Shown here piece by piece: positions 1 through 64,000 of a stretch of 64,000 nucleotides of DNA. The position numbers and the translations under genes were made by a program. Source of the DNA: Moorella thermoacetica (lineage in GTDB: Bacteria > Bacillota > DSM-521 > Neomoorellales > Neomoorellaceae); assembly GCF_001267405.1 (NCBI RefSeq), contig NZ_CP012369.1:1576001-1640000 (forward strand), read 5' to 3'. Each line of letters begins with the position of its first letter. Position 1 is the first letter of the stretch. The notes under the pieces were generated by a model. It did no database searches. It was not told the DNA's origin and saw only the letters and a program-made list of their open reading frames with translations.

Positions 1-372
1 ATTGATTCCTTCGGCGGCCGCTTTTTCCTTCAAGATGGCCAGCATCTCCGCCGCCGGGTCCAGGGCCACCACCCGCCGCGCCCGGCGGGCCAGGGGCAGG
101 GCGTAATTGCCGGTACCGCAGCCGATATCCAGGACCTCCAAATCCTTTTCCAGGCCGCCATGGTGGCCCAGCCAGTGAAGGATCCCGGCCACCCGCTGTT
201 TGCCCTCCTCGCTGCCGGTCTGGCGGGCAAAGTGCCCGGCACGCCGGTTCCAGTAGGCGCTGCCATCCCGCTCCGGCCGGCGCCTACCATAAAGGGAGTT
301 ACGGTGCTCCTCCCGCCAGGCCTCCTCCCAAAAATCGGCCCGTTCAAGCAAGGGTAATTCCATGTTTTCCAT
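1..372 (-). CDS. Class I SAM-dependent methyltransferase, N-terminal part (truncated by window edge)
   Basis: Reading the minus strand from the ATG at 372 gives 124 codons open to the window edge. Motif I of Rossmann-fold methyltransferases is visible as VLDIGCGTGNYALPLA, followed by the acidic strand-2 end VVALDPAAEML, which binds SAM. The start is supported by GAGGTGA about eight bases upstream. The substrate cannot be told from the N-terminal half. The family (Methyltransf_11/25 type) is common next to cofactor or corrinoid genes, but no such context is visible. Confidence 0.8.
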   Translation of the reverse strand, partial: MENMELPLLERADFWEEAWREEHRNSLYGRRRPERDGSAYWNRRAGHFARQTGSEEGKQRVAGILHWLGHHGGLEKDLEVLDIGCGTGNYALPLARRARRVVALDPAAEMLAILKEKAAAEGIN

Positions 373-483
373 AAAAACATCACCTCAGCCCCTATTTTAC
401 CCTTTTAGCAGCATTTTGCTAGAGAGAAGTTGGTTAACCTGCCGGTTCCGTAGGGATCTGGCCTCACCCTTTTTTGCAGGGTT

Positions 484-523
484 AAAAAACTCAGGCCCCT
501 CGCAATTGAGGGGCCATGTTTTT
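484..523. terminator. Bidirectional intrinsic terminator
   Basis: A perfect 8-bp stem (494-501 with 508-515) is flanked by an A-run on the left and a T-run on the right, so it can end transcription on either strand. It lies directly after the stop of the minus-strand M20 hydrolase gene. Confidence 0.8.
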
Positions 524-526
524 GGT

Positions 527-1732
527 TTATCTGGCCAGCATTTCCCTTAAAACCGTGGGGAAGTAGGCGTAGAACTCGGTGGAACGGACGACGTCTTCGA
601 TGGGCACCTGGTCGAGGACGCTGTGGGCGTAGACCTCGTCGCCGGGGCCAAAGCCGATGGCGGGAATGCCGGCTTTACCCATCCAGTAAATACCGTTGGT
701 GCTGAAGACCCATTTCCCCACCCCGGTGGGCTGGCCGAAAACCCGTTGATAGGTTTCCAGGCCGGCCTTGACCAGGAGGTGATCCTCAGGCAGGACCCAG
801 GCCGGGAAGTATTTGTCGACTTTGAAGACAAAGCCGGTATAGCTGGGCTCGTCAAACTCCAGCACCTCGACCTTGCCGCCGTGGGGCTCGGCTACTTTAC
901 GCACCTGCTCGACGGCCATCTCCTGGGTCTCACCGAAGGTCAGGCGGCGGTCAATGTAAATCACGCACTCGTCGGGTAAGGCATTGATGGAGGGCGTTTT
1001 GCAGTGGATGTCGGTGACGGCTATAGACCCCTTTCCCAGGAAGGGGTCCTCAACGAAGTCGGCGCCCATCTGGCTAATGCCCTTGATAATTTCCGCCATT
1101 TTGTAAACGGCGTTGACCCCGCGCTCCGGGGCGCTGGCGTGGCAAGTCCGGCCTTTGGTGGTAACCTTCATCTCCACCCGGCCGCGGTGACCCCGGTAGA
1201 TGTTCATTTTGGTAGGCTCACCGATAACAACAAAGTCGGGTTTGATCTTATCGGTGACCACCAGGGAGTTGGGCGCCACTCCGTCGCAGATCTCCTCGAT
1301 ATTACCGAAATAGTAAAGGGTAAAGTCATCGGCCAGGCCCAGGTCCTTGATGATCTTCAGTCCGTAAACCATCCCCGGAGTGGAATTCTTCTCATCCCCG
1401 GCCCCCAGACCGTAGAAAATACCATTCTCTTCCTTGCCCTTGTAGGGGTCCCACTGCCACTGATCGGAATCGGCGATATCCACGGTGTCAATATGGCTGT
1501 CATACAGGAGTACCCTGGGGCCGCTGCCGATGCGGCCGACGATATTGCCCATGCTGTCCAGGAAGACGTCGTCGAAACCCAGTTTTCTCATCTCCTGGCC
1601 GATGCGCTCGGCTACGGCCTTGATATCCCCGTTGGGGCTGGGGATGGCGACTATGTCCTTCAGGAACCGGATTATGTCTCCCCGATATTTGGCCACCTCG
1701 GACTTAATCTGGGCAATGACAACATCACTCAT
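527..1732 (-). CDS. YgeY family selenium-metabolism-linked M20 hydrolase
   Basis: This 401-aa M20 metallopeptidase-family protein carries the metal-binding YDSHIDTVD segment, GAGDEKNS for the bridging aspartate and NIEEICDG for the catalytic and metal glutamates. The sequence matches what I know of YgeY (TIGR03526), a cytosolic amidohydrolase found with selenium-dependent xanthine dehydrogenase and dihydropyrimidinase-type genes. None of those partners is in the window; it appears to be a single-gene unit with its own terminator. The exact substrate (a peptide, carbamoyl or diaminopropionate-type compound) is unknown. The family call is firm, the selenium link comes from the family only. Confidence 0.85.
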   Translation of the reverse strand: MSDVVIAQIKSEVAKYRGDIIRFLKDIVAIPSPNGDIKAVAERIGQEMRKLGFDDVFLDSMGNIVGRIGSGPRVLLYDSHIDTVDIADSDQWQWDPYKGKEENGIFYGLGAGDEKNSTPGMVYGLKIIKDLGLADDFTLYYFGNIEEICDGVAPNSLVVTDKIKPDFVVIGEPTKMNIYRGHRGRVEMKVTTKGRTCHASAPERGVNAVYKMAEIIKGISQMGADFVEDPFLGKGSIAVTDIHCKTPSINALPDECVIYIDRRLTFGETQEMAVEQVRKVAEPHGGKVEVLEFDEPSYTGFVFKVDKYFPAWVLPEDHLLVKAGLETYQRVFGQPTGVGKWVFSTNGIYWMGKAGIPAIGFGPGDEVYAHSVLDQVPIEDVVRSTEFYAYFPTVLREMLAR

Positions 1733-1850
1733 CCGTAGTTTTCCCCCTCACCTGGTTTGTTAAGTTAAATTTACTTTACTCAAAATCCCCTTTTTAACCT
1801 ATATTTAAATTCAACGTTGATGGTAAAATTCCTGCCACTTCCCCAAAAAT

Positions 1851-2888
1851 TTAACTGCTTACCAGGCGGGCCCAAATGAATTTCACTAAAATATAGCCGA
1901 TGGCCGTCAGGGGTACGGCCAGGATGAGGCCGGCTGCACCCCAGAGCTCACCCCCGGCCAGGAGGGCAAAAATGATAATTAAAGGGTGCAGGCCGACGCT
2001 GGTCCCCAGGATCCTGGGGGCCAGAAAGCTGCCCTCAATCTGCTGGACGACCAGCATTACAGCCAGGGCCATGATGGCCGCCTTTTTGGATACCAGCAGG
2101 GAAAGGGCTATAACGGGTACGGTGCCGATGAGGGGACCGAAGTAGGGGATTAAGTCAGCCAGACCGACCACAACCCCCAGGATTACCGCGTACTCGGAAC
2201 CAGTCAGGGCCAGTCCCACCCCCGTGAGGCATCCGACAATGAGGGATACCAGCAAGTGGCCGCGAATAAAGCTGGTCAGTACCTGGTCGATCTCCGCCCA
2301 TAGTCCCAGGATGTCCTCCTTCACCTGGATGGGTAGCAGGTGGCTGGCGGCGCGGCCGATCTGCTCACTGTCCCGCAGCAGATAATAGGCAAGGACCGGT
2401 GCCAGGAGAAAACTGGCCAACCCTGCCAGCAAATCGATCAGGGCCTGGACGGCGTGGCGGGCACCCTCCTGGAGGGCACTGCTGACGTTCGTTATCGAGT
2501 CGTCCACCAGCCGGCGCAGGCCGGCGGGCAGGGCCACCTGGTGGTAGCGCTGGTAAAAGCCCTGGACCAGGCCTTCTATTTCCACCGTAAAGGAAGGTAG
2601 CTGGGCGATGAATTCATTTAATTCGCGTACCAGTTGCGGTAAGACGAAGAAGAATACCGGCAGGGACAGGGCCAGGATAAAAAGGTAGAGGATTAAAATG
2701 GCCCGGGGACGTTTAACACCCCTCTTTTCCAGGGCCAGCACGGCCGGTTTCAACAGGTAAGCCAATAGGGCTGCCAGGATAAAGGGCGTCAGGACCTGGC
2801 GCACCCGGTAGAGAAAAAACAAGGCCCCGGCCAGGAAGATGCCGGCCCCGGCCAGGCGCCAGATACGCAATGCCCGTGATGCCGTCAT
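1851..2888 (-). CDS. AI-2E family transporter (PerM/YtvI-like membrane protein)
   Basis: A 345-aa polytopic membrane protein with hydrophobic segments near residues 12-50, 66-90, 145-170 and a C-terminal cluster from about 205 to 335. The PYFGPLIGTVP motif and the central amphipathic region of about 90 residues are typical of the AI-2E transporter family (DUF20). Family members export small molecules or ions; the cargo here is unknown. Two tiny genes lie immediately upstream with spacings of 2-4 bases, suggesting one operon. Confidence 0.85.
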   Translation of the reverse strand: MTASRALRIWRLAGAGIFLAGALFFLYRVRQVLTPFILAALLAYLLKPAVLALEKRGVKRPRAILILYLFILALSLPVFFFVLPQLVRELNEFIAQLPSFTVEIEGLVQGFYQRYHQVALPAGLRRLVDDSITNVSSALQEGARHAVQALIDLLAGLASFLLAPVLAYYLLRDSEQIGRAASHLLPIQVKEDILGLWAEIDQVLTSFIRGHLLVSLIVGCLTGVGLALTGSEYAVILGVVVGLADLIPYFGPLIGTVPVIALSLLVSKKAAIMALAVMLVVQQIEGSFLAPRILGTSVGLHPLIIIFALLAGGELWGAAGLILAVPLTAIGYILVKFIWARLVSS

Positions 2889-2892
2889 AGGT

Positions 2893-3051
2893 TTAAGGGT
2901 GGCGACGCCTGATTATCCCCAGAGGCCGTACCGGGACGCGCGCCCCCGCCGGCGGGGGCGCTTCCGGTTCCGCCCGGTAACGGGTTATAGTGCCGACAAT
3001 GGCACCTACAACGCCGCCAGCTAGAAAACCGCGCCAGAAGCCCCACGCCAT
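2893..3051 (-). CDS. Small glycine-rich membrane protein
   Basis: A 52-aa protein starting at ATG 3051. The N-terminus has a glycine-zipper-like hydrophobic stretch (FLAGGVVGAIVGTI, residues 9-22), followed by a proline- and arginine-rich cytosolic tail. It resembles short YtxH-type proteins, but is too small for a firm family call. It starts 2 bases after the zinc-ribbon gene and ends 4 bases before the AI-2E transporter start, so it is translated within that operon. Confidence 0.6.
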   Translation of the reverse strand: MAWGFWRGFLAGGVVGAIVGTITRYRAEPEAPPPAGARVPVRPLGIIRRRHP

Positions 3052-3053
3052 CC

Positions 3054-3212
3054 TCAGCTTCCCTGCCCTTCCAGACTTACCAGGCTACCATCCTCGGCTA
3101 CATTGAAGATCTCCCGGCGATTGTTAAATTCGACAAAACAGTCCCAGCAGTAATACTGGTCAGTGCCAATTTTACCAATGGATTTGCTCCCGCAGTGGGG
3201 ACAGTTGAGCAT
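3054..3212 (-). CDS. Small zinc-ribbon protein
   Basis: A 52-aa protein from ATG 3212. CPHC (residues 4-7) and CWDC (22-25) form a treble-clef or zinc-ribbon pair with a linker of 14 residues, giving a one-zinc domain followed by about 27 polar residues. Function is not known; such proteins are often nucleic-acid or protein-interaction adaptors. It lies between the PRC-barrel gene (18-base gap) and the glycine-rich membrane protein (2-base gap). Confidence 0.65.
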   Translation of the reverse strand: MLNCPHCGSKSIGKIGTDQYYCWDCFVEFNNRREIFNVAEDGSLVSLEGQGS

Positions 3213-3230
3213 CAAATTCACTCCCTTGCT

Positions 3231-3689
3231 TTACCCGATAATTACCGTATCCGTACCCCAGTTGACCTGCCCCTCCAGGGTGATCTCCTTGCGTCCCTCC
3301 AGGAGGTCGTTTACCAGACCGGTGGAAATCTCCAGGGCCTTCACCTGGCCGGAAGGGAGCTCCACCACCAGGTCCTCAACGATTCCCAGCTCCCGGCCGT
3401 CCCGGTTCAGAAGGCGCAGCCCTTTAAGTTCCTGCCAGCGCCGGGTTCCCGGCGGTGGTTCGTGGCTAACGGCTCCCGCACCGCTGACGGTAAAGGCACC
3501 GGGCCCCCGGGCCTGGAGCGCGGTAAAATCCACCACCCGTGGCTGCCGCAACCAGCCGCCGTCGGCCAGGAGACAGGCCCTGAGGCTACCGCTGGTTTCG
3601 TCGTAAAAAAGGTCCTGGATCCGGCCCAGTTCTTCCCCCCGGTCCTGGCTGATGACCGGCAGGCCAACCAGCTCCCTCCCCTTGGGCAT
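3231..3689 (-). CDS. PRC-barrel domain protein (two copies)
   Basis: A 152-aa protein with two PRC-barrel repeats. The first spans about residues 3-75 (GLPVISQDRGEELGRIQDLF) and the second about 85-150 (GLRLLNRDGRELGIVEDL). PRC-barrels are small beta-barrels found in RimM and in sporulation proteins of the YlmC/YmxH type; a role in RNA or protein binding is typical but not specific. ATG 3689 is preceded by GGAGG. It leads a small operon running to the AI-2E transporter. Confidence 0.8.
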   Translation of the reverse strand: MPKGRELVGLPVISQDRGEELGRIQDLFYDETSGSLRACLLADGGWLRQPRVVDFTALQARGPGAFTVSGAGAVSHEPPPGTRRWQELKGLRLLNRDGRELGIVEDLVVELPSGQVKALEISTGLVNDLLEGRKEITLEGQVNWGTDTVIIG

Positions 3690-3703
3690 AATTAAACCTC
3701 CGT

Positions 3704-3742
3704 AAAAAAAGATAACCTTCCTCTAGTATAACCAGGGAAGGT
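3704..3742 (-). terminator. Intrinsic terminator after mnmA
   Basis: On the minus strand a 7-bp stem (3736-3742 with 3715-3721) is followed by TATC and seven T residues (complement of 3704-3710). It lies between the mnmA stop and the PRC-barrel gene. Confidence 0.75.
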
Positions 3743-3763
3743 CAACTACATGCGCGCTAAATA

Positions 3764-4867
3764 CTATATTTGCGCTACGCTTTCAATGGTCCCGCCGCCT
3801 ACCACCAGGTCGCCCTGGTAGTAGACCACAGCCTGGCCCGGGGTGATGGCCCGCTGGGGTTCGTCAAACTCCAGCCTGGCCCGGCCACCCGCCAGGGGAT
3901 GCCAGGTTGCGGCTGCTTCGGGCGCCCGGTAGCGAATCCTGGCCGTTACCCGGGCTTTACCAGGCAGTTCACCCCAGAGAATATAGTTGTTATCACGGGC
4001 GTAGAGGACCCGCCGTTCCAGATCTTCTTTGTCGCCGACGATAACGGCGTTGCGCTCCGGGTCCAGGGCGACTACAAAGCAGGGTTTGCCCAGGGCCAGG
4101 CCCAGACCCTTACGCTGGCCGATGGTATAAAAGGGCAGACCCCGGTGCTGGCCCAGGACCCGGCCCCTCGTATCCAGGATGGGCCCGGGTTTAATCTTCT
4201 CCCTGGCCCGGCTCTGGATATAATCCCGGTAGTCTCCCTCAGTAACAAAGCAGATCTCCTGGGACTCGGCCTTCCGGGCCACCGGCAGCCCGTAACGGGC
4301 GGCAATCTCCCGCACCTCCACCTTGGTGTAGTCACCCAGGGGCAACAGGGTATGGGCGAGCTGTTCCTGGGTAAAGGTGTAGAGGGCGTAGCTCTGGTCC
4401 TTGCCGGCATCCCGGCCCCGGGCCAGGAGGTAACGCCCCTTTTCTTTGTCGTACCAGCGCCTGGCGTAGTGGCCGGTAGCGATATAGTCTATCCCCAGGG
4501 CCCGGGCTTTAGCCAGCAGGGCGCCGAACTTGATCCGCCGGTTGCAGGCGATACATGGGTTGGGGGTCTCTCCCTCCAGGTAGGAAGCTATAAAATAATC
4601 GATGACCTCGCGCTCAAAGAGGTCGCGAAAATTGAGGACGTAATAGGGTATATCCAGGATGTTGGCCACCCGGCGGGCATCGTCTACAGCCTTGAGGCTG
4701 CAACACCCGGTTTCTCCCGGCGGGGGCGGTGTATCTTCGGGCCAGAGGGCCAGGGTTACCCCGATTACCTCATAGCCGGCTTCCTTCAATAAAGCGGCGG
4801 CTGTGGAACTGTCCACGCCGCCACTCATAGCTACCATTACCTTCTCCTTCCGGACCGCTGTGGCCAC
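3764..4867 (-). CDS. mnmA: tRNA-specific 2-thiouridylase MnmA
   Basis: Makes s2U34 of tRNA Lys, Glu and Gln using sulfur relayed from a cysteine desulfurase. The PP-loop SGGVDSS is at about residues 15-21. Catalytic cysteines are in NPCIACNRRIKF (near 105) and ESQEICFV (near 200), and the tRNA-binding beta-barrel forms the C-terminus. The listed start is GTG 4867, which keeps the strand before the PP-loop but has its Shine-Dalgarno directly abutting. ATG 4837, with AAGGAG six bases upstream, is a good alternative that shortens the protein by ten residues. The gene lies downstream of iscU and iscS, the probable sulfur donors. The 5' flank consists of a dispersed repeat. Confidence 0.95.
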   Translation of the reverse strand: MATAVRKEKVMVAMSGGVDSSTAAALLKEAGYEVIGVTLALWPEDTPPPPGETGCCSLKAVDDARRVANILDIPYYVLNFRDLFEREVIDYFIASYLEGETPNPCIACNRRIKFGALLAKARALGIDYIATGHYARRWYDKEKGRYLLARGRDAGKDQSYALYTFTQEQLAHTLLPLGDYTKVEVREIAARYGLPVARKAESQEICFVTEGDYRDYIQSRAREKIKPGPILDTRGRVLGQHRGLPFYTIGQRKGLGLALGKPCFVVALDPERNAVIVGDKEDLERRVLYARDNNYILWGELPGKARVTARIRYRAPEAAATWHPLAGGRARLEFDEPQRAITPGQAVVYYQGDLVVGGGTIESVAQI

Positions 4868-4869
4868 CT

Positions 4870-5030
4870 CCTCCGAAAATAGGGTTCTGGCGAAAATGGT
4901 GATTACTGGTTTGGTTACATTCCAGCCCCTTGCCAGCCTGCAGTTTCATGTTTTCGCTGGGGGTGGTACTAGCCTCCATGAAGGGCTCCTCCGAAGTTAT
5001 TCTGCTCACGACCGTTCGCCGCGTGGAGGG
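4870..5030. repeat. Dispersed intergenic repeat, copy 1 (before mnmA)
   Basis: The spacer between iscU and mnmA contains no gene. Its mnmA-proximal 50 bases (4872-4921) closely match 58622-58673 before ruvC, and its first 16 bases match 54058-54073 before spoIID. A second part near 4973-4990 resembles the module at 35042-35058 and 56470-56486. The mnmA-proximal end supplies the purine-rich GGAGG-type sequence before the start codon. Confidence 0.6.
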
Positions 5031-5034
5031 CTCC

Positions 5035-5421
5035 TTAGGAGGCTTTCTTATTTCTATTCTGGTAATCCTCGATGGCTTTATGCAGGGCATCGGCGGCCAG
5101 GTTGGAACAGTGCATCTTCTGGGGCGGAAGCCCGTCCAGGGCCTCGGCCACGGCCGCGTTGCTGATTTTGAGGGCCTCTTCCACGGTCTTGCCCTTGACC
5201 ATTTCTGTGACCATACTGCTGGTGGCAATGGCAGCCCCGCAGCCGAAGGTTTTAAATTTGACATCCTTGATAATACCGTCTTCGACTTTGATATATAGGC
5301 GCATAATATCGCCACAGACGGGATTGCCTACCTGGCCGACCCCGTCGGCATTCTCAATCTCACCGACGTTGCGGGGATTGGTGAAATGATCCATGACTTT
5401 TTCCGAGTACACCCTGCTCAC
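5035..5421 (-). CDS. iscU: Fe-S cluster assembly scaffold IscU/NifU-like
   Basis: A 128-aa scaffold on which 2Fe-2S or 4Fe-4S clusters are built. The three ligand cysteines are in GNPVCGDIM (near residue 35), KTFGCGAAIA (near 61) and KMHCSNLA (near 104), each in the expected context. It is the N-terminal NifU/IscU domain only, without the NifU C-terminal domain. It follows iscS by 68 bases in the order iscR-iscS-iscU-mnmA. Confidence 0.93.
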   Translation of the reverse strand: MSRVYSEKVMDHFTNPRNVGEIENADGVGQVGNPVCGDIMRLYIKVEDGIIKDVKFKTFGCGAAIATSSMVTEMVKGKTVEEALKISNAAVAEALDGLPPQKMHCSNLAADALHKAIEDYQNRNKKAS

Positions 5422-5489
5422 TCCTTCTAGGGAAAATATCCTCGCACCAAAACACGACCTCTTGCGGGGGGCTTCCTGCCAGGTAACCC

Positions 5490-6677
5490 CTACCTCTTCC
5501 CTGCGGCCTCCTCATAGAGGGGTGACATGGAACGCAACCGGGCTATTATCTCCGGCATGACTTCCAGGACGTAGTCAATATCTTCTTCTGTATTTTCGCG
5601 GCCCAGGGTCATACGTACCGAACCATGGGCTACTTCGTGGGGGATACCCATGGCCAGGAGGACGTGGGACGGGTCCAGGGAACCGGAGGTACAGGCCGAA
5701 CCACTGGAAGCGCAGATACCCTTCATGTCCAGGCTCAGGAGTATGGATTCGCCCTCACAATAGCGGAAGCTGAAGTTGGCATTGGTGGCCACCCGCTGCC
5801 GCGGATCACCGTTCAGCTGGACGTCTTCAATACGTGTCAAGATACCGTCAATTAGCTTGTCCCGCAGGGCCTGCAGGCGCTCCATTTCGCTCTCCAGTTC
5901 CTGGCCGGCCAGTTCGGCTGCCCGGCCAAAGCCGACAATACCGGGCATGTTCTCCGTCCCAGGCCGACGTTTACGCTCCTGGGCACCGCCGTAAAGGATG
6001 GGGTTGATCTTCGTCCCCTTGCGGATATAAAGGCAGCCGATGCCCTTGGGGCCATAAATCTTGTGCCCGGAGGCCGACAGCAGGTCCACCCCCAGCTCGT
6101 CGACATTAACGGGGAGCTTGCCAACGCTCTGGACGGCGTCGGTATGGAAGATGATCCCCCGTTCCCGGGCCAGTTTCCCTATTTCTTTGATGGGTTGGAT
6201 GGTACCCACTTCGTTGTTAACATGCATGACGCTGATGAGGATGGTTTCATCGGTAATGGCCTTTTCGACGTCCTCCACCCGCACCAGGCCCTCCGGGGTC
6301 ACCGGCAGGAAGGTTACCTTAAAGCCGTGGCGCAGGAGGTACTGGGCCGTGTGCAGGACGGCATGGTGTTCGATGCTGGAGGTAATAATGTGACGGCCCT
6401 TCTTTTCATTGGCCGCAGCCGTACCGATAAGGGCCAGGTTGTCGGCTTCCGTGCCGCCGCTGGTAAAGAAGATCTCCTCCGGCCGGGCGCCGATGAGGTT
6501 GGCCACCTTTTCCCGGGCTTCCTCCAGGGCCTTTTTCGCTTCCCGGCCGTAGCTGTAAACGGTGGAAGGATTACCAAAGGCCTCATCCTTCAAAAAGGGT
6601 AACATGGCCTCCAGGACTTCGGGCCTTACCGGAGTTGTGGCGCTATGATCAAGGTAAACCCTGCGCATCTCGTCCAC
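5490..6677 (-). CDS. iscS: Cysteine desulfurase IscS/NifS
   Basis: A 395-aa PLP enzyme that converts cysteine to alanine plus enzyme-bound persulfide. Visible are the PLP-phosphate region TSGGTEADN, the Schiff-base lysine in SASGHKIYGPKG (about residue 206) and the catalytic cysteine loop SGSACTSGSLDPSHVL (about 330), with the long class I (IscS/NifS) loop. The start is six bases after the iscR stop. It feeds sulfur to IscU and probably to MnmA just downstream. It corresponds in position to yrvO of Bacillus. Confidence 0.95.
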   Translation of the reverse strand: MDEMRRVYLDHSATTPVRPEVLEAMLPFLKDEAFGNPSTVYSYGREAKKALEEAREKVANLIGARPEEIFFTSGGTEADNLALIGTAAANEKKGRHIITSSIEHHAVLHTAQYLLRHGFKVTFLPVTPEGLVRVEDVEKAITDETILISVMHVNNEVGTIQPIKEIGKLARERGIIFHTDAVQSVGKLPVNVDELGVDLLSASGHKIYGPKGIGCLYIRKGTKINPILYGGAQERKRRPGTENMPGIVGFGRAAELAGQELESEMERLQALRDKLIDGILTRIEDVQLNGDPRQRVATNANFSFRYCEGESILLSLDMKGICASSGSACTSGSLDPSHVLLAMGIPHEVAHGSVRMTLGRENTEEDIDYVLEVMPEIIARLRSMSPLYEEAAGKR

Positions 6678-6683
6678 CCTTTT

Positions 6684-7136
6684 CTAGATATAATACATAT
6701 AGTATTTGCTGTCCTGGCGCATTTGATTGGCCTTGGCGACCATATCCGCCAGGGTAAAGCTATCCAGGACGTCGCTAATGCTATCCCGCACCTTCTCCCA
6801 GATGCCCCTGGTGACGCAAGTCTCGGCCCGCTCGCAGCTCTCGCCTTCGGCGGTATTCAGGCATTCCACCGGAGCAATAGGGCCTTCCAAAACCCGGATA
6901 ATATCCCCTACCGTAATCTCCTCGGGTTCCCGGCTGAGGACATATCCGCCCTGGGCGCCGCGGATGCTCTTGACCAGGCCAGCTTTACGCAAGACGGCGA
7001 TCAATTGCTCCAGGTAGTGTTCAGATATGTCCTGCCTCTCGGCAACGCTTTTAATGGGGATGGGGCCTTCGCCATAATGCTGGGCCAGGTCGAACATGGC
7101 CCGGAGGCCATACTCACCCCGGGTCGAGAGTTTCAC
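6684..7136 (-). CDS. iscR: Rrf2 family regulator with IscR-type cysteines
   Basis: Winged-helix Rrf2 protein of 150 aa. GTG 7136 is chosen because GGAGGTGG lies at 7142-7149 and the protein then begins with the family-typical KLSTRGEYGLRAMFDLA. A longer reading frame upstream would run through the promoter. Three cysteines in CLNTAEGESCERAETC (x8 and x5 spacing) match the cluster-binding pattern of IscR/NsrR, so it probably senses Fe-S status and represses its own operon. It occupies the position of cymR in Bacillus, but CymR lacks such a cluster. Confidence 0.88.
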   Translation of the reverse strand: MKLSTRGEYGLRAMFDLAQHYGEGPIPIKSVAERQDISEHYLEQLIAVLRKAGLVKSIRGAQGGYVLSREPEEITVGDIIRVLEGPIAPVECLNTAEGESCERAETCVTRGIWEKVRDSISDVLDSFTLADMVAKANQMRQDSKYYMYYI

Positions 7137-7176
7137 CCCACCACCTCCAATCCCTACTAGTTTCCTAGGCAATAAT

Positions 7177-7205
7177 ATCTTAGCAATTGACTCGGATATT
7201 GTCAA
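7177..7205 (-). promoter_or_regulatory. Sigma-A promoter of iscR-iscS-iscU-mnmA, with overlapping inverted repeat
   Basis: Minus-strand -35 TTGACA (7200-7205), 17-bp spacer, -10 TAAGAT (7177-7182). The arms CAATAATATC and GATATTG form an imperfect inverted repeat across the -10 and -35 region (about 7170-7200), a plausible Rrf2 operator. The promoter match is direct; the operator role is inferred. Confidence 0.75.
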
Positions 7206-7283
7206 CGCTAAACTCGACTTTTTTACTCAGCTTTTAAAAATAAATTATCCCGGCAGGGAGGAATTTATACCAGGCTCTGAAAT

Positions 7284-7312
7284 AAAAAAGCCCCGGAGTT
7301 TAGGCTCCAGGG
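7284..7312 (-). terminator. Intrinsic terminator downstream of mrp
   Basis: Stem of eight pairs with one mismatch (7305-7312 with 7291-7298), followed on the minus strand by a T-run (complement of 7284-7289). It lies 70 bases past the mrp stop. Confidence 0.65.
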
Positions 7313-7382
7313 ACAGGTAGCGCCTGTGATATGTGTTGCGAGCCGCCGGCGGTGTCAATAGGCCAGGGGGCCCCTGATCTCC

Positions 7383-8231
7383 TCAAGACCTGCCGGCTAT
7401 CTTCCGGACAAACTCCCGCGCCCTGGCCAGCAGCGGCCCGCTGTATTCCTCCACCCGGCCGCGGTCGCACAGGGACGTCAGTTCCGGGTCCAGGGGCAGG
7501 GTGCCCAGGAGGGGGATACCGGCTCCGGCGGCTGCCTCCTCGGCCCGGCTGGGACCAAAGAGGTAGATCTCCCGGCCGCAATCCGGGCAGAGGGCGTAAC
7601 TCATATTTTCCACCAGGCCCAGGATCTTGACGTTCATGATGGTAGCCATCTTTACCGCCTTGCGGACCACCATATGGGCGAGTTCCTGGGGTGAACTGAC
7701 AATCACCAGGCCGTCCAGGGGCAGGGACTGGAGCACCGTCAGGGGGGCGTCGCCGGTCCCCGGGGGCAGATCCACCAGCAGGTAGTCCAGATCACCCCAG
7801 ATGACATCGGTCCAGAACTGCTTGACAGCCCCGCCGATGAGGGGACCGCGCCAGATGACCGGGTCATCTTCATGGGGCAAGAGGAGGTTTAAGGACATGA
7901 TCCTGATACCTCCGGGGCTTTCCGGAGCAATCATACCATTACCGGTGCCCTCCGGCGGCCGGTGCACGCCAAACATCCGGGGAATACTGGGTCCGGTGAT
8001 GTCGGCATCAAGGATGCCCACCCGGTAGCCGGCCTGCTTCAGGGCTACCGCCAGCAGGGCCGTCACGGAGGATTTACCGACACCGCCCTTACCGCTCATG
8101 ATGCCGATGACGTGCTTGATATGGGTCAGCTCATGGGGCGGGACATGACCCGGTTTTTTAGCTTCACAAGTGCTGGAATTGCAGGCAGCCGGGTTGCAGG
8201 TTTCGCATGCTTCCTTGGCCAAATTTCTCAC
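7383..8231 (-). CDS. Mrp/NBP35/ApbC family Fe-S carrier P-loop ATPase
   Basis: A 282-aa ParA-like NTPase that carries and delivers Fe-S clusters. Features in order are a cysteine-rich N-terminal tail (four cysteines in the first 24 residues), the deviant Walker A GKGGVGKSS near residue 50, the switch regions DADITGPSIPR and DLPPGTGD, and the CPDC cluster ligand pair near 215. Its own promoter lies upstream. Proximity to the isc genes fits a cluster-trafficking role. Confidence 0.92.
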   Translation of the reverse strand: MRNLAKEACETCNPAACNSSTCEAKKPGHVPPHELTHIKHVIGIMSGKGGVGKSSVTALLAVALKQAGYRVGILDADITGPSIPRMFGVHRPPEGTGNGMIAPESPGGIRIMSLNLLLPHEDDPVIWRGPLIGGAVKQFWTDVIWGDLDYLLVDLPPGTGDAPLTVLQSLPLDGLVIVSSPQELAHMVVRKAVKMATIMNVKILGLVENMSYALCPDCGREIYLFGPSRAEEAAAGAGIPLLGTLPLDPELTSLCDRGRVEEYSGPLLARAREFVRKIAGRS

Positions 8232-8268
8232 CTCAATAATAGCCTCAATAAAATGTTATGGCTTTACT

Positions 8269-8297
8269 ATTATGCCTCTTTTATGGTCATGTGTCAA
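8269..8297 (-). promoter_or_regulatory. Sigma-A promoter of the mrp gene
   Basis: Minus strand: -35 TTGACA at 8292-8297, 17-bp spacer, -10 CATAAT at 8269-8274, about 35 bases before the mrp start. Confidence 0.75.
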
Positions 8298-8300
8298 TAA

Positions 8301-8340
8301 CAAGCGGAAATTTTCACCCTCCCCCTACCAGCTCCGCTTG
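8301..8340. other. Inverted repeat between DUF134 gene and mrp promoter
   Basis: Perfect 8-bp arms CAAGCGGA (8301-8308) and TCCGCTTG (8333-8340) enclose 24 bases, immediately upstream of the mrp -35 box. There is no T-run, so it is not a typical terminator; it may be an operator or a weak terminator for the DUF134 gene. Confidence 0.4.
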
Positions 8341-8381
8341 AACTCCGGCTTATTACGCTCCGATTCACCATCAGGGGGTTT

Positions 8382-8831
8382 TCAGTGTTCCCCTTCTCCG
8401 AACCGGCCATGGCGGTGGCAGCGACCCCGGCCCGGACCCCGGCCGGCCAGTTCCTCACTGCCGCAGCGGGAGCAGGCTTCCTTTCCACCCTGCTCCGGTT
8501 CCCATTCATGACCGCAGCGGCGGCAGCGTACCTTGGGGCCTACCAGGTGGTAGTAACCACCCTCTACCCGGATGGCCTTGCCGTTAACCAGGGCGTCGGC
8601 AACCTTATCCCGGGCCGAATTCAGGATGCGCACAAAGGTCGGCCGGGATACTCCCATACGGGCGGCGCAATCCTCCTGTTCCAAACCCTCTTTATCTTTC
8701 AAGCGGATGGCTTCCAGCTCTTCTACCGCCAAAACAACCTCTTCCAGTTCCCGCAGCGGTACGGCTGCCGGTTTAAAATAGGTAACCCCCGGCAGGAATT
8801 CTACCCGCCGGCAAATGGGCGGTCGTGGCAT
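8382..8831 (-). CDS. DUF134 DNA-binding protein with C-terminal zinc ribbon
   Basis: A 149-aa protein. [10 protein letters not shown] at the start and the sigma-region-4-like helix-turn-helix ([21 protein letters not shown], about residues 53-73) identify DUF134. The C-terminus has CRRCG and CSRCG pairs forming a zinc ribbon, then a Gly/His/Arg-rich tail that could bind metal. The family is a predicted transcription regulator frequently next to Mrp-type Fe-S ATPases, as here. Its target is unknown; the adjacent mrp gene is the obvious candidate. Confidence 0.85.
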
Positions 8832-8998
8832 TTCTTTCCCCCATTCCTTTGCGAATTTATCTATATCATAGCTTTTCCAGTAAACTTATGCAACCAGGAT
8901 ATCCTCCCGGCGGGTCTGCACTGCAGCCCCTTGGGCCGGGGGTTAAAAACATGCTAAAATGGTAGCAAACAGCTCTCTCCGTGAGGTGGCATTCTTTT

Positions 8999-10324
8999 AT
9001 GGATCTCTTTGAACAGGCCGGCCAGGAAGCCCGGCAGGCCGGGGCTCCCCTGGCCGTACGGATGCGGCCGCGCACCCTGGACGAGTTTGTCGGCCAGGAA
9101 AAAATAATCGGCCCCGGCACTCTGCTGCGCCGGGCCATCGAGAGCGACAGCCTGACTTCGATTATCCTCTGGGGCCCGCCCGGCAGCGGCAAAACTACCC
9201 TGGCCCGGATTATCGCCACCATGACCCGCGCCCATTTTGAGGCCCTAAATGCGGTACTGGACGGCATCAACGACATCCGCCGGGTCATCGCCGCTGCCCG
9301 GGAGCGGGAGAAATACTACCAGCAAAAGACAGTCATCTTCGTCGACGAGATCCACCGCTGGGCCAAGAACATCCAGGACGCCCTGCTCCCTTGCGTTGAA
9401 GAAGGATTGCTCATTCTCATCGGTGCTACCATTGAAAACCCCATGTTCACCGTCAACGCCGCCATCCGTTCCCGCTCCCGCATCTTTCGCCTGGAGGCTT
9501 TATCAGATGCAGCCATCCTCACCCTCCTCCGGCGGGCCCTGGCGGACGCGGAACGGGGTTTGGGTAAATTCAACGTCCAGGCCGACCCGGAGGCCCTGGA
9601 GCACCTGGCCCGGGTGGCCAATGGCGACGCCCGGGTGGCTTTAAACGCCCTGGAATTTGCCGTCCTCACCACGGCCCCGGATACATCCGGCCGGCGCCAC
9701 CTGACCCTGGAGGTGGCCGAAGAAGCCATCCAGCAACGGGCCGTTCTCTACGACCGCGACGGGGACCAGCACTACGACTGCGTCTCGGCCTGGATAAAGA
9801 GCATGCGCGGTTCCGATCCCGACGCCGCCCTCTACTGGCTGGCACGGATGATCTACGCCGGCGAAGACCCCGCCTTCCTGGCCCGCCGGCTGATGATCCA
9901 TGCTGCCGAGGATGTCGGCCTGGCCGATCCCCAGGCCCTGGTGGTGGCCAGTTCCGCCGCCCAGGCCGTGGAACGGGTGGGCCTGCCGGAGGGACGGATC
10001 ATCCTGGCCGAAGCCACCCTCTACATCGCCCTGGCTCCCAAAAGCAATTCGGTGATAAAAGCCATCGACGCCGCCCTGGCGGCGGTGGAAAAGGAAACGG
10101 CCGGCCCGGTGCCCGTCCACCTGCGGGACGCCAATTACCGGGGCGCGGCCACCCTGGGACACGGCCGTGGTTATAAATACCCCCACGACTACCCGGGGGG
10201 CTGGGTAGAGCAGCAGTACCTCCCGGACAACCTCCGGGGCAAGGTCTTCTACCACCCCAGCGACTACGGCCGGGAAGGGCAAATGAAAGCCGCCTGGCAG
10301 CAGCGCACCGGGCGGCGGGGATAG
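8999..10324 (+). CDS. rarA: Replication-associated recombination protein RarA (MgsA)
   Basis: A 441-aa AAA+ ATPase acting at stalled replication forks. The N-terminus has Walker A GPPGSGKTT, Walker B FVDEIHRW and sensor 1 IGATIENP. The C-terminal tetramerisation domain starts near residue 240 (HYDCVSAWIKSMRGSD) and ends with the PHDYPGGWVEQQYLP signature. ATG 8999 is chosen because GTGAGGTGG lies nine bases upstream; an in-frame GTG at 8981 lies inside that site. It is one of few plus-strand housekeeping genes here and corresponds to yrvN of Bacillus. Confidence 0.95.
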   Translation: MDLFEQAGQEARQAGAPLAVRMRPRTLDEFVGQEKIIGPGTLLRRAIESDSLTSIILWGPPGSGKTTLARIIATMTRAHFEALNAVLDGINDIRRVIAAAREREKYYQQKTVIFVDEIHRWAKNIQDALLPCVEEGLLILIGATIENPMFTVNAAIRSRSRIFRLEALSDAAILTLLRRALADAERGLGKFNVQADPEALEHLARVANGDARVALNALEFAVLTTAPDTSGRRHLTLEVAEEAIQQRAVLYDRDGDQHYDCVSAWIKSMRGSDPDAALYWLARMIYAGEDPAFLARRLMIHAAEDVGLADPQALVVASSAAQAVERVGLPEGRIILAEATLYIALAPKSNSVIKAIDAALAAVEKETAGPVPVHLRDANYRGAATLGHGRGYKYPHDYPGGWVEQQYLPDNLRGKVFYHPSDYGREGQMKAAWQQRTGRRG

Positions 10325-10356
10325 GCGCAGAGGCCTGCGGCGCCTACCCTGTTTTT
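10323..10356 (+). terminator. Probable terminator after rarA
   Basis: AGGCGC (10323-10328) pairs with GCGCCT (10340-10345), followed after six bases by five T residues. The stem begins inside the rarA stop codon. Confidence 0.5.
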
Positions 10357-10382
10357 GCCTGATACCTGTCACCCTTACCGGG

Positions 10383-11084
10383 CTAAGCACGTTGCCGCGA
10401 AAAAGGCCGGGCGCCCAGCCAAAACCGCACCGGCTTATGCCGTGACGGCGTCCCGGGCGTGGGAATGACCGGGGAGGTAATCCCCGCGCCCAGGCACTTG
10501 ACCGTGACGTCCACCTCCAGGTAACCGGACCCAGGGTAGACGACGGCCCGCTGGCGGCGGGGTCCGGACTCTAGGGTAACCGCGCCTGTCCGGTCGGTGC
10601 CATCGGCAAAAATCACCTCGACTTCATAAGTGTAGTAAGCCACGGCCAGGGCCTGGCTGTCCGGGGATATAGGGCTCAATCGCCCCTGGGGTACAAGGTT
10701 TTTTATTCTGCAGGCAAGGATTTTTACCGGCACGCCGGCAGCGGGGCCGGGGGGTATATAAGGCCGGACGAGGAGGTTGTCGTCGGACCGCCAGGTCGAA
10801 TCCAGTACCCTTTTAGCGGCAATCAACTCCACCTGGTAGGGTAACGTTTCCTGGCCACCCTCTTGCCGTTCCGGTACGGGAGAAGCAGATAACTGGCCGG
10901 GCCGGGCTGGTAGGGGACCCGCTCCGGAGCTGGCCTGCTGGAGGCCAACGGCTGGGATCAGCATCAGGGTATCCTGGAGGATATTGAAGGTCACCAGCTC
11001 CTGCACCACCACCAGGATATCGATCCGGGGACCAATCCGGAACAGGTTGCCCTTATTGGCCACACTGGGTGCCGTAAATGGCAT
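10383..11084 (-). CDS. Hypothetical protein, beta-rich C-terminal half
   Basis: A 233-aa protein I do not recognise. There is no signal peptide or membrane segment. A low-complexity Pro/Gly/Ser/Glu stretch at about residues 55-80 separates an N-terminal hydrophobic segment (IDILVVVQELVTFNILQDTL) from a C-terminal half rich in alternating hydrophobics (AYYTYEVEVIFADGTDRTG), suggesting a beta-sandwich. It is the last gene of the glycosyltransferase cluster, 38 bases after a GT4 gene, so a role in a cell-surface structure is possible but unproven. Confidence 0.6.
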   Translation of the reverse strand: MPFTAPSVANKGNLFRIGPRIDILVVVQELVTFNILQDTLMLIPAVGLQQASSGAGPLPARPGQLSASPVPERQEGGQETLPYQVELIAAKRVLDSTWRSDDNLLVRPYIPPGPAAGVPVKILACRIKNLVPQGRLSPISPDSQALAVAYYTYEVEVIFADGTDRTGAVTLESGPRRQRAVVYPGSGYLEVDVTVKCLGAGITSPVIPTPGTPSRHKPVRFWLGARPFSRQRA

Positions 11085-11122
11085 CTTCCACCACCTGCTT
11101 GCTCGGTAAAAAGCGCGAGGGC

Positions 11123-12241
11123 TTAGCGAAATACCTCCTCCAGAACCCTGGCCCAGCGCTCAGCCCATATTTTCCGGTTAAAGGTTAAGGCCACTTCCCG
11201 AGCCCGCCGGCCCATGAGCTTCCTCTTACCTTCATCCCGGGCCAATTCCTCAATGGCCGCCACCAGGTTTTCTACTGTCGGCTTAATAAGATAACCGTTG
11301 TAGCCGTGCAGGATAATGTCGCTCAAACCGCCCGCCAGGCCGGCAATTACCGGCTTCCCGCAGGCCATGGCCTCCAGGGCGGCCAGGCTGGTACCTTCTG
11401 TTGAGCGGGAGGGAATCAGGACAATATCGGCCTGCCGGTAGATCTCTGGCATCATCTCCAGGGGCTTCCAGTAATAGAAACAGCGCTCCCGGTTACCGGC
11501 CCATTGGTTCATGAGCCTCTCGGCGTTATCATCATGACCGCGGCCGCAGAAGTGAAACTCAATCCAGGGGTAGCGGGAGGTCAGTTTTTCCGCCGCCCTC
11601 ATGGTTTCGTTGATGCCCCGTACCGGGACCAGGCGGCGGGGAAAAAGAACACGGACGGTATCGTCGCCAGCTGGCTCTTCTGCCGGCGGGCTAAAGAGGT
11701 CAGTATCAACATAGTTGGGGATGTACTCCCATTTATGATAAAAGCCGGCCAGGGTAGCGTTGAAATAGTTAATGGTATTGGTATCGACGGATACCAGTTT
11801 CTGCGGTCCGGCCAGGGCAATACTCAGGCGTCGTAGCCATTCCTGGCGGTCCTCCGGCTTCCCGGCCATGAGGTCAAACCCCGGCCAATCCCAGAAAACC
11901 CCGTGGCTGATGGCAATGCTTTTCTCCCGGGCTATCGGATAGGCCAGGGTGAGGATAAAGTAAAGGGCATAATCAAAGGCCATGGAGTTTTCGTAAAAAG
12001 CGGTAGCCAGGTCGGGAAAGGTATTATACTCGCTTTTGGTCACGGGGATGCTGCGAATACGCACCCCATCAAACTCCCGCGTCCAGCCGCTACCGATCTG
12101 CCAGACCTCGACATAATAGCCAAGTTCCTTTAACAGGCGGCAGAGGTCGACCTGGTAACGCTCGGCACCGCCCATGATAATTCTCTCACTGGATGGGTGA
12201 AAGAAATTGGTCGTCAACAGGGCCACCTTTTTAGCGCTCAT
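11123..12241 (-). CDS. Glycosyltransferase family 4
   Basis: A 372-aa GT-B-fold protein. The N-terminal acceptor domain begins KKVALLTTNFF with the GGAERY loop. The C-terminal nucleotide-sugar domain contains RRLVPVRGI, then the GT4 EGTSLAALEAMACGKPVIA signature near residue 285 and the GG turn after it. It is a cytosolic retaining glycosyltransferase; donor and acceptor are unknown. It is a close relative of the GT4 protein at 13780-14880, sharing GGxERY and SEGTSxxxLEAMAxGK, which suggests local duplication. Confidence 0.9.
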   Translation of the reverse strand: MSAKKVALLTTNFFHPSSERIIMGGAERYQVDLCRLLKELGYYVEVWQIGSGWTREFDGVRIRSIPVTKSEYNTFPDLATAFYENSMAFDYALYFILTLAYPIAREKSIAISHGVFWDWPGFDLMAGKPEDRQEWLRRLSIALAGPQKLVSVDTNTINYFNATLAGFYHKWEYIPNYVDTDLFSPPAEEPAGDDTVRVLFPRRLVPVRGINETMRAAEKLTSRYPWIEFHFCGRGHDDNAERLMNQWAGNRERCFYYWKPLEMMPEIYRQADIVLIPSRSTEGTSLAALEAMACGKPVIAGLAGGLSDIILHGYNGYLIKPTVENLVAAIEELARDEGKRKLMGRRAREVALTFNRKIWAERWARVLEEVFR

Positions 12242-12312
12242 TTATTCCCCGCCCACCTTTCTCGGCCTGATTCTATTTATCGCCAGACCTTTGTATCCCG
12301 ACTTGAAAACCT

Positions 12313-12341
12313 CACATAATGTACTGCTCAACCAAAGTCAA
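12313..12341 (-). promoter_or_regulatory. Possible promoter of GT4 gene
   Basis: Minus strand: TTGACT (12336-12341), 17-bp spacer, TATGTG (12313-12318), about 70 bases before the GT4 start. The -10 match is weak. Confidence 0.4.
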
Positions 12342-12461
12342 GTATTCTATTCATGAGGCATGAGGGTTAACGGCACCCGGAAAATAGATTGTCGAGGTCA
12401 CCCCCGCGACTCATAAGGCCGTTCTGGACTCAGCCGGCACGCGCGGAAATAAATTATCAGG
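12342..12461. other. Non-coding spacer
   Basis: Together with the neighbouring promoter and hairpin this forms the 250-base gap between the GT4 and TasA-like genes. I see no gene in it. Confidence 0.5.
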
Positions 12462-12490
12462 GTAAAGCCCGGCCGGAGACCGGGCTTTAC
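12462..12490 (-). terminator. Hairpin after the TasA-like gene
   Basis: Perfect 11-bp stem (12480-12490 with 12462-12472) two bases past the stop of the minus-strand gene. The following minus-strand sequence is AT-rich but only a weak T-tract. Confidence 0.65.
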
Positions 12491-12492
12491 TC

Positions 12493-12954
12493 CTACGCCA
12501 GGGGCGAAGCCTGGGCAGTAAAGACCAGATCGACGCTCAAATCCAGGTTCTGGACAATATTGCCGGCGGTATCCGGCAGGCTGACGACAAAGGTTAACAG
12601 ATCAGCCTGGGGCGAGATTAAGAGGCGGCCGCTGGCCGGTTGATTATAAAGGCCGGAGATGTTGCCGTTATAGAGGACGGTAGAAGGACTCGCCTCAATA
12701 TAAATGTTCAGGCGGTCGGCCAGAACCTGGGCCTCCGTGGCCGTGGTAGGGCTTACCCCCTGCCAATCGGCAAAAATGAAGTAGTATTCATCTACGGTAC
12801 CGGTGTTGGCAACCTCCAGCTGGGGCGAGCCTACAACCTGGCCCGGCACCAGGTTGGCCGGGGAAAAGAGGGCCGTAGCCGGGCTGAGGGTCAACGCGAC
12901 GTCGGCAGTTCCCGCAGTGCTGCCGGAAACAGTGGCGCTGGCGGTGAGGGGCAT
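12493..12954 (-). CDS. Putative TasA/camelysin-like surface or coat protein
   Basis: A 153-aa Ala/Ser/Thr/Val-rich, cysteine-free, beta-rich protein. The segment ATALFSPANLVPGQ followed by VANTGTVDEYYF resembles the jelly-roll core of TasA/camelysin (SipW-dependent) proteins, where LxPGxxxxxxxxVxNxGxxxxY is typical. Unlike those proteins it has no signal peptide: it begins directly with MPLTASATVSGS. It could therefore be a mother-cell-produced spore-surface protein, or a different beta-sandwich. It sits between glycosyltransferases, so it may be a glycosylation substrate. The family call is tentative. Confidence 0.5.
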   Translation of the reverse strand: MPLTASATVSGSTAGTADVALTLSPATALFSPANLVPGQVVGSPQLEVANTGTVDEYYFIFADWQGVSPTTATEAQVLADRLNIYIEASPSTVLYNGNISGLYNQPASGRLLISPQADLLTFVVSLPDTAGNIVQNLDLSVDLVFTAQASPLA

Positions 12955-13023
12955 AGAAGCATCACTCCTTTTATTACCTGGGATGGTACTAAGTTATGCT
13001 GTATGGCAGGTAATGGTAACCTG

Positions 13024-13722
13024 CTACCGCCATTTTTCGAGCTGAATTTTTTCAGGGGGCCAGAGGATGCTTTCGTAGTGTTCCCGGGGTTGATACTTAA
13101 AGGTGGGGTCCCGGCCGACGGCGCGCTTATATTTCCACCGGATCTCCGCCGGGTTGGCCCACCCCAGGTGTTTGATGCGCAAATCGCTCTCCAGGTAGGG
13201 CAGGCGGCGGTAGGCCAGGGGCAGGCGGCCACAGTGAAAGGCCTGCTCCGGCCAGGCCGCCGGTAAGTGGGGCTGGTATTTAACCAGATAGATAGAGAAG
13301 CCCCGCAGCCAGGGGCTCCATAGGCCGTCCACCCGGTAATACTCTTCTCCACCCCAGCAGTCAAACAGGCGAAAGCCGACGGCGGGAAAAAGGTCCTGTT
13401 GCAATAGATAGGGTAGTTCGCGGGCCGCCCGGTCTTCCAGCAACTCGTCGGCATCCAGGGCGAGGATCCACTCCGGGTTGGTAGCGGCGGTATAATCCCA
13501 GAGCTCCTGACGCAGCCGGGATTCATCGATTAGAAAAAGGGAGGTTTCCCGGCGGTAGAGCTTCACCGACGGGAAACTCGCGCATAGCTCCGGGGTGGCG
13601 TCGGTAGAGGCATCGTCCAGGATGACGATTTCGTCAGCATAAGCGGATAAAGACTTCAGGCAGCGCTCTAAATAACGGTCCGCTTCATTGCGGACGATCA
13701 TCATGGCAGTGAGTTTGGGCAT
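13024..13722 (-). CDS. Glycosyltransferase family 2
   Basis: A 232-aa GT-A-fold enzyme starting MPKLTAMMIVRNEADRYLER. The nucleotide-binding strand ends in EIVILDDASTDAT, and the DXD-like metal site is WILALDADELL. ATG 13722 is preferred over a GTG ten codons upstream because a G-rich ribosome binding site falls between them. The protein resembles SunS/WaaE-type family 2 enzymes, which add sugars to proteins or lipids. It is 57 bases downstream of a GT4 gene. Confidence 0.88.
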   Translation of the reverse strand: MPKLTAMMIVRNEADRYLERCLKSLSAYADEIVILDDASTDATPELCASFPSVKLYRRETSLFLIDESRLRQELWDYTAATNPEWILALDADELLEDRAARELPYLLQQDLFPAVGFRLFDCWGGEEYYRVDGLWSPWLRGFSIYLVKYQPHLPAAWPEQAFHCGRLPLAYRRLPYLESDLRIKHLGWANPAEIRWKYKRAVGRDPTFKYQPREHYESILWPPEKIQLEKWR

Positions 13723-13779
13723 AACTCCGGCCCCCTCTCTTTGTAGATTCACGGCCGGGCAGAGGCTCCAGGAGCGCCC

Positions 13780-14880
13780 CTACCCCAAGGGATAGACCTT
13801 GTTGATAAACTGGCGCCAGCGGGCTTCCCAGAGCTTCCGGTCAAAGACCCGAGCGGTGGCCGCGGCGTTTTTGCCCAGGCGGGCACGTTCCCGCGGGTGT
13901 TCGATTAAAAAGCGGAGGGCCTGGGCCAGGTATTCCGCGGTGGGATGGATAAGCAGGCCGTTATAATTATCGATAATAAGGTTGGTCAGGCCGCCGACAT
14001 TGGTGGCAATGATGGCTTTGCCCATGGCCATGGCCTCCAGGCAGGAGAAGCTGGTGCCCTCGGAATAAATAGTCGGAATGACAACTATGTCCGCATCAGC
14101 GTAAACGCCGGGCATGGCATCAAAATCGGGATGACAGTAAAGAAGGCGCTCGTTGTGGGCTTCCCCCTGCCGCCAGGCGTGGAAAGCCTCCAGGTAGCGG
14201 GGGGTATTGGTGTCGATGGCGAACTGGAACTCCAGCTCGGGGTAGGCAGCCAGTAAAGACGGGATAACTGCCTGCAAAAGGTCAAAACCCCTTTCGCGGG
14301 ACAGACGGCGCGGGTAAAGGACGCGTATCCCTTTCCTGCTGCTACCCTCCCGAGGGTAAAAACGCTCCAGGTCGACAAAGTTAGGGATCACCTGGATCTT
14401 GCGGCCGGCCAGGTCGGGATAGATGGCCCGGGCGACATTCAGGAAATTATAGTCGCAGGATATTATCAAGCTGGCCTGGAAAAGGGCGGCGGCTACGTGG
14501 TTTTCATAGGCAGCCCGGGCCAGAGCAGGGCTGGATCCCGGCAGTTCCCACCAGACGCCGTGGGAGATGCAGATAGAGCCGGGGCGGTAATAGACCTGCT
14601 GCAGGATGGAGGAATATAAAACCCTCCCGGGGACGCTTTTCTCTATACGCTCTATGGTTACATTTAAATGCTGGGGATCGGCCTGGTAGCCGTATACCGG
14701 CCACCCCAGGTAAGTAATCTGGAAATCCCGGTGTGCGTTCTGGTGAAAGGATACCGCATAGCCCATATCTGTCAGGAGTTCGGCCAGGGCGCGGATATAC
14801 CTTTCCAGGCCGCCGATTACCGGTTTCTTCCCCTCCCAGTCTAACAGGTTGGGGGTGAAAATCGCTATCTCCCTTTCCAA
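13780..14880 (-). CDS. Glycosyltransferase family 4
   Basis: A 366-aa GT-B protein, first gene of the cluster. It has GGLERYIRALAELL at the N-terminus, RRLSRERGFDLL for the donor-domain start and YSEGTSFSCLEAMAMGKAI for the GT4 signature. It is related to the GT4 at 11123-12241 by shared motifs and length. The acceptor is unknown; together with the GT2 and the TasA-like gene it may build a glycan on a surface protein. Confidence 0.9.
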   Translation of the reverse strand: MEREIAIFTPNLLDWEGKKPVIGGLERYIRALAELLTDMGYAVSFHQNAHRDFQITYLGWPVYGYQADPQHLNVTIERIEKSVPGRVLYSSILQQVYYRPGSICISHGVWWELPGSSPALARAAYENHVAAALFQASLIISCDYNFLNVARAIYPDLAGRKIQVIPNFVDLERFYPREGSSRKGIRVLYPRRLSRERGFDLLQAVIPSLLAAYPELEFQFAIDTNTPRYLEAFHAWRQGEAHNERLLYCHPDFDAMPGVYADADIVVIPTIYSEGTSFSCLEAMAMGKAIIATNVGGLTNLIIDNYNGLLIHPTAEYLAQALRFLIEHPRERARLGKNAAATARVFDRKLWEARWRQFINKVYPLG

Positions 14881-14999
14881 AACGGACCAGTCCCCCGTAG
14901 TTTTAGTGGCTCTCCTATTTTTATGCTTTATCCCTCTACGGGGTGAGTAAAAAACTAACTGGCATTTTCAAAATACAATTATATTTCAGGGGGTATACC

Positions 15000-15028
15000 T
15001 TTACAAAACAGGAATCAGGTAGTAATAT
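15000..15028 (+). promoter_or_regulatory. Promoter of the thiSGH operon
   Basis: TTTACA (15000-15005), 17-bp spacer, TAATAT (15023-15028), ending about 20 bases before the TPP aptamer. Confidence 0.6.
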
Positions 15029-15046
15029 TATAGTAAAATTAAACAT

Positions 15047-15127
15047 AAGCAGGGGTGCCGCAAGGCTGAGAGGGCTAAACGCCTAACCCTTTGAACCTGA
15101 TGTGGGTAATGCCACCGTAGGGAAGTA
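15047..15127 (+). ncRNA. TPP riboswitch (THI element)
   Basis: The conserved THI-box elements occur in order: AGGGGTGCC, GGCTGAGAG, ACCCTTTGAACCTGAT, GGGTAATGCCACCGTAGGGA. It binds thiamine pyrophosphate and is followed by a terminator 23 bases downstream, so it should shut off the thiamine thiazole operon when TPP is abundant. Confidence 0.97.
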
Positions 15128-15150
15128 ATGATGATTGGGTGCGAACTAAT

Positions 15151-15194
15151 TCGGAGCTTCCACCGAGTTCGGCAGATGGGAGCTCCGATTTTTG
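15151..15194 (+). terminator. Riboswitch-controlled terminator
   Basis: Perfect 8-bp stem TCGGAGCT (15151-15158) with AGCTCCGA (15181-15188) plus five T residues, just before thiS. It is the expression platform of the TPP riboswitch. Confidence 0.85.
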
Positions 15195-15214
15195 TTAAGA
15201 AAGGGGGATAGTGC

Positions 15215-15415
15215 ATGAAAGTCCTTTTAAACGGAAGGGAGGAAGACGTGCCCACCAGCGTAACTATAGAGCAATTGCTAAACTCTAAAAAAATAACTCC
15301 CGGGGCCGTCATAGTAGTCGTAAACTCCGAGGTGGTAAAGAGGGAGCTATGGCCTGATTTTGTGATCAAAGAACAGGACCAGGTGGAAGTAATTAGAATC
15401 GTTGGAGGAGGATAA
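15215..15415 (+). CDS. thiS: Sulfur carrier protein ThiS
   Basis: A 66-aa ubiquitin-fold protein starting [12 protein letters not shown] and ending in the required Gly-Gly (IVGGG). Its C-terminal glycine is adenylated and thiocarboxylated to donate sulfur to the thiazole. The start is preceded by AAGGGGG. No thiF (the E1-like activator) is present in this operon. Confidence 0.95.
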
Positions 15416-15417
15416 AA

Positions 15418-16185
15418 TTGGCGGATGAATTGATTATCGGCGATAAGGCCTTAACAAGCAGGCTGTTTATCGGCACCGGCAAATTTGCCAGCCACGAGAT
15501 AATGGGACAGGCCGTGAGTCAATCAGGCGCCCAGGTGGTCACCGTGGCCTTAAGGAGGGTAGACCTCGACAATCCCCAGGAAAGCGAGCTCAAATTCATC
15601 CCCGCAGGCTGCGTCTTGATGCCCAACACCTCCGGCGCCAGGACCGCCGAGGAAGCGGTAAAAATAGCCAGGATCGCCAGGGCCGCCGGCTGCGGCAACT
15701 GGGTCAAGATAGAAGTGGTGACCGATCAGCGCTACCTTCTGCCGGACAACTATGAGACCGTGAAAGCCACCGAGATCCTCGCCAAGGAAGGCTTTGTGGT
15801 GCTTCCCTACATGAACCCCGATTTGATGGTAGCCAAACGCTTAAAGGAAGCCGGCGCGGCGGCCATAATGCCCCTGGGAGCTCCCATAGGTTCCAACCGG
15901 GGCCTCAAGACCAGGGAGATGATCCGGATTTTAATAGAAGAGATCGACCTGCCGATTATAGTAGACGCCGGCATAGGCAAACCATCCGAGGCGATGGAGG
16001 CTATGGAGATGGGCGCAGCGGCGGTGCTGGTAAATACGGCTATTGCCACCGCCAGGGACCCCGTCGCCATGGCCCGGGCCTTCAGTATGGCGGTAGAGGC
16101 CGGCAGGATGGCCTACCTGGCAGGACTTGCTCCTACCAGGGAGTATGCCGAGGCTTCGTCGCCATTGACGGGATTTTTGGTTTAG
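15418..16185 (+). CDS. thiG: Thiazole synthase ThiG
   Basis: A 255-aa TIM-barrel enzyme that joins ThiS thiocarboxylate, dehydroglycine and deoxyxylulose 5-phosphate into thiazole phosphate. The catalytic lysine lies in NWVKIEV (about residue 100), and the phosphate loop in [10 protein letters not shown] and [10 protein letters not shown]. It starts at TTG 15418 with GGAGGAGG nine bases before, two bases after thiS. Confidence 0.95.
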
Positions 16186-16198
16186 GGAGGCAGGAGTG

Positions 16199-17329
16199 AT
16201 GGGTTTTTACGACGTCTACAAGCAGTATGAGGGGTTTGATTTCGAAGGCTTTTTCCAGAGTAGGACCCCTGACGACGTCAGGAAGGCCCTGGCAAAGGAG
16301 CACCTCGAGGTAACCGATTACCTGACCCTTCTATCGCCCGCGGCAGGAAATTTCCTGGAGGAAATGGCCCAAAAAGCCCACCGTATAACCCTGAGGAATT
16401 TCGGCCGGGTCATATTTCTCTTTACACCGTTATACCTGTCCGACTACTGCGTGAACCAGTGCGCCTACTGCAGTTTCAATGCCCGGAATAAATTTGCCCG
16501 GACCAAGCTCACCTTAGAGCAGGTCGAAGAAGAAGCCAGGGCCATAGCCCAAACAGGAATGAAAGATATCCTCATCCTGACGGGAGAATCGCGCCAGCAC
16601 AATCCGGTGTCGTATATAAAGGACTGCGTCGGTGTTTTAAAGAAGTATTTCTGCAGTATTTGCATAGAAGTCTATCCCCTGGAAGAAGAGGAGTACCGGG
16701 AGCTGGTAGCAGCCGGGGTGGATGGCCTCACCATGTTTCAGGAAGTCTATGACCCCGGAGTCTACGCCAGGTACCATAACGGTCCCAAGAAAAATTACCA
16801 TTACCGGCTGGACGCCCCGGAAAGGAGCTGCCGGGCGGGTATGCGGACCGTGGGTGTCGGGGCCCTGCTGGGCCTGGCCGACTGGCGGAAGGAGGCCTTC
16901 TTCACCGGACTGCACGCCGATTATTTGCAGCAAAAGTTCTGGGATGTGCAGGTCAGTATCTCTTTGCCCAGATTTCGCCCTAGTATCGGCGGCTTTCAAC
17001 CCGACTACCCGGTGGACGACAAGAGCTTCGTCCAGATCCTCCTGGCCCACAGGCTGTTTTTACCCCGGGTCGGCATAACCATTTCCACCAGGGAAAGCCC
17101 CGAGTTCCGGGACAACATCCTACCCCTGGGTGTCACGAAAATATCGGCCGGTTCTTCCGTTACGGTGGGAGGCTATGCCCGTCCTGACGGCATGGCACCC
17201 CAGTTTGAAATATCCGACCCGCGTAGTGTAGCGGAAATAAAACAAATGCTAATCCAGAAGGGCTACCAGCCGGTTTTCGAAGACTGGCAGCAGTGGGATA
17301 GCCTGGAGAAACAGCTATATAATTTCTAG
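16199..17329 (+). CDS. thiH: 2-iminoacetate synthase ThiH (radical SAM)
   Basis: A 376-aa radical SAM tyrosine lyase that produces dehydroglycine for ThiG. The cluster motif CVNQCAYC has cysteines near 84, 88 and 91, and the GGE-like region reads [12 protein letters not shown] 16199 is taken; a GTG one codon earlier is also possible. It is 13 bases after thiG. Possession of ThiH rather than the oxygen-dependent ThiO fits an anaerobe. Confidence 0.95.
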
Positions 17330-17355
17330 ATATGGCTGCCACATTTCGGACATTG

Positions 17356-17392
17356 CCCCGGGGCCGGTTTCATGGTTACCCGGGGTTTCTTT
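17356..17392 (+). terminator. Terminator after thiH
   Basis: CCCCGGG (17356-17362) pairs with CCCGGGG (17379-17385), followed by TTTCTTTCT, 27 bases past the thiH stop. Confidence 0.65.
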
Positions 17393-17540
17393 CTGAAAAG
17401 ATTAAGCACTTCAATCTCCCCTGCCCTTACTTCTCAGGTTTAATATAACTTAATTCGTCCCTCCAGGCCCTCTCCCCACCCTCGCCGCTTCCTCTCCGTT
17501 TTATGGACCATTGTCTCATAAAGTAGAATTAAATATCCCC

Positions 17541-17640
17541 TGGCTACCGCAGGGTCATAAATTTTCTCCCACCAGAGGGGAGGATTGGCGTCAAGTTCCC
17601 TTTAGAAAAGTTATGACCTACCACCCGACAGGGGAAAATA
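17541..17640 (+). ncRNA. Uncharacterised structured leader before yyaL
   Basis: The 270 bases between the thiH terminator and yyaL contain no gene but a clear fold. GGTCATAA (17553-17560) pairs with TTATGACC (17611-17618), and the pairing continues after one mismatch with TTTTCT and AGAAAA, about 14 pairs closing a loop of roughly 36 bases. A small CCCTG/CAGGG hairpin precedes it (17537-17555), partly competing. I do not recognise it as a known riboswitch. Confidence 0.45.
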
Positions 17641-17664
17641 ACTCCATAGAAAGGAGGGGGTGCT

Positions 17665-19923
17665 GTGCCCGATCTGCGCCGTCCCAACCGTTTAATCCAT
17701 GAAAAAAGCCCCTATCTGCTGCAGCACGCCTACAACCCCGTCGATTGGTATCCCTGGGGGGAAGAGGCCTTTGCCCGGGCCAAGCGGGAAGATAAGCCGG
17801 TATTTTTATCCATCGGCTATTCCACCTGTCACTGGTGCCACGTCATGGCCAGGGAATCCTTTAACGATGAAGAGGTAGCCGCCCTCCTCAACGATAGCTT
17901 TATCGCTATCAAGGTCGACCGGGAAGAACGGCCGGACATCGACCAGGTCTATATGGCCGCCTGCCAGGCCCTGACCGGCAGCGGCGGCTGGCCCCTGACT
18001 GTTTTCCTGACGCCGGAGAAAAGACCCTTTTATGCCGGCACCTATTTCCCCAAGCACAACCGGTACGGCAGGCCCGGCCTGGTGGAGCTTTTAAAGTTGA
18101 TCCGGGAAAAATGGGCGACCCACCGCGAGGAGCTGGAAGAATCCGGCGCGGAATTGATACAACACGTGGCCGGCCAATTTGCCCCTACGCCGCCGGGAGA
18201 ACCCGGGGCTCAGGTCCTGGAAAAGGGCTGGCAACAACTCCGGGCCGGTTTCGACCCTCTCTATGGCGGTTTCAGTGAAGCTCCTAAATTTCCCAGCCCC
18301 CACCAGCTTTTGTTTTTACTGCGTTACTGGAAAAGGTATGATGAAGCGGGCGCCCTGGCCATGGTGGAAAAAACCCTGCAGGCTATGTACTGCGGTGGCA
18401 TTTACGACCATATCGGTTTTGGCTTCGCCCGCTATTCTACCGACCGCCGCTGGCTGGTGCCTCACTTTGAGAAAATGCTCTACGACAACGCCCTGCTGGC
18501 CCTGGCCTACCTGGAAACCCGGCAAGCAACGGGCAAAGCTGTCTACAGCCATGTCGCCCGGGAGATATTCACCTGGGTGTTGCGGGACATGACCAGCCCG
18601 GAGGGAGGATTTTACTCCGCCCTGGACGCCGATTCCGAAGGAGAAGAGGGCCGTTTTTACCTCTGGACACCCGACCAGGTCCGGGAGGTCCTCGGTGCTA
18701 AAGAGGGGGAGTTCTTTTGCCGTTACTTTGATATAACCGCCGGAGGTAACTTCGAGGGGCGCAGTATTCCCAATTTGATTGGCCGGGGAGAAGCCCTCTT
18801 TGCCGCCGGTACCAGTGGCAATGAGAGCAATGATACCGCTGGCGATCAGAGGCAGCCCCGGGAGCAAGGCGGGAGAGCAGGCGGCATTTCCGGCGGCGGG
18901 GGCTGCGCTAAAGGTAGTCCGGAGGAGGACCGGCTGCCCGGCCGGGGGCCAACCACCCTGGCCGGTTTTGGCCCGGCAACGGCGGCCCGATTGGCTGCGG
19001 CCCGCGAAAAACTCTTCGCCGCCCGGGAAAAGCGGGTCCATCCCCACCGGGACGATAAAATCCTCACTGCCTGGAACGGGCTGATGATCGCCGCCCTGGC
19101 CCGGGGCGCCTGGGTGCTCGATGAACCCGCCTATGCCGCGGCGGCCGCCAGGGCGGCCCGGTTTATCCTAACCCACTTGCGCGATGCGGAGGGGCGCCTG
19201 CAGGCCCGTTACCGGGAAGGCCAGGCTGCTTTCCCGGCCTACCTTGACGATTATGCCTTTCTCACCTGGGGGCTCATCGAACTCTACCAGGCCACCTTTG
19301 AGACAGGTTACCTCCGGGAGGCCCTGGCTTTGACGCGGCAGATGCAGGAACTCTTCCGGGACGAAGGGGGCGGCTACTTTTTTACCCCTCACGGCGCCGG
19401 GGAACTACCGGTCCGCCCCCGGGAAGTCTATGACGGCGCCATTCCCTCCGGCAATTCGGTAGCGGCCTTAAACCTGCTGCGCCTGGCCCGCATCACCGGG
19501 GACAGCCGGCTGGAAGAAGAAGCCGCAGCCCAGGTGCGTGCCCTGGCCGGAACGGTGGCCGAATACCCCCGGGGCTATTCCTTCTACCTCTGTGCCCTGG
19601 ACTTCTACCTGGGGCCGGTAACAGAAATAGTCCTGGCCGGGGAACGGGAAACAGAAGATACCCGTGCCCTGCTCCGCGTGCTAAGGGCGGCCTACCTGCC
19701 CTCAGCCGTCCTGGTGCTGCGTCCCGGCGGCCGGGAGGGTGAGGAAGTAACCAGGCTCATTCCCTATACCGCCGGCCAGAAACCGGTAAACGGTAAAGCC
19801 ACCCTATACCTGTGCCGCAACTTCGCATGCCGGGCGCCGGTTACGACGGCCGGAGAACTGGAGCAATGGCTAGCGTCTGCCGGACGGGAGGCTCATGGCG
19901 CAGGCGACACTTTTAACGAATGA
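17665..19923 (+). CDS. YyaL-like thioredoxin-domain / DUF255 protein
   Basis: A 752-aa protein of the YyaL/SPATA20 family. The N-terminal DUF255 thioredoxin-like domain (residues 1-165) begins with [21 protein letters not shown] and carries CHWCH near 57. The rest is an (alpha/alpha)6-barrel resembling N-acylglucosamine 2-epimerases. GTG 17665 follows AAGGAGGGGG. An extra Gly/Gln/Glu/Pro-rich linker of about 45 residues lies near 378-425, between helices of the barrel, and looks like a local expansion. The biochemical role of the family is not established. It is monocistronic. Confidence 0.88.
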
Positions 19924-20136
19924 AATGACAACACTGTATCATCCTTTGCCATACGTCCCGGAGGGTTGTGGCTATCAGCTACACCCCAGGGCACGTGGCG
20001 GGACCCGGCCGGCAGGCGCGCGCCGACGTTGGCCGCCGTGAGCCGCCGGCGGGCTGGCTACGAGAGGAATAAAGAGAAATAGCCCTAGGCAAACTCACTT
20101 AGGCATGGTAGTTGAAAAGTGCTAATTTTTAGCCAC
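19924..20136. other. Spacer at the defence-island boundary, no gene seen
   Basis: Composition shifts here from GC-rich to AT-rich near 20060, marking the start of the island. I see no terminator with a proper T-run and no repeat shared with the other end of the island at 29.1 kb. Confidence 0.5.
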
Positions 20137-21504
20137 TCATTCAATGTTTTCCAAGAGATTACGGTATCTTGGGTTTCTACTTAGTAGTTCCTCTACCTTA
20201 TCAAGACTAAATCCTAATTCATATAATAGACAAACATCTAATATGACCTCTAACTTTTTAACAAGATTGTAAAGTTCGGAGTGGTCTTTCCCCTTTTCAG
20301 TTTCCTTACTTTTGTCATAATGAGTCAAATAGTTTCTCGCCTCGACTACCTCATTGATAAATCCTTTCACATCTCCAATATATTTATCAACAACTAACCC
20401 AAAATCTTTAAATATATCCCTTATTCTATGACGTAGTGTTGGTTCATTTGAATACTTAAGTTTTTCTTTCAACCACTCCACATACTTATTTGGTATAGAA
20501 TTTAATATTTCATTCATCATTTTCTCATACTTATCTGGAGAACGTACATAGTTGCATTTAGTTCTTCTATGATAGGTTTCAAGGGCCTGCGCTAAAGTTA
20601 AAAACTGATATTGTAAGTAACCCCCGGGGTTATATCTCAAACCAAAAAATAAATTATAAACCGGTCTTAACACTTCTGCTTTACTGAACCAATTATTTAG
20701 GAAGGCTCCAAACTTTTCTTGTATATCTCTAAAGGTAAAAAGCATATCATGATACGTGAGTTTTTTGGGAGTGGTAGAACCATTTATCCTCCGATAAACA
20801 ATTTCTGTCTCCCTATGCTTTGAGTCCTTTTCAACAAATGCTTTAATAGCCGAAGGAAGGGCAGCTTCCCCCGTAGCAAACGTGAAAAAATCTTCCCATC
20901 TACCTATAATTTTATTTAGTATTTCTTCGAAAGGTAGGCCTTCCTTAAACTGAAAAGAAACAACAGCAGTCTCTTTAATTTTGAGGCCATCAGCTCTGTC
21001 CCTAGAATAATTTACGGTAAAATATATAGCTAGAATCCAATTATCAATTAATACTTTTATATCATCGGGTTGATAATAATGTATACAAAAATACCTTTCT
21101 CTATTATTTTGCTCAACATTAATATTCATTCCACTTATTCTTAACCACTCTTCAAGGTAAAAATAATGTACATTTACCTCTTTAAACCTTACCTCTTCTA
21201 TAGACTCAAAATGCTCGCCTATAAAAGCAGCACTTGCTATAAACGTTTGAGTGGGAAAACCCGGCATACTGACATTAAGACTTATACTTAAGCATTTATA
21301 CAATGTGATTTTTTTCCCGTTCGAAGAGAAACCCAAGATAATGTCATGCTGTATATCTTCTGTAACTTTTTTAAGGTCTGTTAATGACCCTGTTAATTCC
21401 AAAACGAGTTCCTCGCCTGGGTTATATTTTAATACTCCTTCAACATTTTCATTATATTTACCAGGAAGCCACCAAAATCCACGATATTCAAATGGATTAT
21501 ACAT
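20137..21504 (-). CDS. ApeA-like HEPN-domain anti-phage protein
   Basis: A 455-aa AT-rich gene. The N-terminal part (about residues 1-290), beginning YRGFWWLPG and with a beta-rich region, matches the ApeA N-terminal domain described for the HEPN defence protein ApeA. The C-terminal HEPN domain carries the RNase motif R-x4-H as RNYLTH (R390, H395). In Escherichia coli ApeA is an abortive-infection RNase. It is the last gene of the defence operon, 34 bases after the RexB-like gene. RNase activity is inferred from the intact motif. Confidence 0.75.
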   Translation of the reverse strand: MYNPFEYRGFWWLPGKYNENVEGVLKYNPGEELVLELTGSLTDLKKVTEDIQHDIILGFSSNGKKITLYKCLSISLNVSMPGFPTQTFIASAAFIGEHFESIEEVRFKEVNVHYFYLEEWLRISGMNINVEQNNRERYFCIHYYQPDDIKVLIDNWILAIYFTVNYSRDRADGLKIKETAVVSFQFKEGLPFEEILNKIIGRWEDFFTFATGEAALPSAIKAFVEKDSKHRETEIVYRRINGSTTPKKLTYHDMLFTFRDIQEKFGAFLNNWFSKAEVLRPVYNLFFGLRYNPGGYLQYQFLTLAQALETYHRRTKCNYVRSPDKYEKMMNEILNSIPNKYVEWLKEKLKYSNEPTLRHRIRDIFKDFGLVVDKYIGDVKGFINEVVEARNYLTHYDKSKETEKGKDHSELYNLVKKLEVILDVCLLYELGFSLDKVEELLSRNPRYRNLLENIE

Positions 21505-21538
21505 TTAGCTTGATCTTCCACGATAAAGTGGTTTTACT

Positions 21539-22021
21539 TCATTTTTTAGTTATAAGTCCTATTATGTTTTTAATGACCCATAAGCATCTTGCTATCCTCA
21601 GGGTAGATATCATTAAACCCCATAAGATAATATAAGGCATTATTGGTATTGGCTTATTATCGTGATCCAATATTATAGCAAATAAAGCTATAAATAATAG
21701 CATTCCTAAACAACGGCTCGTACTTAGATAAACATCATAAATTTGTTTGTAATATTTACTTTTCTTTAATAACTCTAAGCTTGGAGTTTCTTTCATGCTG
21801 ATAAGAATGGAGAGCCCAGTAATTACAAAACCAATTAAAGCACCTGCAACACTAATAATAGTGTTATATAATGAAAGTCTTATTCCAACTAATAATTCAA
21901 GAATTTTACTGTTTAGAGGGGTCCTAATGGCAATAAGAAATATCAGCCCTGTAATAATAACAGAGGCAATTAAATCATATAGTAAGAAGTTCTTTTCATA
22001 TTTATCCCTTAAGCTCCCCAT
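21539..22021 (-). CDS. RexB-like four-helix membrane protein
   Basis: A 160-aa inner-membrane protein with four predicted helices (about 12-32, 53-74, 104-119, 127-150) and a Lys-rich end. From memory of lambda RexB (144 aa, four helices), the second helix SVAGALIGFVITGLSILIS aligns with SYAGTMIAILIAALTFLIG, and the following loop and third helix also fit. Its start overlaps the RexA-like gene by 20 bases, the same gene order as lambda rexA-rexB. If homologous it would be an ion channel that depolarises the membrane on infection. The homology was seen by eye only. Confidence 0.6.
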   Translation of the reverse strand: MGSLRDKYEKNFLLYDLIASVIITGLIFLIAIRTPLNSKILELLVGIRLSLYNTIISVAGALIGFVITGLSILISMKETPSLELLKKSKYYKQIYDVYLSTSRCLGMLLFIALFAIILDHDNKPIPIMPYIILWGLMISTLRIARCLWVIKNIIGLITKK

Positions 22022-22955
22022 CGCTATTTCCTACCAATACTAACTGGCTATAAAGTTCTTGGAAAGCACTTTTTATAGCATTATACATGCTATTTTTATC
22101 TATAGAACGTCGTCTATCATCAGTCCTTACCACTTTCTTACTGGCGACAAATTTATCTTGTAATAGATCAAAGGTCCTTTGCTCTTCTGTTAATTTATCT
22201 GTACCTCTTACTTTAAATTTACCTATATTGCCCCTTACATCTGGATCAGGTGAATTTAAAAGGTCTTTAACTTTTTCTAAAAGCCACGGAAAAGAAAATC
22301 CTTTTCTTGAATACCTCTTTCGTCTTAACAGTATTTCTATTGTCTCTGCATCACTAGCATTAGCTGCAGCTTTAAATGCAGACGCCAAGTTTTCATCTAA
22401 TTGTTTTAAAATATCAACCCCATTTTTTTGAACCTCTATCTCTATTAAAGCAACTTCGCCAATTCGTCGTAATAAATCATCGATATCATGATTTAAAATC
22501 GGCTTAAAGGTAACATCATTGATAAGCCCATTTGCTTTTCTTTGAATATATAATGCCAAACTAGAAGGTCTAGGTCCATAGTAATTAAATTCAATACCTA
22601 TAATTTTTTTATCAGGAAAAAATACAAAATGAGTAATTTCCGCTAGGCCACTATCGTCAGGAATATTTAAGGGAATTAAATTACCGTGCCTTTCTACATC
22701 TGGTAGCAAATTTCTTCTTGTTACAATTAAGCGACCACATATTGTATCAGAATGTTCATCAACAAACATGAAGAGGTTATTCATATTCTCTAAAGTTAAA
22801 TATCTATTAAACTCACCCTCAAAGGGTAAGTTTTCAATATCTAAAAAAATTTGCCTCGATACCTGTTCATAATTAGGAATTGGAGCTAAAATCTCTCCAT
22901 TAACTCTTTTTAGTTCTACACCAAAAAAGCCTATTTTACGTTGAATAGTTTGCAT
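22002..22955 (-). CDS. RexA-like cytosolic defence protein
   Basis: A 317-aa soluble protein, start ATG 22955 with AAGGTGATC just upstream. Recalled lambda RexA aligns at three places. FFPDKKIIGIEFNYYGPRPS (112-131) fits FVEGDTIGFARTVFGPTTSD. GEVALIEIEVQKNGVDILKQ (166-185) fits GRTTVKVEAKLPVFGDILKV. The C-terminal helix MYNAIKSAFQELYSQL (290-305) fits the RexA C-terminal helix. RexA is a DNA-binding sensor that triggers RexB. A Kiwa KwaB (DUF4868) or other unnamed Abi family is the main alternative. It overlaps both neighbours by 20 bases. Confidence 0.6.
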   Translation of the reverse strand: MQTIQRKIGFFGVELKRVNGEILAPIPNYEQVSRQIFLDIENLPFEGEFNRYLTLENMNNLFMFVDEHSDTICGRLIVTRRNLLPDVERHGNLIPLNIPDDSGLAEITHFVFFPDKKIIGIEFNYYGPRPSSLALYIQRKANGLINDVTFKPILNHDIDDLLRRIGEVALIEIEVQKNGVDILKQLDENLASAFKAAANASDAETIEILLRRKRYSRKGFSFPWLLEKVKDLLNSPDPDVRGNIGKFKVRGTDKLTEEQRTFDLLQDKFVASKKVVRTDDRRRSIDKNSMYNAIKSAFQELYSQLVLVGNSDGELKG

Positions 22956-23349
22956 GTAGATCACCTTCAACTTTAATTTTATTAACACCATACTTCGTCA
23001 GATAAGCCCTAAGCATCGCCTTAAACAGTGGCCCATGATTGGGTATCCTTAAATGCAGCAGTTCATGCACAATTACCTCAGCCCGGAAAGCTGCCGGCTG
23101 TTTTAACAACTCTGGATCAAAGGTTAAGCGTCCTTTACTGGAACAACTCGCCCATTTTCGTTTCATGGCGCGTAAGTGTACTTCTTTCGGCTCAACACCG
23201 ATCCGCCTGGCCCAGGTGGCCACCTCGGCCCGGAAAACTGCCTCCGAAATGACTTCTTCCAGTTTATCAAGGGGTGCCAGGGCTGAGACACCTTCATAGG
23301 GTATATCTCCATGCTCCCAGATTAGATAATCGTCTAACACCAAGCTCAT
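22936..23349 (-). CDS. M48/YgjP-type metallopeptidase (DUF45)
   Basis: A 137-aa protein with the zinc motif HELLHLRIPNHGPLF, giving HExxH plus a downstream histidine, and the family segment KRKWASCSSKGRLTFDPELL before it. These SprT/YgjP-like peptidases are a regular partner of type I restriction systems, where their role is unknown. It overlaps hsdR by four bases and the RexA-like gene by 20, so it is translationally linked to both. Confidence 0.88.
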   Translation of the reverse strand: MSLVLDDYLIWEHGDIPYEGVSALAPLDKLEEVISEAVFRAEVATWARRIGVEPKEVHLRAMKRKWASCSSKGRLTFDPELLKQPAAFRAEVIVHELLHLRIPNHGPLFKAMLRAYLTKYGVNKIKVEGDLHANYST

Positions 23350-26243
23350 CGCCTGGCCCCCTTTATCAGTTTCATAATCTGATCTACAATGTCTCCCAAT
23401 TTATTACCCGCCTTCAGTCCTGCTCTCTTGAGATTTTTATAAAACTCCCATACGATTTGCCGCTCCTGGCTTTCGCTGCTCTTCCAGTAGGGATAATTTA
23501 TAAAAGCCCTGGCCATATTTAGGGCTACCTTTTCAGCACCCTTTATCCCTTGCCGCTTCAAATACCAGTAAACAGCATAGGTTTCAGGAGCCATATCCTT
23601 TTCGGCTCGTTCCCGCTCCGAAACAAGGTATTCTTGAATTAAACTTTGCAAACGCTGCAATGCTTCCTGGGTACTTAGCTGCCGCTCCTGGTAGGCCTGG
23701 GCTATACTTTCCGCCATCTCGCCAATGGATAAAAGGTAAGGTGCTTCCTGTCTTTTCGCGGCAACAGTATTCTCGAGGCTTTTCAAGAGGTTAAATACCT
23801 CAACGGTGTATGACGCCCTGGTCTCAGCTATTCTTTCCAGAGCTTCTTCATTTATTTGGTAAACTGTCACTGCATCCTGGATAGCACCAGGTAGCGTATG
23901 TTCCTGGACCAGACGGGCTGTTTTACGCATTAACTCATGGTCCAGATTGACCCCCGGCTCAACAGAACGCAGGAGCCGATATAGCCGGGCCAACTGGTCG
24001 TAGTCATCCAGGTACTCCCTTAAAAAGGGATCTGGCGATATAATCTCGAACAGGTTGGCCAGCTCTTTGAAGAAAGCATAATACTCCTGGCGCGCTTGGG
24101 GCTCCCGGAAGTGTTCCAGGGCTTTTTCTGCCGCCTTATCTTGCTTATAGTTTTCGATAATAGCCAGGTATTTCCTTCTACCTTCAGTTATCATTTCTTG
24201 AAAACGATTTTTAAGGATATCCAGGTCCTGGATAGTCCCTTCAATGTCTTTGGAGTCAAAGGCCAGGGCCTTTTCCAGGTTTGCAAAGATACCGACAAAA
24301 TCGAGGACAAAGCCAGCCGGTTTTTGGTGGCCATTTTCATCTTCATAGGGACGGTTCACCCGGGCGATGGCCTGCAAGAGGACATGGTCCCGCATGGGTT
24401 TATCCAAATACATACAGTAAAGCACCGGGGCATCATAACCGGTAAGGAGTTTCTCTGTGACGATGAGTATCTTGGGCAATTCCCCAGGTTGGCGGAAGGC
24501 CCTGCGTACCCGCTTTTCCTCTTCTTCGGAAAGATAATAACGCGCCAGATGCGGCTGGTCATTGTGGCCCCTGCTGATCACTACCTGCGAATACTCCGGC
24601 GGCAGGTATTTATCCAGGGCCTCTTTATACAGGGTGCAAGCCTCACGGTCCACAGCCACCAGGAAAGCCTTATAACCCATCGGTTCGATATATTCCCGGT
24701 AATGCCGGGCTACATAAGCAGCGATGCGATCCACCCGCTCCCGGTTTTTGAGCATATTCCTTAGGGTAACGGCCTTCTCTAAGACCTTATTCAGTTCCTC
24801 GATATCGCTGACCCCTTCGGCCGCCGCCAGGTTTAGAAATTCTTCTTCCAGGGTTTCCCGGTCAACGCGCAGATCGTTAGGTGCCAGGGAGTAATGGAGG
24901 GGCACGGTCGTACCGTCGGCGATAGATTCCGCAATGCTGTATTTATCTAAGTAACCTTGAGGTTGGTCGTCGCAGCCAAAAACTTTGAAGGTACCCTTAC
25001 CGTGGGCGGTGCGGTCAATGGGTGTACCGGTAAAACCGATATAGGTAGCATTGGGGAGAGCCCCCATGAGGTAATTGCCCAAATTGCCCCCGGTAGTACG
25101 GTGGGCCTCATCTACGAGGACAAAGATATTGTCGCGGCAGTTGAGCTTAGCCGGGATGTCGTCAAATTTATGGATCATGCTAACAATAAGGCCCCGGCGG
25201 TCGGAAGCCAGGAGTTCTTGCAAGTGGCGTTTACTCCGGGCTACTTCGACCATACCCAGGCCACAGGCGGCCAGGTTATTGAAGAGTTGCTGTTCCAGCT
25301 CATTGCGGTCAACCAGCATAAGCACCGTGGGATTATTAAAACGAGGGTCTTCAATCAGCTTTTTGGCAATGGTGATCATGGTGTAAGTTTTACCCGACCC
25401 CTGGGTGTGCCAGACCAGGCCCCGCTTTTTGGTGGGGTCCAGGGCGCGGTTAAGGACGCGGCCAAGGGCCCGCATCTGGTGCGGCCGTAAGATAACTTTA
25501 CTTAATTCATCATCCCTGCGGGTAAACATGATAAAGTCGGTTAAGACCCGTAAAATCCGCTGGGGATGGATGAAGCTTTTTACCATGGTTTCGTAATCCT
25601 GACCTGTACTTTCGTCCCGCCAGTTGAAAAGGTTTTTCCGGCTTAAGCTCCAGGTGGTCCCATAATAGAAATGGACCAGGTGGGTCAAGGCATAGACCTG
25701 TTCCAGGGCCATGAGCTCCGGAGCCTCCCGGTGGTAGCGGCGCATCTGGTCCAGGGCTTTGGCAATGCCTTCTATCTCACTGGTGGATTTCGTTTCTACC
25801 ACCAGTACCGGGATGCCATTAATTAAAAAGACGATATCAGCACGAATGGTATATGTGCCATTGGTATAGGTAAATTCATCGGTAACCTGAAAGATGTTGG
25901 CCCGCCAGTTGTCCAGGTCCAGCAGGCGGATATTCCGCTCCCTTTTCTCGGTCTCAACGTATACCGTCCGCAAGCCCTTCAGGTATTCCCAGGCCTGAAG
26001 GTTGCCTTCGATGGTAGGCGGTAACCGCTCCAGCCGCTTTAATACCTCTTCGGCACGCAGGTGGTCGACCACACCGGGGTTTAACTTCTGGAGCTGGCTG
26101 ATGAATACCTGGCGATCAATTAAACCACCTACACCACCCCGCCTGAGCTCTAAATCCTGCGGGATTATGTACTGCCAGCCTGCTTCAGTAGCATAGCGGA
26201 TAAATGGGTTTTGTACTGCGGCCCGTTCACTGCCTAAGGGCAT
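23346..26243 (-). CDS. hsdR: Type I restriction endonuclease subunit R
   Basis: A 965-aa motor and nuclease subunit. The N-terminal PD-(D/E)xK nuclease shows ADIVFLINGIPVLVVETKS near residues 133-152. It is followed by superfamily 2 helicase motifs: TQGSGKTYTMI (Walker A, near 285), LVDEAHRT (DEAH), GFTGTPI (motif III), LIVTEKLLTGYDAP (V) and QAIARVNRP (VI). A C-terminal helical domain contacts HsdM. It cuts unmethylated DNA after translocation. It overlaps hsdS by 17 bases and looks intact. Confidence 0.95.
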   Translation of the reverse strand: MPLGSERAAVQNPFIRYATEAGWQYIIPQDLELRRGGVGGLIDRQVFISQLQKLNPGVVDHLRAEEVLKRLERLPPTIEGNLQAWEYLKGLRTVYVETEKRERNIRLLDLDNWRANIFQVTDEFTYTNGTYTIRADIVFLINGIPVLVVETKSTSEIEGIAKALDQMRRYHREAPELMALEQVYALTHLVHFYYGTTWSLSRKNLFNWRDESTGQDYETMVKSFIHPQRILRVLTDFIMFTRRDDELSKVILRPHQMRALGRVLNRALDPTKKRGLVWHTQGSGKTYTMITIAKKLIEDPRFNNPTVLMLVDRNELEQQLFNNLAACGLGMVEVARSKRHLQELLASDRRGLIVSMIHKFDDIPAKLNCRDNIFVLVDEAHRTTGGNLGNYLMGALPNATYIGFTGTPIDRTAHGKGTFKVFGCDDQPQGYLDKYSIAESIADGTTVPLHYSLAPNDLRVDRETLEEEFLNLAAAEGVSDIEELNKVLEKAVTLRNMLKNRERVDRIAAYVARHYREYIEPMGYKAFLVAVDREACTLYKEALDKYLPPEYSQVVISRGHNDQPHLARYYLSEEEEKRVRRAFRQPGELPKILIVTEKLLTGYDAPVLYCMYLDKPMRDHVLLQAIARVNRPYEDENGHQKPAGFVLDFVGIFANLEKALAFDSKDIEGTIQDLDILKNRFQEMITEGRRKYLAIIENYKQDKAAEKALEHFREPQARQEYYAFFKELANLFEIISPDPFLREYLDDYDQLARLYRLLRSVEPGVNLDHELMRKTARLVQEHTLPGAIQDAVTVYQINEEALERIAETRASYTVEVFNLLKSLENTVAAKRQEAPYLLSIGEMAESIAQAYQERQLSTQEALQRLQSLIQEYLVSERERAEKDMAPETYAVYWYLKRQGIKGAEKVALNMARAFINYPYWKSSESQERQIVWEFYKNLKRAGLKAGNKLGDIVDQIMKLIKGARR

Positions 26244-27555
26244 CTTCTTTCACCTCCAGGTCTTTGACGCGCACCTTGCCGGTCATAAGCAGGTGAAGCA
26301 TGGTTTGGAAGAGGGATTGGAGGGTGGATTTGCGATATTCCTCGGCTTCGATTTTTTTATCCACTGTAATAAGAAAGCGGGCAATTTGGCGTTGCTCAGA
26401 AAGGGGTGGGATAGGAATTAAGTAATTCTGGATTACTGATTTAGAAATTCTCTGTCTTCCTGTTGTGCCTTCCATTTTACCCGCTATATCTTGCCTGACT
26501 TGTGGTATCAAAAGATAGTAAAACAAATATAGGATTTCTAAGAAATCCTTTCTTGCCTTAATTGGATAGACTTCCGTTGTAGCAAATGCAAAAGGCTTTG
26601 GAATTTGTGAAATAATACCTTGCTTATAGTTTTCAAATGATGGCGTAATCTTGGCTAGTAAAAGATCGCCTTGTTCACAATAAACGCCACTACTAATCTC
26701 GGAACTAGGCTTAATGATATACTTTTGGATATTGACTCTTCCAATAGGTATTAGCTCCATTGGAATAAAAGGAATGTTACCGGAATAATTAAGGCCTCGG
26801 GGCTTTTTTGTGAAGTCAGCTACTTCTCTTAACCTGACTACTTCCCAATGCTCCGGCACCATTCCGATTTCAGTTTCCTTCAAGGGTACGCGGTCGATCT
26901 GGTCAACAGGTACCGGGCCATAGGTGAAGAGGTGGCGCATGAGCGACTTTTTCAGTTCCCGGGTGGCGGCGATAACCTTATCTTGAAGTTGGATAGCCCT
27001 TTGGATAGTTGAAAGTACATAGGCAATCTTGCGCTGCTCATGCAGTGGAGGAAGAGGTGCGTCTATGTTCTTGAAATCCGTTTTGCGGATGGCCCGCCTA
27101 CGGTTTACGGCCCCAGAGGCATAACGACTGTAGGCTTTTATCGCAGAGGGTGTTCTCAGCCAAAAGTCAAAGAAATATGCATCAGCTACCTTCTTATTTA
27201 CCGATAGTACTGGGTATACTGGGCTGACAAGACCAGCTTCTAACCTATTGAGAATATGAATAGCTCCTTCCCAAATCACATAAGGGTTGTAGACTAACTC
27301 TTTCTTGTAGACCACCTTGTAGTTACTCAAATCGTCTGTTGCAATTCGCTTTTTAAAACGTTCTGTTTGCGGGATTATGCCATTGTTTTTTGTTAAAGAC
27401 AAGACTGGAAGGCTGGCAGCGTTTTTCACATTATTAACACGTCTGTCTACCTCTTCAAAAACTTTCCCCAGCCTCACCACTTCCCAATCCTCCGGCAGCA
27501 CCCCAATCTCCGTCTCCTTATATCCTTCCTTCACCTCATTAACTTCCTTACCCAT
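26227..27555 (-). CDS. hsdS: Type I restriction specificity subunit S
   Basis: A 442-aa DNA-recognition subunit with two target recognition domains, each headed by a near-copy of one motif: YKETEIGVLPEDWEVVRLGK near residue 10 and LKETEIGMVPEHWEVVRLRE near 227. Conserved coiled-coil spacers begin LPPLHEQRKIA and IPPLSEQRQIA. The two halves recognise the two parts of a bipartite site. It overlaps hsdM by eight bases. The DNA target cannot be read from the sequence. Confidence 0.93.
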   Translation of the reverse strand: MGKEVNEVKEGYKETEIGVLPEDWEVVRLGKVFEEVDRRVNNVKNAASLPVLSLTKNNGIIPQTERFKKRIATDDLSNYKVVYKKELVYNPYVIWEGAIHILNRLEAGLVSPVYPVLSVNKKVADAYFFDFWLRTPSAIKAYSRYASGAVNRRRAIRKTDFKNIDAPLPPLHEQRKIAYVLSTIQRAIQLQDKVIAATRELKKSLMRHLFTYGPVPVDQIDRVPLKETEIGMVPEHWEVVRLREVADFTKKPRGLNYSGNIPFIPMELIPIGRVNIQKYIIKPSSEISSGVYCEQGDLLLAKITPSFENYKQGIISQIPKPFAFATTEVYPIKARKDFLEILYLFYYLLIPQVRQDIAGKMEGTTGRQRISKSVIQNYLIPIPPLSEQRQIARFLITVDKKIEAEEYRKSTLQSLFQTMLHLLMTGKVRVKDLEVKEDALRQ

Positions 27556-29098
27556 TCAGCCAGCCTCCGAAACCCAACTTACCCAGGATATCATTCAGTT
27601 CCTTATCTACGGCTTGCCGTTCTTCCTCGACCTCGGCCAGCTCGACCAATATTTCCTCTATGGGCCGGTATTCTTCTTTGCCATTAATAGATACATAGCG
27701 AGAAGGGCTAAGATTGTAGTCATTGCGGGCTGCTTCTTCTACTGGAATTATTTTGCTTAATCCCTCTTCTTCCCGCCATTCCCGGTAGATGCTATAGACC
27801 TGCTTTATATGCTCATCTTCCATGTAATTCTTGGGGCGCCCTTTGGTGAACAGTTTAGAGGCGTTGATTAATAAAATCTCCGCTGGATGCTTTTTGGCCT
27901 TATTTATGACCATGATTATACCCGGGGCGGTAGTATTATAGAACATATTTTCCGGCAACAAGATAACGCACTCTACCAGGTCGTTTTCAACAAAGACTTT
28001 ACGAATGTCCCTCTCCCGGTTGGAGCCCTGGTTACCGCTGCCCCGGGAGACTGAACCGGTATCCAGGACCACGGCCATTTTGCCCCCTTCTTTCAGGGAG
28101 GCAAACATATGCTGGATCCAGCCCCAGTCAGCGCTTGATGCCGGCGGAATGCCGCCAAACTTAAACCGATCAAAGGGGTCTTCTTCATATAGGGGAAGGG
28201 GGAATTTCTGGTTCCACATGGGATTAGCAGTGACCTTATCAAAGGTACGCAAAGAACCGTCGGGATTGGTAAAGGCCGGCCGGGCCATTGTATCGCCCAG
28301 GCGAATATCAGCCTCCAGGTCATGGATAAAGGCGTTCATTTTGGCCATAGCGAAGGTGGTATAAAGGATTTCCTGACCATAAATCTTAACCGGTGCTATT
28401 CTAGGGTCATCACCATAAGTTTCCTTAAGAGCTAATACGCTTTTGATCAACAGGCCGCCGGAACCGCAGGCCGGGTCATAGATCTCATCTCCTGGTCGGG
28501 GCTCCAGTAGATAAGCCATTAGCCAGGTAACTTCCCGGGGGGTATAGAATTCGCCGGCACTCTGGCCCTGGCCCTCGGCGAATTTGCGCAGCAGGTATTC
28601 ATAAGCCCGGCCCAGGATGTCTACTTCTACATCTTTTAACCCTAAACGATGGCGGGAAAGGACTTGAATCAGGTTATAGAGACGGTCGTTATCAATAACC
28701 GGCTGGCCGGCCATCTGGGCGTTGAAGTCAATGTTCTCAAAGATGCCGTGCAGTTTAGGATTCTCCCGGGCTACAGCCCGCACGGCACTGGTAAGGTATT
28801 CGCCTATGTTGGTAGTCTGCCGGGAAATAGCATCCCAGCGGGCCTGGGGAGGGATATAAAAACGCACCAGGGCATGGTCTTCCTCAACCTGTTTCAGGGC
28901 TTCCTCTATACTATCAAATATCTCTTCGGCCAGCCTGGCTATTTCATCTTCAAATACGTCTGACAGGCGTTTTAGGAAGATCAGGGGCAATATGTAATCC
29001 TTATACTTGGGAGCATCAACTGCACCGCGAATTACACAGGCTGCCTCCCATAGCCAGTTTTCCAGGGTGCTAAGATCCATATTGGTGTTTTCCGTCAT
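27548..29098 (-). CDS. hsdM: Type I restriction methyltransferase subunit M
   Basis: A 516-aa N6-adenine methyltransferase. An N-terminal helical domain is followed by AdoMet motif DPACGSGGLL (near 206). The catalytic motif is NPMW rather than the common NPPF/Y, a variant known in one HsdM clade. Start ATG 29098 has GGAGG upstream. It is the first gene of the seven-gene island operon. Confidence 0.93.
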   Translation of the reverse strand: MTENTNMDLSTLENWLWEAACVIRGAVDAPKYKDYILPLIFLKRLSDVFEDEIARLAEEIFDSIEEALKQVEEDHALVRFYIPPQARWDAISRQTTNIGEYLTSAVRAVARENPKLHGIFENIDFNAQMAGQPVIDNDRLYNLIQVLSRHRLGLKDVEVDILGRAYEYLLRKFAEGQGQSAGEFYTPREVTWLMAYLLEPRPGDEIYDPACGSGGLLIKSVLALKETYGDDPRIAPVKIYGQEILYTTFAMAKMNAFIHDLEADIRLGDTMARPAFTNPDGSLRTFDKVTANPMWNQKFPLPLYEEDPFDRFKFGGIPPASSADWGWIQHMFASLKEGGKMAVVLDTGSVSRGSGNQGSNRERDIRKVFVENDLVECVILLPENMFYNTTAPGIIMVINKAKKHPAEILLINASKLFTKGRPKNYMEDEHIKQVYSIYREWREEEGLSKIIPVEEAARNDYNLSPSRYVSINGKEEYRPIEEILVELAEVEEERQAVDKELNDILGKLGFGGWLNG

Positions 29099-29120
29099 GG
29101 CCTTTCCTCCGTTATTACAT

Positions 29121-29142
29121 GGGAATTATATGGTTCATTCCC
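29121..29142. promoter_or_regulatory. Inverted repeat overlapping the hsdM promoter region
   Basis: GGGAAT (29121-29126) and ATTCCC (29137-29142) are perfect arms separated by ten bases. A TATAAT lies inside on the minus strand, 22 bases before the hsdM start codon. This would suit an operator controlling the defence operon, but I see no convincing -35 box and no regulator gene in the operon. Confidence 0.45.
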
Positions 29143-29365
29143 ACTTACCTTCTTTATCAAGTTAGGCAACTGTTTTACTCGCTGTTTTTTCTTTCTTTTT
29201 TTGTCATATTGGGTGACTAATATTTTTCTTCTACTAACAAACAACGAATTTACCCATATTATTCTTTTTTTCTGCGCCAGATCCTTCTATCTCTACATTT
29301 CCTCCCCGTTTTTTCCTGCTAGGCCCCTCATGCAATGACCGCATCCTGGGGGCAGGCCATCCAAA
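29143..29365. other. AT-rich, pyrimidine-biased spacer upstream of the defence operon
   Basis: No gene is seen. The plus strand has long T-rich runs between 29170 and 29310, unlike the GC-rich flanks, and composition returns to normal by about 29330. It marks the second boundary of the island. No tRNA, direct repeat or integrase was found. Confidence 0.5.
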
Positions 29366-29366
29366 C

Positions 29367-29403
29367 AAAAACCCCGGGGTACTACCTGCGTTGTCCCCGG
29401 GGG
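29367..29403 (-). terminator. Terminator after trxA
   Basis: CCCCGGGG (29372-29379) pairs with CCCCGGGG (29395-29402), and the minus strand then runs into T residues (complement of 29367-29371). It lies 16 bases past the trxA stop. Confidence 0.8.
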
Positions 29404-29418
29404 CGATATATCTATAAG

Positions 29419-29748
29419 CTATAAATTATTCTCCAAAACCTGGGCCAGTTTTTCCTTGCTCTGATAACCGACTGTCCAGGCGATAACCTCACCGTTTTTA
29501 AACAGGATCAGGGTAGGGATGCTCATGATCCCGTAGTCGGCGGGGATCTTGGGGTACTCGTCTACGTTCAGCTTGGCCACCTTGACTTTGCCGGCGTACT
29601 CCTGCGCCAGCTCGTCCACAATGGGAGCAATCATCCGGCAGGGACCGCACCAAGCGGCCCAGAAATCAACCAGGACCGGGGTTGTTGCCGAGAGCACTTC
29701 TTCTTCAAAATTGGCGTCCGTCAGGGTTATAATATTTGACGCTGCCAT
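29419..29748 (-). CDS. trxA: Thioredoxin
   Basis: A 109-aa classical thioredoxin with WCGPC (C34, C37), the buried Asp in VLVDFWA and the cis-proline in SIPTLILF. It is a cytosolic disulfide reductase. It is 22 bases downstream of a CsoR-family repressor, so it is probably co-regulated with a metal or sulfur-stress signal. Confidence 0.95.
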   Translation of the reverse strand: MAASNIITLTDANFEEEVLSATTPVLVDFWAAWCGPCRMIAPIVDELAQEYAGKVKVAKLNVDEYPKIPADYGIMSIPTLILFKNGEVIAWTVGYQSKEKLAQVLENNL

Positions 29749-29770
29749 AGCGCTGCCTCCCCAGGATTTT

Positions 29771-30064
29771 TTAACTTATGAAGCGGTTTAGGACATCAAT
29801 GAGTTCGCTGATGATCTCTTTATCTGCCTGGTTGACGATCGCCGTCCGGACACAGCCCCGGACATGGGCTTCAAAGATCATGCTACCCACCTTTTTCAGC
29901 GCCGCCCGTACGGCCGCAATCTGGATCAGGATATCGACGCAGTACTTGTCCTCCTCGATCATGCGGTGGATACCCTTGACCTGACCCTCAATCTTCCGCA
30001 GGCGGAGCAGCAAATCCTCCCGCTGGGGCGCATAGGAGCTTTCTTCGCCGGGTCTCCTGCTCAA
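29771..30064 (-). CDS. CsoR family metal-sensing repressor
   Basis: A 97-aa all-helical DUF156 protein. The Cys-His-Cys set C42, H67 and C71 has the same spacing as the Cu(I) site of CsoR, so copper sensing is likely; sulfide-sensing CstR relatives lack the histidine. No copper exporter is adjacent. The operon it heads contains trxA, suggesting that thiol reduction is induced by copper stress. Confidence 0.85.
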   Translation of the reverse strand: MSRRPGEESSYAPQREDLLLRLRKIEGQVKGIHRMIEEDKYCVDILIQIAAVRAALKKVGSMIFEAHVRGCVRTAIVNQADKEIISELIDVLNRFIS

Positions 30065-30132
30065 TCTTTTCTACCCCCTTTCCCGGGGTTTGTACCCCTG
30101 TCCAGTATAATGGATTTTCCCGGCACAGGCAA

Positions 30133-30861
30133 CTACTTACTGTAACTGTCACCCTGCAGGAGGGCCCTCACCACCAGGTTGGCCAGGATCAGGCCGGCCA
30201 CCGCCGGAACGAAGATCATACTGCCCGGGGGTTGTCGCTCCCCCGGTGCCAGTTGCGGTTTCGTCCGGACCTCTAGGGGTGGCTCTTCCGAGTATACCAC
30301 CGTCAGGCCCCCGGCGATCCCCCGGGCCCGGAGGCCCCGCCGGACAGCCCGGGCCAGAGGACAACCCCGGGTGGCGCTGATGTCGGCTACCCGCAGCAGG
30401 GTGGGATCCAGGCGGTTACCAGCGCCCATACTGCTGACTATGGGCCGGCCGGCCGTGACGGCCGTGGCCAGGAGGTCGATCTTGGCCTTCACGCTGTCGA
30501 TGGCGTCCACCAGGAAGTCCAGGTCCGGCCGGACAAACTTTAAGCTCGTGGCCGGGCTGTAGGCTTCCTGCCGGGGGATAATGGTCGCTTCCGGGTTAAT
30601 ATCGCGGCAGCGGGCCGCCAGGACGGCGACCTTGGGTTGTCCCAGGGTGGAACCCAGGGCCGGGAGCTGGCGGTTGAGGTTGCTGGGTTTGACTACGTCC
30701 GGGTCTACCAGTTCCAGGTAACCGACCCCCGCCCGGGCCAGGCCTTCTACGGCAAAGGAGCCGACGCCGCCGGTACCGATAACCGCCACCCGCGCTGCGG
30801 CCAGGCGTTTTCGGCCTGCAGCACCGATGAGCATTTCCGTGCGGGTCCAGAAACTCTCCAC
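30133..30861 (-). CDS. tcdA: tRNA threonylcarbamoyladenosine dehydratase TcdA
   Basis: A 242-aa E1-like ATP-dependent enzyme that cyclises t6A37 to ct6A in tRNA. It has the nucleotide-binding VAVIGTGGVGSFAVEGLARAG, the DPDVVKPSNLNRQ segment and DAIDSVKAK. It matches TcdA (YrvM) better than ThiF or MoeB because it lacks the zinc CxxC pairs and sits in the YrvM position between 6S RNA and the rarA side. ThiS activation cannot be excluded since no thiF is seen in the window. Confidence 0.85.
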   Translation of the reverse strand: MESFWTRTEMLIGAAGRKRLAAARVAVIGTGGVGSFAVEGLARAGVGYLELVDPDVVKPSNLNRQLPALGSTLGQPKVAVLAARCRDINPEATIIPRQEAYSPATSLKFVRPDLDFLVDAIDSVKAKIDLLATAVTAGRPIVSSMGAGNRLDPTLLRVADISATRGCPLARAVRRGLRARGIAGGLTVVYSEEPPLEVRTKPQLAPGERQPPGSMIFVPAVAGLILANLVVRALLQGDSYSK

Positions 30862-30872
30862 AGTTGCACCTC

Positions 30873-31086
30873 AAAAAATAAAACCCCACAAATGCCGTGA
30901 ATGCCGTGGTTTTTGAACCTGCTCTCAGCAGGTGGGTACCTCCACGGACACTTTTTGCTTCCCCTGGAAACTGGGGCCTGCAAGCCATGCCCGGATGTCA
31001 GGTTCCCTAAGTTTTGGTGTTGGCTCAAAACTGCACGGCTCTTCACGAACATCGCAGGGTAAAAATCTTTTCGTTTTCCCTTGACA
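30873..31086 (-). ncRNA. ssrS: 6S RNA
   Basis: The minus-strand spacer between aspS and tcdA forms a long closing stem. CGTGAA and GCCGTG (31034-31047) pair with CACGGC and TTCACG (30896-30908), with possible ATG/CAT and ACCC/GGGT extensions. Inside are a large internal bubble and the hairpin ACCTGC-TGAGA-GCAGGT near 30918-30934, typical of 6S RNA, which mimics an open promoter and binds RNA polymerase. Bacillus 6S-1 (bsrA) lies in the same place between aspS and yrvM. The ends are estimated from the promoter and the T-run. Confidence 0.8.
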
Positions 31087-31092
31087 CCAATG

Positions 31093-31121
31093 ATATTAAC
31101 ATAAACTTAAAGTTTTTGCAA
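31093..31121 (-). promoter_or_regulatory. Promoter of 6S RNA
   Basis: Minus strand: TTGCAA (31116-31121), 17-bp spacer, TAATAT (31093-31098), placing the transcript start near 31086. Confidence 0.65.
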
Positions 31122-31158
31122 GTACCGGGCCATGCCACCTGTTACCGGATCAGGCGTT

Positions 31159-32961
31159 TCAGGCAGGATTGGTACTCTTTCGTGCCGTGCTCCGTAGGTG
31201 GAGTTCCTGGAGTTGCTCCGGGGATACGCCCGAGGGGGCCGCCGTCATCAGGCAGGTGCCGCTCTGGGTCTTGGGGAAAGGGATGCAATCGCGGATAGTA
31301 TCCCGCCGGGCCATAAGCATCAGCATCCGGTCCAGGCCAAAGGCGATGCCGCCGTGGGGCGGGGTACCGTATTCAAAGGCATCCAGCAAAAACCCGAATT
31401 TATCCCGTGCGGCCTCCGGGGTAAAGCCCAGCAGATTAAACATCTTCTCCTGGATGTCCCGGCGGTGAATCCGGATACTGCCCCCGCCCAGCTCGACGCC
31501 GTTTAAGACCAGGTCGTAGGCCAGGGCCCGGACCCGCAGGGGGTCGCTGTCCAGCAGGGGCCAGTCTTCTTCCATGGGCATGGTAAAGGGATGGTGCACG
31601 GCTACATAACGCTTCTCTTCTGCACTGTATTCCAGGAGGGGAAACTCCGTCACCCAAGTAAAGGCCAGCTGTTCCGGATCATAGAGGTGCAGGCGCCGCC
31701 CCATTTCCAGGCGCAGGGCTCCCAGGGCCGTGGCGGCCGTCGTTTCCGTATCGGCCACAAAGAGGAGGAGGTCGCCGGGCTTGCCTGCCAGGCGGGCGAC
31801 CAGGCCCTCCAGCTCGCCGGAGGTGAAGAACTTGGCAATGGGGGAACGGATGCCCTCGGGGGTGACGGCCATCCAGGCCAGCCCTTTAGCGCCGAAGACC
31901 GCCGCCTGCCTGGTCAGCTCATCCAGTTCCCGACGGGAGTACCCGGCGCAGCCCGGGGCGCAGAGACCGCGTACCACGCCCCCGCGGGCAACGGCCTCGG
32001 CAAAAACTTTAAAGCCGCAGCCGGCCACCAGGTCGGATACGTCTACTATCTCCATACCGAAACGGATATCGGGCTTGTCGGAGCCGTAACGGTCCATGGC
32101 CTCCCGGTAAGTTAGGCGTGGCAGGGGCAGGGCCAGCTCCACTCCCAGGGTCTCCCGGAAAACATAGGCCATGAGTTCCTCGACTAGTTTGAGGATATCC
32201 TCCCGCTGGACAAAGGACATCTCCATATCCAGCTGGGTAAACTCCGGCTGGCGGTCGGCCCGCAGGTCCTCATCCCGGAAGCAGCGGACGATCTGAAAGT
32301 ACCGCTCTACCCCGGCCACCATGAGGATCTGTTTGAAAAGCTGGGGGGATTGGGGCAGGGCGAAGAACTCCCCGGGTCGCAGCCGGCTGGGCACCAGGAA
32401 GTCCCGGGCCCCTTCCGGTGTGCTGCGGGTCAGCATGGGGGTTTCAATCTCCCAGAAACCGCGGGCGTCCAGGAAGTCGCGGATGGCCCTGGTAGTCCGG
32501 TAACGCAGGTAAAGGAGCCGCTGCATCTCCGGCCGGCGCAGGTCCAGGTACCGGTAACGCAGGCGTAAGGCTTCATCCACATCAATGCCGTCGTCGATAT
32601 AAAAGGGCGGCGTCTTGGCCCGGTTTAGCAGGCGAAATTCCTCGGCCACCACTTCGATTTCGCCGGTAGGCAGTTTGGGGTTGACAGTCCCCTCGGGCCG
32701 ACGGCGCACCAGGCCCCTGACGGCCACCACATACTCGTTGCGTACTTCTTCTGCCTTTTGAAAGGCCGGCCCGGACTTCGGGTCGCAAACTACCTGCACC
32801 AGGCCGGAGCGATCCCGGAGGTCAATAAAAATCAGGCCGCCGTGATCCCGGCGCCGGTGGACCCAGCCCATCAGGGTGACTTCCTTGCCGGCATCAGCCG
32901 CCGTCAACTCCCCGCAGCCGTGGCTGCGGTGGAGTCCGGCCAAACCCTCAACCACTACCAT
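31159..32961 (-). CDS. aspS: Aspartyl-tRNA synthetase
   Basis: A 600-aa class IIb synthetase. It has an N-terminal OB fold ([20 protein letters not shown]), motif 2 with [18 protein letters not shown], the bacterial GAD insertion domain, and motif 3 [15 protein letters not shown] 32961 is chosen for its GAAGGAGAGTGG site; it overlaps the hisS stop by seven bases. Whether it also charges tRNA Asn (the non-discriminating type) cannot be decided by eye. Confidence 0.96.
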
Positions 32962-34226
32962 CCACTCTCCTTCATTTTCCTGCAATAATCTACTACCGCT
33001 GCCAGGGGGACCTCTTCCTGGCTGCCGGCGTCCAGGCGGCGTACTGAAACCCGGCCCCGGGCCAGCTCTTCCTCGCCCAGGATTACCGCCATCCTGGCCG
33101 GGTAGCGATTGGCATACTTCATCTGGCCCTTGAGGCTGCGTTCCAGGTAATCCTTATCGGCCCGGATGCCGGCGGCTCTAAGGCCGGCCAGTAAACGGAA
33201 GGCCGCCAGGTCCACGCCGGTGCCGGCAGTCACCACCAGGACGTCCACTCCCCCCTCCGGCGGCGGTTCCTGGCCTTGGATCTCCAGGGCCAGCAGGACC
33301 CGCTCCAGGCCTAAGCCAAAACCAATCCCCGGTACCTGCTTGCCACCCAGGGCCGCCACCAGGCCGTCGTAGCGGCCGCCGCCGCCAATGGAGCTCTGGG
33401 CGCCGATACCCTTCACCATAATTTCAAAGGCCGTCTTGGTATAGTAGTCCAGCCCCCGGACCAAATGCTCGTCCAGAATAAATTCGATACCCAGGGCTTT
33501 CAAATACTCCTGGACCCGGTGAAAGTGCCCGGCGCAATCGGGGCACAGGGAAGCGGTCACCGTGGGCGCCTCCCTGACAATCTCCTGGCAAGCCGGGCTC
33601 TTGCAGTCAAAGATCCGCAGGGGGTTGCGCTCGAAGCGGCCCTGACAGGTAGGACAGAGCTCTTCCAGGCGGGGACGCAGGTAGGCCTTGAGTTTCTCCC
33701 GGTGGGCCGGGCGGCAGGCCGGGCATCCGACACTGTTTAGATGCAGCTCCAGGTCCTTTAGCCCCAGGCGGGTATAAAAATCCATGGCCAGGGCGATGAC
33801 CTCGGCGTCCAGGGCCGGGTCCCGGGAACCAAAGGCCTCGACGCCGAATTGATGAAACTGGCGCAGCCGTCCGGCCTGGGGCCGGCCGTAGCGGAACATG
33901 GGCCCCAGGTAGAACAGCTTTACCGGCAGGCCGCGGGCCTCCAGGCTGTGTTCCACAAAGGCCCGTACCACCGGGGCCGTGCCTTCCGGCCTCAGGGTCA
34001 GGCTGCGGTCACCGCGATCAATGAAGGTGTACATCTCCTTTTCGACGATATCGCTGGTATCCCCCACGCCGCGGTTAAAAAGCTCGGTATGTTCAAAGAT
34101 GGGCGTCCGGATCTCCCGGTAGCCGTAGAGGCGGCTGACCTCCCGGGCCGTGTTCTCCAGGAGATACCAGCGGCCGACCTCTTCCGGCAGGATATCTTCC
34201 GTGCCCCGCGGGCGACTGGTTAACAT
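32955..34226 (-). CDS. hisS: Histidyl-tRNA synthetase
   Basis: A 423-aa class IIa synthetase. Motif 1 region is [10 protein letters not shown], motif 2 is [13 protein letters not shown], the histidine motifs include [14 protein letters not shown], and motif 3 is [13 protein letters not shown]. An anticodon-binding domain follows. A four-cysteine insertion in the middle (CPAC, CPTC and later pairs) looks zinc-binding. No T-box leader is visible upstream; the metallo-hydrolase gene ends only 23 bases before it. Confidence 0.96.
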
Positions 34227-34249
34227 GACCGTCCTCCCAAAATAATGGA

Positions 34250-34873
34250 TTAAGTGAAGAAGGGGTTATCCACCCGTTCGGCGCCGATAGTTGAGGCTGG
34301 ACCGTGACCCGGGTAAACCTCCAGGGCGTCGTCCAGGGTGAAAAGTTTTTCCTTGATGGAGCTAATGAGCTGGCTGTAGGAGCCACCGGGGAAATCGGTC
34401 CGGCCGATAGACCCGGCAAAAAGGGTGTCACCGGTAAAAACTAGCCCCTCCCCGTGGAGACAAATCCCGCCCGGGGTATGGCCGGGGGTATGGATAACCC
34501 TGAGGGTAACGGTTTTACCGATGGCTATGGTATCGTCTTCCTCCAGGAGGCGGTCGGCCGGGGGACTGGCTTCCCGGGAGCCGAGAAGGACTGACAGGTT
34601 ACGGCCAGGGTCGGTGAGGTAGTGGGCATCCGCCCGGTGGATCAGGATGGCGGCGCCGGTGGCCGCCTTGATGGCCCCATTGGCGCCGATATGATCGCCG
34701 TGGCCGTGGGTATTGATGATCTGCTTGATGTTCAGGCCGGCCTCCCGGGCCGCCGCCAGGATACGCTCGCCTTCGGCGCCGGGGTCGATGACGGCCCCTT
34801 CGCCCGTTTCCGGGCAGCCGATGAGGTAGCAATTGGCTCCCAGGGGACCCACCACCAGGGTCTTGAGGAACAT
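34250..34873 (-). CDS. Metallo-beta-lactamase-fold hydrolase (glyoxalase II-like)
   Basis: A 207-aa cytosolic enzyme with the zinc motif [12 protein letters not shown] near residue 56, the second histidine in HTPGHTPGG (near 133), the Asp in VFTGDTLF and a late YPGHGP. This is the YcbL/glyoxalase II-like subgroup, which hydrolyses thioesters; the substrate is unknown. It regularly precedes hisS in clostridia. Confidence 0.9.
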
Positions 34874-34935
34874 AAGTCGACCTCCTCCAGTAATATGATT
34901 CTACCAAATTAGGCCATTATTGGTCCGCTTCCCTA

Positions 34936-35062
34936 GAGCTGGAGGTACAGGCGCCGGGCTCCGGGTGCTCAAGCTAGCGAACTTGGCGCTTAAGTTGCTC
35001 AAGCGGCGGGGGTGGCTTGGCTTTATCTCTTTGCACAGGCGTCAGCTCCAATGAGGGGCTCC
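34936..35062. repeat. Dispersed intergenic repeat, copy 2 (between dtd and the MBL gene)
   Basis: No gene here. The segment 34955-34995 closely matches 54107-54145 (CTCCGGG, then GGGTGCT, then CTTGGCGCT in the same order). The segment near 35042-35058 (CTCCAATGAGGGGCTC) resembles 56470-56486. Confidence 0.6.
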
Positions 35063-35073
35063 GCCGTACACTT

Positions 35074-35523
35074 TTAAAAAAGCCGCTGGCTGTCCAGGAG
35101 CATGGTTACCGGGCCATCGTTTTCCAGGGCCACCAGCATGTCGGCCTGGAATCGGCCGGTGGCCACCTTCAAGCCCCGGGCGGCCAGGGCGGCAACGAAC
35201 TGGCGGTAAAGGTTAAGGGCCTGCTCCGGCGGGGCCGCGGCGGTGAAACTGGGCCGCCGGCCCTTGCGACAGTCGCCGTAGAGGGTAAACTGGGAAACTG
35301 CCAGGACTTCCCCGCCGGTGTCCCTGACGGACAGGTTCATTTTACCATCCTCGTCGGCAAAGATCCGCAGGCCGGCGATTTTATCGGCCAGGTACTCCAC
35401 GTCGGCCGGGCCGTCCTGCTGCCCCACCCCCAGGAAGACGAGCAAACCGGGACCGATTGTCGCAATCTCTTCCCCGGCTACCGTAACCCTGGCCTTTTTG
35501 ACCCGCTGGACTACCGCCCTCAT
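35074..35523 (-). CDS. dtd: D-aminoacyl-tRNA deacylase
   Basis: A 149-aa enzyme that removes D-amino acids and glycine from mischarged tRNA. It starts [15 protein letters not shown] and carries [20 protein letters not shown] and the GxMQV-type region [18 protein letters not shown] (the Gly-cisPro motif region). It follows relA by 82 bases, the standard order in Firmicutes. Confidence 0.95.
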
Positions 35524-35605
35524 GGGTAGCCACCTCTCCTGCAGTTTAACACAAATACACCCCGACTTCTATAGTTATTAGCATCTCACGATAATAGTAA
35601 CTCCT

Positions 35606-37759
35606 TTACCCGGGAACTACCCTTTTGACCTCGGTCACATCCCGGATGCGGCGCACCTTGTCCATGATGTACTCCAGGTGCTCCAGGCTTCTGATCTCAA
35701 TTTTCAGATCCACCAGGGCCTGGTCATTGCGGGTGGCCCGGGCATGGATGGAGTTGATAATAGTCTTGGTATCCGCCACCGCGGTCATGATGTCCAGGGC
35801 CAGGTTGGGCCTGTCCAGGGCCAGGGCTTCAATCTGCACCTGGTAGGTTGCTTCGGCTCCGTCGTCCCAGGCTACTTCGATAATCCGCTCCTTCTCCGTC
35901 TCCTGGTGATGGAGAATATTGGGACAATCGGCCCGGTGGACAGTTACTCCCCGGCCCCTGGTGATATAGCCGATAATGGCATCGCCGGGCAGGGGATTAC
36001 AGCAGTGGGCCAGGCGGATCTCCAGGTTGTCGACTCCTTTGACCCGTACGCCGTGGGAAGGCTTGCCATAACCGCTCCAGGGCTTGAGGGTGTTCTTGAC
36101 CACTTCCTCAGGCGGCGGTTCTTCTTCCCCTTTGAGGCGGCCAAGGACCTGGAAGGGGGTGATAACGCCGTCTCCAACCGTTGCGTAGAGGTCCTCTACG
36201 GTGGCCAGGTTGAATTTCCGGGCTGCTTCCTGGAGGAAGGACGGCTTGAGGACCTCTTCCGGGTCGAACCCCTGTTTCTGGCATTCCTTTTCCAGAAGTT
36301 CCCGTCCCCGGGCCAGGTTCTTCTCCCGTTCCTCTTTCTTAAACCACTGGCGAATGCGGTTTTTGGCCTGGGAAGTCTTGACGATATGCAGCCAGTCCCG
36401 GCTGGGCCGGCTACCCTTGGTCGTCAGTACCTCTACTATATCGCCGGTCTTTAACTGGTAGTCCAGGGGAACGATGCGGCCGTTCACCCGGGCGCCGGTA
36501 CAGCGATGCCCGACGTCCGTATGCACCCGGTAGGCAAAATCAATGGGTACCGAACCCGCCGGCAATTCGACGACATCCCCTTTAGGGGTAAAGACATAGA
36601 CCCGGTCGGAAAAGAGGTCGATACGCAGGGATTCCATGAACTCCCGGGGGTCCCGCATCTCCCGCTGCCAGTCCAGGAGCTGGCGCAACCATGTCAATTT
36701 CTGCTCGAACTCCCGGTCGGAAGTACCGCCCCCTTCTTTATAGCGCCAGTGGGCGGCGATACCGTATTCGGCCGTACGGTGCATCTCCCAGGTGCGGATC
36801 TGGATCTCAAAGGGATCCCCGTTGGGCCCAATGACGGTGGTATGCAGGGACTGGTACATATTGGGCTTGGGCATGGCCACGTAGTCCTTGAAACGCCCGG
36901 GGATGGGCTTCCAGATGGCGTGGACTACCCCCAGGACGGCGTAACATTCCTTGACAGTATCGACAATCACCCGCACGGCGATGAGGTCGTAGATCTCGCT
37001 CAGTTCCTTGCCCTGCTTTACCATCTTGTTGTAGATGCTATAAAAGTGTTTGGGCCTTCCCTGGATATCGGCTTTGATGCCGGCTTCATCCAGCTTCTGC
37101 CGCAGGATGTCGACTACCTGCCGGATATACTCTTCCCGTTCCCGCCGCTTCATGTTGATACTGTTGACCAGTTCGTAGTAGCGCTCCGGTTCCAGGTAGC
37201 GCAGGGACTGGTCTTCCAGTTCCCACTTCAGGCGGAAGATACCCAGTCGATGGACCAGGGGAGCAAAGATCTCCAGGGTTTCCCGGGCAATCTCCTGCTG
37301 CTTTTCCGGTGGATGGTATTTTAAAGTCCGCATGTTGTGCAGGCGGTCGGCCAGCTTGATAAGGATGACCCGGATGTCTTGGGCCATGGCCAGGAACATC
37401 TTACGCAGGGTTTCCGCCTGCTGCTCTTCCTTGGTCTTGTACTCCAGGCGGCTCAACTTGGTGACCCCGTCCACCAGCAGGGCCACTTCCTCGCCAAAGA
37501 GTTCTTTGATGGTGTCCAGGCTGACAGGAGTATCTTCCACCACATCATGAAGGAGGGCGGCGGCGATGGTGACTACGTCGAGCTGGAGTTCCGCCAGGAT
37601 AGCAGCCACCTGCAGGGGATGGGTAATGTAATCCTCCCCGGAGCGCCGTTTCTGGCCTCGATGGGCCGTAGCCGCGAGGGTATAGGCGTCCCGGACCAGC
37701 TTCAAATCGGCATCCGGCTGGTAATTTCTAATCTGTTGTTCCAGTTCTTGCAGGTCCAC
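35606..37759 (-). CDS. relA: Bifunctional (p)ppGpp synthetase/hydrolase RelA/SpoT
   Basis: A 717-aa long RSH enzyme. The N-terminal HD hydrolase has HRGQKRRSGEDYITHP and ALLHDVVEDT. The synthetase domain includes YQSLHTTVIGPNGDPFEIQI and ends EYGIAAHWRYKEG. TGS (VFTPKGDVVELPAGSVPIDF), zinc-finger and ACT domains follow. Both catalytic sites look intact. It starts four bases before the recJ stop; the apt gene found between them in Bacillus is absent. Confidence 0.96.
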   Translation of the reverse strand: MDLQELEQQIRNYQPDADLKLVRDAYTLAATAHRGQKRRSGEDYITHPLQVAAILAELQLDVVTIAAALLHDVVEDTPVSLDTIKELFGEEVALLVDGVTKLSRLEYKTKEEQQAETLRKMFLAMAQDIRVILIKLADRLHNMRTLKYHPPEKQQEIARETLEIFAPLVHRLGIFRLKWELEDQSLRYLEPERYYELVNSINMKRREREEYIRQVVDILRQKLDEAGIKADIQGRPKHFYSIYNKMVKQGKELSEIYDLIAVRVIVDTVKECYAVLGVVHAIWKPIPGRFKDYVAMPKPNMYQSLHTTVIGPNGDPFEIQIRTWEMHRTAEYGIAAHWRYKEGGGTSDREFEQKLTWLRQLLDWQREMRDPREFMESLRIDLFSDRVYVFTPKGDVVELPAGSVPIDFAYRVHTDVGHRCTGARVNGRIVPLDYQLKTGDIVEVLTTKGSRPSRDWLHIVKTSQAKNRIRQWFKKEEREKNLARGRELLEKECQKQGFDPEEVLKPSFLQEAARKFNLATVEDLYATVGDGVITPFQVLGRLKGEEEPPPEEVVKNTLKPWSGYGKPSHGVRVKGVDNLEIRLAHCCNPLPGDAIIGYITRGRGVTVHRADCPNILHHQETEKERIIEVAWDDGAEATYQVQIEALALDRPNLALDIMTAVADTKTIINSIHARATRNDQALVDLKIEIRSLEHLEYIMDKVRRIRDVTEVKRVVPG

Positions 37760-37763
37760 CAGG

Positions 37764-40520
37764 TTACCGCACCTCCCCTCCCGGCAGTTGTCGCCTGAAT
37801 TGCCGGGCCAGTTCCCTTTCGGCCCGGAGCTGCCGGTAGCGTCTGGAAGCCATCAGGTCGCGTTTGGTTTCTACTTCCAATGGCTGGATAAATAAACCCT
37901 GATCCCGGCTGGTGACCTGGATCAGCCCGAGTTCTTCAAAGATAGCTAGGTAACATAATTGATGATATCCCTTATTATTAACTATGTAAAGACCGCGGCC
38001 GTTGCCCAGCAGCTTCTGTAACCGGCGGTAAAATACCGCCAGCTCCTGACGCAAATCCGGGACCGGCCTGTCCCCAGCCGCCAGGAGAATAGCCACCCGG
38101 GGCACTTTTTCACCCGGAGGGAGGGCCAGCTCCACCTCCTCCAGGCTGTCGGGAAGATAGGTAAAGACCACCAGGTCGGCCGGGTAAAACCACGCCGGAA
38201 CCTCCCGCCGGGCCACCAGCAGGGGGAGCCGGCCGGCCAGGGCTCCTTCCCGGGCCAGGGCAAACTGCCGGTAGTCACTATAAGTATCCACCGCCAGGGG
38301 TACGCCGGGCAGGGCGCCGGCAAGCCAGCTTACCAGCCAGGGAATTCTGCCGGTAGCGGCATAGAGGAGGATGCGCTCGCCCCTTTCCAGGCCGGCAGTC
38401 AATAGGGGTAATAGCTCCGGCCATACCTCCAGGGCCGCCGGGTCGCCGGCAGGCCGCAGTAATTGCTCCGGCGGCAGATCAGCGGCCGCCAGGGGCGAGG
38501 CCAGGAGCGCCTCTTTCCCGGCGGGTGTTACCGGCCAGAAGGGGCTGCAGGTAATTAACCCCCGGGCCCGGCTCAAAACCCGTTCCACCCCGGCCCGGCC
38601 CAGCCAGGGGCCCAGGGGTTGCAGGGTTTCCGGCACCTGGAAAAAACGCCTGCAGCCGTTATAGGCCTGGCGTACAGCCGCCGTCGTCGCCAGGCATACT
38701 CGTACCCGTGGGCCATAGGTAGCAAGCAATTCCTGGAGCTGCCGGCCCCAGGTCGGTGCCGGGCCGTCTTCACCGGTGGCCGCCACCATTCCTTCCGCCC
38801 GTTCCGGTAGTGTTGCTCCTGTTTCCGCCGCTTTCAGGGCCACGAGCCTTAGCTGCAGTTCCTCCCGGTCCCGGTAGGTGTTGCGTTCCAGGTAAAAGGC
38901 CAGGTCAACATGATGCCCGGGAGACAACCCCGGCGGCAGGGAGAGGTTAAAGCCAATGGCCCCAATTTCCCTACCTTCCCCGCCGGCAGTCAGCTTCAGG
39001 TGGGCGCCGTCCCTGCCCACCTGGCGGGCGGCCTTAATCAGGGCGCGGCGGGTAACCAGGACGGGCCGGGGATTCCCTTCGCCAAAGGGGGCCAGCTGCT
39101 CTAATTCCTCCAGGAGCTGCCAGTCCAGCTGGCTGACAAGGACCTCCGCCTCAGGCGCTACTTCGGGAGGCGTTTGAACCTCAGCCATGAGTGACTTTAC
39201 TATTTCATTAAAGGCGGCCTGGAAAGCCGGTATTTCTTTGGCGGCGATTTCCAGTCCCCCTGCCCGGGCATGACCGCCAAAGGACAGGAGGTAGGAACGG
39301 CACCTGGCGAAGATTTCATGGAGATTGATACCCGGGAGGCTACGTCCCGAACCCCGGCCCCTATCGCCTACCACGGCTATTAAAACAACCGGACAGTTAT
39401 ATTTTTCCACCAAGCGGGCGGCGATAATGCCAGTTACTCCCGGGTGCCAGCCCTCGGCCGCCAGGACCAGGCCTTTTGCTCCTGCAGCTAAAGCCGTCAC
39501 GGCCATGGCTTCAGCCTCGGCGGCAATGCTCTCCTCCAGGTGTCTCCGGGCCTGGTTTTCCTCCTGCAGGCGCTGGGCCAGTTCCAGGGCCCGCTGGGGA
39601 GAAGAAGTTAGCAAAATTTCCAGGGCCGGCATGGCATTTCCCAGGCGGCCGCAGGCATTCAAACGGGGAACAAGGCCAAAGGCCACTTCCCGGGCCGTCC
39701 ACTCCCTGGCCGGTAGACCTGCCACCTCTGCCAGGGCTTTCAAGCCAGGCCGCATGCTACCGGACAGGGCCTTTAAACCCAGCTGGACCAGGAGGCGGTT
39801 TTCTCCCAGGAGGGGTACGGCGTCAGCGATAGTCGCCAGGGCTACCAGGTCCAGGGCCCAGCCGGCGGCCACACCTCCCTGGGGTGCCAGACCAAAGTGG
39901 GTCGCCAGGGACTGGGCTAGTTTGAAGGCCACCCCGGCGCCGCATAGGGGAGGCAGGCCCGGTGCCAGCAGGGGATTAACTACGGCACTCGCCTGGGGCA
40001 GGCTTGTCCCGGGTCGGTGGTGGTCGGTAATAATCAGGTCCAGACCTTGTTCCCGGGCGAAGATGGCCTCCTCCAGGGAAGTAATGCCACAGTCTACCGT
40101 TATGACCAGCTGACAATTTAACTCCAGGGCTTTAATGAGGCTCTTCTTTTTTAAACCATAACCCTCCGTTAGACGGTCGGGCAGGTAAACTTCAGCCTCA
40201 ACCCCCAGGCGCGCTAGGGTTTCCAGCATAATGGCCGTGGCCGCCAGACCGTCGACATCATAGTCACCATGGACCATAATTTTTTCCCGCTTTTCTATGG
40301 CCTGGACCAGGCGCTCCCGGGCCGCCGGCAGGCCGGGAATTTTCTCCGGCGGGATAAGATTGGCCGGGTCCGGCTGGAAAAAAGCCCTGGCCGCTGCCGC
40401 TGTAGTTATGCCCCGGTTAATGAGAATTTGCGCTGTTATAGGTGAGATATGTAACTCCCGGGCCAGGGCCAGCCTCTCCGGCAGGTTTACTGGAGGCATG
40501 GCCCACTGGGTTCCTGTCAA
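37764..40520 (-). CDS. recJ: Single-stranded-DNA exonuclease RecJ
   Basis: A 918-aa DHH-family 5'-3' exonuclease. Visible are HGDYDVDGLAA, VITVDCGI, IITDHHRPG and the DHHA1 region SFGGHARAGGLEI, then an OB-fold and a C-terminal extension of about 300 residues rich in Leu/Ala/Pro. The extension is longer than in E. coli RecJ but usual in Firmicutes. It starts at TTG 40520, overlapping the lapA stop by four bases. Confidence 0.93.
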   Translation of the reverse strand: MTGTQWAMPPVNLPERLALARELHISPITAQILINRGITTAAAARAFFQPDPANLIPPEKIPGLPAARERLVQAIEKREKIMVHGDYDVDGLAATAIMLETLARLGVEAEVYLPDRLTEGYGLKKKSLIKALELNCQLVITVDCGITSLEEAIFAREQGLDLIITDHHRPGTSLPQASAVVNPLLAPGLPPLCGAGVAFKLAQSLATHFGLAPQGGVAAGWALDLVALATIADAVPLLGENRLLVQLGLKALSGSMRPGLKALAEVAGLPAREWTAREVAFGLVPRLNACGRLGNAMPALEILLTSSPQRALELAQRLQEENQARRHLEESIAAEAEAMAVTALAAGAKGLVLAAEGWHPGVTGIIAARLVEKYNCPVVLIAVVGDRGRGSGRSLPGINLHEIFARCRSYLLSFGGHARAGGLEIAAKEIPAFQAAFNEIVKSLMAEVQTPPEVAPEAEVLVSQLDWQLLEELEQLAPFGEGNPRPVLVTRRALIKAARQVGRDGAHLKLTAGGEGREIGAIGFNLSLPPGLSPGHHVDLAFYLERNTYRDREELQLRLVALKAAETGATLPERAEGMVAATGEDGPAPTWGRQLQELLATYGPRVRVCLATTAAVRQAYNGCRRFFQVPETLQPLGPWLGRAGVERVLSRARGLITCSPFWPVTPAGKEALLASPLAAADLPPEQLLRPAGDPAALEVWPELLPLLTAGLERGERILLYAATGRIPWLVSWLAGALPGVPLAVDTYSDYRQFALAREGALAGRLPLLVARREVPAWFYPADLVVFTYLPDSLEEVELALPPGEKVPRVAILLAAGDRPVPDLRQELAVFYRRLQKLLGNGRGLYIVNNKGYHQLCYLAIFEELGLIQVTSRDQGLFIQPLEVETKRDLMASRRYRQLRAERELARQFRRQLPGGEVR

Positions 40521-40834
40521 GCTTCCTGCTTCCTTTCTTGCTGGCCTGCTCCTTTTCCCGCTGCCACTAGTTCGAGGCGGGCTATGGTTTCCTGCAGTCT
40601 TTTATGCTGGCTTTTTAATTCTCTTATTTCCCTGGCCTGGCGTACCTGCCTGACGGCGCCCAGCAAAAATACCACCAGAGCACCGAAGGCTGCTGACCCC
40701 AGAATAACCAGGACCAGGGAAATATTACTAAATTGCCAGGCTAAAAAATTAATTTCTACCGGGCCTGCATTCTGGACGGCAAAGATAGCCACCAGCAGGG
40801 CAAAAAAAATGGCCAGGAGGGAAAAAATCTGCAT
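40517..40834 (-). CDS. LapA-domain membrane protein
   Basis: A 105-aa protein with two membrane helices (about residues 3-22 and 38-60) around the LapA signature VQNAGPVEINFLAWQ, then a coiled coil (about 65-95). ATG 40834 is preferred, with GGGGGTGG upstream; longer frames would run into the cation transporter gene. YrvD holds the same place before recJ in Bacillus. Confidence 0.85.
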   Translation of the reverse strand: MQIFSLLAIFFALLVAIFAVQNAGPVEINFLAWQFSNISLVLVILGSAAFGALVVFLLGAVRQVRQAREIRELKSQHKRLQETIARLELVAAGKGAGQQERKQEA

Positions 40835-40872
40835 CACGGCCACCCCCGAAAAATAGACGATGTTCGCATCTA

Positions 40873-41799
40873 TCAATTCGCCTTCGAGGAACGATTTTCC
40901 TTCTCCGGGCAGGTGGTACACACCTGGCAATCCACCGCTGAAGAGCAGGGTTCGGCATGGATTAAAACATCGGTGTAAGGTAGAGCTGCTCTTATCTCAT
41001 CGCCAATATGCTCACAGAGGTTATGGACATAATCGATATGCTTGTAACGCGGTACCACCAGGTGCAGGTCTACCTGGCGGTCCCGGCCGGCCTTGCGGGT
41101 GCGTAATTTATGGAATTCAACATACTCATGGGCATGGCGGGCGATAATTTCTTTAATTACCTCTTCTTCTTCAGCCGGCAGGCTGACATCCATCAGGGGC
41201 AGCATGGCCTCCCGGGTTAAATGGTAGGCCGCCTTGATGATCATGGCGGCTACCACCAGGGCCACCAGGGGATCCAGCCATTGGAAACCGGTAAAATAAA
41301 GGGCTGCCAGGCCCAGCATTACCCCGGCGGAAGTATAAACATCGGTACGCAGGTGCCAGGCGTCGGCCTCCAGGGCGATGGAGTCCGTATCTTTCGCAAC
41401 CCGGAAGAGATAACGGGAAACCAGGTAGTTGACTACGCCGGCCCCGCCCATAACAGCCACGCCGGTCAGGGGTTCGCTAATGGCATGGCTGCCGCTGATA
41501 AACCTTTTGATTGCTTCATAGATAATCCAGAGGGCTGCCAGGAAAATCAGCAGGGCTTCAATGGTACCCGAAATATTTTCAATTTTACCATGGCCGTAGC
41601 GGTGCTCGGCATCAGCCGGCTTGCTGGCTTCCCGGACGGAAAAATAGGCTATCGCCGCCGCCACCAGGTCCAGGCCGGAGTGGATGGCTTCCGACATGAC
41701 ACTGACCGAGTGCATCCAGTAACCGATCCCCAGTTTACCCAGCACCAGGATTATGTTGGAAAAGATAGATACCCTGGCAGCTCTGGTCCGCACATCCAT
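40873..41799 (-). CDS. Cation diffusion facilitator (divalent metal/proton antiporter)
   Basis: A 308-aa CDF transporter with six helices. The metal sites are SEAIHSGLDLVAA (near 38) and LEADAWHLRTDVYTS (near 145), giving a D/H pattern consistent with Zn, Fe, Co or Mn. The cytosolic domain follows from about 195 with HKLRTRKAG and a His-rich region, and the extreme C-terminus has CQVCTTC. ATG 41799 follows CAGGAGGCC by eight bases. Confidence 0.9.
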   Translation of the reverse strand: MDVRTRAARVSIFSNIILVLGKLGIGYWMHSVSVMSEAIHSGLDLVAAAIAYFSVREASKPADAEHRYGHGKIENISGTIEALLIFLAALWIIYEAIKRFISGSHAISEPLTGVAVMGGAGVVNYLVSRYLFRVAKDTDSIALEADAWHLRTDVYTSAGVMLGLAALYFTGFQWLDPLVALVVAAMIIKAAYHLTREAMLPLMDVSLPAEEEEVIKEIIARHAHEYVEFHKLRTRKAGRDRQVDLHLVVPRYKHIDYVHNLCEHIGDEIRAALPYTDVLIHAEPCSSAVDCQVCTTCPEKENRSSKAN

Positions 41800-41922
41800 T
41801 TTTAAGGCCTCCTGCATCCTTATAAGTAAAAAATTGGACTTCATCCGGGAGCGATGAAGTCCCTGGCACCAAGCCTTTTACTCATTTTACAACGTTAGTT
41901 TGTCTTCCGCAAGCTGCCCGCC

Positions 41923-42411
41923 CTAAAAAAGTCCAAGCAGGCGCCCGCCCAGTAGCACGGCCGTTAAAAATAAAGCGCCCACTCGTAAGCATGGTAAAAA
42001 TAATCCCACGGCTAATTCAGATAATGAATGCCGGCGCGAGAAATAAGCCGCTCCCAGGCTGCCGGTGCTCCCTGCCAGGAACAATCCCCACAGGGGGCCG
42101 AGAAAAATCCCGGCCATGACCAGAGCCGCTAGACTCCCTGTTAGCAACTGTTTTCCTGCCAGGACTGATTCTTTATGCCTCCGGTACCAGCGCCGGGCAA
42201 CTCCTTCGGCTGCCATGAGAGCAACGGTTCCCCCGACCGTAGCCAGGGCAACATAAGGGGCCGACAACCCCGGGACCAGGCCGGTGGCGCCCAAAATTAC
42301 CCCTGCAGCCCAGAGGAGCAATAGCCCCCGCTCGGGCCGGACTACTCCTGCTGCCATGGCCAGGGTAAAGGTTAAACCGCCAAGGAAGGAAATGGCTAAA
42401 TAGATATCCAT
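41923..42411 (-). CDS. Hypothetical membrane protein, DUF456-like
   Basis: A 162-aa protein with about five hydrophobic helices and many glycines, including GLSAPYVALATVGGTVALMA and GLFLAGSTGSLGAAYF. The glycine pattern resembles DUF456 proteins, but the match is loose. It stands alone between the cation transporter (about 120 bases) and a 276-base structured spacer. Confidence 0.6.
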   Translation of the reverse strand: MDIYLAISFLGGLTFTLAMAAGVVRPERGLLLLWAAGVILGATGLVPGLSAPYVALATVGGTVALMAAEGVARRWYRRHKESVLAGKQLLTGSLAALVMAGIFLGPLWGLFLAGSTGSLGAAYFSRRHSLSELAVGLFLPCLRVGALFLTAVLLGGRLLGLF

Positions 42412-42687
42412 TGTTAAGCTACCTGCAGGTTTGTTTTTTTACGTTTAGCATACCCCGGCTGAGGTTAGGTATACTGCCCGGCGTAAGGCCCAGCCGCTCC
42501 TTCTCTCGGATTGAGAGCAGTCATGGTCGCCAGTTCCCTGGTCGCACAGTTGTCAATACCGAGAGAAAATAATTTGCTCACCGGTAGGAAACCGGCGGAC
42601 TCCGTGTACTGGCGGATTCATATTAGTTCGACAATAGTATCCCTTTATTGGTGCAGATAAACTCTTCGTAAGCTTTATACCCTCATG
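42412..42687. other. Spacer with a long-arm inverted repeat
   Basis: No gene is seen. TTCTCTCGG (42501-42509) and CCGAGAGAA (42559-42567) are perfect 9-bp arms around 49 bases that contain a near-repeat GGTCGCCAGTT/GGTCGCACAGTT. A further CCGG-TAGGAAA-CCGG mini-hairpin lies at 42581-42595. It could be a leader of the minus-strand membrane protein gene or a terminator region for the opuC operon; neither fits a known class. Confidence 0.4.
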
Positions 42688-43602
42688 TTACTTGATCAGG
42701 CCTTTTTTCAGCAGGAAATCTCTTGCCACCTGGGCCACTTCCTTTTTTTCCTCGTCGACCTGATAATTCAGCTGACGCATCTCATCATCATTGAGCTGGC
42801 CCGCCAGCTTGTTCAGGACTTCTTCCAGCTGGGGATACTTCTCGAGGGTGTCCATACGTACCAACGGTGCAGCAAAGTAGGGCGGGAAGAATTGTTTATC
42901 ATCTTCCAGGATCTTTAGCTTATAGGTAATCAACTGGCCGTCGGTGGCGAAGGCGTCGATCACATCTACCATCTTGTTATGAATGGCTTCGTATTTTAAG
43001 CCGGTTTCCATCTGCTTGGTGCTTTTGAAATTTAGCCCGTAAGTGACAATTAAGCCGTCATAGCCGTCCGGGCGGTTAAAAAATTCCTGCTCGGCCCCGA
43101 GTACCATCTCACCGGCTACGCTTTTCAGGTCGGATATTTTTTGTAAGTTACGCTGTCGAGCAACCTCCTCCGGTACCGCAAGGGCGTAGGTGTTATTAAA
43201 GCCAAAGGGTTTCAGCCACTTTAGCTTAAACTGCTCGTTGTATGCCTTTTGAACTGCATCGTAAGCCTCCTGGGGGTCATTGATAACATCCCTTTTTAAG
43301 ATTGCCACTAGGCCGGTACCGGTGTAGTCAGCGTAGAGATCAAGGTCGCCTTTTTTAAGGGCGTTAAAGTTAACCAATGTACCGCTCAAGTTCAATTTGC
43401 GTTCCACCTTCAGGTCCGTATGGGCTTCTATGAGCTGGGCCATTATCTCGCCAAGGAGAATGTTTTCGGTAAAGTCCTTGGACCCTACAACCACTGTGCC
43501 TTTAGCCCTGGTTCCACTGCAGCCGGCAGCTACAAATAGCAACATAGCGATGCCTGTAAATAGCGCGATCAGCTTCCCCACTCGTTTGGATTTCTGGCGC
43601 AA
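42688..43602 (-). CDS. opuCC: Osmoprotectant ABC transporter substrate-binding lipoprotein
   Basis: A 304-aa OpuAC/OsmX-family protein. It has an N-terminal signal with the lipobox VAAGC, then KGTVVVGSKDFTENILLGEI, typical of glycine betaine/choline-binding proteins of the OpuC type. It lies outside the membrane, lipid-anchored. It is the last gene of the operon. Confidence 0.92.
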   Translation of the reverse strand: MRQKSKRVGKLIALFTGIAMLLFVAAGCSGTRAKGTVVVGSKDFTENILLGEIMAQLIEAHTDLKVERKLNLSGTLVNFNALKKGDLDLYADYTGTGLVAILKRDVINDPQEAYDAVQKAYNEQFKLKWLKPFGFNNTYALAVPEEVARQRNLQKISDLKSVAGEMVLGAEQEFFNRPDGYDGLIVTYGLNFKSTKQMETGLKYEAIHNKMVDVIDAFATDGQLITYKLKILEDDKQFFPPYFAAPLVRMDTLEKYPQLEEVLNKLAGQLNDDEMRQLNYQVDEEKKEVAQVARDFLLKKGLIK

Positions 43603-43635
43603 GATATCCCATCCTTTCTTTAATTTATAATTAAT

Positions 43636-44259
43636 TTATAATGCTGAGATAGCCTTTTTTTTGAGCCCCCGCGGAACCAATACTTGTTCCAGCAGGGCCA
43701 GTCCGGCGTCGGTCAAAATAGCCAGCAGCGCCGCAGGTACGGCCCCCATAAGTACCATAGTGTTGTTCCTCGTTTGAATACCGCGCCAGATTAGCGTCCC
43801 CAAGCCGCCTGCCCCAATGAGCACGCCGATGGTCGCAATGCCAATGGCCGTGACAAGAGCCACACGCATACCGGCCAGGATTACCGGTAGCGCAATTGGT
43901 ACTTGCACTCGCCATATTAATTGGCTCCTGGTCATCCCCATGCCTTTACCTGCCTCCAGCAGGCCGGGGTCTACCCCTAATAGCCCGGTATAGGTATTGC
44001 GGACGATGGGCAGCAGGGCATAAAGGAACAACGATACAACAAGGGTAGTATCCCCCAGCCCGAACAGCATCATCAACAGAGCTAACATGGCCAGGCTGGG
44101 AATAGTTTGAATCACCTCGGTGGCTGCCATTACAAGCTTGGCCAACCACCGGTACCTGGTCAACAATATTCCCAACGGAATGCCGCCCGCAGCGGCCAGC
44201 GCAACTCCCATTATCGACAAGCTGATATGTTGCCAACTCAGAGCCAGCACTTTATCCAT
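43636..44259 (-). CDS. opuCD: Osmoprotectant ABC transporter permease
   Basis: A 207-aa permease with five or six helices and the EAA-like loop ATEVIQTIPSLAMLALLM plus GAGGLGTLIWRGIQT. It pairs with the other permease at 44295-44945 to form the membrane channel. Assignment as OpuCD rather than OpuCB rests on gene order. Confidence 0.9.
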   Translation of the reverse strand: MDKVLALSWQHISLSIMGVALAAAGGIPLGILLTRYRWLAKLVMAATEVIQTIPSLAMLALLMMLFGLGDTTLVVSLFLYALLPIVRNTYTGLLGVDPGLLEAGKGMGMTRSQLIWRVQVPIALPVILAGMRVALVTAIGIATIGVLIGAGGLGTLIWRGIQTRNNTMVLMGAVPAALLAILTDAGLALLEQVLVPRGLKKKAISAL

Positions 44260-44294
44260 CTTTCGCCTCCTCTCATTGGTTTTGAACTGGTGGG

Positions 44295-44945
44295 TTATCG
44301 CTGTCGCAGCCCCCGCGGGGTTACCGCACGCTCTACAAAACCTAGTGACCAGCTGGCCAGTAGGGCCAGCAGGGCAGCGGGCAATGCACCGGCCATAATG
44401 AGCTTAGCGTCATAGGTGTGGATGCCGGCAAGAATTGGATCGCCCAATCCACCGGCGCCGATTAAGGCCGAAAGGGTGGCCCAGCTGATAATATAAACAG
44501 TAGACACACGGATGCCGGACATGATAACCGGGAAGGCTAAGGGGAACTGTATCCAGGTTAAAAGCTGTCTCCGGTTCATCCCCATACCTATACCGGCTTC
44601 CAGGTAGGCCGGATTTACTTCGCGAATGCCGGTATAGGTGTTGCGTAGAATTGGGAGTATCGAGTAGAGGAACAATACAGTCATGGCCGGTACTATACCA
44701 ATGCCAAGAAAAGGCAGAACAAATCCAAAAAACGCCAGGCTGGGAATGGTTTGAATAGTACTGGAAATACCGAGCATCACCGCTGCCACTCGCTGATGGC
44801 GGGCAAGAAGGATACCTAGGGGCACGGCGATGATGGTTCCCAGCAGTACTGAGCCTAGCGAAAGTAGCAGGTGTTTCCCGGTAGCAGATAGGATACTCGA
44901 GCCTTTGGCAGCCAAAAACTCCGTCCAGCTAAGCACTAGCCTCAT
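44295..44945 (-). CDS. opuCB: Osmoprotectant ABC transporter permease
   Basis: A 216-aa permease homologous to its downstream neighbour, with ISSTIQTIPSLAFFGFVLP and GAGGLGDPILAGIHT. ATG 44945 is taken, overlapping the ATPase stop by 17 bases; a GTG four codons in is an alternative with a better-spaced GGGGAG. Confidence 0.9.
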   Translation of the reverse strand: MRLVLSWTEFLAAKGSSILSATGKHLLLSLGSVLLGTIIAVPLGILLARHQRVAAVMLGISSTIQTIPSLAFFGFVLPFLGIGIVPAMTVLFLYSILPILRNTYTGIREVNPAYLEAGIGMGMNRRQLLTWIQFPLAFPVIMSGIRVSTVYIISWATLSALIGAGGLGDPILAGIHTYDAKLIMAGALPAALLALLASWSLGFVERAVTPRGLRQR

Positions 44946-46059
44946 CTCCCCACACCACGGATGCCAGGGCATTGACCATGCTGGTCCTGGTGACCAGTCC
45001 CTTCAAGCGGCCCTCCTTATCGATTACCGGCAGGTACTCCAGCCGCTCCCGGGTGATCAGGTCAAAGGCCTCCCGGGCCGGGGTTCCCTCGAACACTACA
45101 GGAACGTCACGAGCCATCAAATCTTGCACCTGGTGAGCCCGCTGGTAGTTGCGATTCAATTCCTCGATAGAAACGGCGCCTAACAGCCGGCCAGATTCAT
45201 CGGTAACCAGCAGCGTATCCACCTTTTTACGACGCATGGTGGCAACTCCTTCGGCAACACCCGTATGGGGCCGTACCGTCACCGGTTCACCAATCATAAC
45301 CTGTTCTACGGTGCGCAATTCCAGTCCAGGAGCCAACCGTTCTTTGCCGATGAACGAGGCCACGAACTCGTTGGCGGGGTGCCGCAACAGTTCTTCAGGC
45401 GCAGCGACTTGGACGATGTAGCCGTCTTTCATTACCACAATCCGATCAGCAATTTTCAGTGCCTCGTCCATATCGTGGGTAACAAAGAGAATGGTCTTAT
45501 GCAGCTTGGCCTGCAAGGCCTTCAATTCTTCCTGCAGGTTTTCCCGCGTAATTGGGTCAAGGGCACCAAAAGGCTCATCCATAAGGATAAGCGGTGGTTC
45601 TGCCGCCAGGGCACGCAACACCCCGATACGCTGTTGCTGCCCCCCGCTTAGCTCTGAAGGGTAACGGTCAGCGTAGTCATCAGGGTCCATACCCACCAGT
45701 TCCAATAATTCGCAAACGCGCTGGCGGCGGCGTTCTGCCGGCCATCCCAGCAGGCGGGGTACCACATCCACGTTTTGAGCAATAGTCATGTTGGGAAAAA
45801 GAGCTATCTGCTGGATAACGTAGCCAATGTGTCGCCGTAACGCCACGGGATTTTGTTCCCGGATATCCTTGCCGTTAAGGTAGATGGCCCCGGAGGTGGG
45901 TTCGATAAGACGGTTAACCATTTTTAAAGTGGTGGTCTTGCCACAACCGCTGGGGCCAATTAACACAATAAATTCTCCGGCCTCGACTTCCAGGTTGAAA
46001 TCGGCTACGGCTATTCGATTGCCGTCATATACTTTCGAGACGTGTTCGAAGGTAAGCAT
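44929..46059 (-). CDS. opuCA: Osmoprotectant ABC transporter ATPase with CBS domains
   Basis: A 376-aa ATPase with Walker A GPSGCGKTT, signature LSGGQQQR and Walker B LILMDEPFGALD. Two CBS domains follow from about residue 255 (EGVATMRRKKVDTLLV and REAFDLITRERLEYLPVID). In OpuA the CBS pair senses ionic strength, and in some OpuC transporters it binds c-di-AMP. It is 48 bases after the GntR-RCK_C regulator. Confidence 0.94.
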   Translation of the reverse strand: MLTFEHVSKVYDGNRIAVADFNLEVEAGEFIVLIGPSGCGKTTTLKMVNRLIEPTSGAIYLNGKDIREQNPVALRRHIGYVIQQIALFPNMTIAQNVDVVPRLLGWPAERRRQRVCELLELVGMDPDDYADRYPSELSGGQQQRIGVLRALAAEPPLILMDEPFGALDPITRENLQEELKALQAKLHKTILFVTHDMDEALKIADRIVVMKDGYIVQVAAPEELLRHPANEFVASFIGKERLAPGLELRTVEQVMIGEPVTVRPHTGVAEGVATMRRKKVDTLLVTDESGRLLGAVSIEELNRNYQRAHQVQDLMARDVPVVFEGTPAREAFDLITRERLEYLPVIDKEGRLKGLVTRTSMVNALASVVWGDEASA

Positions 46060-46107
46060 AGAGTCCTCCTTTAAACAGGGTTGTTTCAGGCTAAAGAACG
46101 CCTGGTA

Positions 46108-46752
46108 TTAACCGTCATTAAGCTCTTGTTTACCTTCAGCCAGCCGGCGCAACCGGTCCACCGCCTTCTGGTTTCCCACCACCAGGAGCAAATCCCCTGC
46201 GCTTAATCGAAGCTCTGTCCCCGGAGAGGCATACCAGCGACCCCGGCGCCGTACAGCGGTAACGATAACTCCCGTAACTGTCCTCAATTGGGCCTCCTGC
46301 ACGCTCTTTCCCACAAGGGGTGAACCCGGTGAAACCATGATCTCTTCAGCATTCTGCATGTTTTTTAGCATGCCTGTTTTAAAGTGCACAATTTCTTTAA
46401 CCAGTTTATCGATTTCCGCATTTAACTTGTTACGCTGTTTGATAAGGGTATCCAGCCGGCGCTCCAAGACCTCAAGGGAGTTATGTTCGTGAAAATCCTC
46501 GATAAAGTCCCGGGCGGCCTGACGGGAGAGGATAATTACCCCACTCCCTGGAACTACTTCAACCACCTGTCGCGCCTGCAGAAGCGCCAGGGCCTTTCTT
46601 ACTGTTTCTGGCGAAACTCCATACTGCCCGGCTAAAATAGTCCGCCCCGATACTCTTTCACCTTCGTTGTAAGTTCCTCGGAGAATCTCACCGGCAATCA
46701 TTAGCGCAATTTGTTCATAACGGGCCAGTTCTTCGCTGCTTACATAGTCCAT
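46108..46752 (-). CDS. GntR-RCK_C regulator, BusR-like
   Basis: A 214-aa protein. The N-terminal GntR winged helix spans about residues 8-75 (GRTILAGQYGVSPETVRKAL). A coiled coil lies at about 92-130, and an RCK_C/TrkA_C domain at about 138-210 (GKSVQEAQLRTVTGVIVTAV, then LRLSAGDLLLVVGN). This is the BusR architecture; BusR is a c-di-AMP-dependent repressor of glycine betaine transporters in streptococci and lactococci. Here it heads the betaine transporter operon, making the same role likely. It could also be a YrvC counterpart, though YrvC has a different N-terminus. Confidence 0.85.
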   Translation of the reverse strand: MDYVSSEELARYEQIALMIAGEILRGTYNEGERVSGRTILAGQYGVSPETVRKALALLQARQVVEVVPGSGVIILSRQAARDFIEDFHEHNSLEVLERRLDTLIKQRNKLNAEIDKLVKEIVHFKTGMLKNMQNAEEIMVSPGSPLVGKSVQEAQLRTVTGVIVTAVRRRGRWYASPGTELRLSAGDLLLVVGNQKAVDRLRRLAEGKQELNDG

Positions 46753-46779
46753 TTTTAGTCTCTCCTTACCGCCAACTCT

Positions 46780-46808
46780 ATATTATAACTTAGATTGTCA
46801 CTTGTCAA
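46780..46808 (-). promoter_or_regulatory. Promoter of the busR-like/opuC operon
   Basis: Minus strand: -35 TTGACA (46803-46808) and overlapping -10 choices TATAAT (46782-46787, 15-bp spacer) or TAATAT (46780-46785, 17-bp spacer). Two near-repeats TTGACAA and GTGACAA abut at the -35 box, a possible operator. Confidence 0.7.
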
Positions 46809-46907
46809 CCTGTACCACTCCGCCATTTTTAGTTACAAAAACAGTTCTGAAGCCGCTATCATAATGTGAGGAAAAGTAAATTATTTCTTCACTTGGTTGG
46901 AAAACGT

Positions 46908-46950
46908 AAAAAAGCCGCCTAATTCTTCATGAAAGAATAAGGTGGCTTTT
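46908..46950. terminator. Bidirectional terminator-like hairpin
   Basis: A nine-pair stem (46912-46920 with 46940-46948, one G-T pair) continues after a mismatch with ATTCTT/AAGAAT. It has an A-run on the left and a T-run on the right, in the spacer between the secF end and the BusR-like gene. The rest of this 250-base spacer shows no gene. Confidence 0.65.
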
Positions 46951-47002
46951 GAACAGGCCCATCGTAACATACGATTCAGTGCCCATGACGGGCGCGCATA
47001 AA

Positions 47003-47036
47003 AGATAGCCTGCCGCATTTATCGGGCAGGCTATCT
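47003..47036 (-). terminator. Hairpin downstream of secF
   Basis: Perfect 12-bp stem (47003-47014 with 47025-47036), 27 bases past the secF stop. The minus-strand tail has only a short TTTAT, so termination efficiency is uncertain. Confidence 0.65.
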
Positions 47037-47063
47037 CCTGATTCGCCCTCTTATAACCTAACT

Positions 47064-47996
47064 CTAATGGGAAGTAGCCTTGCGCGTCTTGGCTTTGGTA
47101 TCGGCCTTGGCCACTGCCGCCTGCCGGTGGCGCTCCCGGCTCAGATGCCGGAAATCAATCCACAGGGGGCTGGCCGTAAAGATGGAAGAGTAGCAACCGC
47201 TGATGGTACCGATGAGCATGGCCAGGGCAAAGGTCCTGGTAGTCTCGCCTCCCAGGAGTATCAGGGCCAGGAGGGCGAAAATAACCATCAGAACAGTATT
47301 AATCGACCGGGTCAGGGTCTGGTTAATACTGCGGTTGACCACTTCTTCGATAGTTTCTTTCTTGCGTAGCCGCAGGTTCTCCCGGATGCGGTCAAAGATA
47401 ACAATGGTATCGTTGATGGAATAACCGATAATGGTTAGTATGGCCGCGATAAAGGTACTGTCGACTTCCCAGCGGAAGAGGGCGAAAAAGCCGATGGTCA
47501 CCAGGACGTCGTGGACCAGGGCCAGGATGGCCGCGAGACCGGAAAGGAACTCAAAGCGGATGGTGATATAGATGATCATCAGGATCCAGGCGATAACCAT
47601 GGCCTCTACGCCCCGGATGGTCAGCTCGCGACCGATGGTACCGCCCACCTTTTCGTTCCGCTTGAGATCCAGCTGCCCCAGTTTACTCTGTAAAGTGCTG
47701 ATAACCTGGTTGGTCTGTTCTTCGTTTAACTCCGTCGTCCGGATCAAAAACTGGTTGCTGCCCGATTCCTGGATGGAACTCTTACCGAGATTTAATCCGT
47801 CCAGGACATCCCGCACCTGGCCGGAGGTTACCGGCTGGTGGAACTGGACCTGGATAATATTGCCGCCGGTAAAATCAATACCGAAGTTCAAGACAGGCCG
47901 GTGCAGGGCCATGGCAATGAGCCCCGGGATAATGACCAGCAGCGACAGGGCATACCACCATTTGCGCCGGTTGACAAAATCGAAGTTGAAGTTCAT
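47064..47996 (-). CDS. secF: Protein translocase subunit SecF
   Basis: A 310-aa six-helix membrane protein with the periplasmic FGIDFTGGNIIQVQF motif after helix 1, and the RND-type core GYSINDTIVIFDRIREN. It uses the proton or sodium gradient with SecD to help pull exported proteins. It overlaps the secD stop by one base. The tail is Lys/Arg-rich. Confidence 0.95.
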   Translation of the reverse strand: MNFNFDFVNRRKWWYALSLLVIIPGLIAMALHRPVLNFGIDFTGGNIIQVQFHQPVTSGQVRDVLDGLNLGKSSIQESGSNQFLIRTTELNEEQTNQVISTLQSKLGQLDLKRNEKVGGTIGRELTIRGVEAMVIAWILMIIYITIRFEFLSGLAAILALVHDVLVTIGFFALFRWEVDSTFIAAILTIIGYSINDTIVIFDRIRENLRLRKKETIEEVVNRSINQTLTRSINTVLMVIFALLALILLGGETTRTFALAMLIGTISGCYSSIFTASPLWIDFRHLSRERHRQAAVAKADTKAKTRKATSH

Positions 47997-49282
47997 TAAA
48001 TCTCACCCCTTGCCGCTGCCGGGATTTGCTCTTCTTTAACGCCAAAGAGCCAGAGGTTGTGGAAGGCCGGCACCCCTACCACCAGGTGCAGCAGGAACCT
48101 GGTCAGGGTAATGGCGGTAAACATACTGGCCGCAATGCCCAGGGACAGGGTAATGGCAAAACCGCGCACCGTACCGCTCCCCAGGAAGTAGAGAACGATG
48201 GCCGCCAGCACCGTAGTGGCGTTGGAGTCAAAGATGGTGGTAAAGGCCCGCTTAAAGCCGGCGTCTATGGCCGCCCTCAGGGTCTTACCGTTACGCAACT
48301 CTTCTTTGATGTGTTCGTAGATAATAATGTTGGCGTCCACAGCCATACCTACCGACAGTAATAGCCCGGCTATTCCCGGTAGTGTCAGGGTGGCCTTCAA
48401 CCCCCAGAGGACAGCCATGACGATCAAACCGTACACAATCAGGGAAAAGTCGGCCACTACGCCCGGCAAACGGTATATAAGCAGCATGAAAAGGGTGATA
48501 GCGATCAGGCCCACAATAATAGCCGTCTTGCTCTTGGCCAGAGAATCCGCCCCCAGGGTCGGGCCTACAGTCCGGCGCTCGATGATCTGGACCGGTACCG
48601 GCAGGGCACCGCCCCGCAGGAGGGCCGCCAGGTTGGCGGCCTCCTCAAAATTGGCAAAACCGCCGCTGATGATCGCCTGGCCGTTGGGTATGGCTTCCTT
48701 CACCTGGGGGTTGGTGAGCAGCTGCTGGTCTAAATAAATACCGATCGCTCTCTTGGGATCCCCGTAGGGGTAACTGCTGGCCAGTTTCTTTGTGACATCG
48801 GCAAACTTCTTCGTGCCTTCGGCATTGAACTGCAGGGTAATCTGGGGTTCGCGGGTCTGCTGGTCAATGATGGCCTTGGCGTCCTTCAAGTCCTTTCCCG
48901 AGACTACCACCTGGCCGTCGCTGGTCTTAAACTCCAGCTGGGCCGTCTTGCCGATCATCTTAATGGCTTCCTCCGGGTTACTGACCCCGGCCAGTTCGAT
49001 AATCAGGCGGTCACTACCCTCCCGCTGGATTACCGGTTCGGCTATCCCCAGCTGGTCCACCCGGTCGCGCATGACCCGCTCCAGGGCGGCCATATCGTCG
49101 GGGGTGACCGCGTGGTCCGGTGTGCTCTGGGCCTGTATGAGGACGTGAACCCCGCCTTTGAGGTCCAGGCCCAGGCGCTGGGCATTAATCAGGGGTTTAA
49201 AGACCCCGATACCAATCGCCAGGATGGCGAGAAAAACAACGGCGAGCTTTAAAAAGCCGCCTGCTCCTTTTCCCCCTGCCAA
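47996..49282 (-). CDS. secD: Protein translocase subunit SecD
   Basis: A 428-aa partner of SecF. It has LGLDLKGGVHVLIQA after the first helix, a large external P1 domain, and the core GMAVDANIIIYEHIKEELR. TTG 49282 is chosen as start: GGGAGG lies eight bases upstream and a promoter with TATAAT sits at 49325-49330, so a start further upstream would lie before the transcript begins. Confidence 0.94.
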   Translation of the reverse strand: MAGGKGAGGFLKLAVVFLAILAIGIGVFKPLINAQRLGLDLKGGVHVLIQAQSTPDHAVTPDDMAALERVMRDRVDQLGIAEPVIQREGSDRLIIELAGVSNPEEAIKMIGKTAQLEFKTSDGQVVVSGKDLKDAKAIIDQQTREPQITLQFNAEGTKKFADVTKKLASSYPYGDPKRAIGIYLDQQLLTNPQVKEAIPNGQAIISGGFANFEEAANLAALLRGGALPVPVQIIERRTVGPTLGADSLAKSKTAIIVGLIAITLFMLLIYRLPGVVADFSLIVYGLIVMAVLWGLKATLTLPGIAGLLLSVGMAVDANIIIYEHIKEELRNGKTLRAAIDAGFKRAFTTIFDSNATTVLAAIVLYFLGSGTVRGFAITLSLGIAASMFTAITLTRFLLHLVVGVPAFHNLWLFGVKEEQIPAAARGEI

Positions 49283-49324
49283 AACTCTTTCCTCCCTTGA
49301 CAAATTAAAACTAGCGGACATCCT

Positions 49325-49354
49325 ATTATAACCCCGGCCTGAGTTTACCGTCAA
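49325..49354 (-). promoter_or_regulatory. Promoter of secD-secF
   Basis: Minus strand: -35 TTGACG (49349-49354), 18-bp spacer, -10 TATAAT (49325-49330). Transcription would begin near 49318, about 36 bases before the proposed TTG start. Confidence 0.7.
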
Positions 49355-49390
49355 TTGCTGTGAGTGCCACCTTCGCCACATTCTGACACC

Positions 49391-50056
49391 TCACAGGAGG
49401 CGGGCATTGTTGACTACCAGGCCGAAATGACAGTGCAAAAAGCGGGCGGCCCGGCGACACATCATCATCCGGGTCAAAAAGATCTCGAAATACTCCATGG
49501 GCGTGCTGATGGCCAGGTCGATGGTGAGCTCCAGGGTAATGGCCCGCTTCCCGGCGTCTACCCGTAAGAAAGAGTGCTGGACGGCATAATTCACCCGGTC
49601 GTGAATGTCGAAGGTGCTGATATCGTTGTTCCGCACCCGGGAATGGTGGACATCCGATTTGTCCGCCAGGATCAGGGCCGCGCCAACCGGGTTGACGGCC
49701 TGCCCGTATTCTTCCTCGTGGTTGCCGATGGCTCCCATGATGGTGGCTGCTTCGTCTGCCGGCATCCCCAGGCGCCTTAAAATATTGTAAGCCAGCAGGG
49801 CCCCGGACTGGCCGTGATCCTGCCGGCTGACCACATTACCGATATCATGCAAATATCCGGCCACCGCCGCCAGTTCAGCCGTCCGCTTATCATAACCCAG
49901 GCGTTCCAGGACATTGCGGCTGATGCTGGCCACCAGGTTTAGATGGCGGTGGCTGTGTTCGGTAAAGCCCATGGCCCCCAGGTGCTCATTGCCCCGGGTT
50001 ATCAGGGCCTCCACCTCCGGGTCTTTCTTTACTTCCTCCAGGGTTACCAGGGACAA
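49391..50056 (-). CDS. HD-domain phosphohydrolase
   Basis: A 221-aa protein with HSHRHLNLV, then AGYLHDIGNVVSRQDHG (the HD pair) and IGNHEEEYG, giving the metal-binding H...HD...D set of HDIG-type hydrolases. The substrate, probably a nucleotide or cyclic nucleotide, is unknown. It sits between yajC and secD, six bases after yajC. Confidence 0.85.
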   Translation of the reverse strand: MSLVTLEEVKKDPEVEALITRGNEHLGAMGFTEHSHRHLNLVASISRNVLERLGYDKRTAELAAVAGYLHDIGNVVSRQDHGQSGALLAYNILRRLGMPADEAATIMGAIGNHEEEYGQAVNPVGAALILADKSDVHHSRVRNNDISTFDIHDRVNYAVQHSFLRVDAGKRAITLELTIDLAISTPMEYFEIFLTRMMMCRRAARFLHCHFGLVVNNARLL

Positions 50057-50062
50057 CAGCTG

Positions 50063-50347
50063 TTAACCCTCCTGCCCCGGGACATAGGCCACCCCGGCTT
50101 TATCGACCTCGACCTCCACTTTATCGGCTATCCGGACCATCAGGGTATTGTCTTTGATCTTGGTAATCCGGCCGTGAAGGCCGCCGGCCAGGACCACCCG
50201 GTCGTCCACCTTGAGCCCTGCCAGCATCGCCTGGCGCTGCTTCTGCTGTTTTTGCTGAGGCCGGATCATCAGAAAGTAAAGGATGCCCATAAAGATGAGG
50301 AGGTAAAAAATAGTGCCAGCCCACTGTTGCATGAAACCAACCACCAC
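50063..50347 (-). CDS. yajC: Preprotein translocase subunit YajC
   Basis: A 94-aa protein with one N-terminal helix (FYLLIFMGILYFLMI), then RPQQKQQKQRQAMLAGLKVDD and a small beta domain with VLAGGLHGRI, the family signature. It associates with SecDF; the secDF genes follow after the HD gene. Confidence 0.95.
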   Translation of the reverse strand: MVVGFMQQWAGTIFYLLIFMGILYFLMIRPQQKQQKQRQAMLAGLKVDDRVVLAGGLHGRITKIKDNTLMVRIADKVEVEVDKAGVAYVPGQEG

Positions 50348-50410
50348 TCCTTCTAAATTTTGGTCAGCCCGTTAACTATTCGACGGTACCGGCGGGAATA
50401 CCTGCTGCTT

Positions 50411-51544
<1,134 letters not shown>

Positions 51545-51569
51545 TTAGCTTTCTTACCATATAAATTCT

Positions 51570-52598
51570 TTACAGGATCAACATAGCGTCGCCGAAACTG
51601 TAAAAGCGGTAGCCTTCCCGGACGGCGACCCGGTAGGCGTCCAGGATCTTCTCCCTGCCGGCAAAGGCACTGACCAGCATCAACAGGGTCGAGCGGGGCA
51701 GGTGAAAGTTGGTGATCAGGCTGTCGATGGCCTTGAACCGGTAACCGGGATAGATAAAGATGTCCGTCCAGCCGCTGCCGGCATGGATGACGCCATCGGC
51801 TGTAGCTACCGTCTCCAGGGTGCGGACGACGGTTGTGCCTACAGCAACCACCCGGTGGCCCCGGGCCCGGGCGGCATTGATGGTCGCCGCCGCCGCCGGG
51901 GTCACGGCGTAGTATTCGGCGTGCATCACGTGTTCCTGGATGTTCTCCACCTTTACCGGCCGGAAGGTCCCCAGGCCTACGTGGAGCAGGATGCTGGCTA
52001 TTTCTATCCCCTGCTCCCGGAGTTCCTTAAGGAGGCGGGGGGTAAAGTGCAGGCCTGCGGTAGGGGCGGCAGCCGAGCCCTCCTCCCGGGCGTAAACCGT
52101 CTGGTAACGGCCGGGATCAGCCGGCTTTTCTTTGATATAAGGGGGCAGGGGCATTTCCCCCAGGCGTTCCAGCAAGGCCTCCCAGGGGCCCTCCTGATAA
52201 GAGAACTCCATTATCCGTCCTCCGGCCGGGGTTACCCCCTTTACCCGGGCCTGCAATTCACCCCGGCCGAAGATTAGCTCCGCGCCCACCGGTACCCGTC
52301 GTCCCGGCCGCACCAGGGTTTCCCAGGTGTCACCTTCCTGCCGGGTCAATAAGAGGACTTCGATTTTAGCGCCCGTCCCGGCACGGTAGCCCCACAGGCG
52401 GGCGGGAATTACCTTCGTCTCATTCACCACCAGCACGTCGCCGGGGTGGAGGTAGCGTGGCAGGTCGTAGAAGTGACGGTGCTCCAGGAAACCACCTTCC
52501 CGGTGCAGGACGAGGAGCCGCGAGGCATCCCGCGGCTCCACCGGTTGCTGGGCGATTTGTCCTGGCGGCAACTCGTAGTCAAATTCTTCTATCCGCAA
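51570..52598 (-). CDS. queA: S-adenosylmethionine:tRNA ribosyltransferase-isomerase QueA
   Basis: A 342-aa enzyme of queuosine synthesis acting after Tgt. It begins [24 protein letters not shown]-like (quoted in part: [17 protein letters not shown]), contains [14 protein letters not shown] and ends with [18 protein letters not shown] and [12 protein letters not shown], all family signatures. It lies 38 bases before tgt. Confidence 0.96.
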
Positions 52599-52627
52599 CT
52601 TAACCCTTCACCTGTCTGTTATTAAAA

Positions 52628-54043
52628 TCAATAGGTCGCAATCTTCAGGTGGCCGTCATAATGATCCTGGTTGTAGTAGTGTTCGATAATTTGCTGGTAA
52701 GTATACCCTTTTTCGGCCATGCCCATGGCCCCCCACTGGCTGAGGCCCAGGCCGTGGCCGTATCCCTTCCCCTGGAAGATTACCCGGGTGAAGAGCTTGG
52801 GTACCTGGCGTGTGCCGTCGCGCCCGGCTACCGTATAATCTCCGGCGGCACCGTTAGGGGCGTTGAGGACGCCGCCGGCTCCCAGGGCTACCAGTTCGGC
52901 GCCGTAATTCACCGCCCGTTGCTGCCCGGAACCGTCCAGGACATTCACCGTGGAGTCCATCTGCACCGTGAAGAGGGTACTTTTCAGGCCAAAGACGGCG
53001 CGAATGCCGTCCCGGAAAGCCTGGGCCGTTCCGGTGGTGGTGCGGATATCCATCCTGGTTACCCGGCCGGATACCGTCTCCTTTTGGCCGTCACGCCCCA
53101 GCCGCGAAAGGACCAGGTCGACCACCTCCCCGACCGCGCCTTTACCCTGACCGGCAAGCCAGCTATTAACCTGGTCCTGGACCTGCTGCCTGGTCAGGGT
53201 CACCGTCCAGTTATATGTATTGGCCGGGTAACCGCCAGGAGTCTGGTAGGGATACTTGACGGCCCAGTCGTCATCGGGCGAGGGCACGCCCCGCAGGTAG
53301 GGCAGGGGATTGCTCCAGACGTTCTCACTATCCTCGGTGTAGCCGCCGGCGTTGGCGTGGAAGTAGGCCTGGATGACCTTGCCGTCATAATAGATCACCT
53401 CTCCCCGGGTGCTGTCTACCGCCTGCAGAACTTTATCCCTGGCGGCGCCGTAATTGACCTCGGCCTCATAACCGCCGTATACCTGGGTCGAGGTATCGTC
53501 GGTGACGTCGTAGAGCTGGGACGGTTGCATCCTGGTGATAGCATAGGTACGGGCGATTACAGCCTGGGCCTTAAGGGCTTCCAGGGCCGCGCTGGCCGGC
53601 ATTTCTTTACCAACGACGCCGTAAAGGTATTGTTCCAGGTCGACGATGTTGATAACCAGCAAACCGCCCTCGCCCCGCAGGATACTCAGGCTCCCCCGGT
53701 AGCGGTTGCCCCGGTAACTGAAGAGGTTGAGACCTGCCCTGGCAGGTTTTAGCTGAATGGGGCCATTGAAGCTGCCTACAGGGGCACCATCTTTTAAAAG
53801 CTGCAGGGTGCTGCCGTCCTGCCTGACCGTCCACTTAACCCCGGAAGTGGCCGTGGCGATCTCCTGGCCGCTGTGATCGTCAACCAGCTGGTAACCGCCC
53901 TGCTCCACCTGGAATTCCACCTCGCCGGGGCTACTGTCCAGCAGGACGCGGATGGGCCGGGAAGCCGCCTCCCCGGAGGCAGCAGGGATTAGTATTAAGG
54001 CCAGGAGCAGGGCAGCCATCCCCCGGCGGTAAGTTTTCCTCAA
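52628..54043 (-). CDS. spoIID: SpoIID/LytB-domain sporulation protein
   Basis: A 471-aa exported protein. A signal peptide (AALLLALILIPAASGEA) is followed by an N-terminal beta domain and the SpoIID/LytB core: YLYGVVGKEMPASAALEALK, ARTYA, FHANAGGYTEDSENVW and GKGYGHGLGLSQWGAMGMA. SpoIID is a lytic transglycosylase that thins septal peptidoglycan for engulfment. The catalytic Glu in GKEM is present. It is next to queA and ruvB as in other clostridia; paralogues may exist. Confidence 0.85.
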   Translation of the reverse strand: MRKTYRRGMAALLLALILIPAASGEAASRPIRVLLDSSPGEVEFQVEQGGYQLVDDHSGQEIATATSGVKWTVRQDGSTLQLLKDGAPVGSFNGPIQLKPARAGLNLFSYRGNRYRGSLSILRGEGGLLVINIVDLEQYLYGVVGKEMPASAALEALKAQAVIARTYAITRMQPSQLYDVTDDTSTQVYGGYEAEVNYGAARDKVLQAVDSTRGEVIYYDGKVIQAYFHANAGGYTEDSENVWSNPLPYLRGVPSPDDDWAVKYPYQTPGGYPANTYNWTVTLTRQQVQDQVNSWLAGQGKGAVGEVVDLVLSRLGRDGQKETVSGRVTRMDIRTTTGTAQAFRDGIRAVFGLKSTLFTVQMDSTVNVLDGSGQQRAVNYGAELVALGAGGVLNAPNGAAGDYTVAGRDGTRQVPKLFTRVIFQGKGYGHGLGLSQWGAMGMAEKGYTYQQIIEHYYNQDHYDGHLKIATY

Positions 54044-54057
54044 GTTTCTCCTCTCCT

Positions 54058-54150
54058 CCGAAAATAGGCTTCTGGCACAGCTTCATGCGGCGCTGGAGTA
54101 CAGACTCCGGGCTTCGGGTGCTTAAACTGGCAAACTTGGCGCTCACGGGA
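54058..54150. repeat. Dispersed intergenic repeat, copy 3 (before spoIID)
   Basis: No gene lies between rsgI and spoIID. The spoIID-proximal 16 bases (CCGAAAATAGGCTTCT) match copies before mnmA and ruvC, and 54107-54145 matches 34955-34995. On the minus strand this end gives AGAAGCC, TATTTTCGG, then the AGGAG-type site of spoIID. Confidence 0.6.
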
Positions 54151-54163
54151 AATCCTTAACAAT

Positions 54164-55399
54164 CTATCTTTTCGCCATATCCTGCCGTTTTTCCTCTATT
54201 TTCTTTAAAACCACGTCTTCCAATTTTATTTTTGCCAGCACGTCCCGCAGGTTTTTCCCGGGGACATGTTCTAGTACCGGCAGTTCTTTGAGGACCGGTC
54301 CCCCCGGCTGGTTTTGCAGTCCGGCCTTGAGCCGGGCTCGTAGCTGCCAGGCTACTGCCATACCATCCCGGCTGGAGGACTGGCCACGGTTCGAGTTCAT
54401 CTCCCTCCCCTGGCCGGTGGTTTCCTGTTTGCCTTGCCGGGTTTCCTGATTATCCCCCTGGTCGGGCTTATTAGCCGGTGCTGCTGCCGGACCCCTGGCG
54501 GGAGCATTACCCTGGCTATTTCCGTTTTCCGCGGGGAGTGGGCCCTGACCCAGGGCCGCCTTCAGGACCGGTCCCAGTTGCTCTTCCCTCTTTAACAGGT
54601 CAGGATCCCTTTTTAGCCGGGCAAGCACATCTTCCCAGTTAAAATTGAGTTCCTGCAGGACTTTAGTAATACTCTCCCGCTGCAAATCGACAGCCTTTAC
54701 CTGGGCCCCGGCTGCCAGGGCCTCCAGCATAATGCTGTACTTACCGGCCGAGAGGCCGGCGGCCTCGGCATGCTGGCGGATCTCCGGCTGGACGGTAGCT
54801 GCCTCTACGGCAGCATGTACCCCGGCCTGCTGAAAGACATCCTGCGCTTCGCGGGTGAGCCTCTGGCCCAGTTCATCCCCGGCCGCCAGTTTCTCCTGGC
54901 CGGACCCGGCAGGGATTACTGTTACCATCATGGCGCCTTCCCCCTCGGGAAGGTAATAACCCTGGCGCAGGGCCTCCAGGGCCAGAATCTTCATAGCCCC
55001 GGTAACCTTTTCCCCCTTCAGGGCAATGCCGGCGAGTAATTTTTCCCCGTCGTTGTTCAGGCCGCGGGCCTCGAGGACGGTATCCTTTTCATCCACGGCC
55101 AGCTCTACGCTGGGGTTAATATCTATATTAACATAATAGGCTACCATAGGGGCAGCCGCCGGCGCCGGGGTTTCTATCCGGCGCACTACAGCCCCGGTCA
55201 GGACCAGTAAAAGAACTACTGCGGCGGCAGTAAAGAGGGGCCACGCCGGCCTCTTGACCACCGGCGGCAGCATAATTTCTTCCCCCACTTCCGGCAGGGG
55301 TCCGGCCAATTTTAAAGCCCGCCAGTCGCCCCGGGGCGTTAAAACGATGACCCTCTGCCCCTCCCTGGACATGACTATACCGCGTTCAGCGCCGTCCAT
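54164..55399 (-). CDS. rsgI: Anti-sigma factor RsgI-like
   Basis: A 411-aa single-span protein. The N-terminal RsgI_N domain (about 1-45) binds SigI in the cytosol; a membrane helix lies near 55-78. The extracellular part starts with the conserved YYVNIDINPSVELAVDE motif (about 90-106) and ends in a Gln/Asn/Gly-rich and Lys-rich tail rather than a carbohydrate-binding module. It overlaps sigI by 14 bases. The ligand or signal is unknown. Confidence 0.88.
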   Translation of the reverse strand: MDGAERGIVMSREGQRVIVLTPRGDWRALKLAGPLPEVGEEIMLPPVVKRPAWPLFTAAAVVLLLVLTGAVVRRIETPAPAAAPMVAYYVNIDINPSVELAVDEKDTVLEARGLNNDGEKLLAGIALKGEKVTGAMKILALEALRQGYYLPEGEGAMMVTVIPAGSGQEKLAAGDELGQRLTREAQDVFQQAGVHAAVEAATVQPEIRQHAEAAGLSAGKYSIMLEALAAGAQVKAVDLQRESITKVLQELNFNWEDVLARLKRDPDLLKREEQLGPVLKAALGQGPLPAENGNSQGNAPARGPAAAPANKPDQGDNQETRQGKQETTGQGREMNSNRGQSSSRDGMAVAWQLRARLKAGLQNQPGGPVLKELPVLEHVPGKNLRDVLAKIKLEDVVLKKIEEKRQDMAKR

Positions 55400-56114
55400 C
55401 CTGACCACCCCTCCGGTCCTGGCCAATGTAACCTGCCAGGTATTCGTAATTGCCCATAAGCATAACTACTGCGGCAATGATGTATTTGCGATGGCGTTCA
55501 AGGGTTTTGCGGCTGGTCTCGACTTCTTTTTCCAGGGCTTTTAAGGGCAGGGCCTTCCTTTCCAGGAGATACTTTCTGAGAAGGGGGTTGGCGACTACTA
55601 CCCGGGCGGCCGCCAGGGCCCGGTCGCGGGCATCCCGGTGCTGGGGGCTGCATTTTACCAGATCCTTCAAGGTGATACCATAAGAGGCGAGTTCTTTCTG
55701 GTAACGCTCGATCTCTTCCCGCCTGTCCGCCAGTTCGTCCACCATGTTTATCTCGTCCCTGGCCACAGGGTCGACTGCGGCCGCCGTTTCTCCCTCCATG
55801 GCCTGGAGGGACAGGACCTGGCGGTGGCGCCCCTCCCGGCGAAAGTAGTCAATTAAACGCCGCCGGATAACTGTTTCCGCCAGAGTTAAAAAGGTGGCAC
55901 CGCCTTCCAGGCGGTAGTTATCTATCGCCTCGTTAAAGGCCATTAACCCGATACTGGCTTCGTCGTCTTCGCCCAGGCGGATAAAATGACCTGTCGTCCT
56001 GGAAACTACCGATAGGATAAAGGGGGTATAGCGCCGGATCAGTTCCTCCCTGGCCACGGCATCCCCGCTCCTGGCCAGAGCCAGGAGGTGGTTCGGGTCG
56101 GCTCCGGGCTGCAA
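55386..56114 (-). CDS. sigI: RNA polymerase sigma factor SigI
   Basis: A 242-aa sigma-70-like factor. Region 2 includes GLMAFNEAIDNYRLEGGATF and RRRLIDYFRREGR, and the C-terminal SigI-specific domain spans about 120-240. TTG 56114 is favoured, with GAGGTG nine bases upstream; GTG 56126 is the alternative. SigI drives heat-shock or cell-wall genes in Bacillus and cellulosome genes in Clostridium. Confidence 0.9.
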   Translation of the reverse strand: MQPGADPNHLLALARSGDAVAREELIRRYTPFILSVVSRTTGHFIRLGEDDEASIGLMAFNEAIDNYRLEGGATFLTLAETVIRRRLIDYFRREGRHRQVLSLQAMEGETAAAVDPVARDEINMVDELADRREEIERYQKELASYGITLKDLVKCSPQHRDARDRALAAARVVVANPLLRKYLLERKALPLKALEKEVETSRKTLERHRKYIIAAVVMLMGNYEYLAGYIGQDRRGGQDGRR

Positions 56115-56174
56115 TTTGAGCTTCACCTCACTATACTTTTTCGCACCTGGATAGCGATTTTTGGCCAGCAGGAA

Positions 56175-56417
56175 TTAACGCCGGAAGAGCAGGTTTAATA
56201 TTACCGTCAGAATCAGGCTGAGTAACAAAGAGGTGACCAGAGGGAAATAAAAGGTAAAGTTACCCCTTTGGATATAGATGTCACCCGGCAGGCGGCCGAT
56301 GCTGAATAGTTTTCCCAGACCCAGGAGCAACAGGCCCATGAGGGCCAGGAAAAGGCCCATCCCTAAGAGCATTTTGCCGAAAAAACTCCAGTCGCCCACG
56401 AAACTTTCCCCCTCCAA
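56175..56417 (-). CDS. DUF2905 membrane protein
   Basis: An 80-aa protein with two helices (about 16-36 and 55-77) flanking GRLPGDIYIQRGNFTFYFP, the DUF2905 signature. Its role is unknown. It is found next to ruvB in many Firmicutes, as here. Confidence 0.9.
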   Translation of the reverse strand: MEGESFVGDWSFFGKMLLGMGLFLALMGLLLLGLGKLFSIGRLPGDIYIQRGNFTFYFPLVTSLLLSLILTVILNLLFRR

Positions 56418-56443
56418 AAAATAGAGGTCTACCCTCTATACAG

Positions 56444-56492
56444 TTCACTTTCCGGGCTTGTACAGGGCGTTAGTTCCCAATGAAGGGTTCTA
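56444..56492. repeat. Dispersed intergenic repeat, copy 4 (after ruvB)
   Basis: The segment near 56470-56486 (CCCAATGAAGGGTTCTA) resembles the module at 35045-35058, and the GGTTCTATCAAAA following it matches 58633-58645 before ruvC. The ruvB stop codon overlaps the element. No gene is present. Confidence 0.5.
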
Positions 56493-57503
56493 TCAAAACA
56501 ACCGGTCTTCCGGCTTAATACCCAGGTGTGCATAGGCTCCGGGGGTAGCCACCCGGCCCCTGGGAGTACGCTGGAGGTAGCCCATCTGGAGTAAAAAGGG
56601 TTCGTAGACGTCCTCAATGGTGTCCGGTTCCTCGCTGATGGCTGCGGCCAGGGTCTCGAGACCGACGGGTCCCCCGTTAAACTTGCGGATAAGGGTGAGC
56701 AGAAGGCGCCGGTCTGAACTATCCAGGCCGGCGGCATCAACCTGCAGGAGTTCCAGGGCCTCCCGGGCCACCTCCCTGGTAATGACTCCTCCGGCCCGGA
56801 TCTCGGCGTAATCCCTGACCCGCTTCAACAAGCGGTTGGCTACCCTGGGCGTCCCCCGGGCGCGCCGGGCGATCTCCCTGGCTCCTTCCGGCTCGATGGC
56901 AACCTGGAGGATGGTGGCCGCCCGCCTGATAATCTCTTCCAGCTCGGCCACCTGGTAAAACTCCAGGCGGGAATTGATGCCGAAGCGATCCCTTAAAGGG
57001 GAAGATAGCAACCCCGCCCTGGTAGTCGCTCCCACCAGGGTAAAGGGGGGCAGGTCCAGGCGAATGGAACGGGCGCCGGGACCCTTACCCAGGATAATAT
57101 CTAAGACGAAGTCTTCCATGGCCGGGTAAAGGATCTCCTCCACCTGGCGGGGCAGGCGGTGGATTTCATCGATAAAGAGGACGTCCCGGGGCTGCAGGTT
57201 GGTCAAGATGGCTGCCAGGTCCCCGGCCCGTTCCAGGGCCGGTCCCGAGGTGACCCGCAGCTGGACCCCTAGCTCATTGGCGATAATCCCGGCCAGGGTG
57301 GTCTTACCAAGCCCCGGGGGCCCGTAGAGAAGGACGTGGTCCAAGGCTTCACCCCGTTCACGGGCCGCCTGGATAAAGATGCCCAGGGTCTCCTTGACAT
57401 GTTCCTGGCCGATGTACTCTGCCAGGCAGCGCGGTCGCAGGCTCAATTCAAGTTCCTGGTCTTCATTATGCAGGTTTCCGGCTACTAACCTCTCCGTTGC
57501 CAA
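56493..57503 (-). CDS. ruvB: Holliday junction branch migration helicase RuvB
   Basis: A 336-aa AAA+ motor with [41 protein letters not shown] and the winged helix ending [13 protein letters not shown]. The start is one base upstream of the ruvA stop. It works with RuvA and RuvC on recombination intermediates. Confidence 0.97.
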
Positions 57504-58112
57504 TTAATCCCCTCCCCCCCGGCCAAAGGTTTTTAGTACCGCCTGGAGGACGGCTGTCGTAGGGGTAGCATTCCCCAGTTCCTGCCGTACCCTGGCCAGG
57601 ATCGGGCCAATCTCTTCCCGGCTATAGCCCAGCGCCAACAGGGCGGCCAGGGCTTCATCATTATCCCCGCCTCCTGCCGGTATGGCCTCAGTCTCCGTAC
57701 CGTCTACCAGGCCGGATTTTAAAACCGCGTCCTTCAATTCCAGGAGTAACCGCTGGGCCTTCTTGGCCCCGATTCCCGGCAGGGCGGTCAGAAAGGCACT
57801 ATCGCCGGCGGCAATGGCCCGGGACAGCTGTTCCGGCTTGGCAGCCCCCAAAATCTGGAGGGCGCCCCGGGGCCCGATGCCATTTACGCCTCTAAGGAGG
57901 GTGAAAAGGTGCAGTTCCTCCGGCCGGGTAAAACCATATAATTCCATGGCGTCTTCCCTGACCACCAGCTGGGTGTAGACAGCTATCTCCGTACCGGGGG
58001 CCGGCCAGGAACGATTGGTCACTGTACGTACCAGCCAGCCGATCCCTCCGGTCTCCAGGAGGATACCCTCCGGTGTTACCAGATGTAACCTACCCCGCAG
58101 GTACCCGATCAA
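57504..58112 (-). CDS. ruvA: Holliday junction DNA-binding protein RuvA
   Basis: A 202-aa protein: OB fold ([19 protein letters not shown]), two helix-hairpin-helix motifs ([13 protein letters not shown] and [17 protein letters not shown]) and a C-terminal domain that binds RuvB. TTG 58112 is the start: AAGGAGGTGG lies upstream and it overlaps the ruvC stop by four bases. Confidence 0.96.
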
Positions 58113-58612
58113 CGGCCAGCCACCTCCTTTTCCCTTTGCCGCCAGGGCGCGAAGCTGGCATGACATACGGCTACCGCCAGGGCATCGGCCACATCATCTG
58201 GCCGGGGTTTTTCTTCTAGGCCCAGCAAAGCCTGGACCATACGCTGGACCTGTTCCTTGGGCGCCCGGCCGAAACCGGCCACTGCCTGCTTGACCTCCAG
58301 GGGGGTATACTCGGCCACCGGCAGACCGGTATGGGCCGCGGCCAGAAGGATCACGCCCCTGGCCTGGCCAACGGCTAGGGCTGTCTTGCTGTTTTTGTTA
58401 AAGAAGAGTTCTTCCACGGCCATGGTTTCTGGCTGCAAGCGCTCGATTAGCTCCCTTATGCCGGCGTAAATGGTTGCCAGCCGCCGGCAGGGATCCTCCC
58501 CCGCCGGTGTCCGGATACAATCGTATACCAGGGCGCGGGTTTGTCCAGCCCGGGCCTCCACCAGGCCGTAACCGACAATCGCCGTCCCCGGGTCTATTCC
58601 CAGGATCAGCAT
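58109..58612 (-). CDS. ruvC: Crossover junction endonuclease RuvC
   Basis: A 167-aa RNase H-fold resolvase. Catalytic acidic residues are in [22 protein letters not shown] and the C-terminal [12 protein letters not shown]. The start codon is preceded by GGGGGA, which belongs to the dispersed repeat. Confidence 0.96.
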
Positions 58613-58621
58613 AATTATTCC

Positions 58622-58673
58622 CCCGAAAATATGGTTCTATCAAAAATGGTTATTATTGGTTTGGGTATGCTCC
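58622..58673. repeat. Dispersed intergenic repeat, copy 5 (before ruvC)
   Basis: 52 bases that match 4872-4921 closely (CCGAAAATA, GGTTCT, AAAATGGT, ATTA, TGGTTTGG in the same order). No gene is present; the end next to ruvC contributes the ribosome binding site. Confidence 0.6.
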
Positions 58674-58763
58674 ATCTTCTTTAGGAGTACCGGTTCAAAA
58701 AAACCTCTGCCTGGCAATTATTCGACGTTGAAGAGAGCAGTTCCTTTTTTTCCAAACCAAAAG

Positions 58764-58785
58764 AAAAACCGGGTCGCTGACCCGG
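58764..58785 (-). terminator. Terminator after the BofC-like gene
   Basis: CCGGGTC (58769-58775) pairs with GACCCGG (58779-58785), and the minus strand continues into a T-run (complement of 58764-58768). Confidence 0.75.
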
Positions 58786-58804
58786 CCGGAAAATATCCGG
58801 GGAA

Positions 58805-59356
58805 CTAGCGGTATTCGTCCAGGCTGTCCAGGGCTTCCAGGAGTTCTTGTTCGGAGTTAAATTCCGCCTCGCCGGCCTGAATCCTGGACTGCCAGTTGGC
58901 CGGGATGGCAGAGATTTTGAGGCCCGTAACCTTAAGCAGCGGCCCCAGGGTTCCGGCAGGTCCCTGATAAACGGCCACCAGGCCGTCCTTTACTGCCAGG
59001 TGCCGCTTGGGAGCGCAAACCGGGCACAGGCCGTCAACTTCCTGGGTGGCTACCAGGCGTCCGGCTTCTTGCCTCAGGTGCCACCCTTCGGCCGGCGGAA
59101 AAAGGGAGGTCATCTCCTCTTTACCGGATCCCTGCCACTTGATCCCCGGCGGCAGGGGCAGGGGGTAGGTATGGCCGCAACCGCGGTAATATTTTTCCAG
59201 TCGCGGTTCAAGCTGGACCCGGGGTTCCATGATACCTGGCACCCTTAAAAAAACCGGCTGCCGGCCGGAATTTACCCTGGCCTCCTGGTAGGCCACCAGT
59301 CCCCCAAGGAAAAAGATCACTATACCGATAACAAGCAAGCGCCGGACTGCTGTCAC
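58805..59356 (-). CDS. BofC-like C-terminal domain protein
   Basis: A 183-aa protein with an N-terminal membrane anchor or signal (LLVIGIVIFFLGGLVAYQ). A middle region has GCGHTYPLPLPPG and a CPVC pair. The C-terminal domain DGLVAVYQGPAGTLGPLL, ending in EFNSEQELLEALDSLDEY, resembles the BofC C-terminal domain, which inhibits SpoIVB signalling in Bacillus spores. GTG 59356 has AGGAGGGG upstream. It is 70 bases downstream of yebC. Confidence 0.7.
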   Translation of the reverse strand: MTAVRRLLVIGIVIFFLGGLVAYQEARVNSGRQPVFLRVPGIMEPRVQLEPRLEKYYRGCGHTYPLPLPPGIKWQGSGKEEMTSLFPPAEGWHLRQEAGRLVATQEVDGLCPVCAPKRHLAVKDGLVAVYQGPAGTLGPLLKVTGLKISAIPANWQSRIQAGEAEFNSEQELLEALDSLDEYR

Positions 59357-59426
59357 TGTGGCCCCTCCTGCCAAACAGAAATTGCCACTAACTAGCATTG
59401 CCGGCGGCCTGTAGTTTTATACCTCG

Positions 59427-60185
59427 CTATATATCTAATTGGTCCATAATTGCTGCAGGAATATCAGCGTTTGTATATACTGCCTGGACGTCGTCATGAT
59501 CTTCGAGGCGTTCAATGAGACGCATAACCTTGCCTGCTGTCTCCGGGTCGTCGATGGTAACAGTCGTTTGCGGTACCATCTCAACCTCAGCGTGTGTTAT
59601 GGTAACACCGCTGGCCTCCAGGGCTTCCCGGACGGCCTCCAGGTCCCCGGGCGCCGTCTTGATTTCCAATACCTCGTCGTCCTCGTCATCGACATCCTCC
59701 GCCCCGGCCTCGATAGCCTGGAGGATTACTTCTTCCCGTTTATCCCCGGCGGGGACCTCCACCGTAATTACCCCTTTGGGGTTAAACATCCAGGCTACGC
59801 AACCGCTTTCGCCCAGGTTGCCACCGCCCCGGGAAAAGATATATCTGATTTCTGAAGCTGTACGGTTCCGGTTATCGGTGGCTATATTCAGAAGCATGGC
59901 TACGCCACCGGGACCGTAACCTTCATAGGTCATTTCCTCATATGCGGCCCCTTCTAGTTCGCCGGTACCGCGCATAATGGCCCGCTGGATGTTCTCGTTG
60001 GGCATATTGGCTGCTTTGGCCTTGGCTATAGCAGCCTTTAAGCGCATATTGCCCTCGGGATCACCGCCTCCCATCCGGGCGGCGATGATAATTTCCCGCC
60101 CGATTTTGGTAAAGAGGCGGCCCCGTTTTTCATCAACCTTGGCCTTGCGATTTTTAATATTGGCCCACTTGGAATGTCCGGACAT
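59427..60185 (-). CDS. YebC/PmpR family protein
   Basis: A 252-aa protein starting MSGHSKWANIKNRKAKVDEK, with NIQRAIMRGTGELEG and YEGYGPGGVAMLLNIATDN. It belongs to the YebC family, known as transcription regulators and, for some members, as factors relieving ribosome stalling at prolines. Three-domain fold, full length. It clusters with ruvCAB in many bacteria. Confidence 0.95.
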   Translation of the reverse strand: MSGHSKWANIKNRKAKVDEKRGRLFTKIGREIIIAARMGGGDPEGNMRLKAAIAKAKAANMPNENIQRAIMRGTGELEGAAYEEMTYEGYGPGGVAMLLNIATDNRNRTASEIRYIFSRGGGNLGESGCVAWMFNPKGVITVEVPAGDKREEVILQAIEAGAEDVDDEDDEVLEIKTAPGDLEAVREALEASGVTITHAEVEMVPQTTVTIDDPETAGKVMRLIERLEDHDDVQAVYTNADIPAAIMDQLDI

Positions 60186-60313
60186 CTCTCTTACCCCCTT
60201 TCTTATATACTCAACATTGAAATTCTAACATACAGGGCCTTATTTAAGCAACATTTACCGCCCGGGCTTATTTAAAGCATGGGTTATAGCAAATTCTGCC
60301 TGCCAATTTTATG
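60186..60313. other. AT-rich intergenic region between yebC and the riboswitch
   Basis: Divergent spacer that holds the yebC ribosome binding site (GGGGGT before 60185) and, further right, the CAP-gene promoter. No gene seen. Confidence 0.5.
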
Positions 60314-60342
60314 TTAACTATACCCTTATTTTATGGTAAAAT
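60314..60342 (+). promoter_or_regulatory. Promoter of the riboswitch-CAP transcript
   Basis: TTAACT (60314-60319), 17-bp spacer, TAAAAT (60337-60342), placing the start just ahead of the ydaO aptamer. Confidence 0.5.
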
Positions 60343-60364
60343 GAATTTAACGTTATGGCCACCT

Positions 60365-60548
60365 GTAAACGCCGAATTTCTTTTAAAAGAAACCGGGGGA
60401 ACCATATTCTTGGGGTTAATCCCGCTTCCAGTATACACCTCTCGTCTTTGTCCGGAGCCGGGCAACGGTGGGAGAAAGACCGGGAGCGGCATAGGGCACT
60501 TCCAGCCCGCACCCGTCAGCTAACCCCGGAGGCGTTGGAAGGGAGGTG
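60365..60548 (+). ncRNA. ydaO/yuaA c-di-AMP riboswitch
   Basis: The 5' ACGCCGAAT segment, CCGGGGGAACCA, GGGGTTAATCC and the 3' block CCGTCAGCTAACC followed by GGAGGCGTTGGAAGGGAGG match the conserved elements of the ydaO class, which senses cyclic di-AMP and usually turns off cell-wall hydrolase and potassium or osmolyte transport genes. A T-run follows at 60551-60556. It lies in the leader of a CAP-domain secreted protein. Confidence 0.88.
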
Positions 60549-60604
60549 GATTTTTTACTGGCCTGGCCAGGCGTAAAAAAGGAGTAAAAGGAGGATTGAC
60601 CGCT

Positions 60605-61342
60605 TTGAAGCACAAGTGGCTCACCGCAGCTCTGAAAATCCTGCTGGCCGCCGTTGTGGCTGCCGCCCCTTTAAGCGCGGCCCGGGCTGCTACACCCGCC
60701 TCTAACTCTACCAGGGGTATTTACTCCTATAACTATAGCTGGTATACCGCCCCTTACTGGAGCTGGCACTACCGGTGGCATGTTTCTCCGAACGCCGGCA
60801 GCGGACAGGTCACCAGGCAGTCCCCGACTCCGGCACCGGCGCCTGCACCACAACCAGCATCTAAACCCGCACCGGCCCCGGTAACCAGTCCCGGCAATCC
60901 GGCCGTACCAGCACCGCAACCTGCCCCCCAACCCGCCCCCGCCGGTAACTACCAGTTAAGCGCTTACGAACAGCAGGTAGTGAACCTGGTCAATGCCGAG
61001 CGGGCCAAGGTCGGCCTGAAACCCCTGGCAGCAGACCCGCAGCTGGCCCGGGTAGCTCGCCTCAAGGCCGAAGATATGCGGGACAAGAATTATTTCAGCC
61101 ATGAGTCGCCCACTTATGGTTCCTTCGCCAATATGCTCAAGCAATTCGGCATTAGCTACCGTATAGCCGGGGAGAACATCGCCGCCGGCTACCCAACACC
61201 GGAGGCGGTGGTAGCGGCCTGGATGAATAGCCCCGGCCACCGCAGTAATATCTTAAACGCTAATTTTACGGCCATAGGTGTCGGCTATGCCAGCGGCGGC
61301 AGCTATGGCCACTACTGGGTCCAGGAATTCATCGGCCAGTAG
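60605..61342 (+). CDS. Secreted CAP-domain protein (YkwD/SCP family)
   Basis: A 245-aa secreted protein. A signal peptide (LKILLAAVVAAAPLSAARA) is followed by an aromatic Tyr/Trp-rich segment (about 35-55) and a Pro/Ala/Gln-rich linker (about 70-115). The CAP domain runs from about 120 to the end, with LVNAERAKVGLKPLAADPQL, NYFSHESPTYGS, AGENIAAGYPTPEAVVAAWM and SPGHRSNILN. TTG 60605 gives proper spacing from AGGAGG. Control by c-di-AMP fits a cell-wall-associated role; molecular activity is unknown. Confidence 0.88.
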   Translation: MKHKWLTAALKILLAAVVAAAPLSAARAATPASNSTRGIYSYNYSWYTAPYWSWHYRWHVSPNAGSGQVTRQSPTPAPAPAPQPASKPAPAPVTSPGNPAVPAPQPAPQPAPAGNYQLSAYEQQVVNLVNAERAKVGLKPLAADPQLARVARLKAEDMRDKNYFSHESPTYGSFANMLKQFGISYRIAGENIAAGYPTPEAVVAAWMNSPGHRSNILNANFTAIGVGYASGGSYGHYWVQEFIGQ

Positions 61343-61360
61343 AACTTCATAGCAGTAGAA

Positions 61361-61386
61361 ACGGCAGGCCACCGGCCTGCCGTTTT
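61361..61386 (+). terminator. Terminator after the CAP-domain gene
   Basis: Perfect 10-bp stem (61361-61370 with 61374-61383) followed by TTTT. It separates the convergent CAP and cysK genes. Confidence 0.8.
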
Positions 61387-61389
61387 CCC

Positions 61390-62310
61390 TTAGCCTATCT
61401 TGAACAACTCCGTACTCAGGTAGCGCTCGCCGGTGTCGGGGGCGATGGCCAGTACCCTTTTCCCCCGGCCCAGGCGCCGGGCCACTTGGAGGGCGGCAAA
61501 AGCAGCGGCGCCCGAAGAGATGCCCACCAGCAGGCCTTCCTCCCGTGCCAGGCGCCGGGCCGTTTCCATAGCGTCTTCGTTGGTGACGGTGATTATCTCG
61601 TCAACCACCTCCCGGCGCAAGACCGGCGGGACAAAGCCGGTACCTATACCCTGAATCTTATGGGGTCCTGGCTGGCCTCCAGAAAGGACCGGTGAAGCCG
61701 CCGGTTCCACAGCTACAATCCTTACCCCCGGGATTTCCTTTTTCAGGACCTCACCCACCCCGGTGAGGGTACCCCCGGTCCCGACGCCGGCCACAAAGGC
61801 GTCTACTTTACCGTCCATTTGCTCCAGGATCTCCCTGGCCGTGGTCTGGCGGTGGATGGCCGGGTTGGCCGGATTTTCAAACTGCTGGGGCATAAAGTAA
61901 CCGGGGTTCTCCCGTACCAGTTCATTTGCTTTATCTACAGCCCCCTTCATCCCCAGGTTTCCCGGAGTCAGGACGAACTCCGCCCCATAGGCCGCCAGGA
62001 GCTTGCGCCTCTCAATACTCATTGTTTCCGGCATAACCAGGATCAGGCGGTAACCCCGTACGGCCGCCACCATGGCCAGGCCGATACCCGTATTACCACT
62101 TGTGGGCTCGACAATGGTATCCCCGGGTTTCAAGCGGCCGTCGGCTTCCGCAGCGGTAATCATGCTGAGGGCAATGCGGTCCTTAACACTGCCTCCAGGA
62201 TTAAAAAACTCGATTTTTAAGTATACCTCCATCCCGTCCTCTACCAGGCGGTTCAGGCGCAGGATCGGCGTCTGCCCTATCAACTGGGTAACATCCCGGG
62301 CTATCTTCAT
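61390..62310 (-). CDS. cysK: Cysteine synthase (O-acetylserine sulfhydrylase)
   Basis: A 306-aa PLP enzyme making cysteine from O-acetylserine and sulfide. The PLP lysine is in [12 protein letters not shown] (near 42), and the loops are [13 protein letters not shown] and [25 protein letters not shown] precedes the start. It has its own promoter and is monocistronic. Confidence 0.94.
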
Positions 62311-62356
62311 GCTGCCTTCCTCCTTATAACTAAGTATTTATATCGGAATTATTTAC

Positions 62357-62385
62357 ATTTTAATCCCTGGTCATGGGCCTGTCAA
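62357..62385 (-). promoter_or_regulatory. Promoter of cysK
   Basis: Minus strand: TTGACA (62380-62385), 17-bp spacer, TAAAAT (62357-62362), about 46 bases before the start codon. Confidence 0.75.
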
Positions 62386-62387
62386 GT

Positions 62388-62420
62388 AAAAAAGCCACGG
62401 CAACTATAGTATGCCGTGGC
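62388..62420 (-). terminator. Terminator after cooT
   Basis: GCCACGGCA (62394-62402) pairs with TGCCGTGGC (62412-62420), and the minus strand then has six T residues. It abuts the cysK -35 box. Confidence 0.8.
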
Positions 62421-62442
62421 CTGGCCGTAACTAACGCCCGGC

Positions 62443-62634
62443 TTAGAGGGCTTCGAGGATGATTTTATGGTCCACCAGGGCCATTTCTTTAATCCGCGCC
62501 CGCAGGAGTTTGCGTTTACCGAAAATATCTTCCATCATAATACCCTCTTCCCCGGGCAAGACCCGGTCAACATTCTCAAAGACCAGTTCCTCTTCCCCGC
62601 TCTCTTTGAGCAGGTAGGCGTTGGCTTCACACAT
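62443..62634 (-). CDS. cooT: CooT family nickel-binding protein
   Basis: A 63-aa protein starting MCEANAYLLKESGEEELVFE, with the conserved Cys2 that binds nickel at the dimer interface, and DIFGKRKLLRARIKEM. CooT assists nickel loading of CO dehydrogenase; homologues occur widely in carboxydotrophs and acetogens. It overlaps the DUF3842 gene by eight bases, so the two are translationally coupled. Confidence 0.88.
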   Translation of the reverse strand: MCEANAYLLKESGEEELVFENVDRVLPGEEGIMMEDIFGKRKLLRARIKEMALVDHKIILEAL

Positions 62635-63058
62635 CCTTATCCCCTCCCTCCTGATAAAAAAACTTCACGCGGTTAACCAGGGCTTCAATTAAATGGGGCA
62701 ACGGCTCGGGGGTGACTCCTATTACTTCTACCCCCGACCGGTTGATTGGCAGGAGAAATTTGCGTGCCGGGCTGGCGGCGATGGCCGCCGCCATAGCCGG
62801 GGTCAATTCGCCCAGCATAGCGTCAGCTAGGATTATGGCCAGGGAACCGGTGATGGCCTCGACCCGGGGAGCGTTGTAGATGATGGCTCGCTCGCCGGTA
62901 GCCCCCTCATTGGCCCCGGCTTTGATCATAGCTACGGTAGCCGCGGCGTTGGTTCCCAGGGCCAGGATTTCGACTTCCGGCGGCAGTTCCTGTCGCAGCC
63001 TGGCGGTTATGTGCTTACCGATACCGCCGCCCTGGCCATCGACTACAGCTATGCGCAG
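62627..63058 (-). CDS. DUF3842 family protein
   Basis: A 143-aa protein beginning RIAVVDGQGGGIGKHI, the DUF3842 signature, with ALGTNAAATVAMIKAGANEGATG and INRSGVEVIGVTPEPLPHLI. The fold looks Rossmann-like; function is unknown. No ATG, GTG or TTG gives the expected N-terminus; a CTG start near 63058 with AAGGGGG eight bases upstream is the best candidate. It is coupled to cooT, which suggests a role in nickel or one-carbon enzyme maturation. Confidence 0.8.
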   Translation of the reverse strand: MRIAVVDGQGGGIGKHITARLRQELPPEVEILALGTNAAATVAMIKAGANEGATGERAIIYNAPRVEAITGSLAIILADAMLGELTPAMAAAIAASPARKFLLPINRSGVEVIGVTPEPLPHLIEALVNRVKFFYQEGGDKDV

Positions 63059-63087
63059 CAGGAATACCCCCTTAAGAAAGTTGCAGT

Positions 63088-63151
63088 AAAAAAGCAAAAA
63101 GGGCCACAGGGAATCCCACCGGCTCCAGCCGGTTCTGACCTCCTCGTGGCC
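63088..63151 (-). terminator. Terminator or attenuator before the DUF3842 gene
   Basis: On the minus strand GGCCAC (63146-63151) pairs with GTGGCC (63102-63107), enclosing an ACCGGC/GCCGGT hairpin, followed by CTTTTTGCTTTTTT. It lies 30 bases before the DUF3842 start and 85 bases past yunB. It could end yunB or attenuate the DUF3842-cooT operon. Confidence 0.65.
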
Positions 63152-63235
63152 TTCCATCCAGCGCGGTCTCCACACCGCTCAGGTATTATTTATTCGCCCT
63201 CAATTGTCTAATTCCTGCCTGTTGGACAAGAAAAA

Positions 63236-63901
63236 TTAGAATCCAGGTGCCCTTAAAATACCTTTTAACATTTCCGACCCCAGGGAGACGTAGGTCTGGG
63301 GTACCGGGCCGACGATAATGGCCTCGGCCACGGGAATGGTGGTGGCTACCTGTACCTTTTCCCGGCTAAAAGGGGCTACTACCTGAACCTCGCTCTCCGC
63401 CTGGAGGTAGATGCGATGGCGCGTCTGATTAATGCCGGCGCTTTCAAAGGTATCACCGACATTAACCTTTACCGTGCCCATGGGGACAAAGCGTAATGGT
63501 ACCGGGGGGCCATAGGCCGCCAGGAGTTTTAACCCCAGGATCTGCCCCAGGGGCAGGTAATAGGTTTTACCCTGCAGCCGCGCCAGGCGTTCCTGGATGG
63601 CCAGCTGGGCCGCAGCCTGGAGGCGGCTGATACCCAGGGCGTCGGCCTGCATGAAGACTACCTGGCCGCCATCGCTGCTCCCGGGCTGGATGAGATTATT
63701 ATAGCTTACCTGGCCGGTAATTTTATCCAGCACTGCCTGCTGCATAGCCTCGGTGGCCACCCACCTGGCCTGGGTAGCTGCCACCGCTTCCAGAGCCGGT
63801 CCCAGGCGCCATTCCAGGAGTAAAAGTAGAAGCAAACCGGCCAGGACCAGCGCTGCCACTCCCCACGGCCGCCTTCCAGGGCGCCGCCACCGCCGCCGCA
63901 A
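63236..63901 (-). CDS. yunB: Sporulation protein YunB
   Basis: A 221-aa protein with one N-terminal helix (VAALVLAGLLLLLLLEW) after an Arg-rich start, then VSYNNLIQPG, and a C-terminal region with FESAGINQTRHRIYLQAESEV and PVPQTYVSLG. It matches YunB, needed for sporulation in Bacillus under mother-cell control. TTG 63901 with GGGGGTGA upstream is preferred; ATG 63916 has no site. Confidence 0.88.
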   Translation of the reverse strand: MRRRWRRPGRRPWGVAALVLAGLLLLLLLEWRLGPALEAVAATQARWVATEAMQQAVLDKITGQVSYNNLIQPGSSDGGQVVFMQADALGISRLQAAAQLAIQERLARLQGKTYYLPLGQILGLKLLAAYGPPVPLRFVPMGTVKVNVGDTFESAGINQTRHRIYLQAESEVQVVAPFSREKVQVATTIPVAEAIIVGPVPQTYVSLGSEMLKGILRAPGF

Positions 63902-63906
63902 GGCAA

Positions 63907-63940
63907 TCACCCCCATATAAGAAGTATACTCAGGGGGTGA
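63907..63940. other. Inverted repeat over the yunB ribosome binding site
   Basis: TCACCCCC (63907-63914) and GGGGGTGA (63933-63940) are perfect arms around an 18-base loop. One arm is the yunB Shine-Dalgarno, and the other directly follows the upstream stop codon. Confidence 0.5.
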
Positions 63941-64000
63941 TTAAAATGTGTGCAGCCGGGCAAATTTACGTTTACCGGCCTGGAGGACCTGGCCCTCCCT
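63941..64000 (-). CDS. tyrS: C-terminal end of tyrosyl-tRNA synthetase (partial)
   Basis: The last 19 codons read REGQVLQAGKRKFARLHTF and a TAA stop. VLQAGKRKFARL matches the S4-domain end of TyrRS (usually VLQVGKRRFVR). The rest lies outside the window. Identification rests on this short tail only. Confidence 0.7.
   Translation of the reverse strand, partial: REGQVLQAGKRKFARLHTF

Follow-up and report, generated by a model that had tools for sequence, protein, structure and literature searches.

Does c-di-AMP control osmolyte uptake in Moorella through a repressor of the BusR type, and does such a repressor work as BusR does? The question is raised by a locus in positions 1,576,001-1,640,000 of the Moorella genome (a single 2,527,564-bp contig), a 64-kb stretch called the window below and numbered from its first letter, for which an earlier note had proposed control of this kind.

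A BusR-family regulator heads the operon of an OpuC-type importer

The regulator gene (46108..46752, minus strand) encodes 214 residues, in which a GntR winged helix-turn-helix (wHTH) domain (PF00392, E 9.5e-12, residues 12-73) is followed by a long helix and a TrkA_C, or RCK_C, domain (PF02080, E 3.4e-18, residues 137-204). The top sequence match in the PDB is BusR of S. agalactiae (7b5t, E 1.1e-26, residues 9-202), the BusR of S. mutans also matches (7wjg, E 2.8e-24), and a homologue from Moorella mulderi is 97% identical. An AF2 model built from a 44-row alignment (mean pLDDT 84.8, pTM 0.45) places the wHTH at residues 11-74, one helix at 77-132 and the RCK_C domain at 136-206. BusR chains fill all top 13 rows of a Foldseek search with this model, and comparison with BusR 7b5y gives a Z of 16.3. 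The rmsd of the whole model to BusR chains is large (10.7-15.6 Å in Foldseek) owing to a different placement of the domains; the RCK_C domain alone superposes on the c-di-AMP-bound domain of BusR 7b5u at 1.3-1.6 Å. The long helix aligns with that of BusR ungapped and at equal length, and the linker has a one-residue gap. Five of the six DNA-contact residues probed by mutation in BusR (K36, R38, R53, K54, G70 and G72; PMC8517857) are identical in the regulator, K36 being replaced by Ser. By architecture and fold the regulator is thus a BusR-family protein, so that the domain order read by the earlier note and the structural comparison it proposed agree. It very probably acts on DNA like BusR.

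The gene is the first of a five-gene operon on the same strand, with gaps of 48, -44, 35 and 33 bp. It is followed by an ABC ATPase of the OpuC/ProV type with two CBS domains (376 aa, 44929..46059; PF00005, two PF00571 stretches, TIGR01186 over its cut-off), two ABC permeases (225 aa, 44295..44972, and 207 aa, 43636..44259; both PF00528) and a substrate-binding protein of the OpuAC type (304 aa, 42688..43602; PF04069, E 2.4e-74), all on the minus strand. The top NCBIfam matches of both permeases stay below cut-off, those of the first being choline/glycine betaine permeases; among solved structures the relatives of the binding protein are either binding proteins of the choline/betaine/carnitine type or fluorescent sensors with that fold. 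As the operon encodes a CBS-pair ATPase, both permeases and a binding protein of the OpuAC type, the transporter has all the parts of an OpuC/ProU-type importer, as had been claimed for it, and we infer that its substrate is an osmolyte.

The same binding protein would suit an importer that serves catabolism, quaternary amines being methyl donors and the regulator a substrate-responsive GntR protein, in an organism that we take to be a relative of acetogens. This reading is very improbable: a search for MttB-type methyltransferases gave 0 matches in the genome, the effector domain is an RCK_C and not a sugar- or amine-binding domain, and related operators precede osmolyte genes (see below). 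Methylamine catabolism as the role of the importer was rejected on the missing MttB.

c-di-AMP machinery in the genome

The lack of a diadenylate cyclase had been named as a finding that would refute c-di-AMP control; the genome encodes one DAC-domain protein (open frame of 279 residues, hydrophobic N-terminus like that of CdaA), which we take to be CdaA. It also holds six c-di-AMP (ydaO/yuaA) riboswitches (RF00379). One of these lies in the window outside the operon (60360..60550, plus strand; Rfam), before a gene for a CAP/SCP-like secreted protein, and is evidence that c-di-AMP signalling operates in this genome. The genes behind five of the riboswitches, assigned by reading the sequences and not by family search, encode a lysine-2,3-aminomutase-like protein, an APC-type permease, the CAP/SCP-like protein, a trehalose-phosphate-synthase-like protein and a LysM/NlpC wall protein. 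At L050 (genome positions 373471-373599) the lysine-2,3-aminomutase-like gene follows the riboswitch; in other lineages such a gene follows the protein operator, or operator and riboswitch together.

Latch and ligand pocket differ from those of BusR

In BusR, an autoinhibition latch made of Trp159, Pro181, Phe182 and Tyr13 links c-di-AMP to DNA binding, and the exchange Trp159Ala uncouples the two (PMC8517857). We followed these positions through a family alignment of 58 rows, comprising the window's regulator, two PDB chains and 55 loci that are part of the matches found; near-copies (L014-L016, L019, L044) and a split gene (L037/L059) had been left out before counting. Position 159 is Arg in 46 rows (R-type), Trp in 11 (W-type) and missing from one, L069, in which the alignment is gapped from 159 to 161. 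The split into R-type and W-type is a single change on the tree (support 90/91). Pro181 occurs in 11/11 W-type rows and in only 3/46 R-type rows; position 182 is Phe or Tyr in 8/11 W-type rows and in 0/46 R-type rows, 28 of which have Glu or Asp.

The window's regulator is R-type. Of the latch it keeps the Tyr alone (Tyr12), with Arg157 (BusR position 159), Thr179 and Glu180 in place of Trp159, Pro181 and Phe182, and the polar pocket rim of BusR, Asn157 and His160, is absent as well (Gln155 and Thr158). The rim also varies among W-type rows (N157 in 4/11, H160 in 3/11). Having Gln at both BusR positions G154 and N157 is unusual and belongs to the Moorella rows, Gln157 without the peculiarity at 154 being found also in 5/11 W-type rows; T165, which is Thr in 44/46 R-type rows, is Ile in the window's regulator. 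Since latch residues and pocket rim differ, the published activation mechanism of BusR cannot simply be transferred, and since the latch is missing in R-type proteins, these must couple ligand and DNA binding in some other way, if they couple them at all. Judged by these residues, the regulator is not BusR proper, as it lacks both the latch and the polar rim.

The earlier note had counted absent c-di-AMP pocket residues against its proposal, and here the outcome is divided: the pocket differs from that of BusR, but the regulator keeps an Arg that alignments show to be common to the solved KtrA, KtrC and KhtT at the BusR-159 column. These three are named as c-di-AMP-regulated (PMC8517857) and share the RCK_C fold with the regulator (KhtT 7ahm, Z 12.0; KtrA 4xtt, Z 10.3). 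Unlike it, they are gating proteins of K+ channels or antiporters and not transcription factors, and they have N or D at position 157, where the Moorella regulator has Gln.

The differences at G154, N157, H160 and P181 would also fit an RCK_C domain that no longer senses c-di-AMP, in which case the same repressor at the same operator would answer directly to ionic strength or K+, or to another small ligand, and c-di-AMP would reach uptake by way of the ATPase's CBS domains alone. DNA binding by L. lactis BusR is reported to depend on ionic strength, and in E. faecalis and S. agalactiae c-di-AMP is a ligand of the OpuCA CBS domains (PMC10243994). We nevertheless consider this unlikely, since N157 and H160 vary in the W-type relatives too, and since other genomes have operator and c-di-AMP riboswitch stacked one on the other (see below). 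c-di-AMP as the co-repressor of the Moorella regulator is, in our reading, well supported by inference.

A predicted two-armed operator spans the -10 box

A sigma-70-like scan of 42200-47100 found a single site, the promoter before the regulator gene, with the -35 hexamer TTGACA at 46803..46808 and the -10 hexamer TAATAT at 46780..46785 (both minus strand), 17 bp apart. Shuffled sequence gave 4.7 sites on average in the same scan, which by itself therefore proves nothing. At this promoter lies TTGACAAGTGACAA (46795-46808, minus strand), which had been proposed as a candidate operator. It contains the -35 hexamer and one operator half-site, and that much of the proposal stands; as the entire operator it was rejected, half of it being the -35 box and its conserved partner in relatives being an arm beyond the -10 box. 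The likely operator, as predicted from these comparisons, is the two-armed site at 46770..46800 (minus strand), TGACAATCT-N13-GAGTTGGCG (GAC-N23-GGC), whose arms enclose the -10 hexamer.

A matrix of 44 half-sites, none of them from Moorella or PH28_bin88, was scanned at spacings N16-N30 and ranks this site first in the 64-kb window (score 15.09, N23; runner-up 13.66; reversed window 14.08). The site is a weak member of its class, with TTGGC instead of TTGTC as right arm and a score of 15.1 against 27.1 in L005. The extended block around the originally proposed string has one exact copy in the genome, at the regulator promoter, and three copies with 3 mismatches; the gapped pattern TGACAAN{18,20}TTGKC occurs at 6 places including this promoter, and 1+1 times in the reversed control.

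The block ggttgacaRgtgacaaYcta is retained in 7/7 aligned upstream regions (six Moorella genomes and PH28_bin88), and L004, L018 and L005 keep it though their farther-upstream DNA does not align with that of the window; its retention exceeds chance. Across six relatives the operator site scores 15.1-27.1 with the same matrix, and an exact GAC-N23-GTC lies upstream of the regulator gene in L002 and L005. Exact copies of TTGACARGTGACAAYCTA are present in 6/11 genomes of the genus. In eight genus genomes searched for both gene and site, an exact site lies just upstream of the gene in 5/5 that have it and is present in 0/3 that lack the gene.

The two-armed site might be merely a conserved promoter, the regulator acting elsewhere: it overlaps the -10 box and abuts the -35 box, the window's arm is degenerate, and the matrix score is barely above the reversed control. 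We give this only a slim chance. The spacer between -35 and -10, normally free in promoters, is conserved; a matrix from other lineages ranks the site first, and at N23; relatives have perfect operator arms; and the exact site accompanies the gene in the genus.

The operator form near regulator genes of other lineages

The published BusR operator is GAC-N22-GTC (PMC8517857). In its strict form it was found in 0/13 upstream regions in one cut; a different upstream cut gave one match, in L020, 205 nt before the Tyr13 codon and with arms that do not extend, which appears chance-like. At nine W-type loci it matched three times, never at a recognisable promoter. Near L020/L021, the closest outgroup (62% identical), neither arm scan nor matrix found an operator. 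A scan for the arms TGACAAC/GTTGTCA near regulator genes, seeded with L070 and the Moorella block, gave 39 matches compared with 13.4 in block-shuffled sequence. The common form, (T)RACAACTT-N-AAGTTGTY(A), overlies a promoter, either the regulator's own or that of the next gene, and is seen both at W-type loci (L008, L011, L012, L070) and at R-type loci. With up to two mismatches, the arms ACAACTT/AAGTTGT occur near regulator genes at N22 (7 times) and N23 (11 times), and at most 3 times at each other spacing.

At three loci (L027, L069, L131) a second operator lies near the first, an arrangement also described for the busA promoter of S. agalactiae. At L037/L059 (G162, same family) the importer genes are kept, the window-type regulator gene is split over two reading frames, and an operator-like site persists (matrix 13.9, N23).

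The operator pattern is commoner in genomes with the regulator

We searched the exact pattern ACAACYTN{12,13}ARGTTGT in 398 genomes of the phylum, of which 85 have a near full-length regulator match and 313 do not. The 85 include G060, whose regulator gene is broken by two stops, and G162, whose window-type gene is split and whose second gene is full-length (L061); five genomes with N-terminal matches only (G002, G011, G097, G131, G196) were counted as lacking the regulator, and two of them carry the pattern. The pattern is present in 33/85 regulator genomes versus 24/313 others (p 4e-11), and hence absent in its exact form from 52/85, while the reversed pattern does not discriminate (11/85 versus 31/313, p 0.43). 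Removing the four genomes that defined the pattern leaves 29/81 (p 2e-9), and counting by family gives 19/36 with the regulator versus 19/104 without (p 1.5e-4).

The regulator genomes hold 40 sites in 38 loci, whose neighbours were typed by Pfam on 30 chosen proteins and by comparing ORFs of at least 80 residues with the window's proteins. Osmolyte importers (OpuAC protein or OpuA/C ATPase) are found at 11/38 loci (L005, L107, L109, L117, L118, L122, L134, L141, L150, L151, L152). Other neighbours are lysine 2,3-aminomutase (L074, L133, L140, L144), DapB (L108, L130), MscS (L114), wall hydrolases or NlpC/P60 proteins (L125, L126, L137), a family-3 binding protein (L131, L132) and a glycosyltransferase (L113, L145). 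Some loci have no evident link, for example an SLH protein (L116), an aminotransferase (L149) and sites inside ORFs (L142, L146, L147), and several scanned neighbours gave no Pfam family. As control we took 11 loci from the 25 sites in regulator-less genomes; 6 of the control sites lie inside ORFs, and by comparison of ORFs with the window's proteins none lies near a match to the window's importer. Genes of the same kinds as the operator targets are controlled by c-di-AMP and Na+ riboswitches (PMC9337991).

Co-occurrence with diadenylate cyclase, considered as a test of the c-di-AMP link, is uninformative (83/85 regulator genomes versus 302/313 others, p 0.74). The idea that regulator and riboswitch are mutually exclusive was refuted, ydaO being present in 56/85 regulator genomes and 203/313 others. 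One of the two regulator genomes without a cyclase is G060, where the exact operator remains (L151), the Trp-type regulator has two in-frame stops and the importer ATPase is in pieces; decay that followed the loss of c-di-AMP may account for this state, or else the assembly may be in error.

In some genomes the operator directly precedes a c-di-AMP riboswitch

By Rfam scans, the operator is immediately followed by a c-di-AMP riboswitch in 4/38 loci (L125, L131, L132, L133) and in 0/11 control loci. Operator and riboswitch overlap by 6 nt in L125, and in L131 two successive operators precede the riboswitch. The family alignment includes the regulators of two of the four genomes (L033, L068), and each of them is R-type. 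A weak arm pair before ydaO (L155) was left out of the count. At L069 and L154, near-consensus operators just behind the regulator gene are followed by a ydaO riboswitch, and at L069 a lysine-aminomutase-like gene, as read from its sequence, comes next; the L069 regulator is, however, the one gapped at 159-161, a point against this case. In Dehalobacter, lysine-2,3-aminomutase is controlled by a Na+/c-di-AMP tandem riboswitch, and dapB and ablA are named as osmoprotectant genes (PMC9337991). Of the arguments for a role of such regulators in the c-di-AMP response, this stacking is the best, but it is indirect and comes from other genomes. None of the six ydaO leaders of the Moorella genome contains the operator, and the overlap of the two regulons is therefore seen only in other genomes.

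The operator has targets of the same kinds as the ydaO/yuaA regulon, and a shared leader in some genomes. Unlike the protein, the riboswitch is an RNA that acts after initiation, and in this genome it sits on different genes.

A model for osmolyte control in Moorella

Taken as a whole, the explanation that we consider probable is that an R-type repressor of the BusR family, a tetramer with c-di-AMP as co-repressor, represses its own gene and the osmolyte transporter. The tetramer would bind the two-armed operator, whose arms flank the -10 box at a distance of about three helical turns, with the coiled coil serving as ruler, and would block the one promoter that its gene shares with the ABC transporter. 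c-di-AMP made by CdaA would most likely be the co-repressor, held between a pair of RCK_C domains; at low turgor and low K+ the level of c-di-AMP would fall, the repressor would leave and osmolyte uptake would be induced. Ligand and DNA binding would be coupled differently from the Trp159 latch of BusR, perhaps by a contact (salt bridge) between Arg157 and Glu180.

For the wider family, we lean towards regarding R-type GntR-RCK_C proteins as a second, Trp159-less branch of c-di-AMP-dependent repressors, with an osmotic regulon, a ruler operator ACAACTT-N12/13-AAGTTGT that is stacked on riboswitches in some cases, and a latch of Arg159 and an acidic residue 182. The regulon would comprise osmolyte import, beta-lysine-type osmolyte synthesis, a mechanosensitive channel and wall hydrolases in many genomes of the phylum. 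If so, one messenger would stop the same gene twice, at initiation by a protein and afterwards by an RNA. For this widespread, little-studied branch of c-di-AMP-linked transcription factors a predicted operator is now available, and targets can therefore be read from genomes. The stacked loci suggest that one second messenger acts on the same gene through repressor and riboswitch, the residue changes point to a latch unlike that solved for BusR, and in acetogens of industrial interest the operator would mark a salt-response switch.

Relation to BusR and to published homologues

With BusR of S. agalactiae, S. mutans and Lactococcus lactis the Moorella system shares domain order, long-helix length and most DNA-contact residues, and also a bipartite GAC...GTC-like operator over the promoter, predicted in Moorella, and a probable osmolyte ABC target (PMC8517857). 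It differs in sequence (about 30% identity), in having Arg instead of Trp at 159 and Thr-Glu instead of Pro-Phe at 181-182, in the spacing (N23 and not N22) and number (one site found and not two; PMC8517857) of its operator, and in heading an OpuC-type transporter of four genes. The earlier note expected the locus to broaden the range of BusR, which is mostly not new, as two papers already report GntR-RCK_C (BusR-like) regulators in clostridia and Clostridium spp. (PMC5919688, PMC6108528). No title or abstract that we found names the operator pattern or the R-type branch, full texts having been probed by keyword; nor did an N23-spaced R-type operator or riboswitch stacking turn up in print, in a search that left most subscription journals outside.

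The window also holds a 6S RNA (30879-31063, minus strand) and a TPP riboswitch (15041-15140, plus strand).
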